Part shown: in pieces, positions 1 to 64,000 of the stretch | How positions within the stretch are numbered: position 1 is the stretch's first letter | Layout: each line of letters begins with the position of its first letter | NCBI RefSeq assembly: GCF_031202265.1 | Contig: NZ_CP100604.1 | Span: 1,532,501-1,596,500, forward strand | From: Bradyrhizobium sp. Ash2021 | GTDB lineage: Bacteria; Pseudomonadota; Alphaproteobacteria; Rhizobiales; Xanthobacteraceae | Reading direction: 5' to 3' | Length of the DNA stretch: 64,000 nt | Made by a program: the position numbers and the translations under genes | The notes under the pieces: model-generated | What the model was told of the DNA's origin: nothing | Seen by the model: the letters and a program-made list of their open reading frames with translations, nothing else | The model's database searches: none

Positions 1-181
1 TGCGCGAATGCTTCCCGAAGTGGTCGATCACCTTCCGGCCTGCAACATTCGGCCCGACTGCCGCTGGTTCCGGCAGGAGGGCCGCGCCGCCTGCGTGCGG
101 TGCCCGCAAATCATGACCGGAATGAACGAGGCCGATGAGCTCTGGCAGGCCGTCGCCGGCGTTCCGAGGTTGCAGCGCTGA
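1..181 (+). CDS. Unidentified protein, C-terminal 59 residues (5' truncated by window edge)
   Basis: The frame is open from base 2 to a TGA at 179-181. The visible tail has four cysteines at tail positions 14, 20, 31 and 34 (C-x5-C-x10-C-x2-C), with CRWF and CVRCP motifs, a pattern that could bind Zn or an Fe-S cluster. I do not recognise the family. Support for real coding is the clean end followed by a terminator hairpin at 234-257. Most of the gene lies left of the window. Confidence 0.5.
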   Translation, partial: ARMLPEVVDHLPACNIRPDCRWFRQEGRAACVRCPQIMTGMNEADELWQAVAGVPRLQR

Positions 182-233
182 CGCGGCCCCTTGGCCGCTG
201 CCGAGTACGGCTTTCGACATGACTGCGCATTTC

Positions 234-265
234 GCCGCCTCCCTCCGGGCAGGCGGCATTTTTAT
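234..265 (+). terminator. Rho-independent terminator of the upstream partial gene
   Basis: GCCGCCT (234-240) pairs with AGGCGGC (251-257) and is followed by ATTTTTATT. It lies 53 bases after the stop at 181. Confidence 0.6.
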
Positions 266-408
266 TCGCGCAATCGTTGGCCGATGCGCCCGCTGGCGCC
301 GTCGCCACGACGGGAGGCGGCGCTCTTGCGATTTGCACGAGGGCGGCCACTTAACGCCGAACATTTCGTGATTTTTCGGCCATGATCGGCCGTCACCATT
401 CCCCAAAA

Positions 409-426
409 GTTCATTCGCTGTTCATT
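409..426 (+). promoter_or_regulatory. GTTCATT direct repeat, possible regulator site
   Basis: GTTCATT occurs at 409-415 and again at 420-426, an 11-bp period, about one helical turn. It sits 62 bases before the exported-protein start at 488, which has a GAGGAGA ribosome-binding site at 476-482. Tandem heptamers with this spacing are typical of response-regulator sites (for example PhoB-like), but I cannot name the regulator. The rest of 266-487 shows no gene. Confidence 0.3.
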
Positions 427-487
427 TCAATTTCCGTACCCCTTCAGCCAAGAAATCTGCATCCGCCCCTGACCCGAGGAGAACCCC

Positions 488-1090
488 ATGCGTGAGATCG
501 TCCGCCCTGTCTGCGTTGCCTTGAGCGTTGCCGGCCTTGCGGTCGCTCTGACCGCACTATCCCACAACAGCGCGCTGGCACAGGCCAAGCAGGCGCCCGC
601 GAACCAGATGGCGCCCGCGCAGGCGGCGCCGGCGCAAGCGCCTCAGATCAAGCAGATTGCATTGACCGACAAGCAGGTCGAGGCCGCGCTCGCGGCGACC
701 AAGGAGATGGATCCGATCACCGAGAAGATTCCGGAGAACGCCAAGCCGGATGCGAAGATCACCGCACAACTCGAAGGCATCGCCAAGAAGAGCGGTTTCG
801 CCAGCTATGACGAATACACCAACGTGGTCGACAACATCAGCCTGGTGCTTGGCGGCTTCGATCCCTCGACCAAGAAATATGTCGGCAGCGACGCCGTCAT
901 CAAGGCGCAGATCGCCCAGGTCCAGGCCGACAAGAAAATGTCGGCCAAGGACAAGAAGGAGGCGCTGGCCGACCTCAACGAGGCGCTGAAGTACCCGGCG
1001 CCGGCGATCGAGAACAAGGGCAATATCGATCTCGTGACGAAGTATTACGACAAGCTCGCCGAGGCGTTCGGCGGCGACAGCGAGCAGTAG
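488..1090 (+). CDS. Exported protein of unknown function, 200 aa
   Basis: It starts at ATG 488 behind a strong GAGGAGA Shine-Dalgarno. Residues 1-32 form a signal peptide ending SALAQ. A low-complexity Ala/Gln/Pro linker follows (about 33-57), then an alpha-helical, Lys/Asp-rich domain of about 140 residues without cysteines, so a soluble periplasmic protein is likely. No enzymatic motif is visible. It stands alone, with its own promoter region and a terminator at 1112-1139. I recall similar proteins as conserved hypotheticals in Bradyrhizobium but cannot assign a role. Confidence 0.85.
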   Translation: MREIVRPVCVALSVAGLAVALTALSHNSALAQAKQAPANQMAPAQAAPAQAPQIKQIALTDKQVEAALAATKEMDPITEKIPENAKPDAKITAQLEGIAKKSGFASYDEYTNVVDNISLVLGGFDPSTKKYVGSDAVIKAQIAQVQADKKMSAKDKKEALADLNEALKYPAPAIENKGNIDLVTKYYDKLAEAFGGDSEQ

Positions 1091-1111
1091 ACCCGATCGA
1101 ATCTATTGCAA

Positions 1112-1139
1112 AAAGCCCCGGGGAATTCTCCGGGGCTTT
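1112..1139 (+). terminator. Rho-independent terminator
   Basis: AAAGCCCCGG (1112-1121) pairs with CCGGGGCTTT (1130-1139) across a short loop, 22 bases after the stop at 1090. The stem is symmetrical enough to serve the convergent TRAP gene as well. Confidence 0.8.
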
Positions 1140-1164
1140 CTACATTTCCAGCCCGGTCGTCCGA

Positions 1165-2253
1165 TCAGGTGCGGGTACGCATCCGCATCATGAAGCTGTC
1201 GTAGCTCAGCTCGGCGACCTGCATCCATGCCAGCGACTCATTGCGGTAGGCTGACAGGCTCGCGTACAGCTTGTTGAAGTGCGGGTTGCTCTTCGAGAGA
1301 TCGGCATAGATCTCGTTCGCGGCGCTATAGCAGGTCTCCAGCACTTCCTGCGGGAATGGCCGCAGCTGCGCGCCTGCGACCAGCAATCGCTTCAGCGCCG
1401 GCGGGTTGACATAGTCATACTTCCCGGTGACCCAGGTATAGGTGTCTTCCGAGGCCGCCTGAACCACCGCCTGGTAGTGCTTGGGCAGCGCGTTCCACTT
1501 GGCCAGGTTGATCAAATTGTGGCCCTGGCCGGTGCCCTCCCACCAGCCGGGATAATAGTAGAACTTCGCGACCTTGACGAAGCCGAGTTTCTCGTCGTCA
1601 TAGGGACCGACCCATTCCGCCGCATCGATGGTTCCCTTCTCGAGCGCCGGATAGATATCGCCCCCCGCAATCTGCTGCGGTACGCCGCCGACCTTGGCGA
1701 TGATGTTTCCGGCGAACCCGCCGACACGGAATTTGAGACCTTTGAAATCCTCCATGGATTTGATTTCCTTCCGGAACCAGCCGCCCATCTGCGCGCCCGT
1801 AGAGCCGGTCGGAATACCCAGGCAGTTATATTCCTTCAGAAGATCGTTGAGCATATCGGTGCCGCCGCCCCATACCAGCCACGAAATATGCTGGCGCGTG
1901 TTGAGGCCGAACGGCAGCGCCGTGCCGAACGTAAACGCGGGGTTCTTGCCCCAATAGTAATAGAGCGCGGTGTTGCCCATCTCGACGGTGCCGTTGGAGA
2001 CGGCGTCAAGCACCTGCAAGCCCGGCACGATTTCACCGGCGGCGAACGACTGGATCTGGAATTTGTTGTCAGTGATCTCGGCAACTCGCCTGCAAAAGAA
2101 TTCGCAGCCGCCGTAGAGCGTATCGAGCGCCTTCGGCCAGCTCGCGGCCAGCCGCCACTTCACTTCCGGCATCGATTGCGCGATCGCGGGTGCAGCAACT
2201 GCACTCGCGGCGAGACCGACGCCCCCCACCTTCAAGAAATCACGACGTTTCAT
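1165..2253 (-). CDS. TRAP transporter substrate-binding protein (DctP family)
   Basis: A 362-residue periplasmic binding protein for tripartite ATP-independent uptake, a family that typically binds carboxylates. I chose ATG 2253 because it opens a signal peptide with a twin-arginine-like MKRRDFLK motif and an APAIAQ cleavage region, and it has an AGGGGAA ribosome-binding site. A longer open frame upstream would bury the signal. The body shows family features: AGEIVPGLQVLDAVSNGTVEMG, a FRVGGFAGNI segment that carries the family's conserved Arg, and EKGTIDAAEWVGP. No dctQ or dctM membrane subunit lies nearby, so its transporter partner must be elsewhere. Confidence 0.9.
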   Translation of the reverse strand: MKRRDFLKVGGVGLAASAVAAPAIAQSMPEVKWRLAASWPKALDTLYGGCEFFCRRVAEITDNKFQIQSFAAGEIVPGLQVLDAVSNGTVEMGNTALYYYWGKNPAFTFGTALPFGLNTRQHISWLVWGGGTDMLNDLLKEYNCLGIPTGSTGAQMGGWFRKEIKSMEDFKGLKFRVGGFAGNIIAKVGGVPQQIAGGDIYPALEKGTIDAAEWVGPYDDEKLGFVKVAKFYYYPGWWEGTGQGHNLINLAKWNALPKHYQAVVQAASEDTYTWVTGKYDYVNPPALKRLLVAGAQLRPFPQEVLETCYSAANEIYADLSKSNPHFNKLYASLSAYRNESLAWMQVAELSYDSFMMRMRTRT

Positions 2254-2350
2254 GCGCTTCCCCTGTGTGCCGATACCTCGACGAGGGACAACGATCTTGA
2301 TGCCGTTTTTTGTTCGCCGACGGACGACGTTAAGTTGTTGATGAAGCCCC

Positions 2351-2386
2351 GCCTTCAAAGGCTCGTGGGCCTTCAAAGGCTCTTGG
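2351..2386 (+). repeat. 18-bp tandem direct repeat in intergenic DNA
   Basis: GCCTTCAAAGGCTC with TGG after it occurs at 2351 and again at 2369, in the 333-base space between the divergent TRAP and PRISE-type genes. Nothing else recognisable lies in 2254-2586. Confidence 0.5.
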
Positions 2387-2586
2387 TTTTGGACGCAATC
2401 AAATCAGAGATTTGCGGTTCCGCGGGCAGGATGAACAATCGACGGCCGATAATCAAGCGTTGTGCTTCCACCGCAGTTGCGAAGAGGGGCGCCGGGCCTG
2501 GTCCGTCTGACGAAAGTCTAAGACGGCACGCTGCGGCGTCGACCGCCATTTGCTAGTTAGAGCAGGTCATCGCAGCGGAGTTGGAA

Positions 2587-3672
2587 ATGGCGGGCAAGAA
2601 AGTCGTGATCGCGGGCGCGACGGGGCTGGTGGGAAATGCCGCCTTGCGGCACTTCGGTGCATTGGGCGGATGCGAAGTCGTCGCGCTGTCGCGGCGCAAG
2701 CCGCGCGAGCTCCATGGCGCGCGCCATGTGCCGATCGACCTCACCAAATCCGCGCAATGCGCTGGCGCCGCGGCGGAATTGCAGGGCACGACGCATCTGA
2801 TCTATGCCGCGCTGTACGAAGCGCCGAACCTGATCGACGGCTGGCGCGATCCGAACCAGATACGCACCAACGACCTGATGCTGCGCAACCTGATGGCCGC
2901 GCTCGAGCCGGCCGCGCCGCAGCTCAGGCACATCGCGCTGCTGCAGGGCACCAAGGCCTACGGCGTTCACGTCCGCCCGCTCATTGTGCCGGCGCGCGAA
3001 GGCCGCTCGGAAATGTACGAGCAGCCGAACTTCTACTGGGCGCAAGAGAATTTTCTGCGCGAATTGCAGCGGGGCAAGGCCTGGCACTGGAGCATTCTGC
3101 GCCCGGTCCTGATCATAGGCCTCGCGATGGGCGGCGCCATGGACCTGATCCCGCCGCTCGGCGTCTATGCCGCGATGCTGCGCGAGCAGGGCAGGGCGCT
3201 CGATTATCCCGGCGGCGCCGCGCGGGTGTCGCAGGCGGTCGACGTCGATCTGCTGGCGCGCGCGATCGCCTGGTCCGGGGAAGCCGACGCTGCGCGCAAC
3301 CAGGCCTTCAACGTCACCAATGGCGACGTCTTCACCTGGGAGAATGTCTGGCCGGCCATTGCCGATGCGCTGGAGATGAAGCCGGGCGATGCCGTGCCGC
3401 TGTCTCTGGCGCAGCAATATCCCGCATGGATCGCGCCGTGGGATCAGCTGCGGCGCCAGCACAATCTGATCTCACCGGATCTTGAGACGTTCGTCGGCCT
3501 GTCGTTTCAATATGCCGACTATAGCATGCGTCATGGCCAGACCCAATCGGGCCCGCCCTCGATCGTCTCCACGGTGAAAATCAATCAGGCCGGCTTCACC
3601 GAAATGATGGATACCGAAGCGATGTTCCAGAAATGGTTCAGGCAGGCACGGACGCTGCGGTTGCTGCCTTAG
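2587..3672 (+). CDS. PRISE-type SDR reductase (progesterone 5-beta-reductase/iridoid synthase-like)
   Basis: A 361-residue NAD(P)H-dependent extended SDR. The Rossmann motif GATGLVG is at residues 10-16. GTKAYG (Lys123) and NFYWAQE (Tyr150) match the Lys and Tyr of PRISE enzymes, which reduce activated C=C bonds in enones and can act on small unsaturated carbonyls. ATG 2587 sits 6 bases after a GGAG. A TTG two codons upstream is possible but lacks that spacing. It is divergent from the TRAP gene and ends inside a long perfect terminator stem. The bacterial substrate is unknown. Confidence 0.85.
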   Translation: MAGKKVVIAGATGLVGNAALRHFGALGGCEVVALSRRKPRELHGARHVPIDLTKSAQCAGAAAELQGTTHLIYAALYEAPNLIDGWRDPNQIRTNDLMLRNLMAALEPAAPQLRHIALLQGTKAYGVHVRPLIVPAREGRSEMYEQPNFYWAQENFLRELQRGKAWHWSILRPVLIIGLAMGGAMDLIPPLGVYAAMLREQGRALDYPGGAARVSQAVDVDLLARAIAWSGEADAARNQAFNVTNGDVFTWENVWPAIADALEMKPGDAVPLSLAQQYPAWIAPWDQLRRQHNLISPDLETFVGLSFQYADYSMRHGQTQSGPPSIVSTVKINQAGFTEMMDTEAMFQKWFRQARTLRLLP

Positions 3673-3712
3673 AGTCCGGTTCTGAAAAATCAGAACCGGA
3701 CTCTAAATTTTT
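3669..3712 (+). terminator. Perfect 17-bp stem terminator, part of a dispersed palindromic repeat
   Basis: TTAGAGTCCGGTTCTGA (3669-3685), loop AAAA, then TCAGAACCGGACTCTAA (3690-3706) and a T run. The stem includes the stop codon of the PRISE-type gene. The same architecture with a different stem sequence recurs at 47681-47719, so this is also a repeat module. Confidence 0.8.
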
Positions 3713-3713
3713 G

Positions 3714-3804
3714 TTCTGACGCGTTTTCTACCGCAGATAAGTCTACGCAATCTGCGCAAGCTTGATTGCTATGCGAACCGGCGTCCACTTCGCTCGAAAA
3801 CGCT
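3714..3804 (+). repeat. Dispersed repeat arm (TTGTT..CGCGTTTTCT / GCGAACCGG..CGCTCGAAAACGCT), interrupted copy
   Basis: The sequence GACGCGTTTTCT, a spacer of about 45 bases, then GCGAACCGGCGTCCACTTCG with CTCGAAAACGCT. Uninterrupted relatives lie at 47720-47779, 52231-52277, 52692-52752 and 55941-55999. In this copy the right arm forms the last codons of the oxidoreductase at 3769-5115. Confidence 0.75.
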
Positions 3805-5115
3805 ATCGGCGCCGCCGAACGCCGCTTCCATCGCCTTGCGGGTCTTGATGGTGTAGTTGTTGGCGTCGACCTCGACATCGCTCCAGCGCACCACGGCGCC
3901 ATGGGCGACATCGTTCTTCAGCTTGACGCGATGCGCCAGCCCGATCGGCAGCGCGCCGGCGGCAAGGCTGGCGGCCGCCGGCATCAGTCTGCCCCACACC
4001 GTGTAGCCGCCTTCGCCGTCGAGCATTTCGCCGGCACGCAGGTCGCGTTTGGCGACCGCCGCGACGTCGCCACGAAAACCATGCGGCTGGCCGGTCGGCT
4101 CGTTGCGCAATGCTGCCGACAAAATCGAGATGTTCAGCTCCAGTCCGATCAGATGATACGGCTTGTACATCGCGGCATATCGCCCCGACGCGTCGGTTTT
4201 CAGGCCGTATTGCCTGAAGCAATCGGCGGCATAATCGTTCGGCGCCTCCAGCACGACATAGACGCCCCAGCGCAGGTCGCGGAACACCGGCCGGCCGTCG
4301 CGCTCCAGCGACGACACCACCTCGACCACGCCGGATTTTTCCAGCACGCCGCCTTTGTCGCGCGGCCGCATCACATGCGGCAGATCGTCGACGCCGCAGG
4401 GCGGAAACAGCAAGCCGTCGGTCGGGACGTCGAGCAGGCAAGCGTTGGCGATCGCCGCCATTTCGATCGCGGATTTGGTGCCATCGAGAAACGAGTTGAA
4501 CATCTGCGGGTTCATGCCGGCCGATTGCGCTTCGCCTGCTGTGAGCCCGTAATGGCCCCAGACGCCTTCCGGCGTCACGTCGTGATAGGCCGGCAGATAC
4601 TTTGTTCCTTTTCCGGCGGCGACGACGCGAAAGCCCGTCGCGCGCGCCCAGTCCACCATCTCCGCGGTCAGCGCCGGCTGATCGCCATAGGCCAGCGAAT
4701 AGACCACCCCCGCTTTACGCGCTTCCTCCGCCAGCAGTGGCCCCGCCAGCACGTCGGCCTCGACATTGACCATCACGACATGCTTGCCCGCCGCAATCGC
4801 CGCCCGTGCATGCCGGATGCCGACCGCGGGATTGCCGGTGGCTTCGACCACCACATCCATCGCGCCGCCCGCGATCGCGCGCGCGCCGTCGTCGGTGAAG
4901 GCGGTGGCGGCGATCCGCGCCTCGTCCCAGCCGACCGTGCGGCACGCCTCGCGGGCGCGGTCACGGTCGAGGTCGATGATGACAGGCACCTCGAGCCCCG
5001 GCGTATGCGGCACCTGCGACAGAAACATCGAGCCGAATTTGCCGGCCCCGATCAGGGCAACGCGGACCGGTTTGCCGGATGCTCTGCGGGCGTTGAGGAG
5101 GTGGGAAAGGTTCAT
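3769..5115 (-). CDS. NAD(P)-dependent homoserine dehydrogenase-like oxidoreductase with SAF-type C-terminus
   Basis: A 448-residue protein with an N-terminal Rossmann fold (VALIGAGKFGSMF at about 20-32) and IDLDRDRA after the second strand, as in the homoserine dehydrogenase/DRL family. The C-terminal part (YTVWGRLMPA, VKLKNDVAHGAVV, WSDVEVD) resembles a SAF domain. ATG 5115 gives the short N-terminus expected. The final 11 residues (SVFERSGRRFA) are encoded by a dispersed repeat, so the native C-terminus was probably replaced or extended. It lies downstream of the PhyH-type dioxygenase and GntR regulator and probably shares their control. Substrate unknown. Confidence 0.8.
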   Translation of the reverse strand: MNLSHLLNARRASGKPVRVALIGAGKFGSMFLSQVPHTPGLEVPVIIDLDRDRAREACRTVGWDEARIAATAFTDDGARAIAGGAMDVVVEATGNPAVGIRHARAAIAAGKHVVMVNVEADVLAGPLLAEEARKAGVVYSLAYGDQPALTAEMVDWARATGFRVVAAGKGTKYLPAYHDVTPEGVWGHYGLTAGEAQSAGMNPQMFNSFLDGTKSAIEMAAIANACLLDVPTDGLLFPPCGVDDLPHVMRPRDKGGVLEKSGVVEVVSSLERDGRPVFRDLRWGVYVVLEAPNDYAADCFRQYGLKTDASGRYAAMYKPYHLIGLELNISILSAALRNEPTGQPHGFRGDVAAVAKRDLRAGEMLDGEGGYTVWGRLMPAAASLAAGALPIGLAHRVKLKNDVAHGAVVRWSDVEVDANNYTIKTRKAMEAAFGGADSVFERSGRRFA

Positions 5116-5139
5116 GGGGAATGATCCGATGCAATTGGG

Positions 5140-5220
5140 TGTCCCGGACGCGGTGCAGCGTGACATCAGCGCGTTTACGCGCGTCTTCGACGCACTATGG
5201 CTCCGCAGAGCCGGGACCTA
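5140..5220 (+). repeat. Palindromic intergenic repeat (GTCCCGGACGCGG ... GCAGAGCCGGGACC)
   Basis: Imperfect inverted arms GTGTCCCGGACGCGGTGCAG and GGCTCCGCAGAGCCGGGACC enclose CAGCGCGTTTACGCGCGTCT, which is itself a hairpin. The element fills the gap directly upstream of the oxidoreductase start at 5115. Confidence 0.6.
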
Positions 5221-5245
5221 AGGGCAAGTGTGAACTATCAGGACT

Positions 5246-5368
5246 CGTCATTCCGGGATGCGCCGAAGGGCGCAGGCCCGGAATCCATAACCACCATCGT
5301 GAGTATGGATTCTCTGATGTGCAATTGCACATCAAAGCTCGACGCTACGCGTCGCCCCGGAACGACGA
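5246..5368 (+). repeat. CGTCATTCCGGG-type composite palindromic repeat
   Basis: It is bounded by CGTCATTCCGGG and CCCCGGAACGACG. Inside are GAATCCATAACCACCATCG and the palindrome GATGTGCAATTGCACATC. A copy in the opposite internal order is at 48968-49086. It abuts the 3' end of the PhyH-type gene (stop at 5371). Confidence 0.75.
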
Positions 5369-5370
5369 CA

Positions 5371-6171
5371 TTACTCCGCCGCCTGGCGATGCGCACGCGC
5401 CAACCGCAGCAGCGCGTCGTCAGCCACGGTCTGGATCGGCGTGAAATCCCGATGGGCGATGTATTCCGGCCGCGTCGGGGTGCGGATGTAGTTCGAGACC
5501 GCATTCAGCGTCAGATAGACGATCTTGCGCGGATAGGGCGTGATGTTGCCGGCCGAGCCATGCACCAGATTGCCGTGGAACATCAGCATGCCGCCGGCCT
5601 TGCCGGTGGGTGCGACGATGCCGCCTTCCTTTACGAGCTTGGTCACCGTCGCCTCATCCAGGGTCCATAGCGGATAGGATGTGGTTTCCAGATCATGCGC
5701 GGCCTGCAAGTCGCCGGCGTGCTGGCTCTTCGGCACCAGCATCAAGGGGCCGTTGATCGGCATCACCTCGTCAAGGAAGATCGCGATGTTCATCGCGCGC
5801 GGCTCCGGCATGCCGTCGTCGCGCTTCCAGGTGCCGTAATCCTGATGCCATTGCCAGACGTCGCCGGTGAAGGCGGATTTGGCGTTGATCTTGTACTGGT
5901 GCATGTAGACCTTCTCGCCAAAGATCTGCTCCACCGGATCGATCATGCGCGGATGCGCGCCGAGCGCGCCGAACGCCTCGTTGTAGAGATGGGCTGCAAA
6001 GGCGGTGCGCGGCGCACCGCTCTTTTCGCGCCACACCTCGGGGCGATCGGCGTCATAGATGCCGACGGCCTCGCGCGCGAGATAATCGACCTCCTCCTGG
6101 CTGAACAGCTCGGGCAGAAACAGCCAGCCTTCGCGGTTAAAAGTGTCGATCTGCTGCTGGGTCAGTTTCAT
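5371..6171 (-). CDS. Phytanoyl-CoA dioxygenase (PhyH) family protein
   Basis: A 266-residue non-haem Fe(II)/2-oxoglutarate oxygenase. The metal-binding HxD is His109-Gln-Asp111 (WQWHQDYG). The distal histidine is His199 or His204 in MFHGNLVHGSAGN, and an Arg about 10 residues later fits 2-oxoglutarate binding. ATG 6171 has AGGAGG upstream. It lies between the GntR gene and the NAD oxidoreductase on the same strand, suggesting oxidative attack on a small substrate followed by dehydrogenation. The substrate cannot be told from sequence. Confidence 0.88.
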   Translation of the reverse strand: MKLTQQQIDTFNREGWLFLPELFSQEEVDYLAREAVGIYDADRPEVWREKSGAPRTAFAAHLYNEAFGALGAHPRMIDPVEQIFGEKVYMHQYKINAKSAFTGDVWQWHQDYGTWKRDDGMPEPRAMNIAIFLDEVMPINGPLMLVPKSQHAGDLQAAHDLETTSYPLWTLDEATVTKLVKEGGIVAPTGKAGGMLMFHGNLVHGSAGNITPYPRKIVYLTLNAVSNYIRTPTRPEYIAHRDFTPIQTVADDALLRLARAHRQAAE

Positions 6172-6197
6172 GGCTTTCCTCCTGTTGTTCATTTTTT

Positions 6198-6278
6198 GTC
6201 ATTCCGGGGCGCGCAAAGCGCGAACCCGGAATCTCGAGATTCCGGGTCTGGTGCTGGCGCACCATCCCGGAATGACGG
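6198..6278 (+). repeat. GTCATTCCGG palindromic repeat with CTCGAGAT core
   Basis: Ends GTCATTCCGGGGCGCGC and CCATCCCGGAATGACGG are inverted. The centre AACCCGGAATCTCGAGATTC followed by CGGGT is palindromic. A close copy is at 22851-22933. It fills the gap between the GntR and PhyH genes, so both may share a transcript with a hairpin between them. Confidence 0.75.
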
Positions 6279-6286
6279 CGTTTCAT

Positions 6287-6961
6287 TCAGGCCGCCTCGT
6301 CGGTGGCCCTCAGTCTCTCTTCCGTCAGTCGTCCTGCGGTCTGCGCATGTGCCAGCGCTGCGGCTTCGGCCGCTTTGGCGTTGCCCGCAACGATCTGCGC
6401 CACAATCGCCTCGTGCTCGGCCCAGGCGCTCTCGCGATAATCGAGTTCGGCCAGCACCGTCGCCATCGAGCGGCGCATATGCGGCCATTGCGGCGCGATC
6501 ATCTCCTCGATCGCGGGATTACCGGACAGCCGATGGATCGCGCTGTGAAAATCGACGTCGAGCGCGATCAGCTTCGCCAGTGGTGTCGTCTTGTCGATGG
6601 CGCGTCCGGCTTGCAGCGCCGCTTCCAGCCGCGCGCGGCCGGAGGCATCGGTCTTGATCCGCCCGGCGGCCAATCGCGCCGCGAGCGCATCGATCGCGCC
6701 GCGCACCTCGTAGAGCTGCCGGATGCGCTGCGGATCGAGCTGGGTGACCTCAAAGCCGCGCCGGCCGCTTTCGGCAACGAGGCCCTGCCGGTGCAGCAGA
6801 TGCAGTGCATGGGAAACCGGCTGACGCGACACCCCGAGTTTCTCGGCCAGCTCGTTCTGCCGGATGCGCTGCCCCGGCGGCAGCGTACGATCGATGATCG
6901 CCTCCAGGATTCGCGCATAGACCTGGTCGATCAAATTGGGGAGCGGGTCTAACGGGATCAT
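6287..6961 (-). CDS. GntR-family transcriptional regulator (FadR/FCD subfamily)
   Basis: A 224-residue regulator. An N-terminal winged helix spans about residues 8-70, with GQRIRQNELAEKLGVSRQPVSHAL as the helix-turn-helix. A helical effector-binding domain follows, with FCD-like metal/ligand positions (VDFHSAIHRLSG and later His residues). ATG 6961 is chosen over a TTG 12 bases upstream. A perfect palindrome at 6978-6997 lies just before the start, so autoregulation is likely. Genes downstream on the same strand are the PhyH dioxygenase and NAD oxidoreductase, its probable targets. Confidence 0.9.
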   Translation of the reverse strand: MIPLDPLPNLIDQVYARILEAIIDRTLPPGQRIRQNELAEKLGVSRQPVSHALHLLHRQGLVAESGRRGFEVTQLDPQRIRQLYEVRGAIDALAARLAAGRIKTDASGRARLEAALQAGRAIDKTTPLAKLIALDVDFHSAIHRLSGNPAIEEMIAPQWPHMRRSMATVLAELDYRESAWAEHEAIVAQIVAGNAKAAEAAALAHAQTAGRLTEERLRATDEAA

Positions 6962-6977
6962 GCCGGTGCCCAATATA

Positions 6978-6997
6978 GAATACGGAATTCCGTATTC
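6978..6997. promoter_or_regulatory. Perfect 20-bp palindrome, probable GntR operator
   Basis: GAATACGGAATTCCGTATTC is fully self-complementary and lies 17 bp upstream of the GntR start. GntR/FCD regulators bind short palindromes next to their own genes. Which effector releases it is unknown. Confidence 0.65.
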
Positions 6998-7035
6998 ACT
7001 AAATAGCTGATCCGAGATGGCTGGGTCAAGGGGGA

Positions 7036-7173
7036 GAGCCGAATTTTGATGAGCAGGAACTCGCAGCTTTGATCCTCGCCATCGCCGACATCAATGTCTG
7101 GAACCGGCTCAACGTCGCAGTGCGAAATCGCCACTGCCCGATCCTCCCTCGCCCCGCAAGCGGGGCGAGCTAA
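7036..7173 (+). pseudogene. C-terminal fragment of a carboxymuconolactone decarboxylase/AhpD-like protein
   Basis: The frame from 7042 reads FDEQELAALILAIADINVWNR and continues LNVAVR, then an unrelated tail to TAA 7171-7173. The ALxLAIAxINxWNRL pattern is the C-terminal helix of carboxymuconolactone decarboxylase-like proteins. No N-terminus or CxxC active site is present, so this is a relic. The tail is formed by the hairpin at 7148-7169. Confidence 0.6.
7148..7169. terminator. Strong GC hairpin, likely bidirectional termination
   Basis: CTCGCCCCGC (7148-7157) and GCGGGGCGAG (7160-7169) form a 10-bp stem. It lies 24 bases beyond the stop of the minus-strand hydrolase at 7194. There is no clear T run on either side. 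Confidence 0.5.
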
Positions 7174-7193
7174 CCAAATCAATGAGAGCGAAT

Positions 7194-8006
7194 TCAGCCC
7201 GCCAGAAACGCCAGCACGGCCTTCGAAAACTCCTGCGGCGCCTGTTCGAACATCCAGTGGCGGGCGCCGGGGATGACCGCGGTCTTTGCGCCCGGAATAT
7301 GTTCGGCCAGCACGCGCCATATCAGGGACAGCGTGCCTTCAGTGTCGCCACCGCCGATCAACAGCATCGGCGTCGTGATCGATTCCGCCTCGCTCTTGGC
7401 GAACGGCCTGCGTTTCTCGCCGACCTGGCCGAGCAGCGTGAAGATATTGTCGCGCAGCTGTTGCTTGGCGGCAGTGGGCAGGCGGGCCCACGCGCCGTCG
7501 CCGTCGATCGCGTCAACGAAGTTCATCAACGCGCCTTCAATATCGCCGGAAGCGACCTTCTTGACCGAGGCCGCGACCCGAACCGCGAGCGAGGGCGCCC
7601 CTGAAGCGGGGGTCGCGGGGGCGAGCGACGCGTCGAGGTCGCCGCCGGGTTCGGCCAGCACGACTCGTCGCAGCAGATCAGGCCGCGCTTGCGCGACGCG
7701 GAAGGCGATGTGGCCGCCGCGCGAATGGCCCATCAGGTCGACCGGTTTGGGCGCGATCTGCTCGATGAACGCGATGACATCGGCAACATGCTGCGACATC
7801 AGATAATCGCTGCCGGCGCCGTCCCAGTGCTCGGGAAAGAAGTGACGCAGGCTGACCGAGATCACGCGATGGTTTTTCGACAACGGCCCCAGGACCGCAT
7901 ACCAGGTGCGGAAATCGCCGAGCGTGCCGTGCACACAGACCAGCGGCGGGCCCTTTCCGACTTCGAGATAGGCCATGTCGTAACCGTTGACGTGCAGCGT
8001 TTGCAT
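7194..8006 (-). CDS. Alpha/beta-fold hydrolase, downstream tandem copy
   Basis: A 270-residue hydrolase with the oxyanion HG motif (VCVHGTLGDFRTW, about residue 25) and nucleophile elbow GHSRGGH (Ser near 95). A C-terminal catalytic His is probably in GARHWMFEQAP. No signal peptide. It is the same length as the gene immediately upstream (8011-8823), with long near-identical blocks (MQTLHVNGYDMAYLEVG, LMGHSRGGHIAFRVAQ, MFEQAP). Only 4 bases separate them, so they are a tandem duplication in one operon. Esterase or C-C hydrolase activity is possible; the substrate is unknown. Confidence 0.88.
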   Translation of the reverse strand: MQTLHVNGYDMAYLEVGKGPPLVCVHGTLGDFRTWYAVLGPLSKNHRVISVSLRHFFPEHWDGAGSDYLMSQHVADVIAFIEQIAPKPVDLMGHSRGGHIAFRVAQARPDLLRRVVLAEPGGDLDASLAPATPASGAPSLAVRVAASVKKVASGDIEGALMNFVDAIDGDGAWARLPTAAKQQLRDNIFTLLGQVGEKRRPFAKSEAESITTPMLLIGGGDTEGTLSLIWRVLAEHIPGAKTAVIPGARHWMFEQAPQEFSKAVLAFLAG

Positions 8007-8010
8007 CGGT

Positions 8011-8823
8011 TCAAGCCCCGGCCAGGAAATCGAGCACGATCTCGCAATATTTCTGCGGCGCCTGTTCGAACATCGGATGCGTGGTGCCCGGGATCATCTC
8101 GGTTCGCGCGCCCTTCACATGCGCCGCCAGCGTATGCAGCACCTGCGGCAGTGCGCCCTTGGTGTTGGCGCCGCCGATGAACAGCGTCGGCGTCTTGATC
8201 GCCTCCGTATCGGTTTTGGAAAACGGCGGGCGCTTGTCGCGGGTCTGGCCGATCAGGGTGGTGGCGTTGTCACGCAGCAATTGCTTTGGCGTCGCCGGCA
8301 GCCGCTTCCAGGCGCCGGGGCCTTCCAGCGCGTCCATAAAGATCTGCAAGCCGCCGTCGATATCGCCCTTGGCGATGACCTCGGCGGAAGCGGCGATCCG
8401 TGCCGCCAGCGGCGAGGGGCCGGGCCTGAAGGACGGATCGAGCGTGGCGTCGAGCTCGCCGCCGGGTTCGGCCAGGATCAGTTTTCGCAATAAATCAGGC
8501 CGGCGCTGCGCGACGCGAAACGCGATGTGCCCGCCGCGGGAATGGCCCATCAGATCGACCGGCCTTGTGTCCAGCTTCTCGATGAAGGCGATGACGTCGT
8601 CGACATGTTGGGCGATCGAATAGGTGTCACCGAGGCCGTCCCATTGCTCGGGAAAGAAGTGCCTCAAGCTGACCGCGATCACGCGATGCTGTTTCGATAG
8701 CGGTCCCAGCACCGCCGACCAGATTCGGAAATCGCACAGCGAGCCATGCACGCACACCAGCGGCGGCCCCTCGCCGACCTCGAGATAGGCCATGTCGTAT
8801 CCGTTGACGTGAAGCGTTTGCAT
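8011..8823 (-). CDS. Alpha/beta-fold hydrolase, upstream tandem copy
   Basis: A 270-residue paralogue of the following gene. The oxyanion loop is VCVHGSLCDFRIW, the nucleophile elbow GHSRGGH, and the late His lies in TTHPMFEQAP. I start at ATG 8823 (MQTLHVNGYD) because the paralogue starts there exactly; a longer frame to 8892 adds unrelated residues. The cap region between the elbow and the C-terminus (about 120-200) diverges most, which suggests different substrates. The pair is divergent from the methyltransferase gene at 9012. Confidence 0.88.
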   Translation of the reverse strand: MQTLHVNGYDMAYLEVGEGPPLVCVHGSLCDFRIWSAVLGPLSKQHRVIAVSLRHFFPEQWDGLGDTYSIAQHVDDVIAFIEKLDTRPVDLMGHSRGGHIAFRVAQRRPDLLRKLILAEPGGELDATLDPSFRPGPSPLAARIAASAEVIAKGDIDGGLQIFMDALEGPGAWKRLPATPKQLLRDNATTLIGQTRDKRPPFSKTDTEAIKTPTLFIGGANTKGALPQVLHTLAAHVKGARTEMIPGTTHPMFEQAPQKYCEIVLDFLAGA

Positions 8824-8893
8824 CGGGGGCTCGTGGGGTGAGGCGAGTGGGGCTTGTCGCCATTGAATGACGCTGCGAGGACCCCAGATCATC

Positions 8894-8919
8894 GGAACTT
8901 GTTTGTGCCGTCAAGTTCC
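8894..8919. promoter_or_regulatory. Inverted repeat GGAACTTG-N10-CAAGTTCC in divergent promoter region
   Basis: GGAACTTG (8894-8901) and CAAGTTCC (8912-8919) are perfect inverted arms with a 10-bp spacer, two-turn geometry suited to a dimeric regulator. It lies between the hydrolase pair and the DNA methyltransferase. Confidence 0.4.
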
Positions 8920-9011
8920 CTCAGGATTCGGGTGGATAGCAACAATTTCCAAGCCCATATTGCAGCGAGACAGCAAGCTCACAACAGGGATTACAGGATT
9001 TGGAGCCAGCC

Positions 9012-9554
9012 ATGACCGGCCAGCATTTTGCGATCTTCGACACCGCGATCGGACCTTGCGGCATCGTGTGGGGCGCGCGCGGCATCACCGGCGTGCAACT
9101 GCCGATGGGCAGCGAGGACAAGACCCGCAAGCGCATTCTTCAGCGCAATGCCGATGTCACGGAAGCCCCGCCGACGGCGGAAGTGCAAGGCGCGATCGAC
9201 GGGATTCTCGAGCTGCTCGCGGGCAAGCCGAACGATCTTGCGGAAGTCGTGCTCGACCTCGACGGCGTTCCCGAATTCAACCGCGGCGTCTACGACATTG
9301 CGCGAAAAATTCCGCCGGGCAAGACCATGACCTATGGCGATATCGCCAGGAAACTCGGCGGCGTCGAACTGTCGCGCGATGTCGGCCAGGCGCTTGGGCG
9401 CAACCCGTGCCCGATCGTGGTGCCCTGTCACCGCGTGCTGGCGGCCGGCGGCAAGCCCGGCGGCTTCTCCGCCAACGGCGGCGTGGTCACCAAGCTGAAG
9501 ATGCTGGCAATCGAAGGCGCCGTGGTGAACCACACGCCGAGTTTGTTTGATTGA
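9012..9554 (+). CDS. ogt: Methylated-DNA--[protein]-cysteine S-methyltransferase
   Basis: A 180-residue suicide DNA-repair protein that removes O6-alkyl groups from guanine. The active-site motif PCHRV has Cys139. The helix-turn-helix and arginine-finger region TYGDIARKLG...SRDVGQALGRNPCPI precedes it. ATG 9012 is 6 bases after GGAG; the TTG at 9000 is less likely. It lacks an Ada-type N-terminal zinc/transcription module, so it is the Ogt/AGT type. It appears to stand alone. Confidence 0.92.
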   Translation: MTGQHFAIFDTAIGPCGIVWGARGITGVQLPMGSEDKTRKRILQRNADVTEAPPTAEVQGAIDGILELLAGKPNDLAEVVLDLDGVPEFNRGVYDIARKIPPGKTMTYGDIARKLGGVELSRDVGQALGRNPCPIVVPCHRVLAAGGKPGGFSANGGVVTKLKMLAIEGAVVNHTPSLFD

Positions 9555-9598
9555 GGTTTGGGCAAAGGCGCACTTCGCGCCGTGCCCACCATCCCGGA

Positions 9599-9680
9599 CA
9601 AAGTCGCGATCGAGAAGGTGGGCACGCGGAGCCTGTCATCGGGCGCGCATTCGCGCGACCCGTTGGCTTTGCCCACTCTA
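9599..9680 (+). repeat. GTGGGCA-bounded palindromic repeat with shared core
   Basis: GGTGGGCACGCGGAGCC and GGCTTTGCCCACT are inverted ends. The inside CATCGGGCGCGCATTCGCGC is the reverse complement of a core also found in the repeats at 11211-11329 and 21071-21190. It lies between ogt and the convergent MBL pseudogene. Confidence 0.6.
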
Positions 9681-9686
9681 CGGTTC

Positions 9687-10557
9687 TTACGGCACCGCTT
9701 CGCAGGAAAATCCGTTCCCCAGCCGCCGTATTTTCCCCGTCGAAGGCGAGGGGAAATGCGCGGTGCAGCACAGTGTGTCGGTGTCGCAATAGCGTTCCAG
9801 AAAACTGCGCCGCGTCGTCGCGGCCTGCGCCTGATCGACATCGAACTTCGCCGATATCTCGGGGTAACGCGTCTGCAGCGGCGAATGCATCAGATCGCCG
9901 GCGAACACGGCGTCGTCCTTGGCTCGGCCGAAGGTGAAGGCGACATGGCCGGGCGTATGGCCCGGTGTCGGCAGGATGCGCGCGTGATCGCCGATCTGAT
10001 AATCGTTGCGTACGATCTCGGCCTTGCTGGCTTCGACGATCGGCAGCACGCTGTCTCCAAACGGCGGCACCGGCGCTTTCGCATTCTGCTCGGTCCAGTA
10101 GTCGAACTCGGTCTTGCCGAACACATAGCGCGCGTTCGGAAATGTCGGCACCCAGCGGCCGTTCTCCAGCCGCGTGTTCCAACCGACATGATCGACATGC
10201 AGATGCGTGCACATCACGTAGTCGATATCGCCAACCGAAAATCCCGCCGCCGCCAGCGCGCGCGTAGGTGTCGTCGGTCTTCATGTTCCATTTCGGGCGA
10301 GCCGGCCGCGGCTTGTCGTTGCCGATGCAGCTGTCGACCAGAATGGTGTGGTGCGGCGTCTTCACCACGTAGGACTGGAAGCACAGGATCAGCACGTCGC
10401 TGGCGTCGAGCGCGCCGGCCTTCTGCATCCACGGCCGGTTCTCGGCCAACAGCTCCGGCGTCAGGCCGGGCAGCATCTCCAGCGCCGGCAGGAAAGTGGT
10501 TTCCTGCTCGATGATGCGATGGATGGTGAGATCGCCGACGCTGAATTTGAGGCTCAT
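9687..10557 (-). pseudogene. MBL-fold metallo-hydrolase, frameshifted
   Basis: The N-terminal part (ATG 10557, MSLKFSVGDLTIHR) and C-terminal part (from about 10264, THLHVDHVGWNT, GHTPGH, FAGD) belong to one beta-lactamase-fold hydrolase of about 290 residues, but lie in different frames. They join if two bases are restored in the GCGCGCGCG run at 10256-10264 (reading YARALAAAGFSVGD). The HxHxDH metal site and the distal His/Asp are all present. The intact paralogue is at 12447-13295. Either a slippage mutation or a sequencing error. It lies 12 bases after the GST gene. Confidence 0.8.
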
Positions 10558-10569
10558 GGGTTCTCCCGC

Positions 10570-11184
10570 TTACGCCGCCGGCGGCACCGAGATTTTCACC
10601 GACGGCCGCTCCAGCATTTTCTGGTGGAACGCATCGAGCTTCGGATAGGCCTTGCGCCAGCCGCAATCGGCAAAGCGGAAATCGGCATAGCCGAGCACGC
10701 AAACGAGACCGATCTGCACGATGTCGAGCGGCCGGGACAGCACGTCCGGCTTGTTCTCGAACCGCGCCATGCCGGTCCAGGCCCGGTTCCAGTGATCGTC
10801 GGACCAGGCCTGCCATTGCAGTCCCTGCGGCCGCACCATCTTTTCGTAGCGGCACAGCAGCATGGAATCGAGCATGCCCTGCAGCAGCGAATGATCGGTC
10901 TTCACCTGCCAGCGGGTCGGGCCGGAGGCCGGGATCAGCTTGCCGCCGCCGGCGAGTTCGTCGAGATATTCTGTTATGACGTAGGAATCGAGAATGACGT
11001 CGCCATTGTCGAGGATGAGGACCGGCAGCTTCTTCAGCGGCGTGATGCGCGAATATTCCTCGTTGGCCTGGCCTGGCACCACCGCTGATGGAACGAATTC
11101 GATTCTGTCGATCAGCCCGGTTTCGATCGCGGCAATGCGAACCTTTCGGGCGAAGGGCGAGGCGGGGGAGAAGGTGAGTTTCAT
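10570..11184 (-). CDS. Glutathione S-transferase family protein
   Basis: A 204-residue protein with the GST thioredoxin-fold N-terminus: MKLTFSPASPFARKVR (catalytic Ser at about 6-9), then KKLPVLILDNGDVILDSYVI with the cis-Pro and the DS glutathione-binding pair. A helical C-terminal domain follows. It lies in a same-strand run with FAA hydrolase upstream and an MBL hydrolase downstream, a set typical of aromatic or ketoacid breakdown, where GSTs isomerise or detoxify intermediates. The substrate is not evident. Confidence 0.88.
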   Translation of the reverse strand: MKLTFSPASPFARKVRIAAIETGLIDRIEFVPSAVVPGQANEEYSRITPLKKLPVLILDNGDVILDSYVITEYLDELAGGGKLIPASGPTRWQVKTDHSLLQGMLDSMLLCRYEKMVRPQGLQWQAWSDDHWNRAWTGMARFENKPDVLSRPLDIVQIGLVCVLGYADFRFADCGWRKAYPKLDAFHQKMLERPSVKISVPPAA

Positions 11185-11210
11185 GGAATGTCCTCGAAAT
11201 GAAGTTCAAC

Positions 11211-11329
11211 CGTCATTGCGAGGAGCCAACGGGTCGCGCGAATGCGCGCCCGATGGTAAACTCCGCGGACGAAGCAATCCATACTTGCCTTGTGGCGAGA
11301 TGGATTGCTTCGCTTCGCTCGCAATGACG
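11211..11329 (+). repeat. CGTCATTGCGAG palindromic repeat
   Basis: Ends CGTCATTGCGAGGAGCC and CTCGCAATGACG are inverted. Internal GAAGCAATCC and GGATTGCTTC form a second stem, and the core GGGTCGCGCGAATGCGCGCC is shared with 9599-9680 and 21071-21190. It sits between the FAA hydrolase stop and the GST start. Confidence 0.8.
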
Positions 11330-11360
11330 CGGCTGGCGCCGAACCTTGACGCCAGGAGTC

Positions 11361-12203
11361 TCACGCCGCGACGATTTCCTGCCGCTGCTCGCCGAGGCCT
11401 TCGATGCCGAGCGTGACGACGTCGCCGGCGTTGAGGAACTGCGGCGGCTTCATGCCGGTGCCGACGCCCGGAGGCGTGCCGGTCGTGATGATGTCGCCGG
11501 GCAGTAGCGTCATGAACTGCGAGACGTAGGAAATGCACTTCGCCATGGTGAAGATCATGGTCGAGGTCGAGCCGGTCTGGCGGCGCTGGCCGTTGACGTC
11601 GAGCCACATCGACAGCTTCTGCACGTCGGGGATTTCGTCCTTGGTCGCCAGCCACGGGCCGACCGGGCCGAAGGTGTCGTGCGACTTGCCCTTGGTCCAT
11701 TGGCCGCCGCGCTCGATCTGGAAATTGCGCTCGGAGACGTCGTTGCAGATGCAGTAGCCGGCGACGTGGTTGAGCGCATCGGCCTCGCTGACATATTTGG
11801 CGCGGGTGCCGATGATCGCGGCGATCTCGACTTCCCAGTCGAGCTTGGTCGAGCCGCGCGGCTTCTCCACCGCGTCGTTCGGGCCGGAGAGCGCGGTGTT
11901 GGCCTTCAGGAAGAAGATCGGCTCCGGCGGAATCGGGTTGCCGGTCTCCTTGGCATGGTCGACATAGTTCAGGCCGATGGCGACGAATTTCGAGATGCCG
12001 GTGACCGGCGCGCCAAAGCGCGGCTTGCCGTCGACGGCGGGGAGTTTTGACGGATCGAGCCCGGCGAGCTTGGCCAGCGAGGCGGGTGAATAGGCCTCGC
12101 CGTCGAGGTCTTTCACATGCGCGGAAAGATCGCGCAATTGGCCGGATTTATCGATCAGGCCGGGCTTTTCCGCACCCTTCGCGCCATACCGAACAAGCTT
12201 CAT
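11361..12203 (-). CDS. Fumarylacetoacetate hydrolase (FAH) family protein
   Basis: A 280-residue protein with an N-terminal MKLVRYG strand typical of bacterial FAH enzymes, then the core: IGLNYVDHAKETG, PEPIFFLKANTAL, LDWEVEIAAIIG (metal-binding Glu residues) and GYCICNDVSERNFQ. It ends ITTGTPPGVGTG...GDVVTLGIEGLGEQ, the standard FAH tail. The family cleaves or hydrates beta-diketoacids (acylpyruvase, hydratase or decarboxylase). It lies in the SDR-MDR-MBL-FAH-GST-MBL run. Exact substrate unknown. Confidence 0.9.
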   Translation of the reverse strand: MKLVRYGAKGAEKPGLIDKSGQLRDLSAHVKDLDGEAYSPASLAKLAGLDPSKLPAVDGKPRFGAPVTGISKFVAIGLNYVDHAKETGNPIPPEPIFFLKANTALSGPNDAVEKPRGSTKLDWEVEIAAIIGTRAKYVSEADALNHVAGYCICNDVSERNFQIERGGQWTKGKSHDTFGPVGPWLATKDEIPDVQKLSMWLDVNGQRRQTGSTSTMIFTMAKCISYVSQFMTLLPGDIITTGTPPGVGTGMKPPQFLNAGDVVTLGIEGLGEQRQEIVAA

Positions 12204-12325
12204 TTTTGATCACTCCCTACGGGTTTTTTGAGGATTTCTTAGGGTTTCTTGGGCTCTTACCGGGATGCTTCATGGAACAGCGCGGCGGGAAATTCAATGG
12301 CAGACTGCGCGCTGCATTGCAGCTA

Positions 12326-12445
12326 CCCTCATCCTGAGGAGCGGCCGCAGGCCGCGTCTCGAAGGATGGGCAGCATGGTTTGCCCGGCGATGCCAAGCAT
12401 CGTCCGGAGACGCGCGAAGACGCGCTCCACACCATGAGGGACACC
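12326..12445 (+). repeat. CCTCATCCTGAGGAG / ACCATGAGGG composite repeat
   Basis: ACCCTCATCCTGAGGAGCGG and CACACCATGAGGGAC frame two hairpins (GGCCGCAGGCC; GACGCGCGAAGACGCGC). It occupies most of the gap between the MBL stop and the FAH start. Similar elements are common in Bradyrhizobium-type genomes by recollection. Confidence 0.6.
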
Positions 12446-12446
12446 G

Positions 12447-13295
12447 TCATCCCAGCGCGATAAACTTGAAGGCGTCCCCCTCCCGCCGGATATGGCCGGC
12501 GTTGAAGTGCCCGCCGATCACCAGGGTTGGCGTATCGGCAAAGCGCGAGAACAGGTCGCGCCGCGTCACGGCCGACTGTTTGGGGTCGGAATCCGCGGTC
12601 GACGACCAGTCGAGATGGGCCATCTGGCAGGGATGATGGGCGACGTCGCCGGTGAGCAGGCCAGCCTCGCCGTCCGATTGGATGTGGACGCTCATATGGC
12701 CGGGGCTGTGGCCGGGCGTCGGGATCAAGGTGATTTCATCCGCAAGCTTGTGGTCGCTGGCGACGAGATCGGCCTTGCCGGCGTCGGCGATCGGCTTCAC
12801 GGAATCCGCGAACACGGCAATCTTGTCCGGCTCGATGCTGTGGTCGCGCCAGTATTCGTATTCGGTCCTGCCGAAGACGTATCGCGCATTCGAAAATGTC
12901 GGCACCCATTTGCCGCCGACGAGCGTGGTGTTCCAGCCGACGTGGTCGACATGCAGATGCGTGCACAGCACGGTGTCGATGCTATCGGGCGGAAAACCCG
13001 CCTTGGTCAGGGTGTCGAGGAAGGGATCGTTCCGGTTATTCCAGGTCGGCACATTGCGGCCCTGCTTGTCGTTGCCGAGTCCGGTGTCGACCACGATCCG
13101 GCGCTGTGGCGTCTCCACCACGAGCGAGTGGATCGACATTTTCAGGCGGCCCTCGTCATTGGCGAAATGCGGAATCAGCCAGGGCAGTTTTTGGATTTCC
13201 TCGTTGGTCGCGAGCGGCAGGATGAATCGCGTGCTGCCGACCGTCTCCAGTTCGACGATTTTCGTGATCCTGACCTTGCCTACATTCCAGTGCAT
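12447..13295 (-). CDS. MBL-fold metallo-hydrolase, intact paralogue
   Basis: A 282-residue beta-lactamase-fold hydrolase. Metal site THLHVDHVGWN (HxHxDH), later GHSPGH, LLTGD and a final His in IGGHFNAGH. ATG 13295 gives MHWNVGKVRI with GGAAGGAAA upstream. It is closely similar to the frameshifted gene at 9687-10557 (shared DHVGWNT, WVPTF, NARYVFG). N-acyl-homoserine lactonase-like or other ester hydrolysis is possible from the fold, but the context suggests a catabolic role. Confidence 0.88.
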   Translation of the reverse strand: MHWNVGKVRITKIVELETVGSTRFILPLATNEEIQKLPWLIPHFANDEGRLKMSIHSLVVETPQRRIVVDTGLGNDKQGRNVPTWNNRNDPFLDTLTKAGFPPDSIDTVLCTHLHVDHVGWNTTLVGGKWVPTFSNARYVFGRTEYEYWRDHSIEPDKIAVFADSVKPIADAGKADLVASDHKLADEITLIPTPGHSPGHMSVHIQSDGEAGLLTGDVAHHPCQMAHLDWSSTADSDPKQSAVTRRDLFSRFADTPTLVIGGHFNAGHIRREGDAFKFIALG

Positions 13296-13336
13296 CCGGC
13301 ACTTTCCTTCCGAGCAAATTGATCGCGATTTTTTTG

Positions 13337-13390
13337 TTTGAGCATAATCTTTTTCGGAAAACCGGTACCCACTTTTCCGGATCATGCTCT
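13337..13390 (+). repeat. Palindromic repeat (GAGCATAATC ... GATCATGCTC)
   Basis: TTGAGCATAATCTTTTTCGG pairs imperfectly with CCGGATCATGCTCTA around AAACCGGTACCCACTTTT. It ends at the stop codon of the quinone oxidoreductase gene (13389-13391) and may act as its 3' hairpin. Confidence 0.65.
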
Positions 13391-14378
13391 AGCGCGCGCA
13401 GTCGACAATCACCGTGCCCAACTTATCGCCCTTTTCCACGGCGAGATGGGCCTGCGCGGTTTCCGAAAGCGCAAACTGTGCGGCGATGTTGTGGACGCGC
13501 GTTCCCGCGGCCAGCCATCTCGAAATGTCTTGCTGGGCTGCGGCCAGCAGCGGCGGCGGCAGTGCGAACAGCACCAGCGTGCGCAGCGCGATGCATTTTT
13601 CCATCAGGTCGCGCATCGGGATAGTCGGCGTGCGATTGCCGTTGGTGGCGTAGACCGCAATGGTCGAATTGAGCGCCATGATCTTCAGCGTGGTCGCGAT
13701 GTTGCCGCCGAAATCGACATCGACCACGCGGTCGACGCCGCGCTTGTCGGTGAACGCCATCACTTTTGAGACGACATCCTCGGTCCGGTAATTGATGACG
13801 AGATCGGCGCCGGCCAGCCGTGCCTCCATGTCCTTGGGCTGCGAGCTGACGGTCGCGATCACGGTGGCGCCGCCCCATTTCGCGAGCTGCACCGCATAAT
13901 GGCCGACCGCACCGGCGCCGCCGGTGACCAGCACGGTTTGTCCGGTGATCGGCCCGTCGCAGAACAGGCTGCACCACGCGGTCATGCAGGGAATGCCGAG
14001 CGTTGCACCGGCGGCAAAGGAAACATCCTCGGGCAACGGCGTCACCAGATAATCGGCCAGCGCGATATATTCCGCCGCGGTGCCGAAGGCGCGGCCGTTG
14101 CGCTGGCCGTTGAACAGCCAGACCCGGTCGCCGACGGCAAACCGCGTGACGCCATCGCCGATCTGATCGATGATGCCGGCGCCGTCGCTGTTGGGGATCA
14201 CGCGCGGAAATTCCAACGCGCGATAGCTGCCGCCGCGGCGGCCGACATCGGCCGGGTTGACGCCGGAGGCCGCCAGCCGGACGCGGACTTCGCCCGGACC
14301 CGCGGCCGGCGTCTCCATCTCACCGACGGTCAGCACCGTCGGCGCAGCACCGGTTCGCTCGTACCAGACAGCCTTCAC
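13389..14378 (-). CDS. Zinc-less quinone oxidoreductase-type MDR (NADPH:quinone reductase family)
   Basis: A 329-residue medium-chain dehydrogenase/reductase. ASGVNPADVGRRGG, NSDGAGIIDQIGDGV and the nucleotide-binding VLVTGGAGAVGHYAVQLAKWGGA are diagnostic. The Cys/His zinc ligands of alcohol dehydrogenases are absent. It starts with GTG 14378, whose last two bases form part of the TGA of the upstream SDR (GTGA overlap), so the two are translationally coupled. It likely reduces an enone or quinone intermediate. Confidence 0.88.
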   Translation of the reverse strand: MKAVWYERTGAAPTVLTVGEMETPAAGPGEVRVRLAASGVNPADVGRRGGSYRALEFPRVIPNSDGAGIIDQIGDGVTRFAVGDRVWLFNGQRNGRAFGTAAEYIALADYLVTPLPEDVSFAAGATLGIPCMTAWCSLFCDGPITGQTVLVTGGAGAVGHYAVQLAKWGGATVIATVSSQPKDMEARLAGADLVINYRTEDVVSKVMAFTDKRGVDRVVDVDFGGNIATTLKIMALNSTIAVYATNGNRTPTIPMRDLMEKCIALRTLVLFALPPPLLAAAQQDISRWLAAGTRVHNIAAQFALSETAQAHLAVEKGDKLGTVIVDCAR

Positions 14379-15157
14379 AGCGTGCCCGGGAACGCGCCGC
14401 CGTCGAGCAGGATGTTTTGCCCGGTGATGAAGCCCGACTTGGCGCTGCACAGGAATGCGCAGGCCTCACCGAATTCTTCCGGATCACCAAAACGCCCGGC
14501 GGGGTTCAGCTTGGCGCGCTCCGCCAAAATCTGGTCCACGGTGAGGCCGCGCTTGTCGGCGTCGCCCTTGGCGGTGCCGCGCAGCCGATCGGTATTGAAC
14601 GGGCCCGGCAGCAGGCCGTTGATGGTGACGTTGTTGATCACGGTCTTGCGCGCGATGCCGGCGACAAAGCCGGTGAGGCCGGCGCGGGCGCCGTTGGACA
14701 GGCCCAATATCTCGATCGGCGCCTTTACCGCGGCCGAGGTGATATTGACGATGCGGCCGAATTTGCGCGCCATCATGCCGTCGACGGTCGCCTTGATCAG
14801 CTCGATCGGGGTCAGCATGTTGGCATCGATCGCCTTGATCCAGTCGTCGCGGGTCCAGTTGCGGAAATCGCCGGGCGGCGGGCCGCCGGCATTGTTGATC
14901 AGAATGTCCGGGTCCGGACAGGCCTTCAGCGCGGCCTCGCGTCCTGCCGGCGTGGTGATGTCGCCGGCGACTTCGGTCACGGTGACGCCGGGATGCGCTT
15001 TCCGGATTTCATCGGCGGTCTTTTTCAGCACCTCGGCGCCGCGCGCCGTCAAGGTGACATGCACGCCCTCATTGGCCAGCGCCATCGCGCAGGCGCGCCC
15101 CAGGCCCTTGCTCGATGCGCAAACGATGGCGCGACGGCCTTTGATCCCAAGATCCAC
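14375..15157 (-). CDS. SDR family oxidoreductase with atypical active site
   Basis: A 260-residue classical-length SDR. Cofactor motif SSKGLGRA at about 15-22, NNAGG near 89 and the strand ending VNITS are present. Where YxxxK is expected the sequence is LSNGARAGL, so Tyr is Asn and Lys is Arg. I recall a subgroup of FabG-like SDRs with this substitution, so it may use different chemistry or bind ligand only. First gene of the SDR-MDR pair, overlapping the next gene by 4 bases. Confidence 0.85.
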   Translation of the reverse strand: MDLGIKGRRAIVCASSKGLGRACAMALANEGVHVTLTARGAEVLKKTADEIRKAHPGVTVTEVAGDITTPAGREAALKACPDPDILINNAGGPPPGDFRNWTRDDWIKAIDANMLTPIELIKATVDGMMARKFGRIVNITSAAVKAPIEILGLSNGARAGLTGFVAGIARKTVINNVTINGLLPGPFNTDRLRGTAKGDADKRGLTVDQILAERAKLNPAGRFGDPEEFGEACAFLCSAKSGFITGQNILLDGGAFPGTL

Positions 15158-15292
15158 AGTTTCACTCCCGTTATGTCAGGTGATTTTTTGAAGTTCGACC
15201 GTATCACTGTAGCCAACATTCCCGGCTCTGATAAGGGAGCGGGTCCGGTCAAAATGCATATCAGCAAGCGGCTATCGCGCCGGCCGCCCGGG

Positions 15293-15808
15293 CTAGATCC
15301 GCTGTTCGCGCTTCAGGCGATCGACGGTGGCGGCGACGTCGGGCGGCAGGGACCGGAATCCCATTTGCCCGGCGGCTGAAAACAGCGGCCTCAGCTGCGA
15401 GCCGGTCAAAAATGTCGGCTGGCGATCGACCGGAACGAGCTGGTCGAAGATCAGCACCAGCGTAATCGCGACCAGGCCGACCCGCGCCGCGCCAAGCGCC
15501 GCGCCGCCAAGCCGGTCGCCGATGCCGGCTTCCGACCCGATCGTATCATCGAGCGCCATGCGCGCGCATTTTCCGAGCACCATGCCGGCGATCAGAAAAG
15601 TTCCGAAGAACAGCAGCGAATTCTGTGTCAGCGGCGAGCCGAGCTTGCCGTCGATCTGCGGAGCGAGGGCCGACGTTGCCCACACCGCGATCGGCATCGC
15701 GAACAGATAGGCGAGGATCGTGATCGCGCTGCGCAGCAGGCCGGTGTTGAAGCCGGTGACCACGGCAATGAGCAATCCGACATAGACGACAACATCGAAA
15801 CTGTTCAT
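15293..15808 (-). CDS. CvpA family membrane protein
   Basis: A 171-residue protein with four hydrophobic segments (about 6-24, 28-50, 64-82, 103-122) and the CvpA-like GFNTGLLRSAITILAYL near the N-terminus and ALGAARVGLVAITL in the last segment. CvpA proteins are associated with envelope maintenance and colicin V production. The tail after about 125 is hydrophilic. It has no obvious operon partner. Confidence 0.75.
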   Translation of the reverse strand: MNSFDVVVYVGLLIAVVTGFNTGLLRSAITILAYLFAMPIAVWATSALAPQIDGKLGSPLTQNSLLFFGTFLIAGMVLGKCARMALDDTIGSEAGIGDRLGGAALGAARVGLVAITLVLIFDQLVPVDRQPTFLTGSQLRPLFSAAGQMGFRSLPPDVAATVDRLKREQRI

Positions 15809-15921
15809 GGATCAGAGTCTCCGCCTGTTGCCGGCGCCTCGGTGCTTGGTCAATGAATCGGGTTTGCGATCGCTAAAATCGTAGGTATCAATGAGCCCGC
15901 TTTGTTGCGAAGGACTTCGTC

Positions 15922-15981
15922 ATGTCTGACCTATTCGACGTCAGTAAAGAAACCATCCTCATTACCGGGGATTCCGCAACG
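15922..15981 (+). pseudogene. N-terminal stub of an SDR gene
   Basis: ATG 15922 opens MSDLFDVSKETILITGDS, the normal first strand and start of the glycine-rich loop of a short-chain dehydrogenase (expected TGAS). After that the frame runs into unrelated repeat DNA. Only the first 18 residues or so survive. Confidence 0.6.
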
Positions 15982-16024
15982 CCGGGTCGGCGCCGAATCC
16001 AATCTCGGCGGCGCAGTCTATCCA

Positions 16025-16109
16025 CGTCATTGCGAGCGAAGCGAATCAATCCATCTTGCCAGCCCACAAAAGAATGGATTGCTTCGTCGCTTCGCTCCTC
16101 GCAATGACG
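16025..16109 (+). repeat. CGTCATTGCGAG palindromic repeat, short version
   Basis: CGTCATTGCGAGCGAAGCGA and CGCTCCTCGCAATGACG are inverted ends, and AATCCATC with AATGGATTGC forms the inner part. It sits between two gene fragments. Its surroundings match those of the copy at 21071-21190. Confidence 0.8.
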
Positions 16110-16133
16110 GCGGAATTGGCGTGAAGTGGCAAA

Positions 16134-16215
16134 TCAATTCGCCCGCAACTCGGCCCTGATCATGTCGGCGGCTTTCTCGCCGATCATGAGAGCAACGACG
16201 GCTGGCATTTCGCGC
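16134..16215 (-). pseudogene. C-terminal fragment of a GMC oxidoreductase
   Basis: The minus frame ends EMPAVVALMIGEKAADMIRA then ELRAN and stop. The intact GMC oxidoreductase at 21218 ends with the same block. Both copies lie next to a CGTCATTGCGAG repeat with matching flanks, so this is a partial duplicate left by recombination. Confidence 0.65.
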
Positions 16216-16236
16216 GCTTCGATGGTTCTATGCATC

Positions 16237-16535
16237 ATGCAAACGACAGCCATTAAGACCACATTTGTCGCGCTCGCGCTCGCCGCGTCGATGGGCGCGA
16301 CGATTGCAAGACAAGGGGTCATTACCCGCGAAGCCTTCGCCTGCACAAGTTGGGCGGGGCATATGCGTACACCCGGGCATCGCTGACCAGGCAGGGTGCG
16401 AAAGCCAACAAGAGCTGCCCCATAGGCTTGTCCGTCGGCACCAAGGTCGAGATGGCTGCCAGTGACGAAAACGGCGACGGCTACGTGGAAGTGTCCGTCA
16501 ACGGCCGCAAATGGTGGATTGACGAGCGCGCGTGA
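16237..16535 (+). pseudogene. Small secreted protein with apparent frameshift
   Basis: ATG 16237 begins a signal peptide (MQTTAIKTTFVALALAASMG, then ATIA), and the frame stops at 16386. The overlapping +2 frame from 16350 continues with a plausible domain (GGAYAYTRAS, SDENGDGYVEVSVNGRKWW, IDERA) to TGA 16533-16535 and a terminator. One base change near 16345-16350 would join them. No good ribosome-binding site is visible, so this may be decayed. Confidence 0.4.
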
Positions 16536-16566
16536 AATAGTCCGCCGCATCGAAGACTCCGCAATC

Positions 16567-16594
16567 AGCGGCGCACTGCGCCGCTCTTCTTTTT
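16567..16594 (+). terminator. Rho-independent terminator
   Basis: AGCGGCGCA (16567-16575) and TGCGCCGCT (16577-16585) with CTTCTTTTT after. It serves the plus-strand fragment. Nearly the same hairpin ends the toxin gene at 17043-17061. Confidence 0.7.
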
Positions 16595-16890
16595 CAGAAG
16601 ACATACAACGTATCGCGCGCGGCAGGCGCGCGCAGATGGGGCTTGAGCGCGTCCCGGTCGATCACGTCGACCGGGCCGTCGAACAGGCTGGCGACAAATT
16701 CTTTCAGGCGGACATATTCGTAGATCGTCCCTTCGGCGCCGGGCTCGAATTCCACCAGGATATCGATGTCGCTGTCCGGGCGGTCGTCGCCGCGCGCGAC
16801 AGAGCCGAACACGGCCGCGCGGCGGATGCCGCGCGCCCGCAAGGCGGGCTCGGCGTCCTTCAGTCTGGCGATGACATCGTCTCGGCGCAT
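16594..16890 (-). CDS. MNT-type nucleotidyltransferase domain protein
   Basis: A 98-residue minimal nucleotidyltransferase. GSVARGDDRPDSDIDILVEF (about 29-48) carries the GS motif and the metal-binding Asp41 and Asp43. In HEPN-MNT toxin-antitoxin systems such proteins act as antitoxins that modify a HEPN partner. Here no HEPN-like gene flanks it: downstream is a terminator and a fragment, upstream the PemK-like toxin. So it is orphaned or works in trans. Confidence 0.8.
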   Translation of the reverse strand: MRRDDVIARLKDAEPALRARGIRRAAVFGSVARGDDRPDSDIDILVEFEPGAEGTIYEYVRLKEFVASLFDGPVDVIDRDALKPHLRAPAARDTLYVF

Positions 16891-16940
16891 GGCGTCATCC
16901 TATCAAAGTAGGGCGTCGGATTCCAGCGTAGGGGTCTAGG

Positions 16941-16965
16941 GATTACGGCGACAGTGCACTTAATC
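16941..16965 (+). repeat. GATTACGG..CAGTGCACTTAATC repeat, copy 1
   Basis: GATTACGGCGACAGTGCACT continuing TAATC. A degenerate same-orientation copy is at 17886-17915 and an inverted copy at 19420-19443 (18 bases exact). Copies 1 and 2 bracket the toxin-antitoxin pair. Confidence 0.6.
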
Positions 16966-17040
16966 GGCTTCGGCAGCAACTCTTGGTTGCTGCACTCCAC
17001 CCATCCTTCACATGGAGACTTCCCTTGAATCCGTTCGCAA

Positions 17041-17466
17041 TCAGCGGCGCACCGCGCCGCTCTTGTTCTGTCGAGCGAGTTCGAGGAACCTGGCTTTGAT
17101 CTGGGTGAACAGGCCGGGTGGAATGAAGCCATAACCAAATACGCCCGGCTTCCCGGGAAGCGGTGAAAGGCCGGCGTTCGGCCATTCGTCGATGTTGTGC
17201 TCGGATACGATGACCCAGCTCCGCGCATCGTCGAGACCGATTGCCTGTTTGACCTTCGCCGGAATCTCAATTCCGATCGTATCCCCATCGGGTGGCGTAT
17301 GGGTGATCGGCAACAGGACTACAAAACGTGGCTTGGTCTGGCTGTCGCTTGCCGCGACAAGACATGCCGGACGGTCCTTTCCCTGATCACCCCCTGCGGC
17401 CGCTTCATGGGTCCAAAGATAATCATAGCGGACGACGAAGCCCGGCTTGGGCTCGGGAAAGGCCAC
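17041..17466 (-). CDS. PemK/MazF-like toxin of a type II toxin-antitoxin pair
   Basis: A 141-residue protein with a PemK-type start, PGFVVRYDYLW, a DRPACLVAASDS strand, LLPITHTPP and IDEWPNAG. This family cleaves RNA as a growth-inhibiting toxin. It starts at GTG 17466, nine bases after the antitoxin stop, behind AGGTGAA. Longer than classical MazF (about 110), with a C-terminal helix ending KSGAVRR encoded by a hairpin. Toxin identity is by motif and partner; I recall close relatives in Bradyrhizobium. Confidence 0.72.
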   Translation of the reverse strand: MAFPEPKPGFVVRYDYLWTHEAAAGGDQGKDRPACLVAASDSQTKPRFVVLLPITHTPPDGDTIGIEIPAKVKQAIGLDDARSWVIVSEHNIDEWPNAGLSPLPGKPGVFGYGFIPPGLFTQIKARFLELARQNKSGAVRR

Positions 17467-17475
17467 TTCACCTGC

Positions 17476-17730
17476 TCACTTGAGCAGTTCGTCAAGCGCG
17501 GTATGTTCAGGGTCCATCTCGGCCCGTTCAACAGCGTCGATCACCACCTCGTGCGCATCGACCGTTCGGGTGGTGCGCTTGGCAGCCGCCGTTAGCCAGT
17601 CATAATGCTCAGCCGACATCAGCACGAACTCCCGCCGGCCGTGACGCGTAATTTCCACCGGCTCGCGCTGGGCCTGGTGTTGAAATTCTCCGAATTTGCG
17701 CTGGAACTCCAAGGCGGTCGTCTGGACCAT
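17476..17730 (-). CDS. Phd/YefM-type or related antitoxin
   Basis: An 84-residue protein starting MVQTTALEFQRKFGEFQ, with the RRGRREFVLMSAEHYDWL-like motif typical of Phd/YefM folds (here RHGRREFVLMSAEHYDWL). The acidic C-terminal tail (HEVVIDAVERAEMD) would wrap the toxin. It is first in the two-gene operon, and a palindromic TACGTA site lies upstream, as expected for conditional cooperativity. Confidence 0.85.
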   Translation of the reverse strand: MVQTTALEFQRKFGEFQHQAQREPVEITRHGRREFVLMSAEHYDWLTAAAKRTTRTVDAHEVVIDAVERAEMDPEHTALDELLK

Positions 17731-17767
17731 GATGGGGTATCTCCCAGAGCAGTTGATCAAGTTCGCG

Positions 17768-17785
17768 TTATACGTATAATACGTA
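17768..17785. promoter_or_regulatory. Twin TACGTA palindromes, probable antitoxin operator
   Basis: TTATACGTATAA (17768-17779) is a perfect palindrome and a second TACGTA is at 17780-17785, with a 9-bp period. The pair lies 38-55 bp upstream of the antitoxin start in an AT-rich pocket that could hold the -10 box. Confidence 0.6.
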
Positions 17786-17885
17786 ATTGAGTCAATTCCT
17801 CCCTTGGATTGCCGAGATTTTCCCGGCTCCTTCGCCGGCCTGCCGCGCCGATCAAGTTCCTTTCGAGCTATCTGGCGACCACAGG

Positions 17886-17915
17886 AATTACGGCAGGAAT
17901 TGCCATGCACTTAAT
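17886..17915 (+). repeat. GAATTACGG..TGCACTTAATT repeat, copy 2
   Basis: AATTACGGCAGGAATTGCCA then TGCACTTAAT is a diverged version of copy 1 (16941-16965) in the same orientation, on the far side of the toxin-antitoxin pair and 38 bp before the IS insertion. Confidence 0.45.
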
Positions 17916-17953
17916 TTGACCGGCTAGCTCTGACCTCACGTGCGTTCATAATC

Positions 17954-19392
17954 GGAATTGCCCCGGGGAATGTTGAAATAGGAGGAGCGGCGTTGCTCGC
18001 CTTGAGCCGGTAGGCTCGGGGTGCTGATTCCACGAAAGGAAAGCAACGCCATGATGAAAGCTATCACACCATTAACCGCTTTGCCTCCGACAGGAATGGG
18101 GGCTGTGGACAAAGCTTGGGACGCGGTTTCGGTCAGCTTTGATCGATTCTGTCTGACGGCCGGGATCGAGGCGCTCGGAACCATGATGGAACAGGACGCC
18201 GAGCAGGCTTGCGGGGCTCGCCATGCCCGCAGCGATGGCCGGCGCGGTTATCGCTGGGGCCGAACCCAGGGCAAGATCGGCTTCCACGCCGGTAAGGTGG
18301 CGGTTGAGCGGCCCCGCGTGCGCGACGTCGAGGGCCATGAACTGGCACTGCCGAGTTGGGAGCGTGCGGTCGCGGAGGACTGGCTTGGCAAGTGGGCGAT
18401 GAACCTGATGCTGATCAACGTATCGACGCGGAAATTCCGCCGAGCGGTGCGGCTTCCCGAGGGCGATGTTCCCGCGCCAGCGGGGGCCGGAGTATCGAAG
18501 TCGGCAGCTTCGCGGCACTTCGTGGCGTTGTCGGCTGCGCGCATGAAGGAATGGATGGGTGCGGATCTGTCCGGCCTCGACATCATGGTGGTGCAGATCG
18601 ACGGCATCCACATCAGTGAGCATCTCGTGCTGGTGGCTGCGCTCGGGATCGATAGCGAGGGCTTCAAGCACCCGCTTGGACTGATGGAGGGGGCAACTGA
18701 GCACAGTGCTGTGGTGCAGGCATTGATCGACGACCTGATCGAGCGGGGCCTCGATCCAGCGGTGCCGCGCTTGTTTATCATCGACGGCTCGAAGGCGCTC
18801 GCCAAGGCGATCCGGCATAGCTTCGGGAGCCACACGCCAATCCAGCGCTGCCAGATCCACAAGGCCCGGAACATCATGGAGCGTCTATCTCCCGCTCTGC
18901 ATGCATCGGTCCGGCGTGCGTTGCGCCAAGCTTGGGAACTCAACGATGCGGCGAAGGCGGAGAAGCTGATCCGCAATCTCGCCCAGCGCCTCGAGCGCGA
19001 CGCGCCTGGCGTCTCAAAAAGCCTCCTCGAGGGATTGGATGAAATCCTCACAGTGAGCAGGCTCGGTCTTCCGGCGGAATTGCGGCGCTCGCTGGCCTGC
19101 ACCAACATCATCGAAAATATGATGGGGACCGTGCGTCGCGTCACCCGCAATGTGAAGCGCTGGAGTTCGTCCTCGATGGCTTTGCGCTGGACCGCTGCGG
19201 CCATGAACGAAGCAAAGAAAGGCTTTCGTAGGCTCAAAGCCTACAAGCAACTTCCTGCCCTGCGGGTCGCGCTGGCCGCTCACTACGAAAAGGAGACCAA
19301 CAATCGCGCTCTTGTCCAAACTGCGAAGGCCGCTTAACGTCATTCACGGCAACGACCGCTTCATAAAGTTCAACAGAGCACGGGGCAATTCC
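17954..19392 (+). mobile_element. IS256-family insertion sequence, complete, 1439 bp
   Basis: The ends GGAATTGCCCCG (17954) and CGGGGCAATTCC (to 19392) are perfect 12-bp inverted repeats, with further inverted matches (TGTTGAA 5 bases inward, AGCGG). TTCATAATC is directly repeated outside both ends (17945-17953 and 19393-19401), a 9-bp target duplication. One intact transposase lies inside. The intact duplication and gene point to a recent insertion. The target is non-coding. Confidence 0.92.
18051..19337 (+). CDS. IS256-family transposase
   Basis: A 428-residue mutator-type transposase. Catalytic Asp residues lie in VVQIDGIHI and LFIIDGSKAL and the Glu in TNIIENMMG (DDE). C-x2-H (RCQIHKARNIMERL) is the family signature between D2 and E. 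I start at ATG 18051, after AAAGGAAAG; a TTG/other start at 18021 adds ten residues. Full length, no interruption. Confidence 0.95.
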   Translation: MMKAITPLTALPPTGMGAVDKAWDAVSVSFDRFCLTAGIEALGTMMEQDAEQACGARHARSDGRRGYRWGRTQGKIGFHAGKVAVERPRVRDVEGHELALPSWERAVAEDWLGKWAMNLMLINVSTRKFRRAVRLPEGDVPAPAGAGVSKSAASRHFVALSAARMKEWMGADLSGLDIMVVQIDGIHISEHLVLVAALGIDSEGFKHPLGLMEGATEHSAVVQALIDDLIERGLDPAVPRLFIIDGSKALAKAIRHSFGSHTPIQRCQIHKARNIMERLSPALHASVRRALRQAWELNDAAKAEKLIRNLAQRLERDAPGVSKSLLEGLDEILTVSRLGLPAELRRSLACTNIIENMMGTVRRVTRNVKRWSSSSMALRWTAAAMNEAKKGFRRLKAYKQLPALRVALAAHYEKETNNRALVQTAKAA

Positions 19393-19809
19393 TTCATAAT
19401 CTTGCTACGCTGCCAAACGGATTAAGTGCACTGTCGCTGTAACTGGCGCGGATGCCGCGGCTTGTCTGTCGCGATACGAACCCGATCCGCTGTTGGCGCT
19501 TGAGCGAGCCGAGAAGCGCCAGCCTGCGAGACGGGGGATGATTTTGGGGAGCGCTTGACGCATCGCGCCGCGAGATAATTTTTGTCGTCCGGATAAGCGA
19601 TCCGGGACCCATCGCCGATGCTCAGATTATGTCAGGATGGAGCTCCAGTTCGTTTCACGAGCCACATCGGTGGTTGATGGGTCCCGGCCTTCGCCCATAT
19701 GCGTTAAGATAGTGGGAACATTGTTTGATACTGACGTTTTCTTGGCGGCTCGCGGAGATGGCGTTGGAGGACCGATTTTGCTCGGCGCAGGCGGTCGATC
19801 GTGGGCTGT
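19393..19809. other. Intergenic DNA between two IS elements, no gene seen
   Basis: It contains the right target duplicate (19393-19401) and an inverted copy of the GATTACGG..GTGCACTTAATC repeat at 19420-19443. Short open frames on both strands lack ribosome-binding sites and recognisable motifs. Confidence 0.5.
19420..19443 (-). repeat. GATTACGG..GTGCACTTAATC repeat, inverted copy 3
   Basis: GATTAAGTGCACTGTCGC (19420-19437) is the exact reverse complement of 16948-16965, and three of the next bases also match. Together the copies form inverted arms around a 2.5-kb segment carrying the toxin-antitoxin pair and the IS. Confidence 0.6.
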
Positions 19810-21000
19810 GGAATCACCGCTTGGAGTAGCGAGGCGATGAGATGCTGGAGCAGACGCCAGGCACCAGGCGGTGTCAGGCGGCTTCGACCAAGCGGGGAGA
19901 GTCCTCAAGTTCGTCGATGAGCGGCTCGAGCAGTAGAATAGTCAATAGATGAGCCAGCACATGAGGTCTGGCGGAGCGTTCGTCGATTCCTGGTGGTCCC
20001 TTGAGACCGATCAGGCTCTTTAGCCGTTTGAAGCCGAGTTCAATCCGCCATCGCAGGCGATAGAGTGCGAGAACATCCGCGGTCGCGAACTCTGTCGGCT
20101 TCAGTGAGGTCACCAGGATCACCCAATCTGCCGCGTCGAGCGTTTGCTTGGATATCTGATGGCCTCCGCGCTGGGCGGCCCGACGCGCCTTGCGTCGCGC
20201 CTCGGCAGCAGCATGCGCCGGCTTCTTGACCGCGACCAGACGCAAGGCGAGAGGCTCGCCGCTTTTGCGTTTTATCCAAATCGGCCGATCGATCAGCCCA
20301 CGGGCCGCCGCCTTGCGCAACTCGGCGACGAGATCGAGCACATTGCCTTTACCATCGAGCCAGCACGCGCTCTTCCAACCAGCCCGGATCACGAAATCTC
20401 CGCCGGCTTCGATCACGCTCGCCATGCGATCCGGTTGCAAATAGGCACGGTCGCCAAGGCGAATCTCGCCCGCCACCACCGGTATCCGGTCGAGCGTCTC
20501 GCCCGCCTGCTGATCGGTCAGTTCGAAGTGGCCAAAGCGCTCCTGCGGAAGATCGAAGGCGCTGTGAATCCGCCACAACTCGTTCTTCTTTCTGGCGTCA
20601 GCTCCGTTCTTCGGCACTGTAGTGGCATCAACGATGCGGATGATCCGACCGCGGCTCGCTTGCGGGGCGGCGGCCGCAAGCATCTGACCCACCAGCAACG
20701 CGAGCCAGTCTCCGCACTGACGCAAGCGATACAGCAGCGCCACGCTCGAAATATCGACAAGGCCCACCGATGTCGCCCAGGCCGCAGTCGACCGCAACCC
20801 CCGCTCGCCCAGACAATAGGCCAGGATCACGCGCAGCAAATCCACCGCGTTGGTGATCTCTCGCGGACGCAAAAACGCTTTCGTCTCGCGCGCCGTCACC
20901 TTGAGCGTTTCCACCCCGCCAAGCCGGGCGACAACATTCTTCCAGTCTTCGTTTACAAGCGATTCGTGTCTCATGACACTTTGGAATCACAGACGATTCC
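19810..21000 (-). mobile_element. IS4-family insertion sequence (ends tentative)
   Basis: Encloses one full-length transposase. Candidate ends are GGAATC at 19810-19815 and GATTCC at 20995-21000, with only partial inverted similarity inward. I see no convincing target duplication, so the limits are uncertain. Confidence 0.55.
19874..20974 (-). CDS. IS4-family transposase
   Basis: A 366-residue DDE transposase. The first Asp is in IIRIVDATTVPK, the second in IRLGDRAYLQ and the Glu in the YRLRWRIELGFKRLKSL signature (Y-x2-R-x3-E-x6-K of IS4). The frame is intact from ATG 20974. The N-terminal helical domain (REITNAVDLLRVILAYCLGE) is also family-like. Confidence 0.92.
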   Translation of the reverse strand: MRHESLVNEDWKNVVARLGGVETLKVTARETKAFLRPREITNAVDLLRVILAYCLGERGLRSTAAWATSVGLVDISSVALLYRLRQCGDWLALLVGQMLAAAAPQASRGRIIRIVDATTVPKNGADARKKNELWRIHSAFDLPQERFGHFELTDQQAGETLDRIPVVAGEIRLGDRAYLQPDRMASVIEAGGDFVIRAGWKSACWLDGKGNVLDLVAELRKAAARGLIDRPIWIKRKSGEPLALRLVAVKKPAHAAAEARRKARRAAQRGGHQISKQTLDAADWVILVTSLKPTEFATADVLALYRLRWRIELGFKRLKSLIGLKGPPGIDERSARPHVLAHLLTILLLEPLIDELEDSPRLVEAA

Positions 21001-21070
21001 GCGCCGCAAGACTATTTTAACGCCTATGGGCCTTCGCCGGGACGACGATCGCTGTGCGGCGGCCTATCCA

Positions 21071-21190
21071 CGTCATTGCGAGCCACCGGGTCGCGCGAAT
21101 GCGCGCCCGATGATAAACTCCGCGAAGCAATCCATGCTGACACGCAAAGAAAGAGTGGATTGCTTCGTCGCTTTGCTCCTCGCAATGACG
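21071..21190 (+). repeat. CGTCATTGCGAG palindromic repeat
   Basis: CGTCATTGCGAGCCACCGGG and CTCCTCGCAATGACG are inverted ends. It carries the GGGTCGCGCGAATGCGCGCC core and the GCAATCC / GGATTGC inner stem. It lies just after the GMC oxidoreductase stop (21218). The DNA around it matches the surroundings of 16025-16109. Confidence 0.8.
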
Positions 21191-21217
21191 GCGAGGATTG
21201 ATCGTTCGCGCAAGAAA

Positions 21218-22825
21218 TCAATTCGCCCGCAGCTCCGCCTTGATCATGTCCGCGGCCTTCTCGCCGATCATGATGGTCGGTGCGTTGGTGTTGCCGCCGA
21301 TCAGGGTCGGCATCACGGAGGCGTCGACCACGCGCAGGCCTTCGAGGCCGTGGACTTTCAGTTTCGGATCGACCACGGCGAGGGGGTCGTTGACGCCCAT
21401 CTTGCAGGTGCCGACCGGGTGATAGACGGTGTCGGCGCGGGCGCGCAGCACGGCGCGGATGTCGTCGTCGGTGCGCACGCCTTCGGTGAACATGTCCTTT
21501 TTCTGCAGGGCCCGCAGCGCCGGCGTTTCCAGGAGTCGCCGCGTCGTCTTGTAGCCCGCGACCATCGTTTCCAGATCGGACGAATCGCCGAAGAAATTCG
21601 GATCGATCACCGGAGCCGCCAGCGGATCGGCGCTGCCGAGCGCGACGTTGCCGCGGCTCTTCGGCCGCAACAGGCAGACGTGGCAGGTGAAACCGGTGCC
21701 CATGTGGCGCTTGCGGCCGTGATCGTCGGCCAGCGCCATGCCGAAATGCAACTGGATGTCGGGGATGTCGAGGTCGGGTCGGGTCTTCAGGAAGCCGCCG
21801 CATTCGGCGAAGTTCGAGGTCATCGGTCCGCGGCGTTCGCGCCGGTACTGGCCGATCGCCCGCAACAGCCGCGGCAGGCCCTTGAACGAGATGCCGTTGA
21901 AATTCGGATCGTCCGACATGTAGCCGAACACGAAGTCCACGTGATCCTGCAAATTCTGTCCGACGCCGGGCAGATGATGCGCGCTTGCGATGCCGTGCTT
22001 GCCGAGTGCGGTGCTGTCGCCGACACCCGACAGCATCAACAATTGCGGCGTCTGGAACGCGCCGGAGGAAAGGATCACCTCGCGCCGCGCGCGGATCTGC
22101 TTCAACGCCTTGCCCTGCCGGTATTCGACGCCGACGGCGCGTTTGCCCTCGAACAGGATCCGGGTCGCCTGCGCCTGGGTTTCGACGCGCAGATTGGCGC
22201 GCAATCCCATATGCGGATGAATGTAGGCGCGCGCCGCACTCCAGCGCTCGCCGTTCCTCTGGGTCACCTGGTAGACGCCGAGCCCTTCGTGCTCATCGGC
22301 GTTGAAATCTTCCCGAAGGCGAAACTGCGCCTCCTCTGCGGCCTGCAGAAAAGTCTGCTGGACCGGATTGTCGGAGCGCAATTTATTGACGGCCAGCGGG
22401 CCGCCCTTGCCGTGATACTCGCCGCCGAAATCGGCATTGTCTTCCGCGCGCTTGAAGTAGGGCAGCACGTCGGAAAACGACCAGCCGGGATTGCCGAGCG
22501 AGGCCCATTGATCGTAATCGGAGCGGTGGCCGCGGATATAGACCATCGCATTGATCGCGGACGAGCCGCCGAGACCCTTGCCGCGCGGCTGATAGCCGAT
22601 GCGCCCGTTGAGGCCTTTCTGCGGCACGGTGTCGAACGCCCAGTTGTTGAGTTTGCTCGGGACCATCAAGGCCAGCGCGAAGGGCGTCGTGACCACCCAA
22701 TTGTCGTTCTTGCCGCCGGCATCCAGCACCGCCACCGACGTCCCGGCGTCCTCGGAAAGCCGTCCCGCCACCGCGCAGCCGCCGGAGCCGCCGCCCACGA
22801 CCACGAAATCAAATGTATCCGTCAC
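21218..22825 (-). CDS. GMC family oxidoreductase (choline/alcohol dehydrogenase type)
   Basis: A 535-residue FAD enzyme. The FAD-binding VVVGGGSGGCAVAGRLSE is at 9-26, and the GMC signature 1 is GKGLGGSSAINAMVYIRGH (about 83-101). GAFQTPQLLMLSG is signature 2. The catalytic His is in DTVYHPVGTCKMG, and a late Asn in GGNTNAPTIMIGEKAAD. It would oxidise an alcohol to an aldehyde. The aldehyde dehydrogenase gene just upstream on the same strand would take the product further. No signal peptide, so it is cytoplasmic. Confidence 0.93.
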   Translation of the reverse strand: MTDTFDFVVVGGGSGGCAVAGRLSEDAGTSVAVLDAGGKNDNWVVTTPFALALMVPSKLNNWAFDTVPQKGLNGRIGYQPRGKGLGGSSAINAMVYIRGHRSDYDQWASLGNPGWSFSDVLPYFKRAEDNADFGGEYHGKGGPLAVNKLRSDNPVQQTFLQAAEEAQFRLREDFNADEHEGLGVYQVTQRNGERWSAARAYIHPHMGLRANLRVETQAQATRILFEGKRAVGVEYRQGKALKQIRARREVILSSGAFQTPQLLMLSGVGDSTALGKHGIASAHHLPGVGQNLQDHVDFVFGYMSDDPNFNGISFKGLPRLLRAIGQYRRERRGPMTSNFAECGGFLKTRPDLDIPDIQLHFGMALADDHGRKRHMGTGFTCHVCLLRPKSRGNVALGSADPLAAPVIDPNFFGDSSDLETMVAGYKTTRRLLETPALRALQKKDMFTEGVRTDDDIRAVLRARADTVYHPVGTCKMGVNDPLAVVDPKLKVHGLEGLRVVDASVMPTLIGGNTNAPTIMIGEKAADMIKAELRAN

Positions 22826-22850
22826 GCGTGTTTCCCCCAGTTTTTTCGTT

Positions 22851-22933
22851 CGTCATTCCGGGATGGTCCGCAGGACCAGACCCGGAATCTCGAGATTCCG
22901 GGTCTGATGCTAACGCACCATCCCGGAATGACA
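22851..22933 (+). repeat. CGTCATTCCGGG palindromic repeat with CTCGAG core
   Basis: CGTCATTCCGGGATGGTCCG and CACCATCCCGGAATGACAG are inverted ends. The inner part GACCCGGAATCTCGAGATTC followed by CGGGTC is a palindrome. A close copy of 6198-6278. It separates the GMC and aldehyde dehydrogenase genes. Confidence 0.8.
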
Positions 22934-22942
22934 GCCTCATCC

Positions 22943-24376
22943 CTACGACAAGAACCTCAGCAATTTTTGCAGCCGCGCGATCTTCGCGCCATAGGGCGGA
23001 TAGAGATCGGCGAGCCGGTTGAAGGGCGAGCGATAGAATACCGGCTTCAGCTTGGTCAACGTCCGAAAACCCCATTCGCCGTGATAGGCGCCGGAGCCGG
23101 ACGCACCGACCCCGCCCATCGGCTGATTGATCTGCGCAAAGTGAAACAGGCAATCGTTGACGGTGACGCCGCCGGAGACGGTGCGCGCCAGCACTTCGTC
23201 GCGCGCGGCATCGTCCTTGCCGAACCAGTACAGCGCCAGCGGGCGATCGCGTCCGTTGATAAAGGCGATCGGCTCGTCCGCATTTTTGTAGCCGAGCACG
23301 GGCAGCAGCGGCCCGAAAATCTCCTCCTGCATCATGGTCATCCCGGATGTCGCGCCGACAATGATCGTCGGTGGAAACTTACGCTTCGATTTCCAGGCGG
23401 GATCGCCGGGTTTTGCCGCCTGCAGGATGCTGGCGCCCTTGGCCGCGGCGTCCGCCACCAGGGCCTCGAGCCGCGCATAGTGCCGGTCCGAGACGATCGA
23501 GGTGTAATCCTTGTTGTGGGGATCGGTGCCGAACATCCGCAGCATGTGGCCCTCGAGCCGGACGACGAAATCCAGCATGGATGCTTCCGGCACCAGCGCG
23601 TAATCAGGCGCGATGCAGGTCTGGCCGGCGTTGAGCAGCTTTCCGTAGGCGATGCGCTCGGCTGCCTCGTTGAGATCGGCGGAGCGGTCGACGATCGCGG
23701 GCGATTTGCCGCCGAGCTCGAGCGTGACCGGCGTCAGATTGCGTCCCGCGGCTTCCGCCACCAGACGGCCGACGCGGGTCGAGCCCGTGAAGACAAGATG
23801 GTCGAACGGCAACGCGGCAAAGGCTTTTGCGATCTCGTCGTCGATCCCGGTCACGATCATTTCAATGGCGTCGAACTTTTGCGCGATCACCTCCTGGAGC
23901 AGCGCGGAGAATCGCGGCACCAGCTCGCTCGGCTTGATCATCACGCGGTTGCCGGCGGCAAGGGCGGCCACCGCCGGCGCCAGTGTCAGCTGCAGCGGAT
24001 AATTCCAGGGCGCGATGATGCCGACCACGCCGAGCGGCTGCGGGATCAGGCGGTTCTTGGCGGGCGCAAATTGCAGCGTGGTGGCGATGCGCTGCGGCGC
24101 CATCCATTTTTTGAGGTGTTTGGCGGCGTGCTTGATTTCGCCGAGCACCAGCATGGCCTCGGCGATCGCGGTCTCGATCGGGCTGCGATGGCCGAAATCC
24201 GCCGAGATCGCCGCTTCGAACCGCGCCTCATTCTCCGAGATCACCGCCCGCAGCCGCTTCAGCCGGTCGAGCCTGAGCGCAAGCGCCGGTGCGGGCTCGC
24301 TGCGCGACAGCTCGAACTGACGATGAAAGGCCTCCTCCAGGGCGTGCCGCCCCGGGCTTTTCAGTGGCTGGTCCAT
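22943..24376 (-). CDS. Coniferyl aldehyde dehydrogenase-type ALDH
   Basis: A 477-residue NAD(P)-dependent aldehyde dehydrogenase. IIAPWNYPLQL, FTGSTRVG and VTLELGGKSP (Glu) precede the catalytic Cys in NAGQTCIAPDY. The short length and the C-terminal FYRSPFNRLADLYPPYG resemble CalB/coniferyl and fatty aldehyde types, whose C-terminus can be amphipathic. ATG 24376 has GGGAGA upstream. Together with the GMC enzyme it could take an aromatic or fatty alcohol to the acid. Confidence 0.9.
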   Translation of the reverse strand: MDQPLKSPGRHALEEAFHRQFELSRSEPAPALALRLDRLKRLRAVISENEARFEAAISADFGHRSPIETAIAEAMLVLGEIKHAAKHLKKWMAPQRIATTLQFAPAKNRLIPQPLGVVGIIAPWNYPLQLTLAPAVAALAAGNRVMIKPSELVPRFSALLQEVIAQKFDAIEMIVTGIDDEIAKAFAALPFDHLVFTGSTRVGRLVAEAAGRNLTPVTLELGGKSPAIVDRSADLNEAAERIAYGKLLNAGQTCIAPDYALVPEASMLDFVVRLEGHMLRMFGTDPHNKDYTSIVSDRHYARLEALVADAAAKGASILQAAKPGDPAWKSKRKFPPTIIVGATSGMTMMQEEIFGPLLPVLGYKNADEPIAFINGRDRPLALYWFGKDDAARDEVLARTVSGGVTVNDCLFHFAQINQPMGGVGASGSGAYHGEWGFRTLTKLKPVFYRSPFNRLADLYPPYGAKIARLQKLLRFLS

Positions 24377-24675
24377 GACGCTCTCCCGGTCGTCTCTTGG
24401 CGCAAAGCTCCGCTTTTGCGGTGTTTCTGGCAAGTGCGGTTCCACTCATCGATTTCGGGCGCAAAACCACCGGTTTGGACGTCACAAAAAGCTCAAAAAC
24501 CGGTCTTTGGGCCTTTCCAAACCAGAGCCACGTTGATACATAGCGCTGGCACCCGATGGCTTCGGCCCGGGTCGCCTTCTCAGGAAGCCTCCGAACGGGA
24601 TCGATCGGCGCCATCTGGCGTTCGCCGGGGTCGTTTCGGCACCGGTTTTTCGGAACAAGGCGCGTAACGGTTTAA
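24377..24675. other. Intergenic DNA upstream of tRNA, no gene seen
   Basis: No ORF with a start signal or recognisable motif on either strand. It presumably holds the divergent promoters of the ALDH gene and the tRNA. AACCACCGGTTTGG near 24464 is a short palindrome-like stretch. Confidence 0.4.
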
Positions 24676-24752
<77 letters not shown>

Positions 24753-24761
24753 AGTTGATGA

Positions 24762-24800
24762 AAACCCCAGTAATCTTAATGGATTACTGGGGTTTCGTTT
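24762..24800 (+). terminator. Terminator of tRNA-fMet
   Basis: AAACCCCAGTAATC (24762-24775), loop TTAATG, GATTACTGGGGTTT (24782-24795), then CGTTTT. The stem is perfect over 14 bp, ten bases after the tRNA. Confidence 0.88.
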
Positions 24801-24998
24801 TGATGCTTGCGTTGACCGCCGCAGCTGGACCGTCGCGTCTCCGATGTCGAATTCAGGCATCGAGAAGGAAACCGTCGTCCGGCATTGGGATCGAGAACAA
24901 GTTTCCAGCCCGGCGCATCAAAAGGCATTTTGCTTCCATTGCTTCCCGGCCGAAATTCGCGACATCTACCCCAGTCATTGCGATCAGTGGAAGCGATT

Positions 24999-25199
24999 GT
25001 GAGCAAGCCTGAATTTGATCCAGTCACGATGTCGAACGCGCTTGCTGACACGGCAGGTTCGCGCGGGCGGGCTTCGAAGCGCTTGATGTGGCTCGGCGCA
25101 TCCGCGTTCTGGTTGCTGGTTTTTACCATCGTCGTTGCACGCGCGATCTACTTCGAACCGGGCAGCGGCGGCATCTTCGCGTTCATTAATCCCGCCTGA
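24999..25199 (+). CDS. Possible small single-pass membrane protein, 66 aa
   Basis: GTG 24999 (or ATG 25029, 56 residues) opens a frame with one clear transmembrane segment (LMWLGASAFWLLVFTIVVAR) and a short polar N-terminus, ending IFAFINPA. It overlaps the last 14 bases of the convergent LysR gene. No good ribosome-binding site is visible for GTG, so this is tentative. The DNA before it (24801-24998) shows nothing recognisable. Confidence 0.4.
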   Translation: MSKPEFDPVTMSNALADTAGSRGRASKRLMWLGASAFWLLVFTIVVARAIYFEPGSGGIFAFINPA

Positions 25200-26124
25200 G
25201 CCTGACCTGCGCGCGCTTGCGTTCCGCCTGCTCGCCAACGGGCTCACGGATCATGCGCTCAAAGGCCGTGGCCGCCGGAATGTCGAGCCGGCCCGGGGTC
25301 TTCAGCTGCCACAGCATGCGTTCGATGCGCAGATCCTTGAGCGGTATCACCTTGAGGCGTCCGAGCCTGACCTGATCGGAGACGGCAACCGTCGACACGA
25401 TCGATACGCCGACGCCGGCGGCGACCGCCTGCTTGATCGCTTCGGTGCTTCCGATCTCCAGTGTTCTCAGCGGCTCCACCCGTTGCGCAGCAAGCGCTTG
25501 TGTTACGACTTCACGCGAACCGGAGCCGGGCTCCCGCACGATCAGAATTTCCTGTTCGAGCTCGGCGCAGTCGACCGGGCCTTTCGATGACGCAAACCGG
25601 TGCAGTGGCCCGACGATCAGGCTCATGACGTCGGTCCGCCAGGGCTCGCTGACCAGACTGTCGTCTTCCACCGGACCTTCGACCAGCGCGATCTCTATCT
25701 CGTGTCGTGCCATGAGGTCCGCGATGTCGCGGGTGTTGGCGGTAGCGATGTGGAGATCGATACCCGGATAGGTCCGGTGGAAGATGCCGAGATATTCGGG
25801 GATCATGTAGGTCGCGATCGTGGTGCTCGCGCCGACGCGGAGCGATCCGCTGTCGAGACTGCGCAGCGAGCGAAGCTCGTCTTCGGCGGCGCGTTCGGCT
25901 GCGAACAGGGTTTCCGCGTGCCGGGCAAGCGCCTGTCCTTCCCGCGTCGGCCGCACGCCTTTCCGGGTGCGGTCCAGCAGGCGACAGCCGACCTGCAGCT
26001 CGAAGTCCCTTACCCCCTTGGATATCGCCGGCTGGCTGATGCTCAGGATTTCGGCCGCGCGTGAGAAGCTCCCGGTCTGGACCACGGTCGCGAATAAGCG
26101 GAGCAGATGGAGATTTAGGGACAT
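25186..26124 (-). CDS. LysR-family transcriptional regulator, YeiE-like
   Basis: A 312-residue LysR regulator. The N-terminal winged helix (about 4-62) has GSFSRAAEILSISQPAISKGV as the recognition unit. An effector-binding domain follows (LRVGASTTIATYMIPEYLG, EIGSTEAIKQAVAAGVGVSI). It is divergent from a YeiH-type exporter with 87 bases between, the arrangement I recall for yeiE-yeiH. Likely controls that exporter and itself through the dyad at 26151-26165. Confidence 0.9.
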   Translation of the reverse strand: MSLNLHLLRLFATVVQTGSFSRAAEILSISQPAISKGVRDFELQVGCRLLDRTRKGVRPTREGQALARHAETLFAAERAAEDELRSLRSLDSGSLRVGASTTIATYMIPEYLGIFHRTYPGIDLHIATANTRDIADLMARHEIEIALVEGPVEDDSLVSEPWRTDVMSLIVGPLHRFASSKGPVDCAELEQEILIVREPGSGSREVVTQALAAQRVEPLRTLEIGSTEAIKQAVAAGVGVSIVSTVAVSDQVRLGRLKVIPLKDLRIERMLWQLKTPGRLDIPAATAFERMIREPVGEQAERKRAQVRLRRD

Positions 26125-26150
26125 AACTTCTCTCTATGGGGGCAGGCCGA

Positions 26151-26165
26151 AAAGATATTATCTTT
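26151..26165. promoter_or_regulatory. LysR-type dyad AAAGATATTATCTTT
   Basis: AAAGATA-T-TATCTTT is a perfect inverted repeat in the 87-bp divergent space, 27 bp from the LysR start. It contains a T-N11-A frame, the general LysR-site form. Confidence 0.5.
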
Positions 26166-26211
26166 AATTGCGGGTTCGGCGCATAAATTCTCCTAACAGC
26201 GGAGAGTTTTT

Positions 26212-27273
26212 GTGCCTGAAGACGGGGAGCCTTCCAATTCCCGAAGCCGGCTGGGACGCACGGTCAGCCGGCTGATCTCGCTGTTGCCCGGCGTCGCGCT
26301 CTGTGCGCTGATTTCACTGGTCGCAATGGGTGCCCAGAGCCTGGAAGAGCGCGCCTTCGCGCATCCCTATGTCGAGGCGCTGGTCATCGCGATCCTGCTG
26401 GGAGTCGCCATCCGCACCGTCTGGAATCCGCTCGAGCGCTGGTCGGTCGGCATCGCATTCAGCGCCAAGCAACTGCTCGAACTCGCCGTGATGCTGTTGG
26501 GCGCGTCGATCAGCTTTGCTGCGATCGCCGCCGCCGGCTCCCTCCTGATGGCTGCGATCGTTGCGACCGTCGTCGTTGCGCTCGCCGTCAGTTACAGCCT
26601 CAGTCGAATGTTCGGCCTGTCGACCAGGCTCGCGATCCTGATTGCCTGCGGCAATTCCATCTGCGGAAACTCCGCGATCGCGGCGGTGGCGCCCGTCATC
26701 GGCGCCGACGGCGATGACATCGCGTCCTCGATCTCCTTTACCGCCGTTCTCGGCGTCTTGATGGTATTGGGTCTGCCGCTCTTGATTCCGCTCTTACGTC
26801 TATCGGCGACGCAGTACGGAATTCTTGCCGGCCTTACGGTCTACGCCGTCCCTCAGGTGCTCGCGGCCACATTGCCCGCCGGTCTGGTCAGCACCCAGAT
26901 CGGAACGCTGGTGAAACTGACACGCGTGCTGATGCTGGGCCCGGTCGTGGTCGGTCTTTCCATCCTGATGTCGCGCAAGCGGGCGGGCGGATTGTCGATG
27001 AAGGCGATGAGCCCGTTCACGCTGGTGCCCTGGTTCATCATCGGCTTTCTCGTCCTTGCCGCGTTTCGTTCCTTCCAGCTGGTCCCGGATGGCGTTGTCG
27101 CGCCCGTCACCAGGATCGCGGCGTTCCTGACGGTGGTCTCGATGGCCGCACTTGGCCTCGGCGTCGATATTCGTCTTCTCGCCGGCATTGGCGGCAAGGT
27201 GACGGCAGCCGTCACGCTGTCCTTGCTCGCGTTGCTCGCGATCAGCATCGGACTGGTTCATCTGTTCCATTGA
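26212..27273 (+). CDS. YeiH family putative sulfate/sulfite exporter (UPF0324)
   Basis: A 353-residue membrane protein with about ten hydrophobic helices. The YeiH pattern includes LGVAIRTVWNP, LLELAVMLLGASISF, ACGNSICGNSAIAAVAPVIGA and YAVPQVLAAT, and ends in LGLGVDIRLLAGIGGK. It starts at GTG 26212 behind GCGGAGAG. Family members are predicted to export sulfate or related anions. It is probably under the divergent LysR gene. Function is by family, untested. Confidence 0.88.
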   Translation: MPEDGEPSNSRSRLGRTVSRLISLLPGVALCALISLVAMGAQSLEERAFAHPYVEALVIAILLGVAIRTVWNPLERWSVGIAFSAKQLLELAVMLLGASISFAAIAAAGSLLMAAIVATVVVALAVSYSLSRMFGLSTRLAILIACGNSICGNSAIAAVAPVIGADGDDIASSISFTAVLGVLMVLGLPLLIPLLRLSATQYGILAGLTVYAVPQVLAATLPAGLVSTQIGTLVKLTRVLMLGPVVVGLSILMSRKRAGGLSMKAMSPFTLVPWFIIGFLVLAAFRSFQLVPDGVVAPVTRIAAFLTVVSMAALGLGVDIRLLAGIGGKVTAAVTLSLLALLAISIGLVHLFH

Positions 27274-27412
27274 GATGCGCCCGCGCGATGCGCACAGCGG
27301 TGCGACGCGACGCGAGAAAATAAAAATGCAGCTCGAGAATTTCCTGCTTTGAATTCCAGTCATCTCTCTGTGGGGTCTCGTTCCATCGGCCCCGACAGGG
27401 GGAGAGCAGGTC

Positions 27413-28975
27413 TTGAAAAGGGCATTGATAATTGCTGCCGCGAGTCTCGGCATGGCGACGGCTGCGAACGCCGGAGAGTTATTGGATCTCAAGAGCCAGT
27501 CGGAGCAGCTCCGTCAGCAAAATGAAGTCCTCACCAAAAAGATAGCCGATCTTGAAAGACGACAACGCAAGCTCGAGTCCAGCCCGGCTGTCGCGCCCAA
27601 GGCCCTCACGCAAAAATCCGAAAATCCTGCTGACGCCATGGCCGCGTCCTACAAGGCCGTGGTCAAGAAGCTCGACCAGGATGATAGCCTGACCTGGCAC
27701 GGCATCACGCTCTACGGCCAGGTCGACGTCGGCGCGGTTTATCAGAACCACGGCGCGCCGCTGAACAATTCGGCCGGCGCCGGTTGGAATTATCTCATCG
27801 CAAAGAACAGCAACGGCTCGCAGTTTGGTGTGGCGCCCAATCCGTTCGGCGGCTCGTTCATCGGGCTGAAGGGCAAGCAGGAGCTGATCGACAATGTGTA
27901 TGGGGTATTCAATCTGCAGACCGCGTTTAATCCCCAGTCCGGCAAGCTTTCCGACGGACTTGGCTCGATCGTGCAAAACAACGGTCTGGCGGTCGGCGCC
28001 CAGAATTCGTTCGCCGATTCCGCGAGAGACGGCCAGCCGTTCAACATCGCGGCGTGGGGGGGCCTCAGTTCGCCGGTCTACGGCACCTTGACGTTCGGAC
28101 GACAGGGAGCGCTGACGTCGGACGGGGTGGTCGCCTACGACCCGTTGGGCAGTTCGGCAGCCTTTTCGCTGATCGGTTTCCAGGGCGCCACCGGTGGCGG
28201 TGGCGCTACCGAGGATCGCATTCTGGACAGGGCGCTCAAATATGCCGTCAGCTACGGGGGATTCCGTGCTGTCGTCGAGACCTCGATCGGTGCACAGGAT
28301 GGCGCGGGTCCGCGGACGTTCATTCAAGGTCAAGTCGGCGGGGATTATCTCGGGTTGTCGGTCGATGCCGTTGTCGGGAAAATGACCGACGCCGTTACCT
28401 CGGCGCCGCTGCCCGTGGGAACCGTCCTGCCTGCGACGCTGAGCAATGCAGGCAACGGTTTCGTCTCCGGTACGGTTTCCGACAACACCAGCGTCATGCT
28501 GCTGGCCAAATACGCCTACGGCCCGCTCAAGCTTTTCGGCGGCTATGAGCACATCGATTTCGCCAATCCGAAAACGCCGCTGGCGGCGGGCAACGACTTC
28601 CTCGCGGGCTACACGCTCGGCACCGTCAACAACACCGCCTTCGGCACCGACAAGATCCTGCAGGTATTCTGGACCGGCGTAAAATATGCCGTCAGATCCG
28701 ATATCGAGCTCACTGTCGCCTACTACCGCGAAGAGCAGAACAGTTTTCAGGGCGGGACGCCGGCTACATTGAATCTCGGTCGCTGCAAGGACGCGAGCCT
28801 TGCGCAATGCAGCGGCCAGATCGATGCGGTCTCCTTCGTTGCGGACTACAAGTTCTCTCCGCACGCCAATGCCTACGCCGGCATGATGTGGTCGCAGGTG
28901 TCGAATGGCCTTGCCAACGGCTTCCTGCAGCGGTCCTCGATCGACCCGACTGTCGGGTTTCGTTACCGGTTCTGA
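27413..28975 (+). CDS. Outer membrane porin
   Basis: A 520-residue exported beta-barrel. TTG 27413 lies behind GGGGGAGAG and gives a clean signal peptide (MKRALIIAAASLGMATAANA). A short coiled coil follows (LKSQSEQLRQQNEVLTKKIA), then the barrel, with alternating strands such as LYGQVDVGAVYQ, GSFIGLKGKQEL and ALKYAVSYGGFRAVVE. It ends TVGFRYRF, the aromatic C-terminal signature for BAM insertion. Two cysteines in GRCKDASLAQC may form a loop disulphide. Resembles general Gram-negative porins; pore selectivity unknown. Confidence 0.9.
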   Translation: MKRALIIAAASLGMATAANAGELLDLKSQSEQLRQQNEVLTKKIADLERRQRKLESSPAVAPKALTQKSENPADAMAASYKAVVKKLDQDDSLTWHGITLYGQVDVGAVYQNHGAPLNNSAGAGWNYLIAKNSNGSQFGVAPNPFGGSFIGLKGKQELIDNVYGVFNLQTAFNPQSGKLSDGLGSIVQNNGLAVGAQNSFADSARDGQPFNIAAWGGLSSPVYGTLTFGRQGALTSDGVVAYDPLGSSAAFSLIGFQGATGGGGATEDRILDRALKYAVSYGGFRAVVETSIGAQDGAGPRTFIQGQVGGDYLGLSVDAVVGKMTDAVTSAPLPVGTVLPATLSNAGNGFVSGTVSDNTSVMLLAKYAYGPLKLFGGYEHIDFANPKTPLAAGNDFLAGYTLGTVNNTAFGTDKILQVFWTGVKYAVRSDIELTVAYYREEQNSFQGGTPATLNLGRCKDASLAQCSGQIDAVSFVADYKFSPHANAYAGMMWSQVSNGLANGFLQRSSIDPTVGFRYRF

Positions 28976-29033
28976 ATCGGGATCAAGGGGCGGCCAATCC
29001 GATCGCGCTTCGAAAGTCTCATGGCGTAAACTT

Positions 29034-29066
29034 GCCTCAGCTTCCCCGGGCTGAGGCGCTTTTTTT
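29034..29066 (+). terminator. Rho-independent terminator after porin
   Basis: GCCTCAGC (29034-29041) and GCTGAGGC (29050-29057) with a seven-T run after, 58 bases past the porin stop. Confidence 0.85.
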
Positions 29067-29258
29067 GGGCGGACGTTTTGTCGCGCCGACGCGGACCATC
29101 AAAAAAGTTTTTATCCAGCCGGGAATGTTTCGCTTCGGCTGTCGATATCTCTTCTGAGGGAGGCGCGTGTCTGTCCGAGAGAGCGAGTGAGTTCTCCCGG
29201 TCAGAAGCAAGCCGAACTCAGATCGTGTTGAAACATCTCGACGACTACTCCCGGACAC

Positions 29259-29290
29259 GCCTCGGCCTCGCACGAGGCTGAGGCGTGTTT
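29259..29290 (+). terminator. Hairpin, possible second terminator
   Basis: GCCTCGGCCTCG (29259-29270) pairs with CGAGGCTGAGGC (29273-29284) with one G-T pair, and GTGTTT follows. The rest of 29067-29258 has no recognisable gene. Confidence 0.45.
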
Positions 29291-29679
29291 CCGTAGCGAT
29301 TCAGTCCGACGAACGGCAGGCGGGCGGGGTGTGGCATACGACGCCGGCGCTCGATCTCTACGCCTATGTCGGGCTGGAGAAAACGCGCCCCACGTTCTCC
29401 AATGTCGGAACCGTACCGTTCGGCTACGGCAACCCGCTTTACAACAACAGCGGCCGCAACATCGAAAATTCGCCGGCTGCGACCTGCAACGGCAACACGT
29501 CGGAAGTTCGGCAATACACGATCGGCTTCTACGACACCGTGTTGAAGGGCGCGTATGGCGCGGTGAAGGTCGGTACCCAGTATTCCTACAACCAGCGCTT
29601 CGCGTTTGCGGGCGTCGGCGGCGCTCCGAAGACCGACGATCACATCGTCATGACGCAGCTTCGCTACTATCCGTTCTGA
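29284..29679 (+). pseudogene. C-terminal fragment of an outer membrane protein
   Basis: Open frame with barrel-type strands: LDLYAYVGLEKTRPTFSNVG, GNPLYNNSGRNIENSP, AATCNGNTSEVRQYTIGFYD and VKVGTQYSYNQR. It ends in QLRYYPF, a terminal-aromatic outer membrane signature. I recall full-length Bradyrhizobium relatives in which this is only the last 120 residues or so. No start, signal peptide or N-terminal domain is present, and a hairpin interrupts immediately before. So a decayed gene, though ATG-less expression cannot be excluded. Confidence 0.7.
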
Positions 29680-29877
29680 CCGGCTCTACCCGCCGGGCGC
29701 GCGCATGTGCCCCCGGCGGTTTCGCATCATCGCTGAAGCGCTCGCGCTCTCTTCACTTGCTGGTTACGGCCACGTGAATCCAGCCGGTTGAGAGGGACGG
29801 AATATTCCGGCGCCTGTTCGAGTCAATGTCGCAGTGGCCCATTGCACTAACGCCGGGTCAACTGTTGGAGAAGTTCG
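29680..29877. other. Intergenic DNA, no gene seen
   Basis: It holds the promoter region and leader of the small exported protein at 29878, with GGAG 9 bases before the start. Nothing else stands out. Confidence 0.4.
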
Positions 29878-30132
29878 ATGATCAAAGGTCTGATGGCACT
29901 TGGGGTTTCTGCGATTGTAGCGGCGTCGATGGTGACGCCCTTGTCGGCGCAACCGGTCGTGCAGGAGCCAGGTGCGCAGTCGTTCTATTATCCCAATTCC
30001 AGTCTCGGCATCGGCACGGCGTGGCCGAAAGGCGGCGCGTCCAACGCCATGGCGTCCACGCGCAACGTGTCGCCGGCACCGGTGACAACGCCGCGGACAC
30101 AACGCGGCGGTGCGGCCGGCGTCACGCGATAG
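29878..30132 (+). CDS. Small exported protein, 84 aa
   Basis: Signal peptide MIKGLMALGVSAIVAASMVT followed by PLSAQ, then a 60-residue hydrophilic tail with Pro, Ser and Gly, no cysteine. TTGGAGAAG precedes ATG 29878. A terminator at 30193-30228 closes the unit. Unknown function; probably periplasmic. Confidence 0.7.
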   Translation: MIKGLMALGVSAIVAASMVTPLSAQPVVQEPGAQSFYYPNSSLGIGTAWPKGGASNAMASTRNVSPAPVTTPRTQRGGAAGVTR

Positions 30133-30192
30133 ATATTTTTCGCTCGGGTTGCTCCGGCTGTGATTGAGCATGGCAGCCGGGGTAGCCAGGGG

Positions 30193-30228
30193 AAAGGGCG
30201 GTTCGTCCAGACCGCCCTTTCTATTTTG
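30193..30228 (+). terminator. Rho-independent terminator
   Basis: AAAGGGCGGT (30193-30202) and ACCGCCCTTT (30211-30220) with CTATTTT after, 60 bases beyond the small exported gene. The DNA from 30229 to 30496 shows no gene. Confidence 0.85.
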
Positions 30229-30496
30229 TGGGCACCAAGTCCAGCGCATCGATGCCGAAGAACTGCAAGAGTTGTATCCGCGGCTTGAGCGAATGCTTCG
30301 GGCGCCCGAATGGCCGTGCGGCGAGGTCTTCGCCTGCAGCGCCGCATGAAGGCAACGTCGAACGGCTCCCGGGAATAAATCGCCGGCCAGCCGAGTTAAC
30401 ATTACCAGTCGCTGTTTCCGATGAAGGACGGTCGGAACAGTGATCGTCAAGTCTTGAACGCGGTCTCGGGTCGGTAGGTCGGCGGCCGGTTCGATC

Positions 30497-30652
30497 GTGC
30501 AGGATAAAGACGAGCGCACTCTGTTTGATGAAACGTTTCTGCCACATACGGCGGAGGCCTATCGTTTGGCGCGCTGGTTTACCGGCAGCGCCTCGGACGC
30601 GGAAGATGTCGTTCAGGACGCCGCGTTGCGCGCCTTTCGCGGCATTCGGGGT
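30497..30652 (+). pseudogene. ECF sigma factor, N-terminal remnant
   Basis: GTG 30497 opens MQDKDERTLFDETFLPHTAE then AYRLARWFTGSASDAEDVVQ, with ALRAFRGIRG after. This is region 2 of an ECF sigma factor (the DAEDVVQDAALRAFR motif). After about 50 residues the frame carries non-sigma sequence to a stop. Region 4 is missing. Confidence 0.75.
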
Positions 30653-30836
30653 TCATGCCGCGCATACCATCAGCCTGATCAGTCTGCAGCAGGGACAATC
30701 GGTACCCGACGGTGTCGTCGCCGGTTACAACATGCGAAGCTGGAGCGATCACGAATTTACCTATGTTGCCGTGTCGGATCTGCCGATGGAGAAGCTCGCG
30801 AGCTTTGAGCATGCGTTTACCGCCGCGACGCGTTGA
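30648..30836 (+). pseudogene. Anti-sigma factor, C-terminal remnant
   Basis: A different frame from 30648 to TGA 30834-30836 reads VVAGYNMRSWSDHEFTYVAV then SDLPMEKLASFEHAF. This matches the last segment of membrane anti-sigma factors (GYxVxxWxxxGxxYxAVSDLxxxELxxF), as in RsiW-like families. An internal deletion has brought it next to the sigma N-terminus. Confidence 0.65.
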
Positions 30837-31120
30837 GGTCGTATGCGCTGGCATGTCTCTAGCCTGCGCGCCGTTCGGATTGCGGTCGGCAGATCCGTCG
30901 ATTCGAAAATATCGCATGGCGCCGAATAAGCGCGGGCTTCTCCCGGTCTTTGTCTATGTGCGGATGGCCGGCCTGCACGTGGTTGCCCGGACGAAGTCGC
31001 CCCAACTTCGGCCGAGCCTCCACAAAAAGCGCCTCAGCCATGCCCGGTTGAGGCGCTTTAATTTGTGCTTCCGCCCACTTCATTTTGCGTTACCTTTCTC
31101 TCCGGATTGGAGGGCCATTG
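30837..31120. other. Intergenic DNA with one terminator
   Basis: No gene recognised. The hairpin at 31026-31059 is the only clear structure and would end any transcript reading from the sigma remnant. Confidence 0.4.
31026..31064 (+). terminator. Rho-independent terminator
   Basis: AAAGCGCCTCAGCC (31026-31039) and GGTTGAGGCGCTTT (31046-31059) pair over 14 bp with one G-T pair; AATTTG follows. Confidence 0.78.
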
Positions 31121-31927
31121 ATGCCGTTCTGGACGTGCGAACAATGCGGTGCCCAGTTTCCCGAAAACGCCGCGCCGCCCCCGTCATGCCTGATCTGCGA
31201 GGACGAGCGGCAGTTTGTGAACTGGAAAGGGCAGGCGTGGCTCACCCGGGAGGAACTGGCGAAACGCCATAAACTTGTCTGGCGCGACGATCTCGGAATT
31301 CTTGGGATCGGTGTCGAGCCGAGTTTTGCGATCGGGCAGCGCGCGCTGCTGGTTCCGGACCCGGATGGCGTCGTAATGTGGGATTGCATTCCCCTCGTCA
31401 GCAGCGAGGCGGTCGACCACGTCAGGTCGCTCCGCGGCCTGAAAGCGATCGCGATTTCTCATCCGCATTACTACGGCGCGGTCGCCGACTGGAGCGAGGC
31501 ATTCGGCGGCGTGCCGGTCTATCTGCACGGCGACGATCGCCAGTGGATCACGCGGCCGCATCCCGCGATCGTGCCGTGGTCGGGGGAAAGCCATCGGATT
31601 TCCGACGACATTGTTCTGGTCCGCACCGGCGGGCATTTCGCCGGCGGCACGATCATGCATTGGCGCGCCGGCGCCGATGGCCGGGGGGCGCTGCTCACCG
31701 GCGATGTCGCCATGGTGGCGATGGACCGGCGATCCCTGAGCTTCATGTACAGCTATCCGAACTACATTCCCATGAATGCGGCGTCCGTGCGTAGGATAGC
31801 CGGCGCGGTCGAGCCGCTGGCGTTCGATCGCATCTACGGGGCGTGGTGGGGGCGCAATATCGCGGCGGGCGCGAAGGCGGCGTTCGATGCCTCGGTCCGG
31901 CGATATCTCGCGGCGATTTCGGATTAG
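31121..31927 (+). CDS. MBL-fold hydrolase with N-terminal zinc ribbon
   Basis: A 268-residue protein. Residues 5-30 hold CEQCGAQFP...PSCLIC, a zinc-ribbon/rubredoxin-like knuckle. The MBL domain follows: AISHPHYYGAVADW replaces the usual HxHxDH, with GGHFAGG and LLTGDVA later. ATG 31121 is preceded by TTGGAGGG. Closest by feel to COG0491 hydrolases of unknown substrate. The altered first metal motif (His-Pro-His-Tyr) suggests an unusual metal site. Confidence 0.8.
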   Translation: MPFWTCEQCGAQFPENAAPPPSCLICEDERQFVNWKGQAWLTREELAKRHKLVWRDDLGILGIGVEPSFAIGQRALLVPDPDGVVMWDCIPLVSSEAVDHVRSLRGLKAIAISHPHYYGAVADWSEAFGGVPVYLHGDDRQWITRPHPAIVPWSGESHRISDDIVLVRTGGHFAGGTIMHWRAGADGRGALLTGDVAMVAMDRRSLSFMYSYPNYIPMNAASVRRIAGAVEPLAFDRIYGAWWGRNIAAGAKAAFDASVRRYLAAISD

Positions 31928-32031
31928 GCTGGACCGCGGGCAGTGATTTCGGCCGTTACAATCTTGCCACCCGAGATAGTATCGCTATATCAGGCCTTTC
32001 CCGTCACTCCGTTTGACCATCGAGCCCCGTC

Positions 32032-33900
32032 ATGACCACTACCACCGCCCCCGAATCCCAGCCGTTCCAGGCCGAGGTCGCCGAACTCCTGCACCTGATG
32101 GTGCATTCGGTTTATTCGGAGACCGATATTTTCCTGCGCGAGTTGATCTCGAATGCGTCGGATGCCTGCGACAAGCTGCGCTATGAGGCGATCGCCGCGC
32201 CCGATCTGATTTCCGACGGCGCGCCGCCCAAAATCCGCATCCAGCCCGACAAAAAGGCGGACACACTCTCGGTGGTCGACAGCGGCATCGGCATGGACCG
32301 GCAGGAGCTGATCGACAATCTCGGCACCATTGCGCGCTCCGGCACCAAATCCTTCCTGTCCCGCCTCACCGAGGCCAAGGACGGCGCCAATTTGATCGGC
32401 CAGTTCGGCGTCGGCTTTTATTCCGCCTTCATGGTCGCCGACCGCATCATGGTCACCAGCCGCCGCGCCGGCGCCGATGAGGCGTGGACCTGGTCCTCAT
32501 CGGGCGGCAGCGGTTTTGAGATCGCGCCGGCCAGCGAGGAAGACGGCAAGCGGGTCGCGCGCGGCACCGAGATTGTGCTGCACCTGAAAAAGGACGCGGC
32601 AAAATATCTCGAGACCTACGAGATCGAGCGCATCGTCCGCGCCTATTCCGACAACATCCAGTTTCCGATCGAGCTGGTTCCCGAAGAAGGCGAGCCGCGC
32701 CAGATCAATTCCGCCAGCGCGCTGTGGCAGCGGCCGAAATCGGAGCTAACGGCGGAGGACTACAAGCAGGCTTACCAGTCGATCGCCGGCGCCTTCGACG
32801 AGCCGGCGATGACGCTGCATTACCGCGCCGAGGGACGGCAGTCCTATGCGGTGCTGCTGTTTGCGCCCTCGACAAAACCCTTCGACCTGTTCGACCAGGC
32901 GCGCAAGGGCAAGGTAAAACTCTATGTCCGCCGCGTCTTCATCGCCGACGACGCCGACCTGCTGCCGGCCTATCTGCGCTTCATCCGCGGCGTCATCGAC
33001 AGCGAGGATCTGCCGCTCAATATTTCCCGCGAAATGCTGCAGAACAATCCGCAGCTGACGCAAATCCGCAAGGCCGTGACCAGCCGCGTCATAGGCGAAC
33101 TCGAAAGCCTCGGCGACAAGGAGCCGGAGACGTTCGCAAAAATCTGGGACGCGTTCGGCGCCGTCATCAAGGAAGGCCTCTGGGAGGATTACGAGCGGCG
33201 CGAGAAATTGCTGGCGCTGTCGCGCTTCACCACGACCTCGGGCGAAAAGCGTTCGATCAAGCAATATGTCGAGGACCTGAAGCCGAACCAGACCGAGATC
33301 TATTATCTTACCGGCGACAGCATCGAGCGGCTGAAGTCGAACCCGAAGCTGGAATCCGCCAGAGCGCGCGGCATCGAGGTGCTGCTGCTGACTGATCCGG
33401 TCGACGCGTTCTGGACCTCGGCGCCGCTGGATTTCGGCGGCAAGCCGCTGAAGTCGCTGAGCCAGGGCGATGTCGATTTCGGCCTGATCCCGCTGCTCGA
33501 GGAGAAGGCCGACGACAAGAAGGAGGACTCCGCCGCCGACGAGGCCGCGACCATCGCCGTCATCAAGGATACGCTCGGCGATCGCGTCTCCGACGTGCGG
33601 GCATCGCAGCGGTTGACGTCGAGCGCGTCATGTCTGGTCGCCGGCGGTGACGGGCGCGATCGCATGCTGGAGCGGCTGCTGGCGCAGCAGAACAAAGGCT
33701 CGGTCACAAAGCCAATCCTCGAGATCAACATGCGCCATCCGCTGGTCGCGGCGATTTCCGGCGCAAAGGACGCGGCCGCGGATCTGTCGTTGCTGCTGCT
33801 GGAGCAGGCGCAAATCCTCGACGGCGATTTGCCGGACGACCCGGCGGCGTTCGCGGGCCGGCTCAATCAGCTGGTGCTGCGCGGGCTGGCGAAGGGATAG
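32032..33900 (+). CDS. htpG: Molecular chaperone HtpG (Hsp90)
   Basis: A 622-residue Hsp90. The GHKL ATPase motifs are [19 protein letters not shown] (catalytic Glu, Asn), [11 protein letters not shown] and [15 protein letters not shown]. The middle domain contains LYVRRVFI and [11 protein letters not shown], and the C-terminal dimerisation domain ends in [13 protein letters not shown]. It folds and remodels client proteins using ATP. No heat-shock promoter could be identified with confidence upstream. Confidence 0.97.
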
Positions 33901-33915
33901 GGCAGGCGAGCGACT

Positions 33916-34578
33916 TCAAATCGTAGCACCACCCGGCAGGGGATTGCCGAGGTCGTCGGTCGGCACCAGCTGCTGGTTGAACGCGGAGAAGTACGCCGCC
34001 CACTCCGGATTGCCGACATTGACCAGCACCGCGCCGTCCTGCCAGACGTCGTTGTGGTCGTTGGAATCATTGCCCGGGCGATGGATGAAGCTCTGGGTCG
34101 ATCCCTGATTGAGGTGGACGTCGTGCAGGCCGTCGCCTTCGCTGTAAAAGCGGCCGAAGATATAGACGTCGAGATTTTCCTGATGCGCTTTCGACAGCAG
34201 GCGCTTCAGCGAGCCCGCGGGTTCGGCGGTGTCGGAACCGTCCATCACGTCGCTGTCGCGCCATTTGCCGGTATTGGCAAGCAGGTCGCTGCGCAGGAAG
34301 TCGAGCGCGGGAAGTGCGGCCTGGCCGGTCAGATCGTGCGAGCCGGCAGCGGCGGCCTCCAGCGTCTGGATCAGCGGGTGGCGGAAATCGAACGCGAGCT
34401 TGTATTTGAGCAGATCGTCGGCGTCGTTGGTGCCGACATTGACGGCGACGTCCCAGGTGGCGCCATCGACCTGCAGATTGCAGTGCAGGTGATACTGGGT
34501 TTCGTGCCCGTGACGCGACGGCTGCATGATTGGCTCCGAAGTCACCTTGGTCTTGACGTATCCATAGGCAAGGGTCAT
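33916..34578 (-). CDS. DUF2278/YukJ family protein
   Basis: A 220-residue soluble protein. MTLAYGYVKTKVTSEP, then HYHLHCNLQVDGATWDVAVN-type strands (here HETQYHLHCNLQVDG), LDVYIFGRFY and a late HRPGNDSNDHNDVWQDGAV. These are the blocks of the YukJ family, whose role is unknown. ATG 34578 is used; a longer open frame in this frame is shadow. The last His/Asp/Asn-rich motif could bind metal. It is convergent with htpG. Confidence 0.82.
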   Translation of the reverse strand: MTLAYGYVKTKVTSEPIMQPSRHGHETQYHLHCNLQVDGATWDVAVNVGTNDADDLLKYKLAFDFRHPLIQTLEAAAAGSHDLTGQAALPALDFLRSDLLANTGKWRDSDVMDGSDTAEPAGSLKRLLSKAHQENLDVYIFGRFYSEGDGLHDVHLNQGSTQSFIHRPGNDSNDHNDVWQDGAVLVNVGNPEWAAYFSAFNQQLVPTDDLGNPLPGGATI

Positions 34579-34764
34579 GGCGGCACTCCTTCCGATTGCC
34601 TGATTGTCGGGAATATAAATACAACCCAGGATGTGACGGGTTGGTGAAGTAGGACACAGTTGCGGCGCGGGAGTTCGGATTTCATCCGGCCGCCGTGCGA
34701 ACCGAATGCCAAATCCGGCCGTATCTGCTACACGGCTTCGAGCACGGGATAAGTCTGGATCACG

Positions 34765-35913
34765 ATGACCGACGGCAGCGACACCTTCTACGGCGGCATT
34801 CCGGTCTTTCGCGGCTTTGGCAGCCTGATGGACCCGGCGCTGTATTCGCCGTTGCCGGACGACTGGAGCATCGGCGTCGCCGACATCGTGGAATCGACCA
34901 AGGCGATCGCGGCGCAGCGCTACAAGGCGGTCAACATGGCCGGCGCCTCCGTCATCGCCGCCGTCACCAATGCGCTTGACGGCCGCGAATTTCCCTTCGT
35001 GTTCGGCGGCGATGGCGCGAGCTTTGCGGTGTCGCCCGGCGATCTCGAACGCGCGCGCGAGGCGCTGGCGGCGACCGCGACCTGGGTCGAAGAAAGTCTC
35101 GACCTCGTGATGCGGGTGGCGCTGGTGCCGGTCGCGGCGGTCCGGGCAAACGGGTTGGATGTCCGCGTCGCCCGGTTCGGACCATCGCCCAATCTGTCCT
35201 ATGCGATGTTTTCCGGCGGCGGTCTTGGCTGGGCAGATGCGGCGATGAAGCGCGGCGAGTTCGCGGTTCAGCCCGCGTCTCCGGGCACGCAGCCCGATCT
35301 CAGCGGGCTTTCGTGCCGGTTCGAGGAAATTCCTTCCGCGCGTGGTCTCATCCTCTCGGTGCTGGTGGTGCCGGCGCAAGGCGCCGATCCGCGCGCCTTC
35401 CGCAAGGTGATCGAGGACGTCATCGCGCTCTCCGAGCGCAGCCCCGACGCGGGACGTCCGGTGCCGCCGGGCGGTCCGCCGCTGCGATGGCCGCCGCAGG
35501 GTGTGGAATACGAGGCGCGTGCTGCGCGAGGCGGCTCGCTATTGAAGCGCCGCGGCGTGGTGCTTGCCGTTACCCTGTGGGCCTATGTCGTCATGCGCTT
35601 CGGCATCAAGGTCGGCAACTTCGTGCCGAAAACCTACGTGCAGCAGGTGGTGGAGAATTCCGACTTCCGCAAATATGACGACGGGTTGCGGATGATCCTC
35701 GACTGCACGCCGGAACTCGAGCGTGCGCTGACGCAGATTCTGGTGGCGGCAGCCTCAAGCGGGATCGTGCGCTATGGCCTGCACCGGCAGGACGCCGCGA
35801 TGATGACCTGCTTCACGCCGTCGGTGATGCGCAGCGACCACATCCACTTCATCGACGGCGCGCGCGGCGGCTATGCCTCGGCGGCGACCGCGCTGAAGGC
35901 GACGCCTGCTTGA
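34765..35913 (+). CDS. DUF3095 family protein
   Basis: A 382-residue cytoplasmic protein with FYGGIPVFRGF, DDWSIGVADIVESTKAI, FGGDGASFAV and LRMILDCTPELERAL, blocks I associate with DUF3095. The VADIVESTKAI and FGGDGASF pair resembles the metal- and nucleotide-binding strands of class III nucleotidyl cyclases, so cyclase-like chemistry is possible. A hydrophobic stretch near 275-290 may touch the membrane. Function unproven. Confidence 0.8.
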   Translation: MTDGSDTFYGGIPVFRGFGSLMDPALYSPLPDDWSIGVADIVESTKAIAAQRYKAVNMAGASVIAAVTNALDGREFPFVFGGDGASFAVSPGDLERAREALAATATWVEESLDLVMRVALVPVAAVRANGLDVRVARFGPSPNLSYAMFSGGGLGWADAAMKRGEFAVQPASPGTQPDLSGLSCRFEEIPSARGLILSVLVVPAQGADPRAFRKVIEDVIALSERSPDAGRPVPPGGPPLRWPPQGVEYEARAARGGSLLKRRGVVLAVTLWAYVVMRFGIKVGNFVPKTYVQQVVENSDFRKYDDGLRMILDCTPELERALTQILVAAASSGIVRYGLHRQDAAMMTCFTPSVMRSDHIHFIDGARGGYASAATALKATPA

Positions 35914-35923
35914 GAATCCGGTC

Positions 35924-36367
35924 TTAGCGTCCCGCCCGCGTCCAGTTTTCGCCGCCGCACAGTGCGCCGACGCAGCCTTCGACCCTGAGCGTGTCCTGAC
36001 CCGTCACCGAGACGTTGCTGGCATAAGTGCTGCCGTCGTCGGCGTTGTAGATCTGGCCGGACCATTTGCCGGGCGCGGTGGCGCGCATGCCGCCGAACAG
36101 CGGAAGCCCGATCATCGGGCGCTGCCTCAGGGCCGGATTGGGGTTCTTGTCATCGACCTGAGGTTTGCCGGTGGCGGGATCGGTCGGCTCGCGCAGCCAG
36201 ACCACGACGCCGCAAATCCCGGCGCCGCATTTGTTGACGCGCACTTTGGCATCGCCGGCTTGCGTCAGCCAGAGGCCGGACGGATCGCCGGCAGTCTGCG
36301 CGCGCGCGGGCAATGCGCCCGGCAACGCCAGTAACATTGCAACGAAAAATGCGAATCTGCAGGCCAT
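35924..36367 (-). CDS. DUF2147 family exported protein
   Basis: A 147-residue protein with a signal peptide (to about residue 23, PARAQ) and the DUF2147 pattern: GLWLTQAGDAKVRVNKCG, GVVVWL, GKPQVDDKNPNP, GLPLFGGMR and GKWSGQIYNADDGSTYAS. Four cysteines fit two disulphides (near 47/51 and 132/137). It ends 10 bases from the convergent DUF3095 gene. Periplasmic, unknown function. Confidence 0.85.
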   Translation of the reverse strand: MACRFAFFVAMLLALPGALPARAQTAGDPSGLWLTQAGDAKVRVNKCGAGICGVVVWLREPTDPATGKPQVDDKNPNPALRQRPMIGLPLFGGMRATAPGKWSGQIYNADDGSTYASNVSVTGQDTLRVEGCVGALCGGENWTRAGR

Positions 36368-36435
36368 CAGTCATCCTCGAGAAGCAGGCCTGAATAGCAA
36401 CAAATGGAATTTGTGCAATGCCAAACAAACTGGGG

Positions 36436-37809
36436 CTATTTGCCCCAGTCTGTGACCTTGATTGCCAGCACTGTGCCGAGCCCGTACACCACCATCGCGG
36501 CGCCGACGAGCGCAAACAAGGTCCAGGCCGGCGCACCCGACGCCACCAGCCCCCAGCCGCCCACGCCCACCAGCAGCAGGCGTCCGGTGCCGGCCAGCAC
36601 CGGCCCGCCAACTCTCGCTGCACCCTGCGCCGCGAAATAGAGGCAGGCGCCGACGCCGAAGAAGCCGAAGGCGGGACTGGCGAGAGCGAAATAGGAATAG
36701 GCCGCCGCGTTCACGCCGGGATCGCTGGTGAACAGCGACACCCACAACGAAGGCCTGATCGCAACCACAAGGCCGATGAGACCTACGGTCAACCCGGCAG
36801 CTATGCCGGCGGTCCAGGCCACACGCCGCGCCCGCGTCACCAGACCGGCGCCGACAGCCATGCCGACCATCGGCACCGAGGCGACGCCGAATGCGAATGC
36901 GATCGGGGTCAGCAAAAATTCCAGCCGCGAGCCCATGCCGTAAGCGGCCAGCGTCTCGGTGCCGAAACTCGCCAGGATCTTGGTGAAGATCAGGATGGTC
37001 AGCACGGTCTGCAGCGGCGACAGGCAGGAGACCGCGCCGACCTTGAGAATATCGACGAACATGTCGCGCTGGAACTTGAAGGTTGCAAAATTCAGCGTCA
37101 GCCGGCTGCGGCCGCTCAAGAGATACCACGCCAGGAACATCGCACCGAGCGTGAAGGCGGTGAGTTGACCGGCGGCGACGCCGCGCATGCCGAGCTTGGG
37201 CAGGCCGAACAGCCCGAGGCCGAAGCCGCCGCCGACCGCGATCTGGACGATCGCGGTTGCGATCAGGGTTGCCGACGGCAAGTGCATATCGCCGGTGCCG
37301 CGCAGCACCGAGGCCAGCGTATTCACCAGCCAGATCGAGATCGCGCCGGAGAACAGCACCTGCGAATATTGCATGGACTGTTCGAGCACGCCGCCGCGTC
37401 CGCCCAGCGAGAAATAGAATTCGCGGCCGAAGCCGAGCATCATCAATGTAAAGAACAGTCCGGCGCAGACGCCGATCATGGCGGCGTGCAGCGCCAGCGC
37501 CGCGGCGCGGTCGCGATTGCCGGCGCCGATCGCGCGGCTGATCGCCGACGAAACGCCGCCGCCCATCGCGCCTGCCGACATCATCTGCGTCAGCATGATG
37601 AAGGGAAACACCAGCGCGATTCCGGCCAGCGGCTCGGTGCCGAGCCGGCCGATATAGGAGGTTTCGGCCACCGCAACCAATGTGCTGCCGAACATCGCGA
37701 TCGTGTTGGGAATGGCGAGCTTCAACAGCGTCGGCAGAATCGGCGCGGTCAACAGGCTGTTGATCGGGACGGCCGCCGGGCGCGCATCGATCGGGGCGTC
37801 AATGGTCAT
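36436..37809 (-). CDS. MATE family efflux transporter
   Basis: A 457-residue inner membrane protein with twelve predicted helices. MATE features include ALVFPFIMLTQMMSAGAMGG at the start of the N-half, an internal repeat of the same pattern in the C-half, and MGSRLEFLLTPIAFAFGVAS. Exports cationic compounds using a Na+ or H+ gradient. It stands alone, with DUF2147 on one side and a GNAT gene on the other. Confidence 0.92.
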   Translation of the reverse strand: MTIDAPIDARPAAVPINSLLTAPILPTLLKLAIPNTIAMFGSTLVAVAETSYIGRLGTEPLAGIALVFPFIMLTQMMSAGAMGGGVSSAISRAIGAGNRDRAAALALHAAMIGVCAGLFFTLMMLGFGREFYFSLGGRGGVLEQSMQYSQVLFSGAISIWLVNTLASVLRGTGDMHLPSATLIATAIVQIAVGGGFGLGLFGLPKLGMRGVAAGQLTAFTLGAMFLAWYLLSGRSRLTLNFATFKFQRDMFVDILKVGAVSCLSPLQTVLTILIFTKILASFGTETLAAYGMGSRLEFLLTPIAFAFGVASVPMVGMAVGAGLVTRARRVAWTAGIAAGLTVGLIGLVVAIRPSLWVSLFTSDPGVNAAAYSYFALASPAFGFFGVGACLYFAAQGAARVGGPVLAGTGRLLLVGVGGWGLVASGAPAWTLFALVGAAMVVYGLGTVLAIKVTDWGK

Positions 37810-37901
37810 GCGTCACCGATCGGTCGGCCTTTAATTCAAAAGATTACGATTAACATATTATTGGCGGGCTGATGCGCAGGCCACCCACGGCTATGCAGGG
37901 G

Positions 37902-38429
37902 TCACCACGGCAGGCCGCATAGGTCGATGGTGCCGTCGCGCGGCGCCCGCCCGATGTCGTGAACGAACGGGGCCAATGCCTCGAAGCGAATTCGCCCGCC
38001 GGGTTGTTCGGCGTAGATTTCGCCGGAAAAGGGATGCCAGCCGCGCGCCTGGTAAAATGCGAAATTGTGCGGCTCGCAGAACAGCAGTCCGAACCTGATG
38101 GCTTCGTGGTGGCGCAGGGTCTGGATTGCGGCGTTGAGCGCCACGCTCGCATAACCGTGGCTGCGGCAGTCTTCGCGGGTCGCAACGCCGCCGATGCCGC
38201 CGACACTAACCTTGCGGCCGTTCCAGGTGACGGTGCGGAAATAGATGCCGACATGGCAGGCGAGGCCGCCCGAGGGCGCGTCGATCAGCACCCTGAGGTC
38301 GGCATGGGCAAAGACGACATCGCCCCAGGGCAGCTTTTCCAGCACATGGGGCGGCCAGACCGCCTTCAGCAGCGGTTCGGCCAATTTCCAGGAGGCGTCC
38401 CCGTTCAGGACGTCGATTTCGATGCTCAT
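37902..38429 (-). CDS. GNAT family N-acetyltransferase
   Basis: A 175-residue acetyltransferase. VSVGGIGGVATREDCRSHGY is the acetyl-CoA loop (motif A, R-x-x-G-x-A like), followed by ASVALNAAI and a late FYQARGWHPF strand. The overall pattern resembles aminoglycoside 2'-type acetyltransferases, but the substrate is not evident. It is separated from the MATE gene by 92 bases on the same strand. Confidence 0.82.
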   Translation of the reverse strand: MSIEIDVLNGDASWKLAEPLLKAVWPPHVLEKLPWGDVVFAHADLRVLIDAPSGGLACHVGIYFRTVTWNGRKVSVGGIGGVATREDCRSHGYASVALNAAIQTLRHHEAIRFGLLFCEPHNFAFYQARGWHPFSGEIYAEQPGGRIRFEALAPFVHDIGRAPRDGTIDLCGLPW

Positions 38430-38612
38430 TGCAGACCTTTCGCGCTCCCGTCATAGCCGTTGCGCGGCTGGAAAGTTACCGATTCCGGCGCGGCCTCGAA
38501 CAAAATTCTCAAATCGAGCGGATTTGGTGATCGAAATCACAGATCATCGGCCGTTACCTTGCTGAGATACCGGCAAATGGTATGATTCCGCGATCGAACC
38601 CCGGGAATATCG

Positions 38613-40109
38613 ATGCGCCGGCTTACCGCATTGGTCGTTGCCGTGCTGGCACTGTGTTTTGCCAGCCAATCCGCGTTGGCGGAAAAGCGCGTCGCGCTGG
38701 TCATCGGCAACTCGAACTACCAGAATGTCGCAGCGCTTACCAATCCCGCCAACGATGCCACCGCCATCGCCGAGATGTTCAGGAAGGCCTCGTTTGACGT
38801 GGTCGAATCGCGCCGCGACCTGAAATACATGGAAATGCGCCGGGCATTGCGCGATTTCACCGACAAGGCGCGCGGTGCGGATATCGCGGTGATCTATTTT
38901 GCCGGTCACGGGCTCGAGGTCGATGGCGTCAATTACGTCGTGCCGGTCGACGCAACCCTCGAGCGTGATGCGGATGTCGATGACGAAGCCATCGCGCTGA
39001 ACCGGATTCTTTTCGCGGCCGAGCCCGCGACGAAGCTGCGTCTGATCATCCTCGATGCCTGCCGCGACAATCCGTTTGCGAAGAAGATGAAGCGAACCAT
39101 CGCCTCGCGGTCGCTGGGCCGGGGCCTGGTCGGCGTCGAGGCCAACAGGCCGAACACGTTTATCGCCTTTGCCGCCAAGGAGGGCTCGACCGCCGCCGAT
39201 GGTGACGGCACGAACAGCCCGTTTTCGGCGGCGCTGGTGAAACACCTTACCAGGCCCGGCCTCGATATCCGCAAGGCCTTCGGATTTGTCCGCGACGACG
39301 TCATGAACGCGACCGGCAACCAGCAGGAGCCCTACACGACGAATTCGCTGGGCGGCAACGACGTGGCGCTGGTGCCCGCGCCTGCTGCAGCCGGCAACGC
39401 CAATACCGATGTCCGCCGCGATTACGAATTGGCTGAACGCGTCGGCACAAGGGAAGCCTGGGATTCGTTTGTCGCAGCCCACCCGTCCGGCTTCTACACC
39501 GATCTGGCCAAGGCGCAGCGCAACAAGCTTGCCGCAGAGGCCGAGCGAAGCACCGCGACCGAGAGCGCAAAAAGGCCCGAGGAAATCAATACCGCTCCGG
39601 CCGAACCGCCGAAAGAAGATCAGCCCGCCGCGGCCAAGCCTGCGAACCCGGTGGTGGCCTCGCGCTCGCCATCCGAGGCCAAGCCGGACCAGCCGGTCGC
39701 GCAGGATATTCCTCGCCTGCTGCAGGCCGAACTGAAGCGGGTCGGGTGCAAGACCGGCGACATCGACGGGGAATGGAACGGATCGGCCCGCCGCGCGCTT
39801 TCCGCGTTCAACGACAACGCCGGGACCAAATTCGACGTCAAGCTCGCCAGCATCGATGCGCTCGACGCGGTGCGTGCCAGGACCGGGCGCGTCTGCCCGC
39901 TCGATTGCGAGCGCGGATATCGCGCCAGCGGCGATCGATGCGTCAAGATCACCTGTGACGAAGGTTTTGTGCCGGGCGCGAACGGCAGCTGTCAAAAACG
40001 GCCCGAGCGAGCGCCGCGGGTGACAGAACGCGCGCACCACGCACCGGCCGGGCCGAAGCGGGGCGGAGGCAAATGCTTCGTCTATAACGGCACGTCATTC
40101 TGCGAATGA
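38613..40109 (+). CDS. Secreted caspase-like (peptidase C14) protein
   Basis: 498 residues with a signal peptide (cut near residue 23, ALAEK). The caspase fold has RVALVIGNSNYQN, the catalytic His99 (YFAGHGLEVDG) and Cys150 (LDACRDNPF). A central charged linker follows (about 300-365), then a peptidoglycan-binding-like helix pair (IPRLLQAELKRVGCKTGDID) and a cysteine-rich tail (CPLDC, CVKITC, CQK, KCFVYNGTSFCE). This makes it a periplasmic or surface orthocaspase-type protease with its catalytic dyad intact. Confidence 0.88.
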   Translation: MRRLTALVVAVLALCFASQSALAEKRVALVIGNSNYQNVAALTNPANDATAIAEMFRKASFDVVESRRDLKYMEMRRALRDFTDKARGADIAVIYFAGHGLEVDGVNYVVPVDATLERDADVDDEAIALNRILFAAEPATKLRLIILDACRDNPFAKKMKRTIASRSLGRGLVGVEANRPNTFIAFAAKEGSTAADGDGTNSPFSAALVKHLTRPGLDIRKAFGFVRDDVMNATGNQQEPYTTNSLGGNDVALVPAPAAAGNANTDVRRDYELAERVGTREAWDSFVAAHPSGFYTDLAKAQRNKLAAEAERSTATESAKRPEEINTAPAEPPKEDQPAAAKPANPVVASRSPSEAKPDQPVAQDIPRLLQAELKRVGCKTGDIDGEWNGSARRALSAFNDNAGTKFDVKLASIDALDAVRARTGRVCPLDCERGYRASGDRCVKITCDEGFVPGANGSCQKRPERAPRVTERAHHAPAGPKRGGGKCFVYNGTSFCE

Positions 40110-40150
40110 AAAGCACCGCGCGTCGGGCGCTTCCCGGTCCAGCCGATAGC

Positions 40151-40654
40151 TCAATAGGGCGTGCATTCGGTATGGATAATGCGCGGCTTCGAGCAATAGG
40201 CGACGCCGAGATTGCCAGTGAACGTATACTGCCGCTTGCCCGGCTTCAGCCGGTTTTCGATCCGCAACGAACAGGAATTGCCGATCACGGTCATGTAGAC
40301 GACGATTGAATTGTTCGGATAATCGCGTACCGCCTGCAGCGTGTGCCTGCCCGCGACGCGCAGCGAAGCCGAACCGCCGATCGCCTCGGTCGGCTTGGCG
40401 CCGAGCTTGGCGTTATACCGAACCCGTCCCTCGACATTGGAGTTCATGTCGAGGGTTGCGGTGCGATCGGTGGAGAGCACGCCTGTCCCCTCGGCGTGGA
40501 CCGGATAGTTCTGTACGGCCGGCTTCTCGCAATTGGCGACCGCATCGAAGCTGAAGCGCGCGCGAACCGAAGTCCCGGCGGCTTCGCCGGGAACAGCCGT
40601 CGCCAGCATCGAGGCCGCCAGCACCGCAATGACGCAGGGCATTCTGGCTTGCAT
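40151..40654 (-). CDS. Exported protein of unknown function, 167 aa
   Basis: Signal peptide of about 25 residues (AVPGEA). The mature part reads as a beta-sandwich (RFSFDAVANCEKPAVQNYPV, DMNSNVEGRVRYNAKLG). Cysteines near 42, 129, 153 and 163 suggest disulphides. No family recognised. It is convergent with the caspase gene, with 41 bases between. Confidence 0.75.
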   Translation of the reverse strand: MQARMPCVIAVLAASMLATAVPGEAAGTSVRARFSFDAVANCEKPAVQNYPVHAEGTGVLSTDRTATLDMNSNVEGRVRYNAKLGAKPTEAIGGSASLRVAGRHTLQAVRDYPNNSIVVYMTVIGNSCSLRIENRLKPGKRQYTFTGNLGVAYCSKPRIIHTECTPY

Positions 40655-40784
40655 GATTTCCCTCCCCCAATAAGCAATTCATTCCCAACAATATTTTGGA
40701 TTTAATTCCATGAAATGAGGTTTTGCAAACCGGTGCGCCGCCACCGGCGGCCGGTTTTGCCAAATTGCGGTGTTTAAGCGCGAT

Positions 40785-40809
40785 GGAACCTTCTATAAGG
40801 GTTCCCGTT
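40785..40809 (+). promoter_or_regulatory. EcfG-type (general stress response) promoter, GGAAC-N16-CGTT
   Basis: GGAAC at 40785-40789 and CGTT at 40806-40809 are separated by exactly 16 bases, the alphaproteobacterial EcfG consensus. It lies 34 bases before the superoxide dismutase start. The same bases form an inverted repeat GGAACC...GGTTCC. Confidence 0.65.
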
Positions 40810-40843
40810 AGATCACGTCTCCCACCAGTTCGGACATCACCTC

Positions 40844-41440
40844 ATGACCTTTACGCTGCCCAATCTGCCCTACGCCCATGACGCCCTTGCGCCCCATATG
40901 TCCAAGGAAACGCTGGAATACCACCACGACAAGCATCACCAGGCCTACGTCACCAACGGCAACAACGCGATCAAGGGGACCGAATTCGAGGGCAAATCCC
41001 TTGAGGACATCGTCAAGGGATCGTTCGGGAAGAACCCGGCCGTGTTCAATAATGCCGGCCAGCACTACAACCATCTGCATTTCTGGAGCTGGATGAAGCC
41101 GAATGGCGGCGGCAGCAAATTGCCCGGCCGGCTGGAAAAGAAGATCAACGAAGACCTCGGCGGCCTCGAGAAGTTCAAGACCGATTTCGCCGCCGCCGGC
41201 GTCGGCCAGTTCGGCTCCGGCTGGTGCTGGCTGCAGGTCAAGAACGGCAAGCTCGAAATCTCCAAGACCGCGAACGGCGAGAGCCCGCTGTGCTATGGCG
41301 CAACGCCGATCCTCGGCTGCGACGTCTGGGAGCATTCCTACTACATCGACTATCGCAACCGCCGTCCGGATTATTTGAAGGCGTTCGTCGATCATCTCGT
41401 CAACTGGGACTATGTCGACGAGCTGTTCGGCAAGGTTTGA
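40844..41440 (+). CDS. sodB: Superoxide dismutase (Fe/Mn family)
   Basis: A 198-residue enzyme that converts superoxide to O2 and H2O2. Metal ligands: His27, His77 (NNAGQHYNHLHFW), Asp160 and His164 (DVWEHSYY). Gln73 lies where Fe-type enzymes carry their second-sphere glutamine, so Fe is more likely than Mn. No signal peptide: cytoplasmic. Preceded by an EcfG-type promoter and closed by a terminator at 41476, so it is its own unit. Confidence 0.95.
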   Translation: MTFTLPNLPYAHDALAPHMSKETLEYHHDKHHQAYVTNGNNAIKGTEFEGKSLEDIVKGSFGKNPAVFNNAGQHYNHLHFWSWMKPNGGGSKLPGRLEKKINEDLGGLEKFKTDFAAAGVGQFGSGWCWLQVKNGKLEISKTANGESPLCYGATPILGCDVWEHSYYIDYRNRRPDYLKAFVDHLVNWDYVDELFGKV

Positions 41441-41475
41441 TCTTCGCTCCGTCATTCCTGTCGAACTAATTTTGG

Positions 41476-41508
41476 GGGCGGCAGCGTTTCGCTGCCGCCC
41501 TTTGTTTT
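41476..41508 (+). terminator. Rho-independent terminator of sodB
   Basis: GGGCGGCAGCG (41476-41486), loop TTT, CGCTGCCGCCC (41490-41500), then TTTGTTTT. Confidence 0.9.
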
Positions 41509-41671
41509 GCCTGCGCCGCGCCGGATGCTCAGGTCACCTCACCTCCGGCCCGCGTGTCACTCCCGCATGGCCATCCCTGAGATGCGCATGGGTATGGTCC
41601 AGCTTCCGTTTGCTTCAGTGGGGCGCCGGGACTAAGCAGGGTGGAATCCATCACCCGTCCGACTCATTGCC

Positions 41672-42271
41672 TTGTCAGAATCTTCCTTGAAAGACCCGGC
41701 GCCTGCCGATGACGCGGATGCCGAGCCGCTGCCGTTGCGGGTCCGCAAGCCGATCAGTTGGTCGATGCTGTTCATTGCCGTGCTTGTCGTGGTCAGCGCG
41801 ACGCTGGTCTACCGGCGCGACGGCATGGCCGGGGTGCTGGAAATTCTGACCCACGATCTGACGCTGTTCGGCGGCATCCTGCCGCGCGTGCTGGCTGGCT
41901 GCCTGCTCGGCGCCTTCATCGCCGAAATCCTGCCGCACGAAAAAGTGTCGCGCTCGCTGGGGCCGAAATCCGGATTGAAGGGGCTTCTGATCGGCACCGC
42001 GTTCGGCGCGATCCTGCCGGGCGGGCCGTTCACCGCCTATCCGGTGGCGGCGGCATTGCTCACGGTCGGCGCCGATTTCGGCGCGACCATTGCGATGGTG
42101 GTGAGCTGGACGCTGATCGGTTACGGCCGGGCCGTCGCTTGGGAGCTGCCGATCATGGGCGTCGACTTTACGCTGTGGCGGATCGTGATCTCGCTGCCGA
42201 TCCCGGTCCTGGCCGGCGCGCTCGGGCGGTTCGTGTTCGTGCGGATGTATCCGAAGGGCGAGCCGGAATGA
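41672..42271 (+). CDS. Half-size permease (COG0701-like), first of pair
   Basis: A 199-residue membrane protein with about four or five helices. GGILPRVLAGCLLGAFIAEI and ILPGGPFTAYPVAAALLTVG resemble the pore motif of the UPF0718/ArsP-like permease family, at half the usual length of 300-plus. It probably pairs with the next gene. TTG 41672 is the best start available in frame, and its ribosome-binding site is weak. The stop overlaps the next start (ATGA). Confidence 0.72.
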   Translation: MSESSLKDPAPADDADAEPLPLRVRKPISWSMLFIAVLVVVSATLVYRRDGMAGVLEILTHDLTLFGGILPRVLAGCLLGAFIAEILPHEKVSRSLGPKSGLKGLLIGTAFGAILPGGPFTAYPVAAALLTVGADFGATIAMVVSWTLIGYGRAVAWELPIMGVDFTLWRIVISLPIPVLAGALGRFVFVRMYPKGEPE

Positions 42272-42768
42272 GCGCCGCCCTGATCATCGACATCATGCTG
42301 TGGGGCTCGGTCGTAGCCCTTGGCTTGATCGCCTGGCAGCGCGGGAAATTGGTGCTGGTGTCGTCGCTCCGCGAAGGATCGCTCGAATTCATCAACATCG
42401 TGCCGCGCATCGCGCTCGGTGTGATCGGCTCGGGCTACATCGCCGCGGTCATTCCGCAGGAGATCATCACCGGCTGGCTGGGGCCGAACAGCGGCTGGCT
42501 CGGCGTGCTGACCGCCGTGATCGCCGGCGGCGCGACCCCGGGGGGCCCGGTGGTCGGGTTTTCGATCGGCGCGGTCGCCTTGAAGTCCGGCGGCGGGACG
42601 CCGCAGGTCATAGCCTATGTGGTCGCCTGGGCGCTGTTCGCCTTTCAGCGCCTGATCCTGTGGGAAATCCCGTTCATGCCGGCGCGCTTCGGCTGGTTCC
42701 GCGCGGCGGTGTCGGTGCCGTTTCCGTTCCTGGCGGCGGCGATCGCGATGGCGATCGGGAAGCCGTGA
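42268..42768 (+). CDS. Half-size permease (COG0701-like), second of pair
   Basis: A 166-residue membrane protein starting at ATG 42268, overlapping the previous stop by 4 bases. It repeats the pore motif (GGATPGGPVVGFSIGAVALKSGG) seen in the first half, and FINIVPRIALGVIGSGYIAAVI matches the first half's GGILPRVLAGCLLG segment. The two genes thus look like the split halves of one transporter. It lies immediately before the Zur box of the zinc operon. Substrate unknown. Confidence 0.75.
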   Translation: MSAALIIDIMLWGSVVALGLIAWQRGKLVLVSSLREGSLEFINIVPRIALGVIGSGYIAAVIPQEIITGWLGPNSGWLGVLTAVIAGGATPGGPVVGFSIGAVALKSGGGTPQVIAYVVAWALFAFQRLILWEIPFMPARFGWFRAAVSVPFPFLAAAIAMAIGKP

Positions 42769-42792
42769 GACCCCCAAAAAGTGGACTCAGGT

Positions 42793-42811
42793 AATGTTAT
42801 AATATAACATT
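42793..42811. promoter_or_regulatory. Zur box (AATGTTATAATATAACATT)
   Basis: A perfect 19-bp palindrome of the alphaproteobacterial Zur form (GTTATANTATAAC). It overlaps a TATAAT -10 candidate at 42798-42803, so Zn-Zur would block initiation of the zinc operon that starts at 42817. Confidence 0.85.
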
Positions 42812-42816
42812 TTGGG

Positions 42817-43017
42817 ATGCCTCACTCCCATTCCGATGACCATGGACATCACCACGGCCGCGCCCATGGCGGTTCCCACAGCCATGGGCCGGCGACGCCG
42901 CATCCGGCGCAGGCGGCACCCTGGTCGATCCTGCGCATGACCGTGCTTTCCAGGCTAAGTGCTGCGGTCGCGGTCAGCGCCGCCCTGTGGGCGGCCGTAT
43001 GGCTGGCGATGAGGTGA
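42817..43017 (+). CDS. Histidine-rich small membrane protein, 66 aa
   Basis: The N-terminal 30 residues hold 11 His and several Asp (HSDDHGHHHGRAHGGSHSHG), then a single transmembrane helix (about 44-63). The first gene after the Zur box, and its stop lies two bases before the znuC start. The His block could bind zinc on one side of the membrane and hand it to the ABC transporter. The start is close to the expected transcription start, so translation may be leaderless. Confidence 0.75.
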   Translation: MPHSHSDDHGHHHGRAHGGSHSHGPATPHPAQAAPWSILRMTVLSRLSAAVAVSAALWAAVWLAMR

Positions 43018-43019
43018 GC

Positions 43020-43775
<756 letters not shown>

Positions 43776-43781
43776 CCTCCG

Positions 43782-44651
43782 ATGATTTACGATGCGCTGA
43801 TCGCGCCTTTCACCGAATTCGAGTTCATGCGCCGCGCGCTCGCGGCCGTCATCGCGCTCTCGCTCGGCGGCGCGCCGATCGGGGTGTTTTTGATGCTGCG
43901 GCGGATGAGCCTGGTCGGCGACGCCATGGCGCATGCGATCCTGCCGGGGGCGGCGATCGGTTTCCTGATCTCCGGGCTCAGTCTGTTCGCGATGACGACG
44001 GGCGGCCTGATCGCGGGCTTCACGGTCGCGATCCTCGCCGGCGTGGTCGCGCGCACCACTGAGCTGAAGGAGGACGCGTCGCTGGCGACCTTCTATCTGG
44101 TGTCGCTGGCGCTCGGCGTCACCATTGTCTCCATCAAGGGCACCAATATCGATCTGCTGCACGTGCTGTTCGGCAACATCCTCGCGATGGACGACCAGAC
44201 GCTGCTGGTGATCGCATTCAACGCCACCATCACGATGCTCGTGCTGGCGGTGATCTACCGCCCGCTGGTGATCGAATGCGTCGACCCGGTGTTCCTGCGC
44301 ACGGTCTCGAGGGCCGGCGCGCCCGCGCATCTGGCATTCCTGGCGCTGGTCGTGATCAACCTCGTCAACGGCTTTCATGCGCTCGGCACCTTGCTGGGCG
44401 TCGGCCTGATGATCCTGCCCGCCGGCATCGCGCGGTTCTGGTCGCGCGATATCACCGGCATGATCTGCATCGCGGTCGCGAGCGCAATGATCTCCGGCTA
44501 TGTCGGGCTGGTGCTGTCGTTCCAGACAAAGATTCCCTCAGGCCCGGCGATCATTCTGGTGGCGGCAGGGCTCTACGTGGTGTCGGTGCTGTTCGGCAGC
44601 GTCAGCGGGCTGGTCCGGCAGCTGTTCCCCGGCCGCCATCTGGAAGCGTAA
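43782..44651 (+). CDS. znuB: Zinc ABC transporter permease
   Basis: A 289-residue ABC-3 family membrane protein with about eight helices. MLRRMSLVGDAMAHAILPGAAIGF near 40 is the family block that contacts the ATPase and metal path, with GTLLGVGLMILPAGIARFWS later. It sits 6 bases after znuC and 5 before znuA, one operon. Confidence 0.92.
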   Translation: MIYDALIAPFTEFEFMRRALAAVIALSLGGAPIGVFLMLRRMSLVGDAMAHAILPGAAIGFLISGLSLFAMTTGGLIAGFTVAILAGVVARTTELKEDASLATFYLVSLALGVTIVSIKGTNIDLLHVLFGNILAMDDQTLLVIAFNATITMLVLAVIYRPLVIECVDPVFLRTVSRAGAPAHLAFLALVVINLVNGFHALGTLLGVGLMILPAGIARFWSRDITGMICIAVASAMISGYVGLVLSFQTKIPSGPAIILVAAGLYVVSVLFGSVSGLVRQLFPGRHLEA

Positions 44652-44656
44652 CGGCG

Positions 44657-45526
44657 ATGCGGCGTTTCTGGCTCATTTCTCTCATGCTCGCGACGGCCAT
44701 CCTTCCCGCCTGCGCGCAGGATCGCCTCAACGTGGTCGCGAGCTTCTCGATCCTCGGCGACTTCGTCCGCAATGTCGGCGGCGACCGCGTCAGCGTCGCG
44801 GAACTGGTCGGTCCCGATGGCGACGCGCATGTCTACGCGCCGACGCCGGCGGATGCGAAAAAGATCGCGGATGCGAAGCTCGTCGTCGTCAACGGTTTTG
44901 GGCTCGAGGGCTGGTTGCCGCGGCTGGTGCAGTCCGCCGGCGGCAAGGCCGTCATCGTGACCGCGACCTCCGGCATCGCGCCGCTCAGGCTCGGTTCCGA
45001 CGCCGATCCGCATGCCTGGCAATCCGTGATCAACGCGAAACTCTATGTGGCCAACATCCGCGACGCGCTGGTCGCCGCCGAGCCCGCGGACGCCGAGGCA
45101 TTCCGGGCCAATGCCGGCGCCTATCTGACAAAGCTCGATACGCTGGACCGCGAGGTCCGCGAAGCTGTGGCGCAGATTCCGGACGCCCGCCGCAAGGTGA
45201 TCTCGACCCACCGCGCCTTCGGCTATTTCGCCGCCGCCTACGGCGTCGAGTTCATCGCGCCGCTGGGCGTGTCGACGGAATCGGAGGCCAGCGCCCGCGA
45301 TATCGCTGGCATCATCACCCAGGTCAAAACCGCGAAAATTCCGGCAGTTTTTCTTGAAAATATCAGCGATCCCAGGCTGATCCGCCAAATCGCGGCCGAA
45401 ACCGGCGCCAAAGTCGGCGGCACCCTTTATTCGGACAGTCTGACGCCCGAAAAGGGCGCCGCCCCCACTTACATTGATATGGTCAGGCACAATATAAAGG
45501 CCCTGGCCAGCGCGCTCGCCAACTAG
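44657..45526 (+). CDS. znuA: Zinc ABC transporter substrate-binding protein
   Basis: A 289-residue exported cluster A-I/ZnuA-type binding protein. MRRFWLISLMLATAILPACA carries a possible lipobox (LPAC). Metal residues: His in DGDAHVYAPTP, His in STHRAFGYFAAAYG and an acidic residue in the late ISDPR / YSDSL segments. It lacks the long His-rich loop of E. coli ZnuA; that role may be taken by the His-rich protein at 42817. Confidence 0.9.
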   Translation: MRRFWLISLMLATAILPACAQDRLNVVASFSILGDFVRNVGGDRVSVAELVGPDGDAHVYAPTPADAKKIADAKLVVVNGFGLEGWLPRLVQSAGGKAVIVTATSGIAPLRLGSDADPHAWQSVINAKLYVANIRDALVAAEPADAEAFRANAGAYLTKLDTLDREVREAVAQIPDARRKVISTHRAFGYFAAAYGVEFIAPLGVSTESEASARDIAGIITQVKTAKIPAVFLENISDPRLIRQIAAETGAKVGGTLYSDSLTPEKGAAPTYIDMVRHNIKALASALAN

Positions 45527-45583
45527 GGCAGGGGCCTCCCTGCCGGCCGGGGCGCGCCAGAAGTCCCCGCTTTCGGAGTTGTT

Positions 45584-46642
45584 ATGTCTGAACCGTCCTC
45601 CCCTAAAATCCCCGTGACCGTGCTGACGGGCTATCTCGGCGCCGGCAAGACCACGCTGCTCAACCGCATCCTGTCGGAAAACCACGGCAAGAAATACGCC
45701 GTCATCGTCAACGAATTCGGCGAGATCGGCATCGACAACGACCTGATCATCGGCGCCGACGAAGAAGTGTTCGAAATGAACAATGGCTGCGTCTGCTGCA
45801 CCGTGCGCGGCGACCTCGTGCGCATCCTCGACGGGTTGATGAAGCGCAAGGGCAAGTTCGACGCCATCATCGTCGAGACAACGGGGCTTGCCGATCCGGC
45901 GCCGGTGGCGCAGACCTTCTTTGTCGACGAGGACGTTCAAAAGCACGCCCGGCTCGATGCGGTCGTGACCGTCGCCGACGCCAAATGGCTGAGCGACCGG
46001 CTCAAGGATGCCCCCGAAGCCAAGAACCAGATCGCGTTCGCCGACGTCATCGTGCTGAACAAGACCGACCTCGTCTCCAAGGCGGAACTCGCCGAAGTCG
46101 AGGCCCGGATCCGCGCCATCAACCCCTATGCCAAACTGCATCGCACCGAGCGCTGCAAGGTCAAGCTTTCGGACGTGCTGGAGCGCGGCGCGTTCGATCT
46201 CGACCGTATCCTCGAAATCGAACCCGAATTTCTGGACGCCGGCGATGGGCACGATCATGACCACGATCACGGTCATCACCACGGCCATGACCACGATCAC
46301 GGCCATACCCATAGTCACGGCGGCCTGAAGCACTACCATGACGAGGACATGCAATCGCTGTCGCTGCGATCAGACAAGCCGCTCGACGCGACCAAATTCA
46401 TGCCGTGGCTGCAAAACCTGGTCGCCAGCGAAGGCCAGAAGATTTTGCGCTCGAAGGGCATTCTGGCCTTCAGCGACGATGACGACCGCTACGTGTTCCA
46501 GGGCGTCCACATGATGCTCGAGGGCGATCACCAGCGGAAGTGGAAGGACGGGGAGCCGCGCGAAAGCCGCCTCGTCTTCATCGGCCGCGAATTGCCGGAA
46601 CAGATGATCCGTGACGGTTTCGAAGGCTGTATCACCACGTGA
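45584..46642 (+). CDS. CobW/COG0523 GTP-dependent zinc metallochaperone
   Basis: A 352-residue G3E GTPase. Walker A GYLGAGKTT at 16-24, the metal-binding CxCC motif Cys69-Val-Cys71-Cys72, GTP motif NKTD near 159. A His/Asp-rich insertion lies at about 222-250 (DHDHDHGHHHGHDHDHGHTH), then the CobW C-terminal domain. Such proteins supply zinc to client enzymes under starvation. Placement right after znuA under a Zur box supports the ZigA/ZagA type. It overlaps the next gene. Confidence 0.92.
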   Translation: MSEPSSPKIPVTVLTGYLGAGKTTLLNRILSENHGKKYAVIVNEFGEIGIDNDLIIGADEEVFEMNNGCVCCTVRGDLVRILDGLMKRKGKFDAIIVETTGLADPAPVAQTFFVDEDVQKHARLDAVVTVADAKWLSDRLKDAPEAKNQIAFADVIVLNKTDLVSKAELAEVEARIRAINPYAKLHRTERCKVKLSDVLERGAFDLDRILEIEPEFLDAGDGHDHDHDHGHHHGHDHDHGHTHSHGGLKHYHDEDMQSLSLRSDKPLDATKFMPWLQNLVASEGQKILRSKGILAFSDDDDRYVFQGVHMMLEGDHQRKWKDGEPRESRLVFIGRELPEQMIRDGFEGCITT

Positions 46643-47658
46643 TGAAAGAGTTCGATCCGGGCGAATCCGCCTCCATCGTGTCGGTGACCGACAAAGTGCG
46701 GCCGCTGCCGCTCGGCCAGTCCGTCACGTCAGTGCATTTCCTCGGCGACAGCGCCTGCTTTGTCGGCGCCGAGGAGAACGTGTCCGTGGTCGACGCCAGG
46801 GGCGAGATTGCGCAAACCCCCGTTCATGGCGGCGGCATCCTCTGCGCGGTGTCCGACGGCGCGCGCATCGTCATGGGTGGCGATGACGGCAAGGTCGTTG
46901 CGTTCAATGCCAAGGGCGAGGTTACGCAGCTTGCGACCGACGCCAAACGCCGCTGGATCGACAATGTCGCTGTTCACCCCGACGGCGCGGTGGCGTGGTC
47001 GGCCGGCAAGACCGCCTATGTGCGCAGCGGCAAGGGCGAGGAGAAATCCTTCGATCTGCCCTCGACGGTCGGCGGGCTGGCGTTCGCGCCAAAGGGCCTG
47101 CGGCTGGCGGTGGCGCACTACAACGGCGTGACGCTGTGGTTTCCCAACATGGCCGCGCAGCCGGAATTTCTGGAATGGGCCGGCTCGCATCTTGCGGTGA
47201 CGTTCAGTCCGGACAACAAATTCCTGGTCACCGCGATGCACGAGCCGGCGATGCATGGCTGGCGGCTGGCCGACAACCGCCACATGCGCATGAGCGGTTA
47301 TCCCGGCCGCGTCCGTTCGATGTCGTGGAGCGCGGGCGGCAAGGGCCTCGCCACCTCCGGCGCCGATACCGTGATCGTCTGGCCGTTCGGCAGCAAGGAT
47401 GGCCCGATGGGCAAGGAGCCGGCGATGCTGGCGCCGCTGCAGGCGCGGGTTTCCGCGGTCGCCTGCCATCCGAAGCAGGACATCCTGGCGGCGGGCTACA
47501 GCGACGGCACCGTGCTGATGGTGCGGCTCGAAGACGGCGCGGAGATTCTGGTGCGCCGGAACGGCGGCGCCGCGGTCGCAGGGCTAGGCTGGAACGCCAA
47601 GGGCACACTACTGGCTTACGCCGCCGAGGATGGCGACGCGGGCTTGCTGGAATTGTGA
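46642..47658 (+). CDS. WD40-repeat beta-propeller protein
   Basis: 338 residues with about six or seven WD-like repeats (GARIVMGGDDGKVVAFNAKG, LAVAHYNGVTLWFPNM, LATSGADTVIVWPFGSKDGP, ILAAGYSDGTVLMVRLEDG). No signal peptide. The start overlaps the CobW stop (TGATG), so it is translationally coupled. Its place in the zinc operon suggests a scaffold or partner of the metallochaperone, which is inference. Confidence 0.85.
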   Translation: MKEFDPGESASIVSVTDKVRPLPLGQSVTSVHFLGDSACFVGAEENVSVVDARGEIAQTPVHGGGILCAVSDGARIVMGGDDGKVVAFNAKGEVTQLATDAKRRWIDNVAVHPDGAVAWSAGKTAYVRSGKGEEKSFDLPSTVGGLAFAPKGLRLAVAHYNGVTLWFPNMAAQPEFLEWAGSHLAVTFSPDNKFLVTAMHEPAMHGWRLADNRHMRMSGYPGRVRSMSWSAGGKGLATSGADTVIVWPFGSKDGPMGKEPAMLAPLQARVSAVACHPKQDILAAGYSDGTVLMVRLEDGAEILVRRNGGAAVAGLGWNAKGTLLAYAAEDGDAGLLEL

Positions 47659-47680
47659 TAGGACCGTGATGTCTCTCGCC

Positions 47681-47779
47681 TAGAGCTTCGGTTCTGATTG
47701 AATCAGAACCGAAGCTCTAGATTCTTGTTTTAACGCGTTTTCTTCACGCGAACCGGTGTCCACTTCGCTCGAAAACGCT
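47681..47779 (+). repeat. Composite repeat: 19-bp perfect stem plus CGCGTTTTC/GAAAACGC arm
   Basis: TAGAGCTTCGGTTCTGATT (47681-47699) and AATCAGAACCGAAGCTCTA (47701-47719) are perfect inverted arms, followed by TTCTTGTTTTAACGCGTTTT, then CACGCGAACCGGTGTCCACT and CGCTCGAAAACGCT. The same two modules, in the same order, lie at 3669-3804. The stem also ends the zinc operon transcript. Confidence 0.85.
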
Positions 47780-47792
47780 CAGGGCGGGCCGC

Positions 47793-48509
47793 ATGCGATT
47801 CCTGACCACCTTCCAGACCGCCGATTTTCTCGACACGCTGGTCAGCCTGGCGGCGGCGTTCATTCTGGGCACCCTGATCGGCGCCGAACGGCAGTACCGG
47901 CAGCGGACCGCGGGGCTGCGCACCAACGTGCTGGTCGCCGTCGGCGCCGCGGCCTTCGTCGACCTCGCGATGCATCTTTCCGGCGCCGATGGCGCGGTGC
48001 GGGTGATTGCCTACGTCGTTTCGGGGATCGGCTTCCTCGGCGCCGGCGTCATCATGAAGCAGGGCATGGACGTGCGCGGCCTCAATACCGCGGCGACGTT
48101 GTGGGCGTCGGCCGCGGTCGGTTCCTGCGCCGGCGCCGACATGATCGCGCAGGCGGTGGCGCTCACCGTGTTCGTGCTCGCCGGCAACACCTTGCTGCGC
48201 CCGCTGGTGAACGCCATCAACCGCATTCCGCTCGACGAGCGGTCGTCGGAAGCGACCTATTATTTCAAGCTCGCGGTCACCCCGGCAGCATTGCCCGGCA
48301 TGCGCGACCATCTGGTGGAGAGGCTGGAAAGCGCCAAATATCCGGTCGCCGATGTCGAAGTCGCCGAACATGGCGACGATCTGCTGGAGATCGTGGCGAC
48401 GCTGGTCTCCACCGCCATCGATCCCAAAGAGCTGGACGCGGTGGCCGCCGATCTGGAGCGGCAGCCCGGCATTCGGCACGCCACTTGGGAACTGAATACC
48501 AAGGACTAA
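47793..48509 (+). CDS. MgtC/SapB family protein
   Basis: A 238-residue inner membrane protein with four or five N-terminal helices. Family motifs: LIGAERQYRQRTAGLRTNVLVAVGAAAF (conserved RxxGxRT), GIGFLGAGVIM and RGLNTAATLWASAAVG. A soluble C-terminal domain (about 155-238) looks ACT-like. MgtC proteins aid growth under low Mg2+ and in host cells, acting on ATP synthase or Mg homeostasis. It stands alone after a repeat. Confidence 0.9.
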   Translation: MRFLTTFQTADFLDTLVSLAAAFILGTLIGAERQYRQRTAGLRTNVLVAVGAAAFVDLAMHLSGADGAVRVIAYVVSGIGFLGAGVIMKQGMDVRGLNTAATLWASAAVGSCAGADMIAQAVALTVFVLAGNTLLRPLVNAINRIPLDERSSEATYYFKLAVTPAALPGMRDHLVERLESAKYPVADVEVAEHGDDLLEIVATLVSTAIDPKELDAVAADLERQPGIRHATWELNTKD

Positions 48510-48603
48510 TCGCGGCTTTTGAGGCGTTTTCGCCAGCTTTCCGGGCGCTGCGCGGCCGGAACCATGCGCCGCCGGAATCGTTGATATCGCGAACAATTTC
48601 GCG

Positions 48604-48954
48604 GTGAACGATATGTCTCCCGAGGACAGGAAACGCGGCTACACGAAGGATTTTCTGCTCGCGACCGCGCTGGTCACGACCGGGCTGGTGATTTCTGGCC
48701 TTTCGCTGACCCAACTCAAAACCCACGATCCGCAGCAACTGGCGCAGGCGACACCGCCGTTGCAGTCGACGCCGGGCGCGGAGACGAAACCGCAGGCGCC
48801 GGCCGAGCCGGTCACGACGGGTACGGATACAAGGCCGTCCAGCGTTCCGCCGCAGCCGGCCCGTCCGGATGCCGAAGCACAGAAGGCGGGCGCCGAGCCC
48901 GCGCTGCCGCCGGCGCCCGCGGAAAAGACAGCGCCGCCGATCAGGGAAAAGTAG
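48604..48954 (+). CDS. Pro-rich single-pass membrane protein
   Basis: 116 residues: a short charged N-terminus (PEDRKRGYTKDF), one hydrophobic helix (LLATALVTTGLVISGLSL) and a Pro/Ala/Glu-rich tail to the end. It starts GTG 48604, or ATG 48613 without the first three residues. Function unknown; a periplasmic tether is possible. Confidence 0.6.
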   Translation: MNDMSPEDRKRGYTKDFLLATALVTTGLVISGLSLTQLKTHDPQQLAQATPPLQSTPGAETKPQAPAEPVTTGTDTRPSSVPPQPARPDAEAQKAGAEPALPPAPAEKTAPPIREK

Positions 48955-48967
48955 GTTTCCCCCACCT

Positions 48968-49086
48968 CGTCATTCCGGGGCGTGCGAAGCACGAGCTTTG
49001 ATGTGCAATTGCACATCAGAGAATCCATAACCACGATCGGGAGTATGGATTCCGGGCCTGGCCCTTCGGGCCATCCCGGAATGACG
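48968..49086 (+). repeat. CGTCATTCCGGG composite palindromic repeat
   Basis: Bounded by CGTCATTCCGGGGCGTGC and CATCCCGGAATGACG. It contains the palindrome GATGTGCAATTGCACATC and GAATCCATAACCACGATCGG, the same blocks as 5246-5368 but in reversed relative order. Confidence 0.8.
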
Positions 49087-49212
49087 CGCAATGGTCGAAT
49101 GGCCTGACGCCGTTTTGACTGGCCTGCCGATTTTACAGTCTCGCCTGTGTCACCTGGCTGCCCCATAATCGCTCATCGCGCGAGAGCGCCGGCGACAAGA
49201 TGGAGGCAGATG

Positions 49213-49953
49213 ATGAAGATCGACGATGTCAGGCGAACCGCCTATTCGATGCCGCTGACCAATCCCTCGTTTCCGCCGGGGCCCTATCGTTTCTACAATC
49301 GCGAATATTTCATCATCACCTACCGGACCGATCCGGAAGCGCTGGCCGCCGTGGTGCCGGAGCCGCTCGAGATTGTTGATTCGATCGTCAAATACGAATT
49401 CATCCGCATGCCGGATTCAACCGGCTTCGGCGATTACACCGAAACCGGGCAGGTGATCCCGGTCCGCCTCGACGGCGTCGAGGGCGGCTATACCCATGCG
49501 ATGTACCTGGACGACGAAGGCCCGATCGCCGGCGGCCGCGAACTTTGGGGATTTCCGAAAAAGCTGGCGTCGCCGAAGATCGCCGTCGAGAGCGACGTGC
49601 TGGTCGGCGCGCTGCATTACGGCTCGGTGCTCTGCGCCTCTGCCACCATGGGCTACAAGCACCGGCCAGTCGACCACGACACCGTGCTCAAGAGCCTGAA
49701 GGCGCCGAACTTCATTTTGAAAATCATTCCGCATGTCGACGGCAGTCCGCGGATCTGCGAACTGGTGCGCTTCAATCTCGAGGACATCACGCTGAAGGAA
49801 GCCTGGACCGGCCCGGCCGCGCTCGGCCTGTTTCCCCATGCACTCTGCGACGTGGCGCGGCTGCCGGTGCGCGAGGTGATCTCGGCGCTGCACTTCAAGG
49901 CGGATCTGACGCTGGGGCTGGGAACGGTGGCGTTCGATTATATGGCGAAGTAA
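49213..49953 (+). CDS. adc: Acetoacetate decarboxylase
   Basis: A 246-residue enzyme that converts acetoacetate to acetone and CO2 through a Schiff base. The catalytic lysine is Lys116 or Lys117 in [24 protein letters not shown] and the start [22 protein letters not shown] match the family. ATG 49213 (6 bases from GGAGG) is used; ATG 49210 is too close. No thl/ctf genes lie nearby. Confidence 0.9.
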
Positions 49954-49966
49954 CGCCGCGGGCGGG

Positions 49967-50185
49967 TTACTGCGCGCCCTTGAGCGTGCAGGAGGTCGAG
50001 CAGGTCGTGACGACGCCGCTTTCGCAGGCGATGCAGGCACCGACACACTGCTTCATGTCCTTGGGATTGTAGGCGCTATAAAGCTTCCTGACGCAGGTTC
50101 CGATCGACCCGGTCACGTCATTATTCTCGGGCGTACAGGCGGCAAGCGTCGCTGCCGACAGCATGATGGCGATCATGGCGCGCAT
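49967..50185 (-). CDS. Cysteine-rich small lipoprotein, 72 aa
   Basis: Lipobox LAAC (Cys17) after a short hydrophobic signal. The mature peptide has seven more cysteines (C-x8-spaced, including CVGACIAC and CSTSC), most likely disulphides or a metal site. No family recognised. It is convergent with adc, with 13 bases between. Confidence 0.7.
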   Translation of the reverse strand: MRAMIAIMLSAATLAACTPENNDVTGSIGTCVRKLYSAYNPKDMKQCVGACIACESGVVTTCSTSCTLKGAQ

Positions 50186-50357
50186 GTTCGTCGCTCCACT
50201 GGGGAGCCGTCGCTGGAATGAGGCTGCGGCGACGGTTCCAAGTCCTCGGTACCGCTCAGAATGGCGCGATGTGATTAATCCCCGGTTACCATGATCCGCA
50301 TCATGAGTTGGGTCGTTTGTCAGCTTCGCGCATCCTCTCGGTCTGCCCTCAGTGAAG
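50186..50357. other. Intergenic DNA, no gene seen
   Basis: Presumed promoter region of the lipoprotein gene. A short repeat GCGACGG/CCGTCGC lies near 50206-50240. Confidence 0.35.
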
Positions 50358-50612
50358 CTATTTCAAAGGCAACCAGGTGATCTCGCATGCGCCGTCGCAG
50401 TGATTGCAGTGGGTCGGCCGACCGAAGGTCGAGGCCAGTTCCCATTCCTGCGATTCGTTGCTCCACTGAACGGTGGCGTGGGCGATAATGTCATCGGACT
50501 GGCAGTTTGAGCAGACCGGCCTCGATCGCGCTATCGCTCGATTGACGATCCGGACCGGCCTGGCCGGCTCCTGGTTCAGGTGGAACGGATTGAGAAGTGA
50601 TGCATGGTTCAT
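50358..50612 (-). CDS. Small zinc-ribbon-like protein, 84 aa
   Basis: MNHASLLNPFHLNQE opens at ATG 50612. Two CxxC knuckles (CSNCQSDD and CNHCDGAC) 36 residues apart could bind one zinc. The same strand as the genes beyond 50751 but 138 bases away. Unknown function; regulatory or adaptor roles are typical of such small ribbons. Confidence 0.6.
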   Translation of the reverse strand: MNHASLLNPFHLNQEPARPVRIVNRAIARSRPVCSNCQSDDIIAHATVQWSNESQEWELASTFGRPTHCNHCDGACEITWLPLK

Positions 50613-50750
50613 GTCGTGCCCGCCGGTGAGTCGGTCACTACCCCGGCGTGAAGATAACGCGGCGATGGCAAGCGCGTCATCATCGCTCTTCTCATGGCTG
50701 TGGATAGGTCGCCAGGAACCGGCCGGCTTCTGCACAGAAGCCTCGCTGGT

Positions 50751-52181
50751 TCACCGCACCAGCACGTTGCGGAACTGCCAGGGATCCGAGGTGTCGATGT
50801 CTTCCGGGAACAGGCCGGGCCGGTCCGACAGCGGGGTCCAGTCGGTGTAGAAACCCTTCACCGGGCCGAGATACGGCCGCTGGATTTCGAGGCAGCGGTG
50901 GAAATCCATCTCATCGGCTTCGACGATGCCGGCGGTCGGATTTTCCAGCGCCCAAACCATGCCGGCGAGCACGGCTGAAGTCACCTGCATGCCGGTGGCA
51001 TTCTGGTAGGGGGCAATCTCACGGGTCTCCTCGATCGAGAGCTGCGAACCATACCAATAGGCGTTCCTGGCGTGGCCGTAGAGCAGCACGCCGAGCTCGT
51101 CGATGCCGTCCTCGATCTCGTTCTCGTCCAGGATGTGCCACTTCTGCTGCATCTGGCCGGTCGCCCCGAAGATTTCGTGCAACGAGAGCACGGCGTCGTT
51201 GGCGGGGTGATAGGCGTAATGGCAGGTCGGGCGATAGATCACCTTGGCGCCGTCGCGCACCGTGAAATAATCCGCGATCGAGATCGACTCGTTGTGGGTG
51301 ACGAGGAAGCCGTATTGTGCGCCCGGCGTCGGGCACCAGGAGCGCACGCGGGTGTTGGCGCCGGGCTGCAGAAGATAGATCGCGGCGCCGCAGCCTTCGG
51401 TGTGCTGGCGGCCGTTGTCCGGCATCCATTTTTCATGCGTGCCCCAGCCGAGTTCGGCCGGCTGCATGCCTTCGGAGACAAAGCCCTCCACCGACCAGGT
51501 GTTGACGAACACGTCCATCGGCTTAGGCTTCTTCGAGCGTTGGGTATCGCGCTCGGCGATATGGATGCCCTTAACGCCGAGCTTGTGGGCAAGCTGGCCC
51601 CAGCCTTCGCGGCTCTTCGGCTCGTTGAATTCGATCTTGGTGTCGCGGGCGATGTCGAGCAGCGCCTGCTTGACGAACCAGGACACCATGCCGGGATTGG
51701 CGCCGCAGGTGGAGACGGCGGTCGGCCCGCCCGGGTTCTTGCGCTTGGCGGCCAGCAGCGTCTCGCGCAGCGCGTAGTTCGAGCGCTTCTCGGGGCCGAT
51801 GTTCTTGTCGAAATAGAAGCCGAGCCATGGCTCGACCACGGTGTCGATATAGAGCGCGCCGATCTCCCGGCACATGGTCATGATATCGACCGAGGAGGTG
51901 TCGACCGAGAGGTTGACGCAAAAGCCCTGGCCGCCGCCGGCGGTCAACAGCGGCACCAGCACCTCGCGGTAATTGTCGCGGGTGATGCCCTGCTTGATGA
52001 AGCGCACGCCATGCTGCCTGGCGATCTCGCCGTCCTCATGCGGATCGATGATCACCAAGCGCGATTTGTCGTAGTCGAAATGCCGCTCGATCAAAGGCAG
52101 CGTGCCTTTGCCGATCGAGCCGAAGCCGATCATGACAATGGGGCCGGAAATTTTCGCGTGGATTGGCGCGGACGGGCTCAT
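50751..52181 (-). CDS. hss: Homospermidine synthase
   Basis: A 476-residue NAD-dependent enzyme that couples two putrescines to sym-homospermidine, the main polyamine of rhizobia. Rossmann loop VMIGFGSIGKGTLPLI, VNLSVDTSSVDIMTMCREIG, STCGANPGMVSWFVKQAL and the C-terminal YLGPVKGFYTDWTPL are the family blocks. The putrescine it uses would come from the ornithine decarboxylase at 53708. RidA and GNAT genes separate them. Confidence 0.95.
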   Translation of the reverse strand: MSPSAPIHAKISGPIVMIGFGSIGKGTLPLIERHFDYDKSRLVIIDPHEDGEIARQHGVRFIKQGITRDNYREVLVPLLTAGGGQGFCVNLSVDTSSVDIMTMCREIGALYIDTVVEPWLGFYFDKNIGPEKRSNYALRETLLAAKRKNPGGPTAVSTCGANPGMVSWFVKQALLDIARDTKIEFNEPKSREGWGQLAHKLGVKGIHIAERDTQRSKKPKPMDVFVNTWSVEGFVSEGMQPAELGWGTHEKWMPDNGRQHTEGCGAAIYLLQPGANTRVRSWCPTPGAQYGFLVTHNESISIADYFTVRDGAKVIYRPTCHYAYHPANDAVLSLHEIFGATGQMQQKWHILDENEIEDGIDELGVLLYGHARNAYWYGSQLSIEETREIAPYQNATGMQVTSAVLAGMVWALENPTAGIVEADEMDFHRCLEIQRPYLGPVKGFYTDWTPLSDRPGLFPEDIDTSDPWQFRNVLVR

Positions 52182-52230
52182 GAATATCTCCAGAAGATTA
52201 AGGCGGGCTGCGGCGTTATGGGGTCTTCAA

Positions 52231-52277
52231 GCCAAGTGGATACCGGTTCGCGTGAAGAAAACGCGTCAAGCAAAAGA
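52231..52277 (-). repeat. GCGAAGTGG..CGCGTCAA repeat, partial copy
   Basis: CCAAGTGGATACCGGTTCGC followed by GTGAAGAAAACGCGTCAAGC is a truncated copy of the arm seen at 52692 and 55941. It lies between RidA and hss. Confidence 0.7.
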
Positions 52278-52285
52278 CGGGGGGA

Positions 52286-52675
52286 TCAGGCGGTACGTCG
52301 CTTGGCGGTCACTTCGATCTCGACCTTCATCTCGGGCTTGTAGAGACCTGCGACGACCAAAAGCGTTGCCGCCGGCCGGATGTTGCCGAGAACTTCGCCG
52401 CAGACCGCGAAATGGGCGTCTGCGTCCTCAGGCCGGGTGATGTAATAAGTCGCGCGGACGATATCGGCCATCGCGAAACCGCCTTCTTTCAGGGCGGCCT
52501 CGATGGTCTTGAAGCAGTTGCGTGACTGGCTCGTGACATCATCCGGCATCGTCATGGTGGTGTAGTCGTAGCCGGTGGTGCCGGCCACAAAGGCGAAATC
52601 GCCGTCGATGACGGCGCGGCTGTAGCCCGCGGTCTTCTCGAACGGCGAGCCAGTGGAAATCAGGCGGCGGGGCAT
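52286..52675 (-). CDS. RidA family enamine/imine deaminase
   Basis: A 129-residue YjgF/YER057c/UK114 protein: GDFAFVAGTTGYD, the Arg in IVRATYYIT, and a late IEVTAKRR (VEIEVTAKRRT) with catalytic Arg and Glu positions partly conserved. Such proteins hydrolyse reactive enamines that amino-acid and PLP enzymes release. The nearby PLP decarboxylase and homospermidine synthase make imines, so a protective role is plausible. Confidence 0.88.
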   Translation of the reverse strand: MPRRLISTGSPFEKTAGYSRAVIDGDFAFVAGTTGYDYTTMTMPDDVTSQSRNCFKTIEAALKEGGFAMADIVRATYYITRPEDADAHFAVCGEVLGNIRPAATLLVVAGLYKPEMKVEIEVTAKRRTA

Positions 52676-52691
52676 CAGGACCTCGGTTTCA

Positions 52692-52752
52692 TAACGTTTT
52701 CGAGCGAAGTGGGTACCGGTTCGCGTGAAGAAAACGCGTCAAATACAAAAGC
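52692..52752 (-). repeat. CGTTTTCGAGCGAAGTGGG..GCGTCAAA repeat, full copy
   Basis: TAACGTTTTCGAGCGAAGTG, GGTACCGGTTCGCGTGAAGA, AAACGCGTCAAATAC. Arms CGTTTTC and GAAAACG are inverted. It sits just upstream of RidA. The DNA between 52753 and 52803 shows nothing further. Confidence 0.8.
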
Positions 52753-52803
52753 TTTCCGCGGTGTTTAGGGGCATTTCCCGGCTACACGCAAGCGTTCGCT
52801 GTA

Positions 52804-52974
52804 TCAGCGGGAGCGCTCTGTCACGTCGGAGGCCGCAGGCGTGGCAGCGCCCCAGCGGCGCACAAAAATGTCCCTGACGATCATGACCGAGATCATGATG
52901 AAGAGGATGGTGGTGACAGCGCGGCGCAGGCGCGGGCGCGCAGCATCGCTTTGTGTGGGGAGGCTCTCCGGCAT
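52804..52974 (-). CDS. Small single-pass membrane protein, 56 aa
   Basis: ATG 52974 to TGA 52804 reads a polar N-terminus (MPESLPTQSDAARPRLRR), one hydrophobic helix (VTTILFIMISVMIVRDIF) and a polar tail (VRRWGAATPAA...). The frame is complete and basic residues flank the helix. It lies 10 bases after the GNAT gene on the same strand, so it may be cotranscribed. It falls below common length cut-offs. No strong ribosome-binding site. Unknown function. Confidence 0.55.
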   Translation of the reverse strand: MPESLPTQSDAARPRLRRAVTTILFIMISVMIVRDIFVRRWGAATPAASDVTERSR

Positions 52975-52984
52975 GGCGCGCGCT

Positions 52985-53587
52985 TTATGCCGCGTGCGGC
53001 ACGACGTGGAGTGCCTTCCTCGCCCGGACTGCCCTGGGCCTGAGCAACAACGCGCCGGTCGGGGCGATCATGCCCCAGGCACCATCGAGCGCGCCCTCGC
53101 AGAGCTCGAGGCCGAGCAGGCGGTCGCGCTCGAACGGGCCGGGCAGCGACAGCTCGCCGGTCTTGAGACCAGAGAAGCCGAAGCGGGCGTAGTAGGGCGC
53201 GTCACCAAGCAGGATCACGGCGCCATGGCCGCGCGCCTTGGCGACAGCCAGCGCGTGGTCCATCAGCGCAGCGCCGACGCCGAGGCCGCGGCAGGTCGCG
53301 TCGACCGCCAGCGGCCCCAGCATCAGCGCCGGCTTGCCCCCCGCGCTGACGTGCCACAACCGCACGGTTCCGACCAACCGTCCCTGGCGCACGGCCGACA
53401 GGCTAAGGCCTTCGGCGGGCGCGCGTCCGTCGCGCAGGCGCTGGCAGGTGCGCGTATGGCGGTTGTCGCCAAAGCAGGCATCCAGCAGCGCTTCGCGCGC
53501 AACGACGTCTGAAGCCCGTTCCGCACGGATCGCGAACGGAGCGGCGTCAGGGATGAAGGTAACCGGGGTGTTCCGCAAAGCAGTCAT
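52985..53587 (-). CDS. GNAT family N-acetyltransferase
   Basis: A 200-residue protein with the acetyl-CoA motif LGPLAVDATCRGLGVGAALMDHAL (R-x-x-G-x-G/A) and AVILLGDAPYYARFGFSG, which matches the YhbS-like branch. Placed between ornithine decarboxylase and RidA. Polyamine acetylation is an obvious guess from context, but YhbS-type substrates are not established. ATG 53587 is used. Confidence 0.85.
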   Translation of the reverse strand: MTALRNTPVTFIPDAAPFAIRAERASDVVAREALLDACFGDNRHTRTCQRLRDGRAPAEGLSLSAVRQGRLVGTVRLWHVSAGGKPALMLGPLAVDATCRGLGVGAALMDHALAVAKARGHGAVILLGDAPYYARFGFSGLKTGELSLPGPFERDRLLGLELCEGALDGAWGMIAPTGALLLRPRAVRARKALHVVPHAA

Positions 53588-53658
53588 GGCACGTCAGTCC
53601 TCACTCCAACGGCGGGGCACGCCGCGGAGCGTTGTCAGAAAATCGGCAAATGAGGGGA

Positions 53659-53680
53659 GGGAGCCGGCAAGCCGGCTCCC
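53659..53680 (-). terminator. Hairpin after ornithine decarboxylase
   Basis: GGGAGCCGGC (53659-53668) and GCCGGCTCCC (53671-53680) form a perfect 10-bp stem 28 bases beyond the decarboxylase stop. There is no T run, so it may be a processing or stabilising hairpin. Confidence 0.55.
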
Positions 53681-53707
53681 GGTTAGTCAGGCCTCAGAGG
53701 AGGCAGC

Positions 53708-54850
53708 TTAGATGTGGTAGGTCCGCAGCGGCGGGATGCCGTTGAACGCCACCGCCGAGTAAGTCGACGTATAGGCCCCGGTGCCTTCGATCAGCAGCTT
53801 GTCGCCGATCTCGAGCGTCACCGGGAGCGGATACGGCATCTTCTCGTACAATACGTCGGCGGAATCGCAGGTCGGTCCTGCGAGCACGCACGGCGTCATG
53901 TCCGCCCCGTCATGCGGGGTACGGATGGCGTAGCGGATCGACTCGTCCATCGTCTCGGCGAGACCGCCGAATTTGCCGATGTCCAGATACACCCAGCGCA
54001 CCTCGTCCTCGTCGCTCTTCCTGGAGATCAGGACGACTTCGGTCTCGATGATGCCGGCATTTCCGACCATGCCGCGTCCCGGCTCGATGATGGTCTCCGG
54101 GATCTGGTTGCCGAAATGCTTGCGCAGCGCACGGAAGATCGACCGGCCGTACTGCACGACCGGAGGAACGTCCTTGAGGTATTTGGTCGGGAATCCGCCG
54201 CCCATGTTGACCATGGTGAGGTTGATCCCGCGCTCGGCACAGTCACGGAACACCGTCGAGGCCATCGACAGCGCACGATCCCACGCCTTCACCTTGCGCT
54301 GCTGCGAGCCGACATGGAACGAGATGCCGCACGGCTCCAGGCCCAGACGCTTGGCGAGGTCGAGCACCTCGACCGCCATCTCCGGATCGCAGCCGAACTT
54401 GCGCGACAGCGGCCATTCGGCGCCGGCGCAGTCATAGAGAATGCGGCAGAACACTTTTGCGCCGGGGGCGGCACGGGCGACCTTCTCGACCTCGGCGGCG
54501 CAGTCGACCGCGAACAGGCGAATGCCGAGCGCGAAGGCGCGCGCGATGTCGCGCTCCTTCTTGATCGTATTGCCATAGGAGACGCGGTCGGGCGTCGCCC
54601 CCGCAGCCAGCGCCATTTCGATTTCGGCAACGGTCGCGGTGTCGAAGCACGAGCCCATCGAGGCCAGCAGCGACAGCACCTCCGGCGCCGGGTTTGCCTT
54701 CACCGCGTAGAACACGCGGCTGTCCGGCAAGGCCTTGGCGAAGGTCTGGTAGTTGTCACGCACGACTTCGAGGTCGACCACGAGGCAAGGCTCGGTGTCC
54801 TGGCCCTCGCTGCGGCGGTTGCGCAGGAATTCCTGAATACGTTCGGTCAT
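53708..54850 (-). CDS. Ornithine decarboxylase (PLP fold type III)
   Basis: A 380-residue eukaryote-type decarboxylase, making putrescine from ornithine; lysine activity is also possible in this branch. The PLP lysine is Lys51 in FYAVKANP. GISFHVGSQ, NMGGGFP and IEPGRGMVG bind PLP phosphate, and the active-site Cys is in GPTCDSADVLYEKM. ATG 54850 has GGGAGAG upstream. The 5' leader carries a predicted speF element. It is the first polyamine gene; homospermidine synthase follows 1.5 kb downstream. Confidence 0.93.
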   Translation of the reverse strand: MTERIQEFLRNRRSEGQDTEPCLVVDLEVVRDNYQTFAKALPDSRVFYAVKANPAPEVLSLLASMGSCFDTATVAEIEMALAAGATPDRVSYGNTIKKERDIARAFALGIRLFAVDCAAEVEKVARAAPGAKVFCRILYDCAGAEWPLSRKFGCDPEMAVEVLDLAKRLGLEPCGISFHVGSQQRKVKAWDRALSMASTVFRDCAERGINLTMVNMGGGFPTKYLKDVPPVVQYGRSIFRALRKHFGNQIPETIIEPGRGMVGNAGIIETEVVLISRKSDEDEVRWVYLDIGKFGGLAETMDESIRYAIRTPHDGADMTPCVLAGPTCDSADVLYEKMPYPLPVTLEIGDKLLIEGTGAYTSTYSAVAFNGIPPLRTYHI

Positions 54851-54889
54851 AGCACTCTCCCAAACGGCCCAGCGACGGGGTTCCGTTCA

Positions 54890-55345
54890 AAAAATGATGT
54901 CGGGTATGAGCGCCCCGGCCACATCGCGCTTTGGAGGCGCAACGAAGCCAAAAGACTCAAACCAGACTGTGCTGCCGTGGATTGGTTGGGAATGATCCCG
55001 CCCGCACACCTGGCAATGAAGGACAAGCCTTTTCAGTAGCCCGCGCCGGCGTTGGAATGCCGGTAGAGACCAAAAAAGCCCGATCCGTCGTTGCTTTAAG
55101 TCGCGTCCCCCGTTGAGAGCGGGGTGCGCCGGTTCGCCTCCGGCTGCCAGTCACGGTTGCAAAGGATGCAGAGACCTTCAACGGCATCTCTTGAGAGAGA
55201 TGCTGGCCTCTCAAATCTTCGACCTCTGCGGTCTCGGACCTGAGCGACCCTCGGTTCTTCATCCCTTGGCGGCTGTCCGGCCTCTTGTCCGGATACCTAC
55301 CGACTGACACACGACCACAGGCACGTGCGAAATTGGGCAAAACGG
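54890..55345 (-). ncRNA. Predicted speF leader RNA of ornithine decarboxylase
   Basis: About 450 bases of structured, ORF-poor leader precede the decarboxylase. On the minus strand it has GGCTTTTTTGGTCTCTACCG, hairpins (CCGGCATTCCAACGCCGG; GCCGGAGGCGAACCGGC; CCCGCTCTCAACGGGG; GGCATCTCTCTCAAGAGATGCC-like pair), and an AGAGGTCGAAGATTTGAGAG block. Alphaproteobacteria carry the speF motif at exactly this position. I assign it by position and remembered look; I could not score the covariance model. The 5' limit is approximate. Confidence 0.55.
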
Positions 55346-55535
55346 GAAATAGTTCTTTTGAGTCCGCTTCGCAACATTTTTTTTAGGCTGTGCGTAAATT
55401 TCCCTAACGCGAGCTTGCAATGCCGCGCTCGGGCCGTGCTGAACATGAACAGGCGTTAAGACTTCTGAACAAAGCGTAAGTGCTTTGGCGCCTGTGCCGC
55501 AGCGGTTTCTCGCTCGCTCGCTGCAAGCGCGCTTC

Positions 55536-55585
55536 GTGCGGGCGCGCGTCAGGCACGTTTTGTGCGGGCGCGTCAGGCGCGCTTT
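55536..55585 (+). repeat. Two tandem copies of a 24-26-bp unit
   Basis: GTGCGGGCGCGCGTCAGGCA (55536) and GTGCGGGCGCGTCAGGCGCG (55562) with TTTT/CTTT ends. The second unit contains the stop codon and last codons of the membrane-protein gene at 55573. The first copies the same end downstream. Confidence 0.65.
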
Positions 55586-55833
55586 GTGAACGGCTCGACG
55601 CGCTGGGCGGCGCGGATGAACGCCACCATGATGAGGACGCCGATCGCAAACAGCGCCGCCTGCAGGATGTGCGCGCCGGTGTCGTTGAGCCCGAACAGAA
55701 TCGCGAGCGCCCAGCCGCCGGCAAACGCCGCGCCGAACACCTCCGCACCGATCAGGATCGCCGCCGAGATGACGGTGACGACGCTCGGCCAGACGATCTC
55801 GTTCTTGCCGGTGGATGAAGACTGTGGGCTCAT
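55573..55833 (-). CDS. Small membrane protein, 86 aa
   Basis: Starts MSPQSSSTGKNEIVWPSV. Two or more hydrophobic helices (about 17-47 in one or two spans, and 53-73). It ends EPFTKRA in a tandem repeat. AGGA precedes ATG 55833. No family recognised. The 55346-55535 stretch beyond it contains only the probable decarboxylase promoter and no gene. Confidence 0.65.
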   Translation of the reverse strand: MSPQSSSTGKNEIVWPSVVTVISAAILIGAEVFGAAFAGGWALAILFGLNDTGAHILQAALFAIGVLIMVAFIRAAQRVEPFTKRA

Positions 55834-55940
55834 GGATCAGGTCCTGTTCAGGGGCCGCAATCTCTCCGAAAAGTGCCCGTGTATCAAGCACAAAAGGCCT
55901 AAAAATGCCGTATCGCGTGATATAGATTGGGCCATCTTTC

Positions 55941-56022
55941 AAAGCGTTTTCGAGCGAAGTGGGTACCGGTTCGCGTGAAGAAAATGCGTCAAAAACAAGC
56001 CTGGAGCCCGAACGGGCTCCAG
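55941..56022 (+). repeat. Repeat AAAGCGTTTTCGAGC..GCGTCAAAAACAAG plus hairpin
   Basis: A full copy of the GCGTTTTCGAGCGAAGTGGG element (55941-55999), then CTGGAGCCCG (56001-56010) and CGGGCTCCAG (56013-56022), a perfect 10-bp stem. It ends 21 bases before the oligopeptidase start and lies within its leader. Confidence 0.8.
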
Positions 56023-56043
56023 TGGCGAAAAACGGGAATTGCG

Positions 56044-58119
56044 ATGTCAGAAACCCAGCAAACGGCAGTCACCAATCCGCTTCTGAAAGCTTGGCAGACG
56101 CCGTTCGAGGCGCCGCCCTTTGCCGAGATCGTCCCCGAACATTTCATGCCCGCCTTCGAGCAGGCCTTTGCCGATCACGCCGCCGAGATCGCGGCGATCA
56201 CCCACGATCCCTCCACGCCCGACTTCGCCAACACCATCACCGGGCTGGAGCGCTCGGGAAAGCTGCTCTCCAAGGTCTCGGCGGTGTTCTACGACCTGGT
56301 CTCGGCGAACTCCAATCCGGCGATCCTGGAGATCGACAAGGAGGTCTCCCTGCGGATGGCGCGGCACTGGAATCCGATCATGATGAATGCGGTGCTGTTC
56401 GGCCGCATCGCGATGCTGCACGAGAACCGCGCCAGCCTCGGGCTGTCAGGTGAGGAGATGCGGCTTCTGGAGCGGACCTATACCCGCTTCCATCGCGCCG
56501 GCGCCGGCCTCGACGAGGCCGCAAAGACCCGGATGGCCGAGATCAACGAGCGACTGGCGCATCTCGGCACCGCGTTCAGCCACCATCTGCTCGGCGACGA
56601 GCAGGACTGGTTCATGGAGCTCGGCGAGGACGACCGCGCCGGGCTGTCCGACAGTTTTGTGGCGGCGGCCAAGGCCGCGGCCGAAGAGCGCGGCATGGCC
56701 GGCAAGGCGATCATGACGCTGTCGCGGTCGTTCGTGGAGCCGTTCCTGAAGAGCTCGACCCGCCGCGACCTGCGTGAAAGGGTCTTCAAGGCGTTTACGG
56801 CGCGCGGCGACAACGGCAATGCCAACGACAACAACGACGCCATCGTGGAGATCCTCAGCCTCCGCGAGGAGAGCGCCAAAATCCTCGGCTTTGCGACCTA
56901 CGCTGCCTATCGGCTGGAGGATTCCATGGCCAAGACGCCGGAGGCGGTGCGGGGCCTGCTGGAGCGGGTCTGGAAGCCGGCCCGCGCCCGAGCGCTGGCC
57001 GACCGGGACGCGCTGCAGGCGCTGGTCACGGAGGAGGGCGGCAATTTCGCGCTGGCGCCGTGGGACTGGCGCTACTACGCCGAAAAACTGCGGCAGGCAC
57101 GCGCCAATTTCGACGATGCCGCCATAAAACCCTATCTGGTGCTCGACCACATGATCGAGGCCGCCTTCGACTGCGCCACCCGGCTGTTCGGTATCACCTT
57201 CGCCGAGCGCAAGGACGTTCCGACCTGGCATCCGGACGTCCGGGTCTGGGAGGTTAAGGACACTAACGGCCAGCACAAGGCGCTGTTCTATGGCGACTAC
57301 TTCGCCCGGTCCTCAAAACGCTCGGGCGCCTGGATGACCTCGCTGCGCGACCAGCAGAAGCTCGACGGCGCGATCGCGCCCTTGATCATCAATGTCTGCA
57401 ATTTCGCCAAGGGCGCCGACGGCGTGCCGTCGCTTTTGTCGCCGGACGACGCCCGCACCCTGTTCCACGAGTTCGGCCACGGCCTGCACGGCATGCTGTC
57501 TGATGTGACCTATCCCTCGCTATCGGGCACCTCCGTCTTCACCGATTTCGTCGAGCTGCCCTCGCAGCTTTACGAGCACTGGCAGGAGCAGCCGCAGGTG
57601 CTGCGGCAGTTTGCCCGGCATTACCAGACCGGCGAGCCGCTGCCGGACGATCTCCTGAAGCGCTTTCTCGCCGCGCGCAAATTCAACCAGGGCTTTGCCA
57701 CCGTGGAATTCGTGTCCTCGGCGCTGATCGATCTCGAATTCCACACCCAGCCGGCCGCCGCCAGCCGCGACGTGCGGACGTTCGAAAAGGCCGAGCTGGA
57801 AAAAATCGGCATGCCCACGGAAATCGCGATGCGGCACCGGCCGACCCAGTTCGGCCACATCTTCTCCGGCGACCATTATGCTTCCGGCTATTACAGCTAC
57901 ATGTGGTCGGAAGTGATGGACGCCGACGCCTTCGGCGCCTTCGAGGACGCCGGCGACATCTTCGATCCCGCTGTCGCAAAACGCCTGCACGACGATATCT
58001 ATTCCTCCGGCGGCTCGCGCGACCCCGAGGACGCCTATGTCGCGTTCCGCGGCCGCGAGCCGGAGCCCGACGCGCTGCTGCGGCGGCGGGGGCTGCTGGA
58101 AACGCCCGAGGCGGCCTGA
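56044..58119 (+). CDS. M3 family oligopeptidase (oligopeptidase A/dipeptidyl carboxypeptidase type)
   Basis: A 691-residue zinc metallopeptidase that trims short peptides in the cytoplasm. The zinc motif HEFGH is His475-Glu476-x-x-His479 (ARTLFHEFGHGLHGML), with Glu504 (FVELPSQ) as the third ligand. C-terminal YASGYYSYMWSEVMDADAFG is a substrate-binding signature. ATG 56044 is used; the open frame upstream is a repeat. No signal peptide. The next gene starts two bases after its stop. Confidence 0.93.
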   Translation: MSETQQTAVTNPLLKAWQTPFEAPPFAEIVPEHFMPAFEQAFADHAAEIAAITHDPSTPDFANTITGLERSGKLLSKVSAVFYDLVSANSNPAILEIDKEVSLRMARHWNPIMMNAVLFGRIAMLHENRASLGLSGEEMRLLERTYTRFHRAGAGLDEAAKTRMAEINERLAHLGTAFSHHLLGDEQDWFMELGEDDRAGLSDSFVAAAKAAAEERGMAGKAIMTLSRSFVEPFLKSSTRRDLRERVFKAFTARGDNGNANDNNDAIVEILSLREESAKILGFATYAAYRLEDSMAKTPEAVRGLLERVWKPARARALADRDALQALVTEEGGNFALAPWDWRYYAEKLRQARANFDDAAIKPYLVLDHMIEAAFDCATRLFGITFAERKDVPTWHPDVRVWEVKDTNGQHKALFYGDYFARSSKRSGAWMTSLRDQQKLDGAIAPLIINVCNFAKGADGVPSLLSPDDARTLFHEFGHGLHGMLSDVTYPSLSGTSVFTDFVELPSQLYEHWQEQPQVLRQFARHYQTGEPLPDDLLKRFLAARKFNQGFATVEFVSSALIDLEFHTQPAAASRDVRTFEKAELEKIGMPTEIAMRHRPTQFGHIFSGDHYASGYYSYMWSEVMDADAFGAFEDAGDIFDPAVAKRLHDDIYSSGGSRDPEDAYVAFRGREPEPDALLRRRGLLETPEAA

Positions 58120-58120
58120 G

Positions 58121-58762
58121 GTGAGGGCCGCCTTACGCTGGGTGCACGCGCTGCTGGTTGCCGGCGGCGTCGCGCTGGGCGCCGCGACGGCGGAGGCGCA
58201 TCCGCACGTCTGGATCACGGCCAAGAGCGAACTGATCTATGCGCCCGACGGCACCATCACCGGCGTGCGCCACGCCTGGACCTTTGACGACATGTTCTCG
58301 ACCTATGCCCTGCAGGGCATCGAGGCCAAGGTCAAAGGCGCCTACAGCCGCGAGGAACTGGCGTCGCTGGCGCAGACCAATGTCGAGTCGCTGAAGGAAT
58401 TCCGCTTCTTCACCTTCGCCAAGGCCGACGGCAAAAAAGAGAATTTTCTCGAGCCGGTCGACTACTTCCTCGAATTCAAGGACTCATTGCTGACGCTGCA
58501 TTTCACTTTGCCGGCGAAGACGCCGTTCAAGGCGAGGCAGCTCGCGCTCGAAGTGTTCGATCCCGAGTTCTTCATCGACTTCAAATATGCCGACCAGGAC
58601 CCGATCAAACTGGTCGGCGCGCCCGCCGACTGCAAGATGCAGTTCCAGCGGCCCAATGACGGCACCGCCGGCGCGCAAAAGCTCGGCGAGCAGAATTTTG
58701 CGGGCGGCGGCTCGAACTTCGGCATGATGTTCGCCAACAAGATCACCGTGGATTGCCCGTGA
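58121..58762 (+). CDS. DUF1007 family exported protein
   Basis: 213 residues, starting GTG 58121, one base after the oligopeptidase stop. A signal peptide (to about residue 24, TAEAH) precedes HPHVWITAKSELIYAPDG, the family block, and FDPEFFIDFKYADQDPI. DUF1007 proteins are periplasmic and usually encoded before a NicO-type transporter, as here, so they are thought to assist metal transport. Its stop overlaps the next start (GTGA). Confidence 0.85.
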   Translation: MRAALRWVHALLVAGGVALGAATAEAHPHVWITAKSELIYAPDGTITGVRHAWTFDDMFSTYALQGIEAKVKGAYSREELASLAQTNVESLKEFRFFTFAKADGKKENFLEPVDYFLEFKDSLLTLHFTLPAKTPFKARQLALEVFDPEFFIDFKYADQDPIKLVGAPADCKMQFQRPNDGTAGAQKLGEQNFAGGGSNFGMMFANKITVDCP

Positions 58763-59847
58763 CGTCAAATCCCCGATCGAAGGCCGCGCGCCATCTCTGG
58801 CTTGGCGTGGCGGTACTTGCCGCCGTCGTCATGGCCGACAGTGCCGTGCATGCTCTGATGGCGCAGAATCCGTTCGGCGGCCCGCGACCGGGCCCGGCCG
58901 CCGAGCCGCAGGTCGGCGGCTTCGTCGGATGGTTGCTGGCAAAGCAGTCGGAATTCTATCGCGAGATATCGGCGACCATCCGCGCCGCGAAATCCGACGG
59001 CTCGGCGGTCTGGACGCTGCTTGCGATCTCGTTTGCGTACGGCATTTTCCACGCCGCCGGCCCCGGTCACGGCAAGGCGGTGATCTCGTCCTATCTGGTC
59101 GCCAATCAGGAGACCGCGCGGCGCGGCATCGTGCTGTCGTTTGCTTCCGCGCTGCTGCAATCGCTGGTCGCGGTGGTCGTGGTCGGAATCTGCGCGTGGC
59201 TGCTCAACGCCACCGCCAAAACCATGTGCGGCGCGGAGAAGGCAATCGAAATCGCAAGCTACGCCCTGATCGCCGCGTTCGGCGCCCGGCTGGTCTGGAC
59301 CAAGGGCGGCGGCTTTATGCGCGCGCTGCAGGCGAAGCCGGAACCAGCGATGGCGGCAGCGCATCATCATCATGGGCATCACCATCACCATCATCATGAT
59401 CATGATCACCATGACCACGATCATCACGATCACGGCCACGAAGATCACGTCCATGACGAGCATTGCGGCCATTCCCATGGACCTGTGCCGGACCAGCTCG
59501 CCGGCCCCGGCGGCTGGCGCCGCGGCCTCGGCGCGATCTTCGCCGTGGGCTTGCGGCCCTGTTCGGGCGCGATCCTGGTTTTGGTGTTCGCGCTGGCGCA
59601 GGGCCTGTTCTGGGCCGGCATCGCCGCGACCTTTGTCATGGGGCTCGGCACCGCGATCACGGTCGCGACCATCGCGATTCTAGCGGTGTCCGCGCGCGGC
59701 CTGGCCCAGCGCCTCAGCGCCGGCCGCGACGGCGGCGGCACCTTGGTTATGCGCGGGATCGAATTCGGCGCCGCTGGCCTCGTGCTGCTATTCGGGCTCG
59801 GCCTGCTGTTCGGCTATCTCGCCGCCGAGCGGGTAACGTGTTTGTAG
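58759..59847 (+). CDS. NicO family nickel/cobalt transporter with His-rich loop
   Basis: A 362-residue inner membrane protein starting GTG 58759, overlapping the DUF1007 stop. About six helices. Family blocks are HAAGPGHGKAVISSYLVAN and GLRPCSGAILVLVFALAQGL. Between them is a loop with about 25 His and many Asp (residues 199-245), likely binding Ni, Co or Zn. The metal and direction (uptake or efflux) are not fixed by sequence. Confidence 0.88.
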   Translation: MTSNPRSKAARHLWLGVAVLAAVVMADSAVHALMAQNPFGGPRPGPAAEPQVGGFVGWLLAKQSEFYREISATIRAAKSDGSAVWTLLAISFAYGIFHAAGPGHGKAVISSYLVANQETARRGIVLSFASALLQSLVAVVVVGICAWLLNATAKTMCGAEKAIEIASYALIAAFGARLVWTKGGGFMRALQAKPEPAMAAAHHHHGHHHHHHHDHDHHDHDHHDHGHEDHVHDEHCGHSHGPVPDQLAGPGGWRRGLGAIFAVGLRPCSGAILVLVFALAQGLFWAGIAATFVMGLGTAITVATIAILAVSARGLAQRLSAGRDGGGTLVMRGIEFGAAGLVLLFGLGLLFGYLAAERVTCL

Positions 59848-59863
59848 ACCGGGGCGCCCGCGC

Positions 59864-60571
59864 TCAATTGTGCGGCGGGCAAACGCGCGTCGCGTCTTGA
59901 TCGGAGATCTGCAGCTCAGGATCCGTGAATCGCACGAAATTTGCGACTTCATCATGCTCTTTTGGATAACGAATTGAGGGCGGGATCACGCTGTCCCAAT
60001 AGGCTGCTGCTTTGCGGGAATCCCATCCCGCTGTGCCGCAAAATTGAGCGAGCGCGGTCGCCGAGATAAAACCCGAAGCGTGCAGGCCATACCAGCAATG
60101 GACGTACATCGCCCCCTTATCCTGAGTGATGATGTCATGCAATTTGACGAAGACCTGTTTCAAGGCCACACGGTTGTCCCACTGGTGATAGTCATATTGC
60201 AGCGAATTGGCGCCGCAACTGACATTCTCGGTGCCATTCCATCCGGTTCGATACGCGTACACCGCTTGCGAAAAGCCGGCTTTGCATAGCGCCTGGAGAG
60301 ATTGATTTTGAAGCGGCCGCCGGGGTCCATCGACGCTCGCGCGCGGGCCTTCCGTGCCACCGCGATAAAGGACTCCGGGCATGACGACCCGGAAGTGCGT
60401 GAGTCCGACGCCGCCCCCAACCGGGAAGAGTTTTTCCTTCGTCATGTCGGCGTCTTCCGTTCCCGCGGGCGGCGCAAGGGCGCCAACTCCGACTGCGGGT
60501 TGCGCAAGGGCGCCAACTCCAAATAACAAACCCAAAAACAGCACTGAAAAAAATCCGGCGATTTTGCACAT
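59864..60571 (-). CDS. Secreted dual-specificity-phosphatase-like protein lacking the loop Arg
   Basis: 235 residues. The signal peptide (about 1-24) is followed by two tandem decamers (GVGALAQPAV, GVGALAPPAG). VMPGVLYRGG (64-72) is the DSP/PTP-like start. The phosphatase loop position is VHCWYGLHASG with Cys159, but +6 is Ala165 instead of Arg, so ordinary PTP catalysis is doubtful; it may bind phosphopeptides or use altered chemistry. Last gene of a three-gene minus-strand set with the two kinase-like proteins. Confidence 0.7.
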   Translation of the reverse strand: MCKIAGFFSVLFLGLLFGVGALAQPAVGVGALAPPAGTEDADMTKEKLFPVGGGVGLTHFRVVMPGVLYRGGTEGPRASVDGPRRPLQNQSLQALCKAGFSQAVYAYRTGWNGTENVSCGANSLQYDYHQWDNRVALKQVFVKLHDIITQDKGAMYVHCWYGLHASGFISATALAQFCGTAGWDSRKAAAYWDSVIPPSIRYPKEHDEVANFVRFTDPELQISDQDATRVCPPHN

Positions 60572-60633
60572 TGCGTCCTCCGAATGTTAATTGGGCAGGC
60601 AATTGCACGCTGTTGTGACCGTGGAGATCATCG

Positions 60634-61695
60634 TCAACCGACCTCAAAGTTTCCGCGAGCAAGTTCGAGATAGGCCTTGGCGACCGGTGCCGTTGCATTG
60701 TGGAACGCGTCGGCGTCCTTTTCGACGACGGCGCGGTAGGGAGCCGCTTCGGCCTGGCGTCCATGCGCCAGACCCAGCACATTGGCGTCGTAACGCGCGA
60801 TATCATCCAGCCAGGCGATATCGCTGCTTTTTTCGCTCGAATAGGGCAGGTCGATGAGTGACACGTGCTTTTCACGAATCCAGTACAGGCCGGCACCGGG
60901 AAGCTCGACAAGGTCATAGGCAGAGCCATCCAGGCCTGGCCAGAATGTCCGGCGAACCTCGTTCAGCCATTCATGAACCGGGGGCTGAGCCCGGTAGTTG
61001 GCAATCGCAGGCTTGCTGTACTGCTTCAACTCGACGATGCGCCGGGATTTCTGCTGTTCGACCAGGACCCAGATGCGCAGCTGATCGACACTCCCGCCAC
61101 GTTCTTCGGGCCGGATTGCCAGATCGATGACTTTCTCGGTGGGAAACAGCCGTTCGATCGTGGCGCGGGCAATCTTCGCGTTGTACTGCTCAATCTTACC
61201 CTTTCTGAATACAAAGCCGTGTTTGGAAGAGTTTTTCTCGACGTACCGCCTCGCCATGTCGTCATAGTCGGAGACCGGCATGGCCAGCAGCGATCGCACC
61301 GCCTTTGGCGGATCCAGCGCTTTGCCCGCGATGCCCGCAAGATAGCTTGCTTCCAGCGGACGCTTCTTGATTTGCCCGCCGATGGATTTTGCAGCGATCA
61401 GGTAGCGAATGATGTCCAGTACGAACGGTCCGCGGCCGGCATCGTCAAAGTCGATGTCGGCATATCTCATCTGCCGTGATCCGCCCACCTGCTTCAGAGG
61501 CAGCACCGAGAAATTGCCCATGTGCGGGTCGCCGCTGACGATCCCTTCGAACGGAAGATATGGCTTCAGGCTGCTCAGATCCGCCCGATGTTTCATGTAG
61601 GTCCAATAGTGCGGCGTATTGCTGCGGATCAGTTGCGAAAGGTTTTTGGACACTTCGACCTGATCGAATTGAGCGCTGGTGGCGTTCGTGCCCAT
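60634..61695 (-). CDS. DUF2252-like protein with kinase-type phosphotransferase motifs
   Basis: 353 residues from ATG 61695 (a TTG at 61749 would add 18). GIVSGDPHMGNFSVL (Asp56, His58, Asn61) is like the catalytic HGDxHxxN loop of APH-type kinases, and YADIDFDDAGRGPFVLDIIR (79-97) is the metal-binding DxD. The rest is helical and lacks a signal. It lies 72 bases after the secreted kinase-like gene and 62 bases before the phosphatase-like gene. Function unknown; phosphotransfer inferred from motifs. Confidence 0.72.
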   Translation of the reverse strand: MGTNATSAQFDQVEVSKNLSQLIRSNTPHYWTYMKHRADLSSLKPYLPFEGIVSGDPHMGNFSVLPLKQVGGSRQMRYADIDFDDAGRGPFVLDIIRYLIAAKSIGGQIKKRPLEASYLAGIAGKALDPPKAVRSLLAMPVSDYDDMARRYVEKNSSKHGFVFRKGKIEQYNAKIARATIERLFPTEKVIDLAIRPEERGGSVDQLRIWVLVEQQKSRRIVELKQYSKPAIANYRAQPPVHEWLNEVRRTFWPGLDGSAYDLVELPGAGLYWIREKHVSLIDLPYSSEKSSDIAWLDDIARYDANVLGLAHGRQAEAAPYRAVVEKDADAFHNATAPVAKAYLELARGNFEVG

Positions 61696-61767
61696 GGCCT
61701 GGTTCCCACGTTTTCTCGCCGGCGGTCTCGCAAGCACATCTTGCTTCAAGTGACCGCTGCCGAAGCG

Positions 61768-63123
61768 TCAGAGGTCGCAACTCTGCGCTTTCAAGGGTTG
61801 AGTCGAAAAGTGTGTCTGAAGATCCAGATCGAGCTTCAGCCGGCCTTGCAGGCAGGTTTGATGCAGCTTGGTCGCAAGATCCTTCAGGTTCTTGCGCACG
61901 GCCGCATAATCATTGGCGGTGAAAACCAGTTCCTGAACGAAGAACTCTCTAGTCTCTGCAGCATCGGCAATAGCGTCCAAACGCAGAATGAGGCGATAGG
62001 TCGCCGGATCGATGTGTGCAATACGATCGGCGAGGCCCGCTTGCTTTGCGATATTATCCTTGGCGACGCCGCAGTCATTATCCTTCAGGAGCATTTTCTT
62101 GACCTGAACGGCGCCAAGCCGCGCAGCCTCGTCGGGAGCCAGGCTCTTGCTCGACTTCAGTTTGGCGCTGCCGTCCGGGTTCAGATCGTTGGCATCGCGA
62201 TAATAATAGGTCTGGAGATCGTGAATATTGCCGAAGCGGTCTTGCTGGTTCATGAGGGTGTCGATCACGATCAGGTCCGCAGCATCCTTGAGCTGCACCA
62301 TCTTCTGAACATTTTCGGTCGTGAAGTCCCGTCCCACCAGCGTACTGATGTCCGGGTTGCGGGCCAGCATTCCGACGATCGGGTTCGCGTTGCGAAAGTT
62401 CTGCGCGCGCGCAACATTGTTTGCGCCACCGTTGAAGAACTCCTTGTAGAACTCTTCTTTCGTCGGGTTCTCGCTGAGCGCGCCATAGGATTGGGCAAAA
62501 TCGTCGGTGAGCAGGAAGTCCCGTCTGCCGGCTGCGGCGCCGGCCGTCAACTGCGCCATCAGGCCTGCCCAGGTTTGATGGATGAGCGTGCCCGATTTGG
62601 TCTGGTCCAGGGCTTTGTGACCGAGCGCAATGTGATTTTTCAGGTCGAACGTGCGCAGAACCGTCGGCGGAACGTCGCCGATGCCGCCAAGCATGCGCGA
62701 GATGTGATAATAGCCCAGGATGGACGGCGTATAGCTGCAGCTCGTGCTGAGCTTGTATTTGGCGATCTTCTTGGCGCCCGATGCCTCGCAACGCGCCGCG
62801 ACGTCGTCACGGGCGACACCTTGAGGAAGCGAATAAAAATCGAGGCCCGGGTTCGTGCTGTTGAGTTTCGGACAGACTGCGGCGTTCGAATTCCCGTCGA
62901 TATTGCAAAGCCTGGTCTCGACCTCGGTGTCCTTGTCGGAATATTCGCCGCCTGCGAAATGCCTGGGGATGACGCAGACCTCGGCATTCCGGCCTGCCAC
63001 CGGCAGATCCACGATCTTCTCGCCGCGCTGAAGGTGGGCCGATAAAGTGGCATCGGCGACCGACGGACCAAGGAACGCGCCCGACAAGAGCAGAAGCTGG
63101 GTCAGACGAACCACTCGCCTCAT
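61768..63123 (-). CDS. Secreted protein with FAM20/VLK-like atypical kinase motifs
   Basis: 451 residues, ATG 63123 with GGAGAAG upstream. A signal peptide ends about SVADA (residue 25). Residues 121-160 (AKYKLSTS, SILGYYHISRMLGGIGDVPPTV) resemble the ion-pair and N-lobe end of FAM20-type kinases. IDTLMNQQDRFGNIHD (288-302) resembles their catalytic loop (DxLxxNxDRHxxN), and LLKDNDCGV (345-353) is a metal-binding DFG-like segment. Eight or so cysteines fit an exported fold. I know of no matching bacterial description; assignment is by pattern and needs structure prediction. Confidence 0.55.
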   Translation of the reverse strand: MRRVVRLTQLLLLSGAFLGPSVADATLSAHLQRGEKIVDLPVAGRNAEVCVIPRHFAGGEYSDKDTEVETRLCNIDGNSNAAVCPKLNSTNPGLDFYSLPQGVARDDVAARCEASGAKKIAKYKLSTSCSYTPSILGYYHISRMLGGIGDVPPTVLRTFDLKNHIALGHKALDQTKSGTLIHQTWAGLMAQLTAGAAAGRRDFLLTDDFAQSYGALSENPTKEEFYKEFFNGGANNVARAQNFRNANPIVGMLARNPDISTLVGRDFTTENVQKMVQLKDAADLIVIDTLMNQQDRFGNIHDLQTYYYRDANDLNPDGSAKLKSSKSLAPDEAARLGAVQVKKMLLKDNDCGVAKDNIAKQAGLADRIAHIDPATYRLILRLDAIADAAETREFFVQELVFTANDYAAVRKNLKDLATKLHQTCLQGRLKLDLDLQTHFSTQPLKAQSCDL

Positions 63124-63380
63124 GGGTCTTCTCCGGAAGAATGTTCACCTCTCCGCGCAACGCACATCAGAGCATCACGTTGACGGAGAACCGATTGTGA
63201 GCTGGATCACGCAATACGGAAAAAATTGTTGACCGTCGGCGACAACCCCGAGGCAAAAGCAAACATGGTCGCGTTCAAACCGATGCGTTCAACCGGGCAT
63301 TTCCGACGTAACGCGGATGAAGTGCTTGAAATTCATGCTAAAGATTATTCCGCGCTATCCGGAGATTTTTGGGGGATGCC
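63124..63380. other. Divergent promoter region
   Basis: Between the kinase-like operon (minus) and the GFA gene (plus). AT-rich around 63200-63240 and 63330-63375. No gene or strong palindrome was seen. Confidence 0.4.
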
Positions 63381-63809
63381 ATGCGAGGCCGTTGTCTTTG
63401 CGGAAAGGTAGAATTTGAAATTGGCGGCGATCTTTCCAAAATTTATCAATGCCACTGTTCACTTTGCCGCAAACAAGGGGGCTCCTCTTCAAATTCATCA
63501 ATCATCGCAGAGGTGAGGAATTTTCGCTGGATTTCCGGACAACAGCAAATTTCTTCCTACGTGAAGCCAACGGGCTTTCGTTCCGACTTTTGCTCGCAAT
63601 GCGGCTCTCCGGTCCCGAACCCGCTGAGGACAACGGCCTATTATTGGGTGCCCGCGGGTCTGCTGGATGACGACATGAGCCTGGAGGTTGGCGTACATTT
63701 GTATGTTGGCTCCAAGGCTTCGTGGGACACGATTTCTTCCGGCGTCCCGCAGTATGAAACCATTCCAAAGCCATCAGAGTTTTTCGAACTGATGCACGCC
63801 CGGGTCTGA
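63381..63809 (+). CDS. GFA family protein (glutathione-dependent formaldehyde-activating-like)
   Basis: 142 residues: CLCGKVEFEIGG, YQCHCSLCRKQGG and FCSQCGSPVP supply the zinc-binding cysteine set typical of GFA proteins (CxC, CxxC, CxxC). ATG 63381 is preceded by GGGGGATGCC; a TTG four codons upstream is less likely. GFA proteins are mostly of unknown function; the formaldehyde role is for one member. Confidence 0.85.
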   Translation: MRGRCLCGKVEFEIGGDLSKIYQCHCSLCRKQGGSSSNSSIIAEVRNFRWISGQQQISSYVKPTGFRSDFCSQCGSPVPNPLRTTAYYWVPAGLLDDDMSLEVGVHLYVGSKASWDTISSGVPQYETIPKPSEFFELMHARV

Positions 63810-64000
63810 AGCGGCTACGTCACCGGTTTGCTGTTTGGAGACTTCCTTCCGGTGGGCCGCTCCCGCACTTTACGCGATGACCGAGGCTGGAATGGACACC
63901 TAAGCCGACGTTTGCCGTCGGGATGCCCCCGATAGCGGACTCACGTCGAACATCGCTGGAGGTCAGTTCAGTGCCAACAGCGGAAGTGGTCTGTGCCTCC
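63810..64000 (+). other. End of window, no gene seen
   Basis: Several very short open frames only. The segment GCCGACGTTTGCCGTCGG is a small hairpin. A gene may start beyond the edge. Confidence 0.35.

Follow-up and report, generated by a model that had tools for sequence, protein, structure and literature searches.

Two genes of the soil bacterium Bradyrhizobium sp. Ash2021, K and P, are the constant core of a rare gene set. K encodes an apparently exported protein with profile similarity to FAM20 kinases, and P an apparently exported protein with a DSP fold whose P-loop has lost its Arg. A third gene, D, whose product matches DUF2252, is accessory, and a second kinase-like gene, K2, co-occurs. 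The explanation that we favor, tentatively and at a little less than an even chance, is that the locus is a module for phosphorylation outside the cytoplasm, with a FAM20-type K writing and P as its exported partner. The trio suggests that some bacteria may phosphorylate extracellular molecules in an animal-like manner.

The module is envisaged as follows. K would be exported, would have a FAM20-type atypical kinase fold, and would transfer phosphate to a periplasmic or surface substrate or, if inactive, would recognize that substrate. P would be an exported partner whose task is more likely to bind and read what has been phosphorylated, or to regulate K, than to act as an ordinary phosphatase, since it keeps the catalytic Cys and has Ala at the position of the P-loop Arg. 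D, an optional cytosolic DUF2252 phosphotransferase, may carry out a preparatory step on the same substrate ahead of export.

K, D and P are consecutive ORFs on the minus strand of the window, i.e., the 64,000-nucleotide stretch that was analyzed, which lies in a 9.7 Mb genome. An earlier, sequence-only reading had described three neighboring minus-strand genes, and the ORF list of the window bears this out, including the gaps of 72 bases from K to the ATG of D at 61695 and of 62 bases from D to P. The motifs that it quoted are present: IDTLMNQQDRFGN and LLKDNDCG in K, GDPHMGN and DIDFDD in D, and VMPGVLYRGG and HCWYGLHASG in P. The N-termini of K and P, read by eye, are signal-peptide-like, as it had claimed. 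The features are:

61768–63123, minus strand: K, a FAM20-like kinase or pseudokinase, apparently exported, 451 aa (ORF with an ATG start; K-type genes in seven loci; FAM20 profile alignment)
63052–63123, minus strand: signal-peptide-like N-terminus of K, residues ~1–24 (sequence reading)
62752–62769, minus strand: K residues 119–124 (KIAKYK), with K119, A121 and K124 invariant in 8/8 sequences
62644–62709, minus strand: K residues 139–160, first part of the helix-C/VPP segment (hhalign to FAM20; the aligned stretch reaches ~170)
62224–62262, minus strand: K residues 288–300 (DTLMNQQDRFGNI), catalytic-loop-like (FAM20C alignment and conservation)
62074–62082, minus strand: K residues 348–350 (DND), metal-binding-like, invariant in 8/8
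60634–61695, minus strand: D, a divergent DUF2252 phosphotransferase-like protein, 353 aa from the ATG (PF10009 match)
61513–61533, minus strand: GDPHMGN of D, which from the usual role of the motif we take to be an APH-type catalytic loop (within the PF10009 match; GDPH[MI]GN in 3/3)
61441–61458, minus strand: DIDFDD of D, presumably metal-binding-like, again by the role of such motifs (IDFDD kept in 3/3; the first D is N in locus L031)
59864–60571, minus strand: P, a DSP-fold protein, apparently exported, 235 aa (ORF with an ATG start)
60071–60100, minus strand: P-loop of P, HCWYGLHASG, with Cys159 kept and Ala at the Arg position, 165 (8/8 homologues)

The GC content of the trio is 0.573–0.583 versus 0.627 for the window; the two left-hand flanking genes compared have 0.653 and 0.669, and the right-hand gene 0.522. 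A 507-codon open frame (61522–63045) overlaps most of K and the start of D on the opposite strand; codon bias in GC-rich DNA probably explains it.

K has no above-cut-off family in Pfam or NCBIfam. PF06702 is absent from the matches of all seven K members at E up to 10, and a scan of the window's genome for it at E 0.01 found nothing. The AlphaFold model of K, built on an alignment of seven sequences, is poor (pLDDT 39.7), so profile comparison was used instead; a Foldseek search with the poor model ranked DrFam20C1 second, with the top probability (0.51) among the best 50 but an E of 2.4. The K profile comprised eight sequences from seven loci, and the FAM20 profile four sequences, from helix C onwards, taken from a PDB search.

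The best alignment of the K profile places K residues 278–296 on FAM20C ILDVMDMTIFDFLMGNMDR (segment positions 132–150, the catalytic part) with a score of 26.8, reached by none of 200 column shuffles, the highest of which came close at 26.5. With hhalign, the 110–260 region of K aligns through residues ~139–170 to FAM20 positions 6–36; the score of 20.0 was equaled by 0/200 column shuffles (highest, 19.9). From residue 320 on, K 371–383 falls on FAM20 194–206 with a score of 16.3, which 11 of 200 shuffles reached, a match that is not significant and is collinear. The sub-regions were picked after the resemblance had been noticed, and these shuffle tests are not blind. K matches, in order and with narrow margins, both the helix-C (FHLDR..L...VPP) and the catalytic (D..L.GN.DR) segments of FAM20. 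Against FAM20, control profiles (P, D, DAO, and K and K2 reversed) score 12.3–15.8.

As a control for the method, FAM20 was compared with nine HipA sequences (PF07804), and the relation was recovered, with a score of 29.3 at the catalytic motif and 0/100 shuffles. A control with only three badly chosen sequences had failed altogether and is replaced by this one. Neither K nor K2 rises above shuffles when compared with the nine HipA sequences (43/100 and 54/100 reach the score); K does not show the profile similarity of a HipA-type kinase.

K might not be a kinase at all, its motif likeness being convergent or fortuitous, and K and P might make up some other type of envelope complex. The narrow margins over the best shuffle, the shallow alignments, the lack of fold evidence and of a family match, and a weak CopK match for K speak for such a complex. 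We hold it to be unlikely, given that two collinear segments each beat 200 of 200 shuffles at functionally equivalent places and that the HipA control family fails to match K. The FAM20-like assignment is likely rather than proven.

In K, D288, Q293, Q294, D295, R296, G298, N299 and I300 are invariant in all eight sequences, and the Lys, the catalytic Asp and the DND are invariant even at identities down to 27%. The KIAKYK segment is a candidate ATP lysine site, and by eye the DND may be equated with the FAM20 'LDNG'. Cysteines C50, C73, C84 and C424 are invariant across the seven aligned K sequences, which fits an oxidizing compartment.

The FAM20C, FAM20A and FAM20B proteins are exported, as K apparently is, and share with K the sequential order of the FHLDRIL..VPP and D.L.GN.DR-type motifs. 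Enzymes of the FAM20 family phosphorylate exported proteins or xylose. K differs in being bacterial, in lacking a PF06702 match, and in its DR-to-DN spacing, which, counted by eye, is 53 residues versus ~20 in FAM20C. The helix-C glutamate of FAM20 binds metal. In K residues 126–140, the columns opposite helix C, no Glu or Asp is found in the eight sequences by a sequence-only alignment in which the FAM20 profile starts at helix C. The claim of a FAM20-like kinase is borne out by the sequence features, with no acidic helix-C residue seen in this alignment.

P has the DSP fold, and its claimed phosphatase likeness stands to that extent. The HCx5R signature of the DSP/PTP superfamily is replaced by HCW[YN]G[LIY]HA[ST]G in 8/8 P homologues, and active dephosphorylation is doubtful because the P-loop Arg is missing from all of them. 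P has no above-cut-off family in Pfam or NCBIfam; its homologues at L006 and L031 give sub-threshold phosphatase-family matches around the HC motif (Tc-R-P, E 0.0004; DSPc, E 0.0013; Y_phosphatase3, E 0.00055). P shares its fold and catalytic Cys with DUSP23/VHZ and the plant and fungal PFA-DSP/Siw14 proteins, and differs from these atypical DSPs in the Ala for the P-loop Arg, the signal-peptide-like N-terminus and extra conserved cysteines (C96, C119, C178 and C231, in 6/6). A divergent P homologue (HCWNGYHASG) occurs in genome G047, which has no K match; the gene (L032 7039–7848) lies next to one whose product matches PG_binding_1 and, weakly, CHAP; transposase-like ORFs, by eye, are nearby.

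K, with no acidic helix-C residue found, and P, without a P-loop Arg, could instead be a catalytically dead pseudokinase and pseudophosphatase, i.e., an exported binding or scaffolding pair, with K2 as the active kinase. A precedent is the pseudokinase FAM20A, which is reported to bind and regulate FAM20C. At the position of the metal-binding helix-C glutamate, FAM20A has Gln258 (PMC7948968).

K2, encoded at L003–L005 convergent to P-K, is another protein whose start resembles a signal peptide; none of five members has a Pfam family. Its profile aligns to FAM20 at the helix (EIAAFNL/EIAAFHL) with a score of 26.1, reached by 0/200 shuffles (best, 21.7), and E134 is invariant in 5/5. K2 was found in six of the seven K genomes searched (the query's genome included, G982 not among them), which count as five of six distinct ones because G206 and G494 share one locus. 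Within the genus it occurs in 2/102 genomes, both of them K genomes. These findings favor the dead pair. Against it, K retains its invariant Lys, catalytic Asp and DND, no K2 turned up in the Methylococcales genome, and in the window's own genome K2 lies unlinked to K. We rank the dead pair as a close rival of the phosphorylation module and judge it possible, if somewhat unlikely.

The unlinked K2 copies are:

C1:1334614–1335723 (L017 6564–7727): K2 of the window's genome, ~260 kb from K
L018 6324–7490: second unlinked copy of K2

In these two copies the helix stretch reads EIGASQL and EIGAFQL. By eye, the K2 of the window's genome is near lytic transglycosylase-like and serine hydrolase-like genes. 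The small gene upstream of K2 at L004 (8796–9272), the one locus tested, matches His_Phos_1 (histidine phosphatase superfamily) with 23.7 bits against a cut-off of 21.7, and similar ORFs are at L003 8655–9185 and L005 8795–9271. The gene beside K2 encodes no visible signal peptide. With it, the second kinase-like gene likewise has a phosphatase-type neighbor at these loci. The simplest joint reading of K, K2 and P is extracytoplasmic phosphate chemistry in which K and/or K2 would write and P would read. The fuller proposal is a bacterial FAM20-type cycle outside the cytoplasm, in which a glycan or protein of the envelope would be marked by two exported FAM20-like kinases, K and K2, and the mark read by the Arg-less DSP-fold protein; extracellular FAM20-type phosphorylation would then not be confined to animals. 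This strikes us as rather doubtful.

D alone among the trio matches a curated family above cut-off, as the DUF2252-like claim for it had foreseen: PF10009 gives 34.2 bits versus a cut-off of 22.3 for the query from an alternative TTG start at 61749 (371 aa). D thus resembles DUF2252 in score and in its GDPHMGN and DIDFDD motifs; the match is partial and divergent, in two stretches, the best covering positions 42–90 of 392. Homologues are at L002 (92%) and L031 (59%; 25.6 bits against PF10009). Because no signal peptide is visible in D by eye, direct action on periplasmic targets would not be expected of it. The proposal that the set may add, read or remove phosphate on such targets or on lipids and sugars is partly supported, by the FAM20-like, DUF2252 and DSP features and by the linkage of the genes; removal is doubtful, and a direct part for D in the periplasm is not supported.

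Seven distinct K-type loci were compared: the window, L002, L003, L004, L005 (which is also the locus of L007/G206), L006 (with K and a divergent K', the latter at 1443–2900) and L031 (K', at 717–2234). They yield eight K-type sequences, and there are eight of P. The order of genes is K-D-P in the window and L002, P-K in L003, L004 and L005, P-K'-K in L006, and DAO-D-P-K' in L031, where D, P and a K homologue are found again, rearranged. P is present at 7/7 loci, adjoining the K-type gene or parted from it by D alone, and D at 3/7 (the window, L002 and L031); the genes do co-occur, most consistently K and P, contrary to the refuting outcome that the earlier reading had named. Whole-genome search did not find D in G490, G492, G493, G494 or G047.

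Across the genus, P is in six and K in five of 213 genomes, five being shared; both counts used the same settings and are taken to cover an identical genome set. The Fisher value of 1.7e-9, without correction for relatedness, overstates the evidence because genome sets overlap and genomes are related. D is in 3/209 genus genomes, all K+P genomes. In the named collection, K has relatives in four Bradyrhizobium records and in one Methylococcales MAG. K is rare elsewhere, with 1/100 relatives, 2/398 in the phylum, 1/289 in the class and 1/201 in the order of the Methylococcales genome, each count taking in the genome on which its search centered.

The Methylococcales MAG contig (L006 79–4272) carries P, K' and K in a row, preceded by a YkuD-domain gene on the opposite strand. 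Judged by eye, the genes that follow are methylotroph-like, and transfer between classes rather than misbinning therefore seems likely. The gene set is sporadically distributed and probably spread by horizontal transfer.

Some neighbors at loci outside the window are envelope-related (YkuD, PG_binding_1, CHAP-like), from which a glycan or peptidoglycan-type substrate would be a guess. These neighbors, the locus in the Methylococcales MAG, and the lack of secretion genes recognized by eye among the flanking genes listed make it quite improbable that K and P are effectors exported to act on a plant or protist host, as opposed to serving the envelope of the bacterium itself, despite the eukaryote-type FAM20 and DSP folds, the signal-peptide-like N-termini and the largely plant-associated habit of the genus.

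If the phosphorylation module is real, a bacterial exported FAM20-like family with a co-inherited phosphatase-fold partner would bear on the origin of FAM20, and exported phosphorylation would have evolved or spread in bacteria. The literature treats FAM20 kinases as enzymes of the animal secretory pathway. In the accessible portions of two papers, they are known from sponge to mammals (PMC7948968) and are placed among eukaryotic- or Metazoa-specific clusters, with four Legionella families grouped with FAM20/CotH and DUF2252 given as a kinase fold with flipped N- and C-lobes (PMC9758233). The words 'bacteria' and 'prokaryot' do not occur in PMC5865150. Among the matches listed from the FAM20, DUF2252 and bacterial kinase-like literature, available in part and with subscription papers mostly outside it, there is no description of the K-D-P set. 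The trio consists of compact genes open to laboratory testing.

A D-amino-acid-oxidase-like FAD enzyme encoded beside P-K or D-P-K' appears circularly permuted, an arrangement fitted by no title in the part of the literature that was searched. Its genes are:

L004 3740–4828: DAO-like gene
L031 4333–5385: DAO-like gene
L003 3936–5024 and L005 3919–5007: similar genes, by eye

In the L004 protein, the first 78 residues match DAO profile positions 303–350 of 353 (E 1.3e-5) and residues 82–334 match positions 1–298; in that of L031, residues 83–333 match positions 2–302, with a second stretch in addition.
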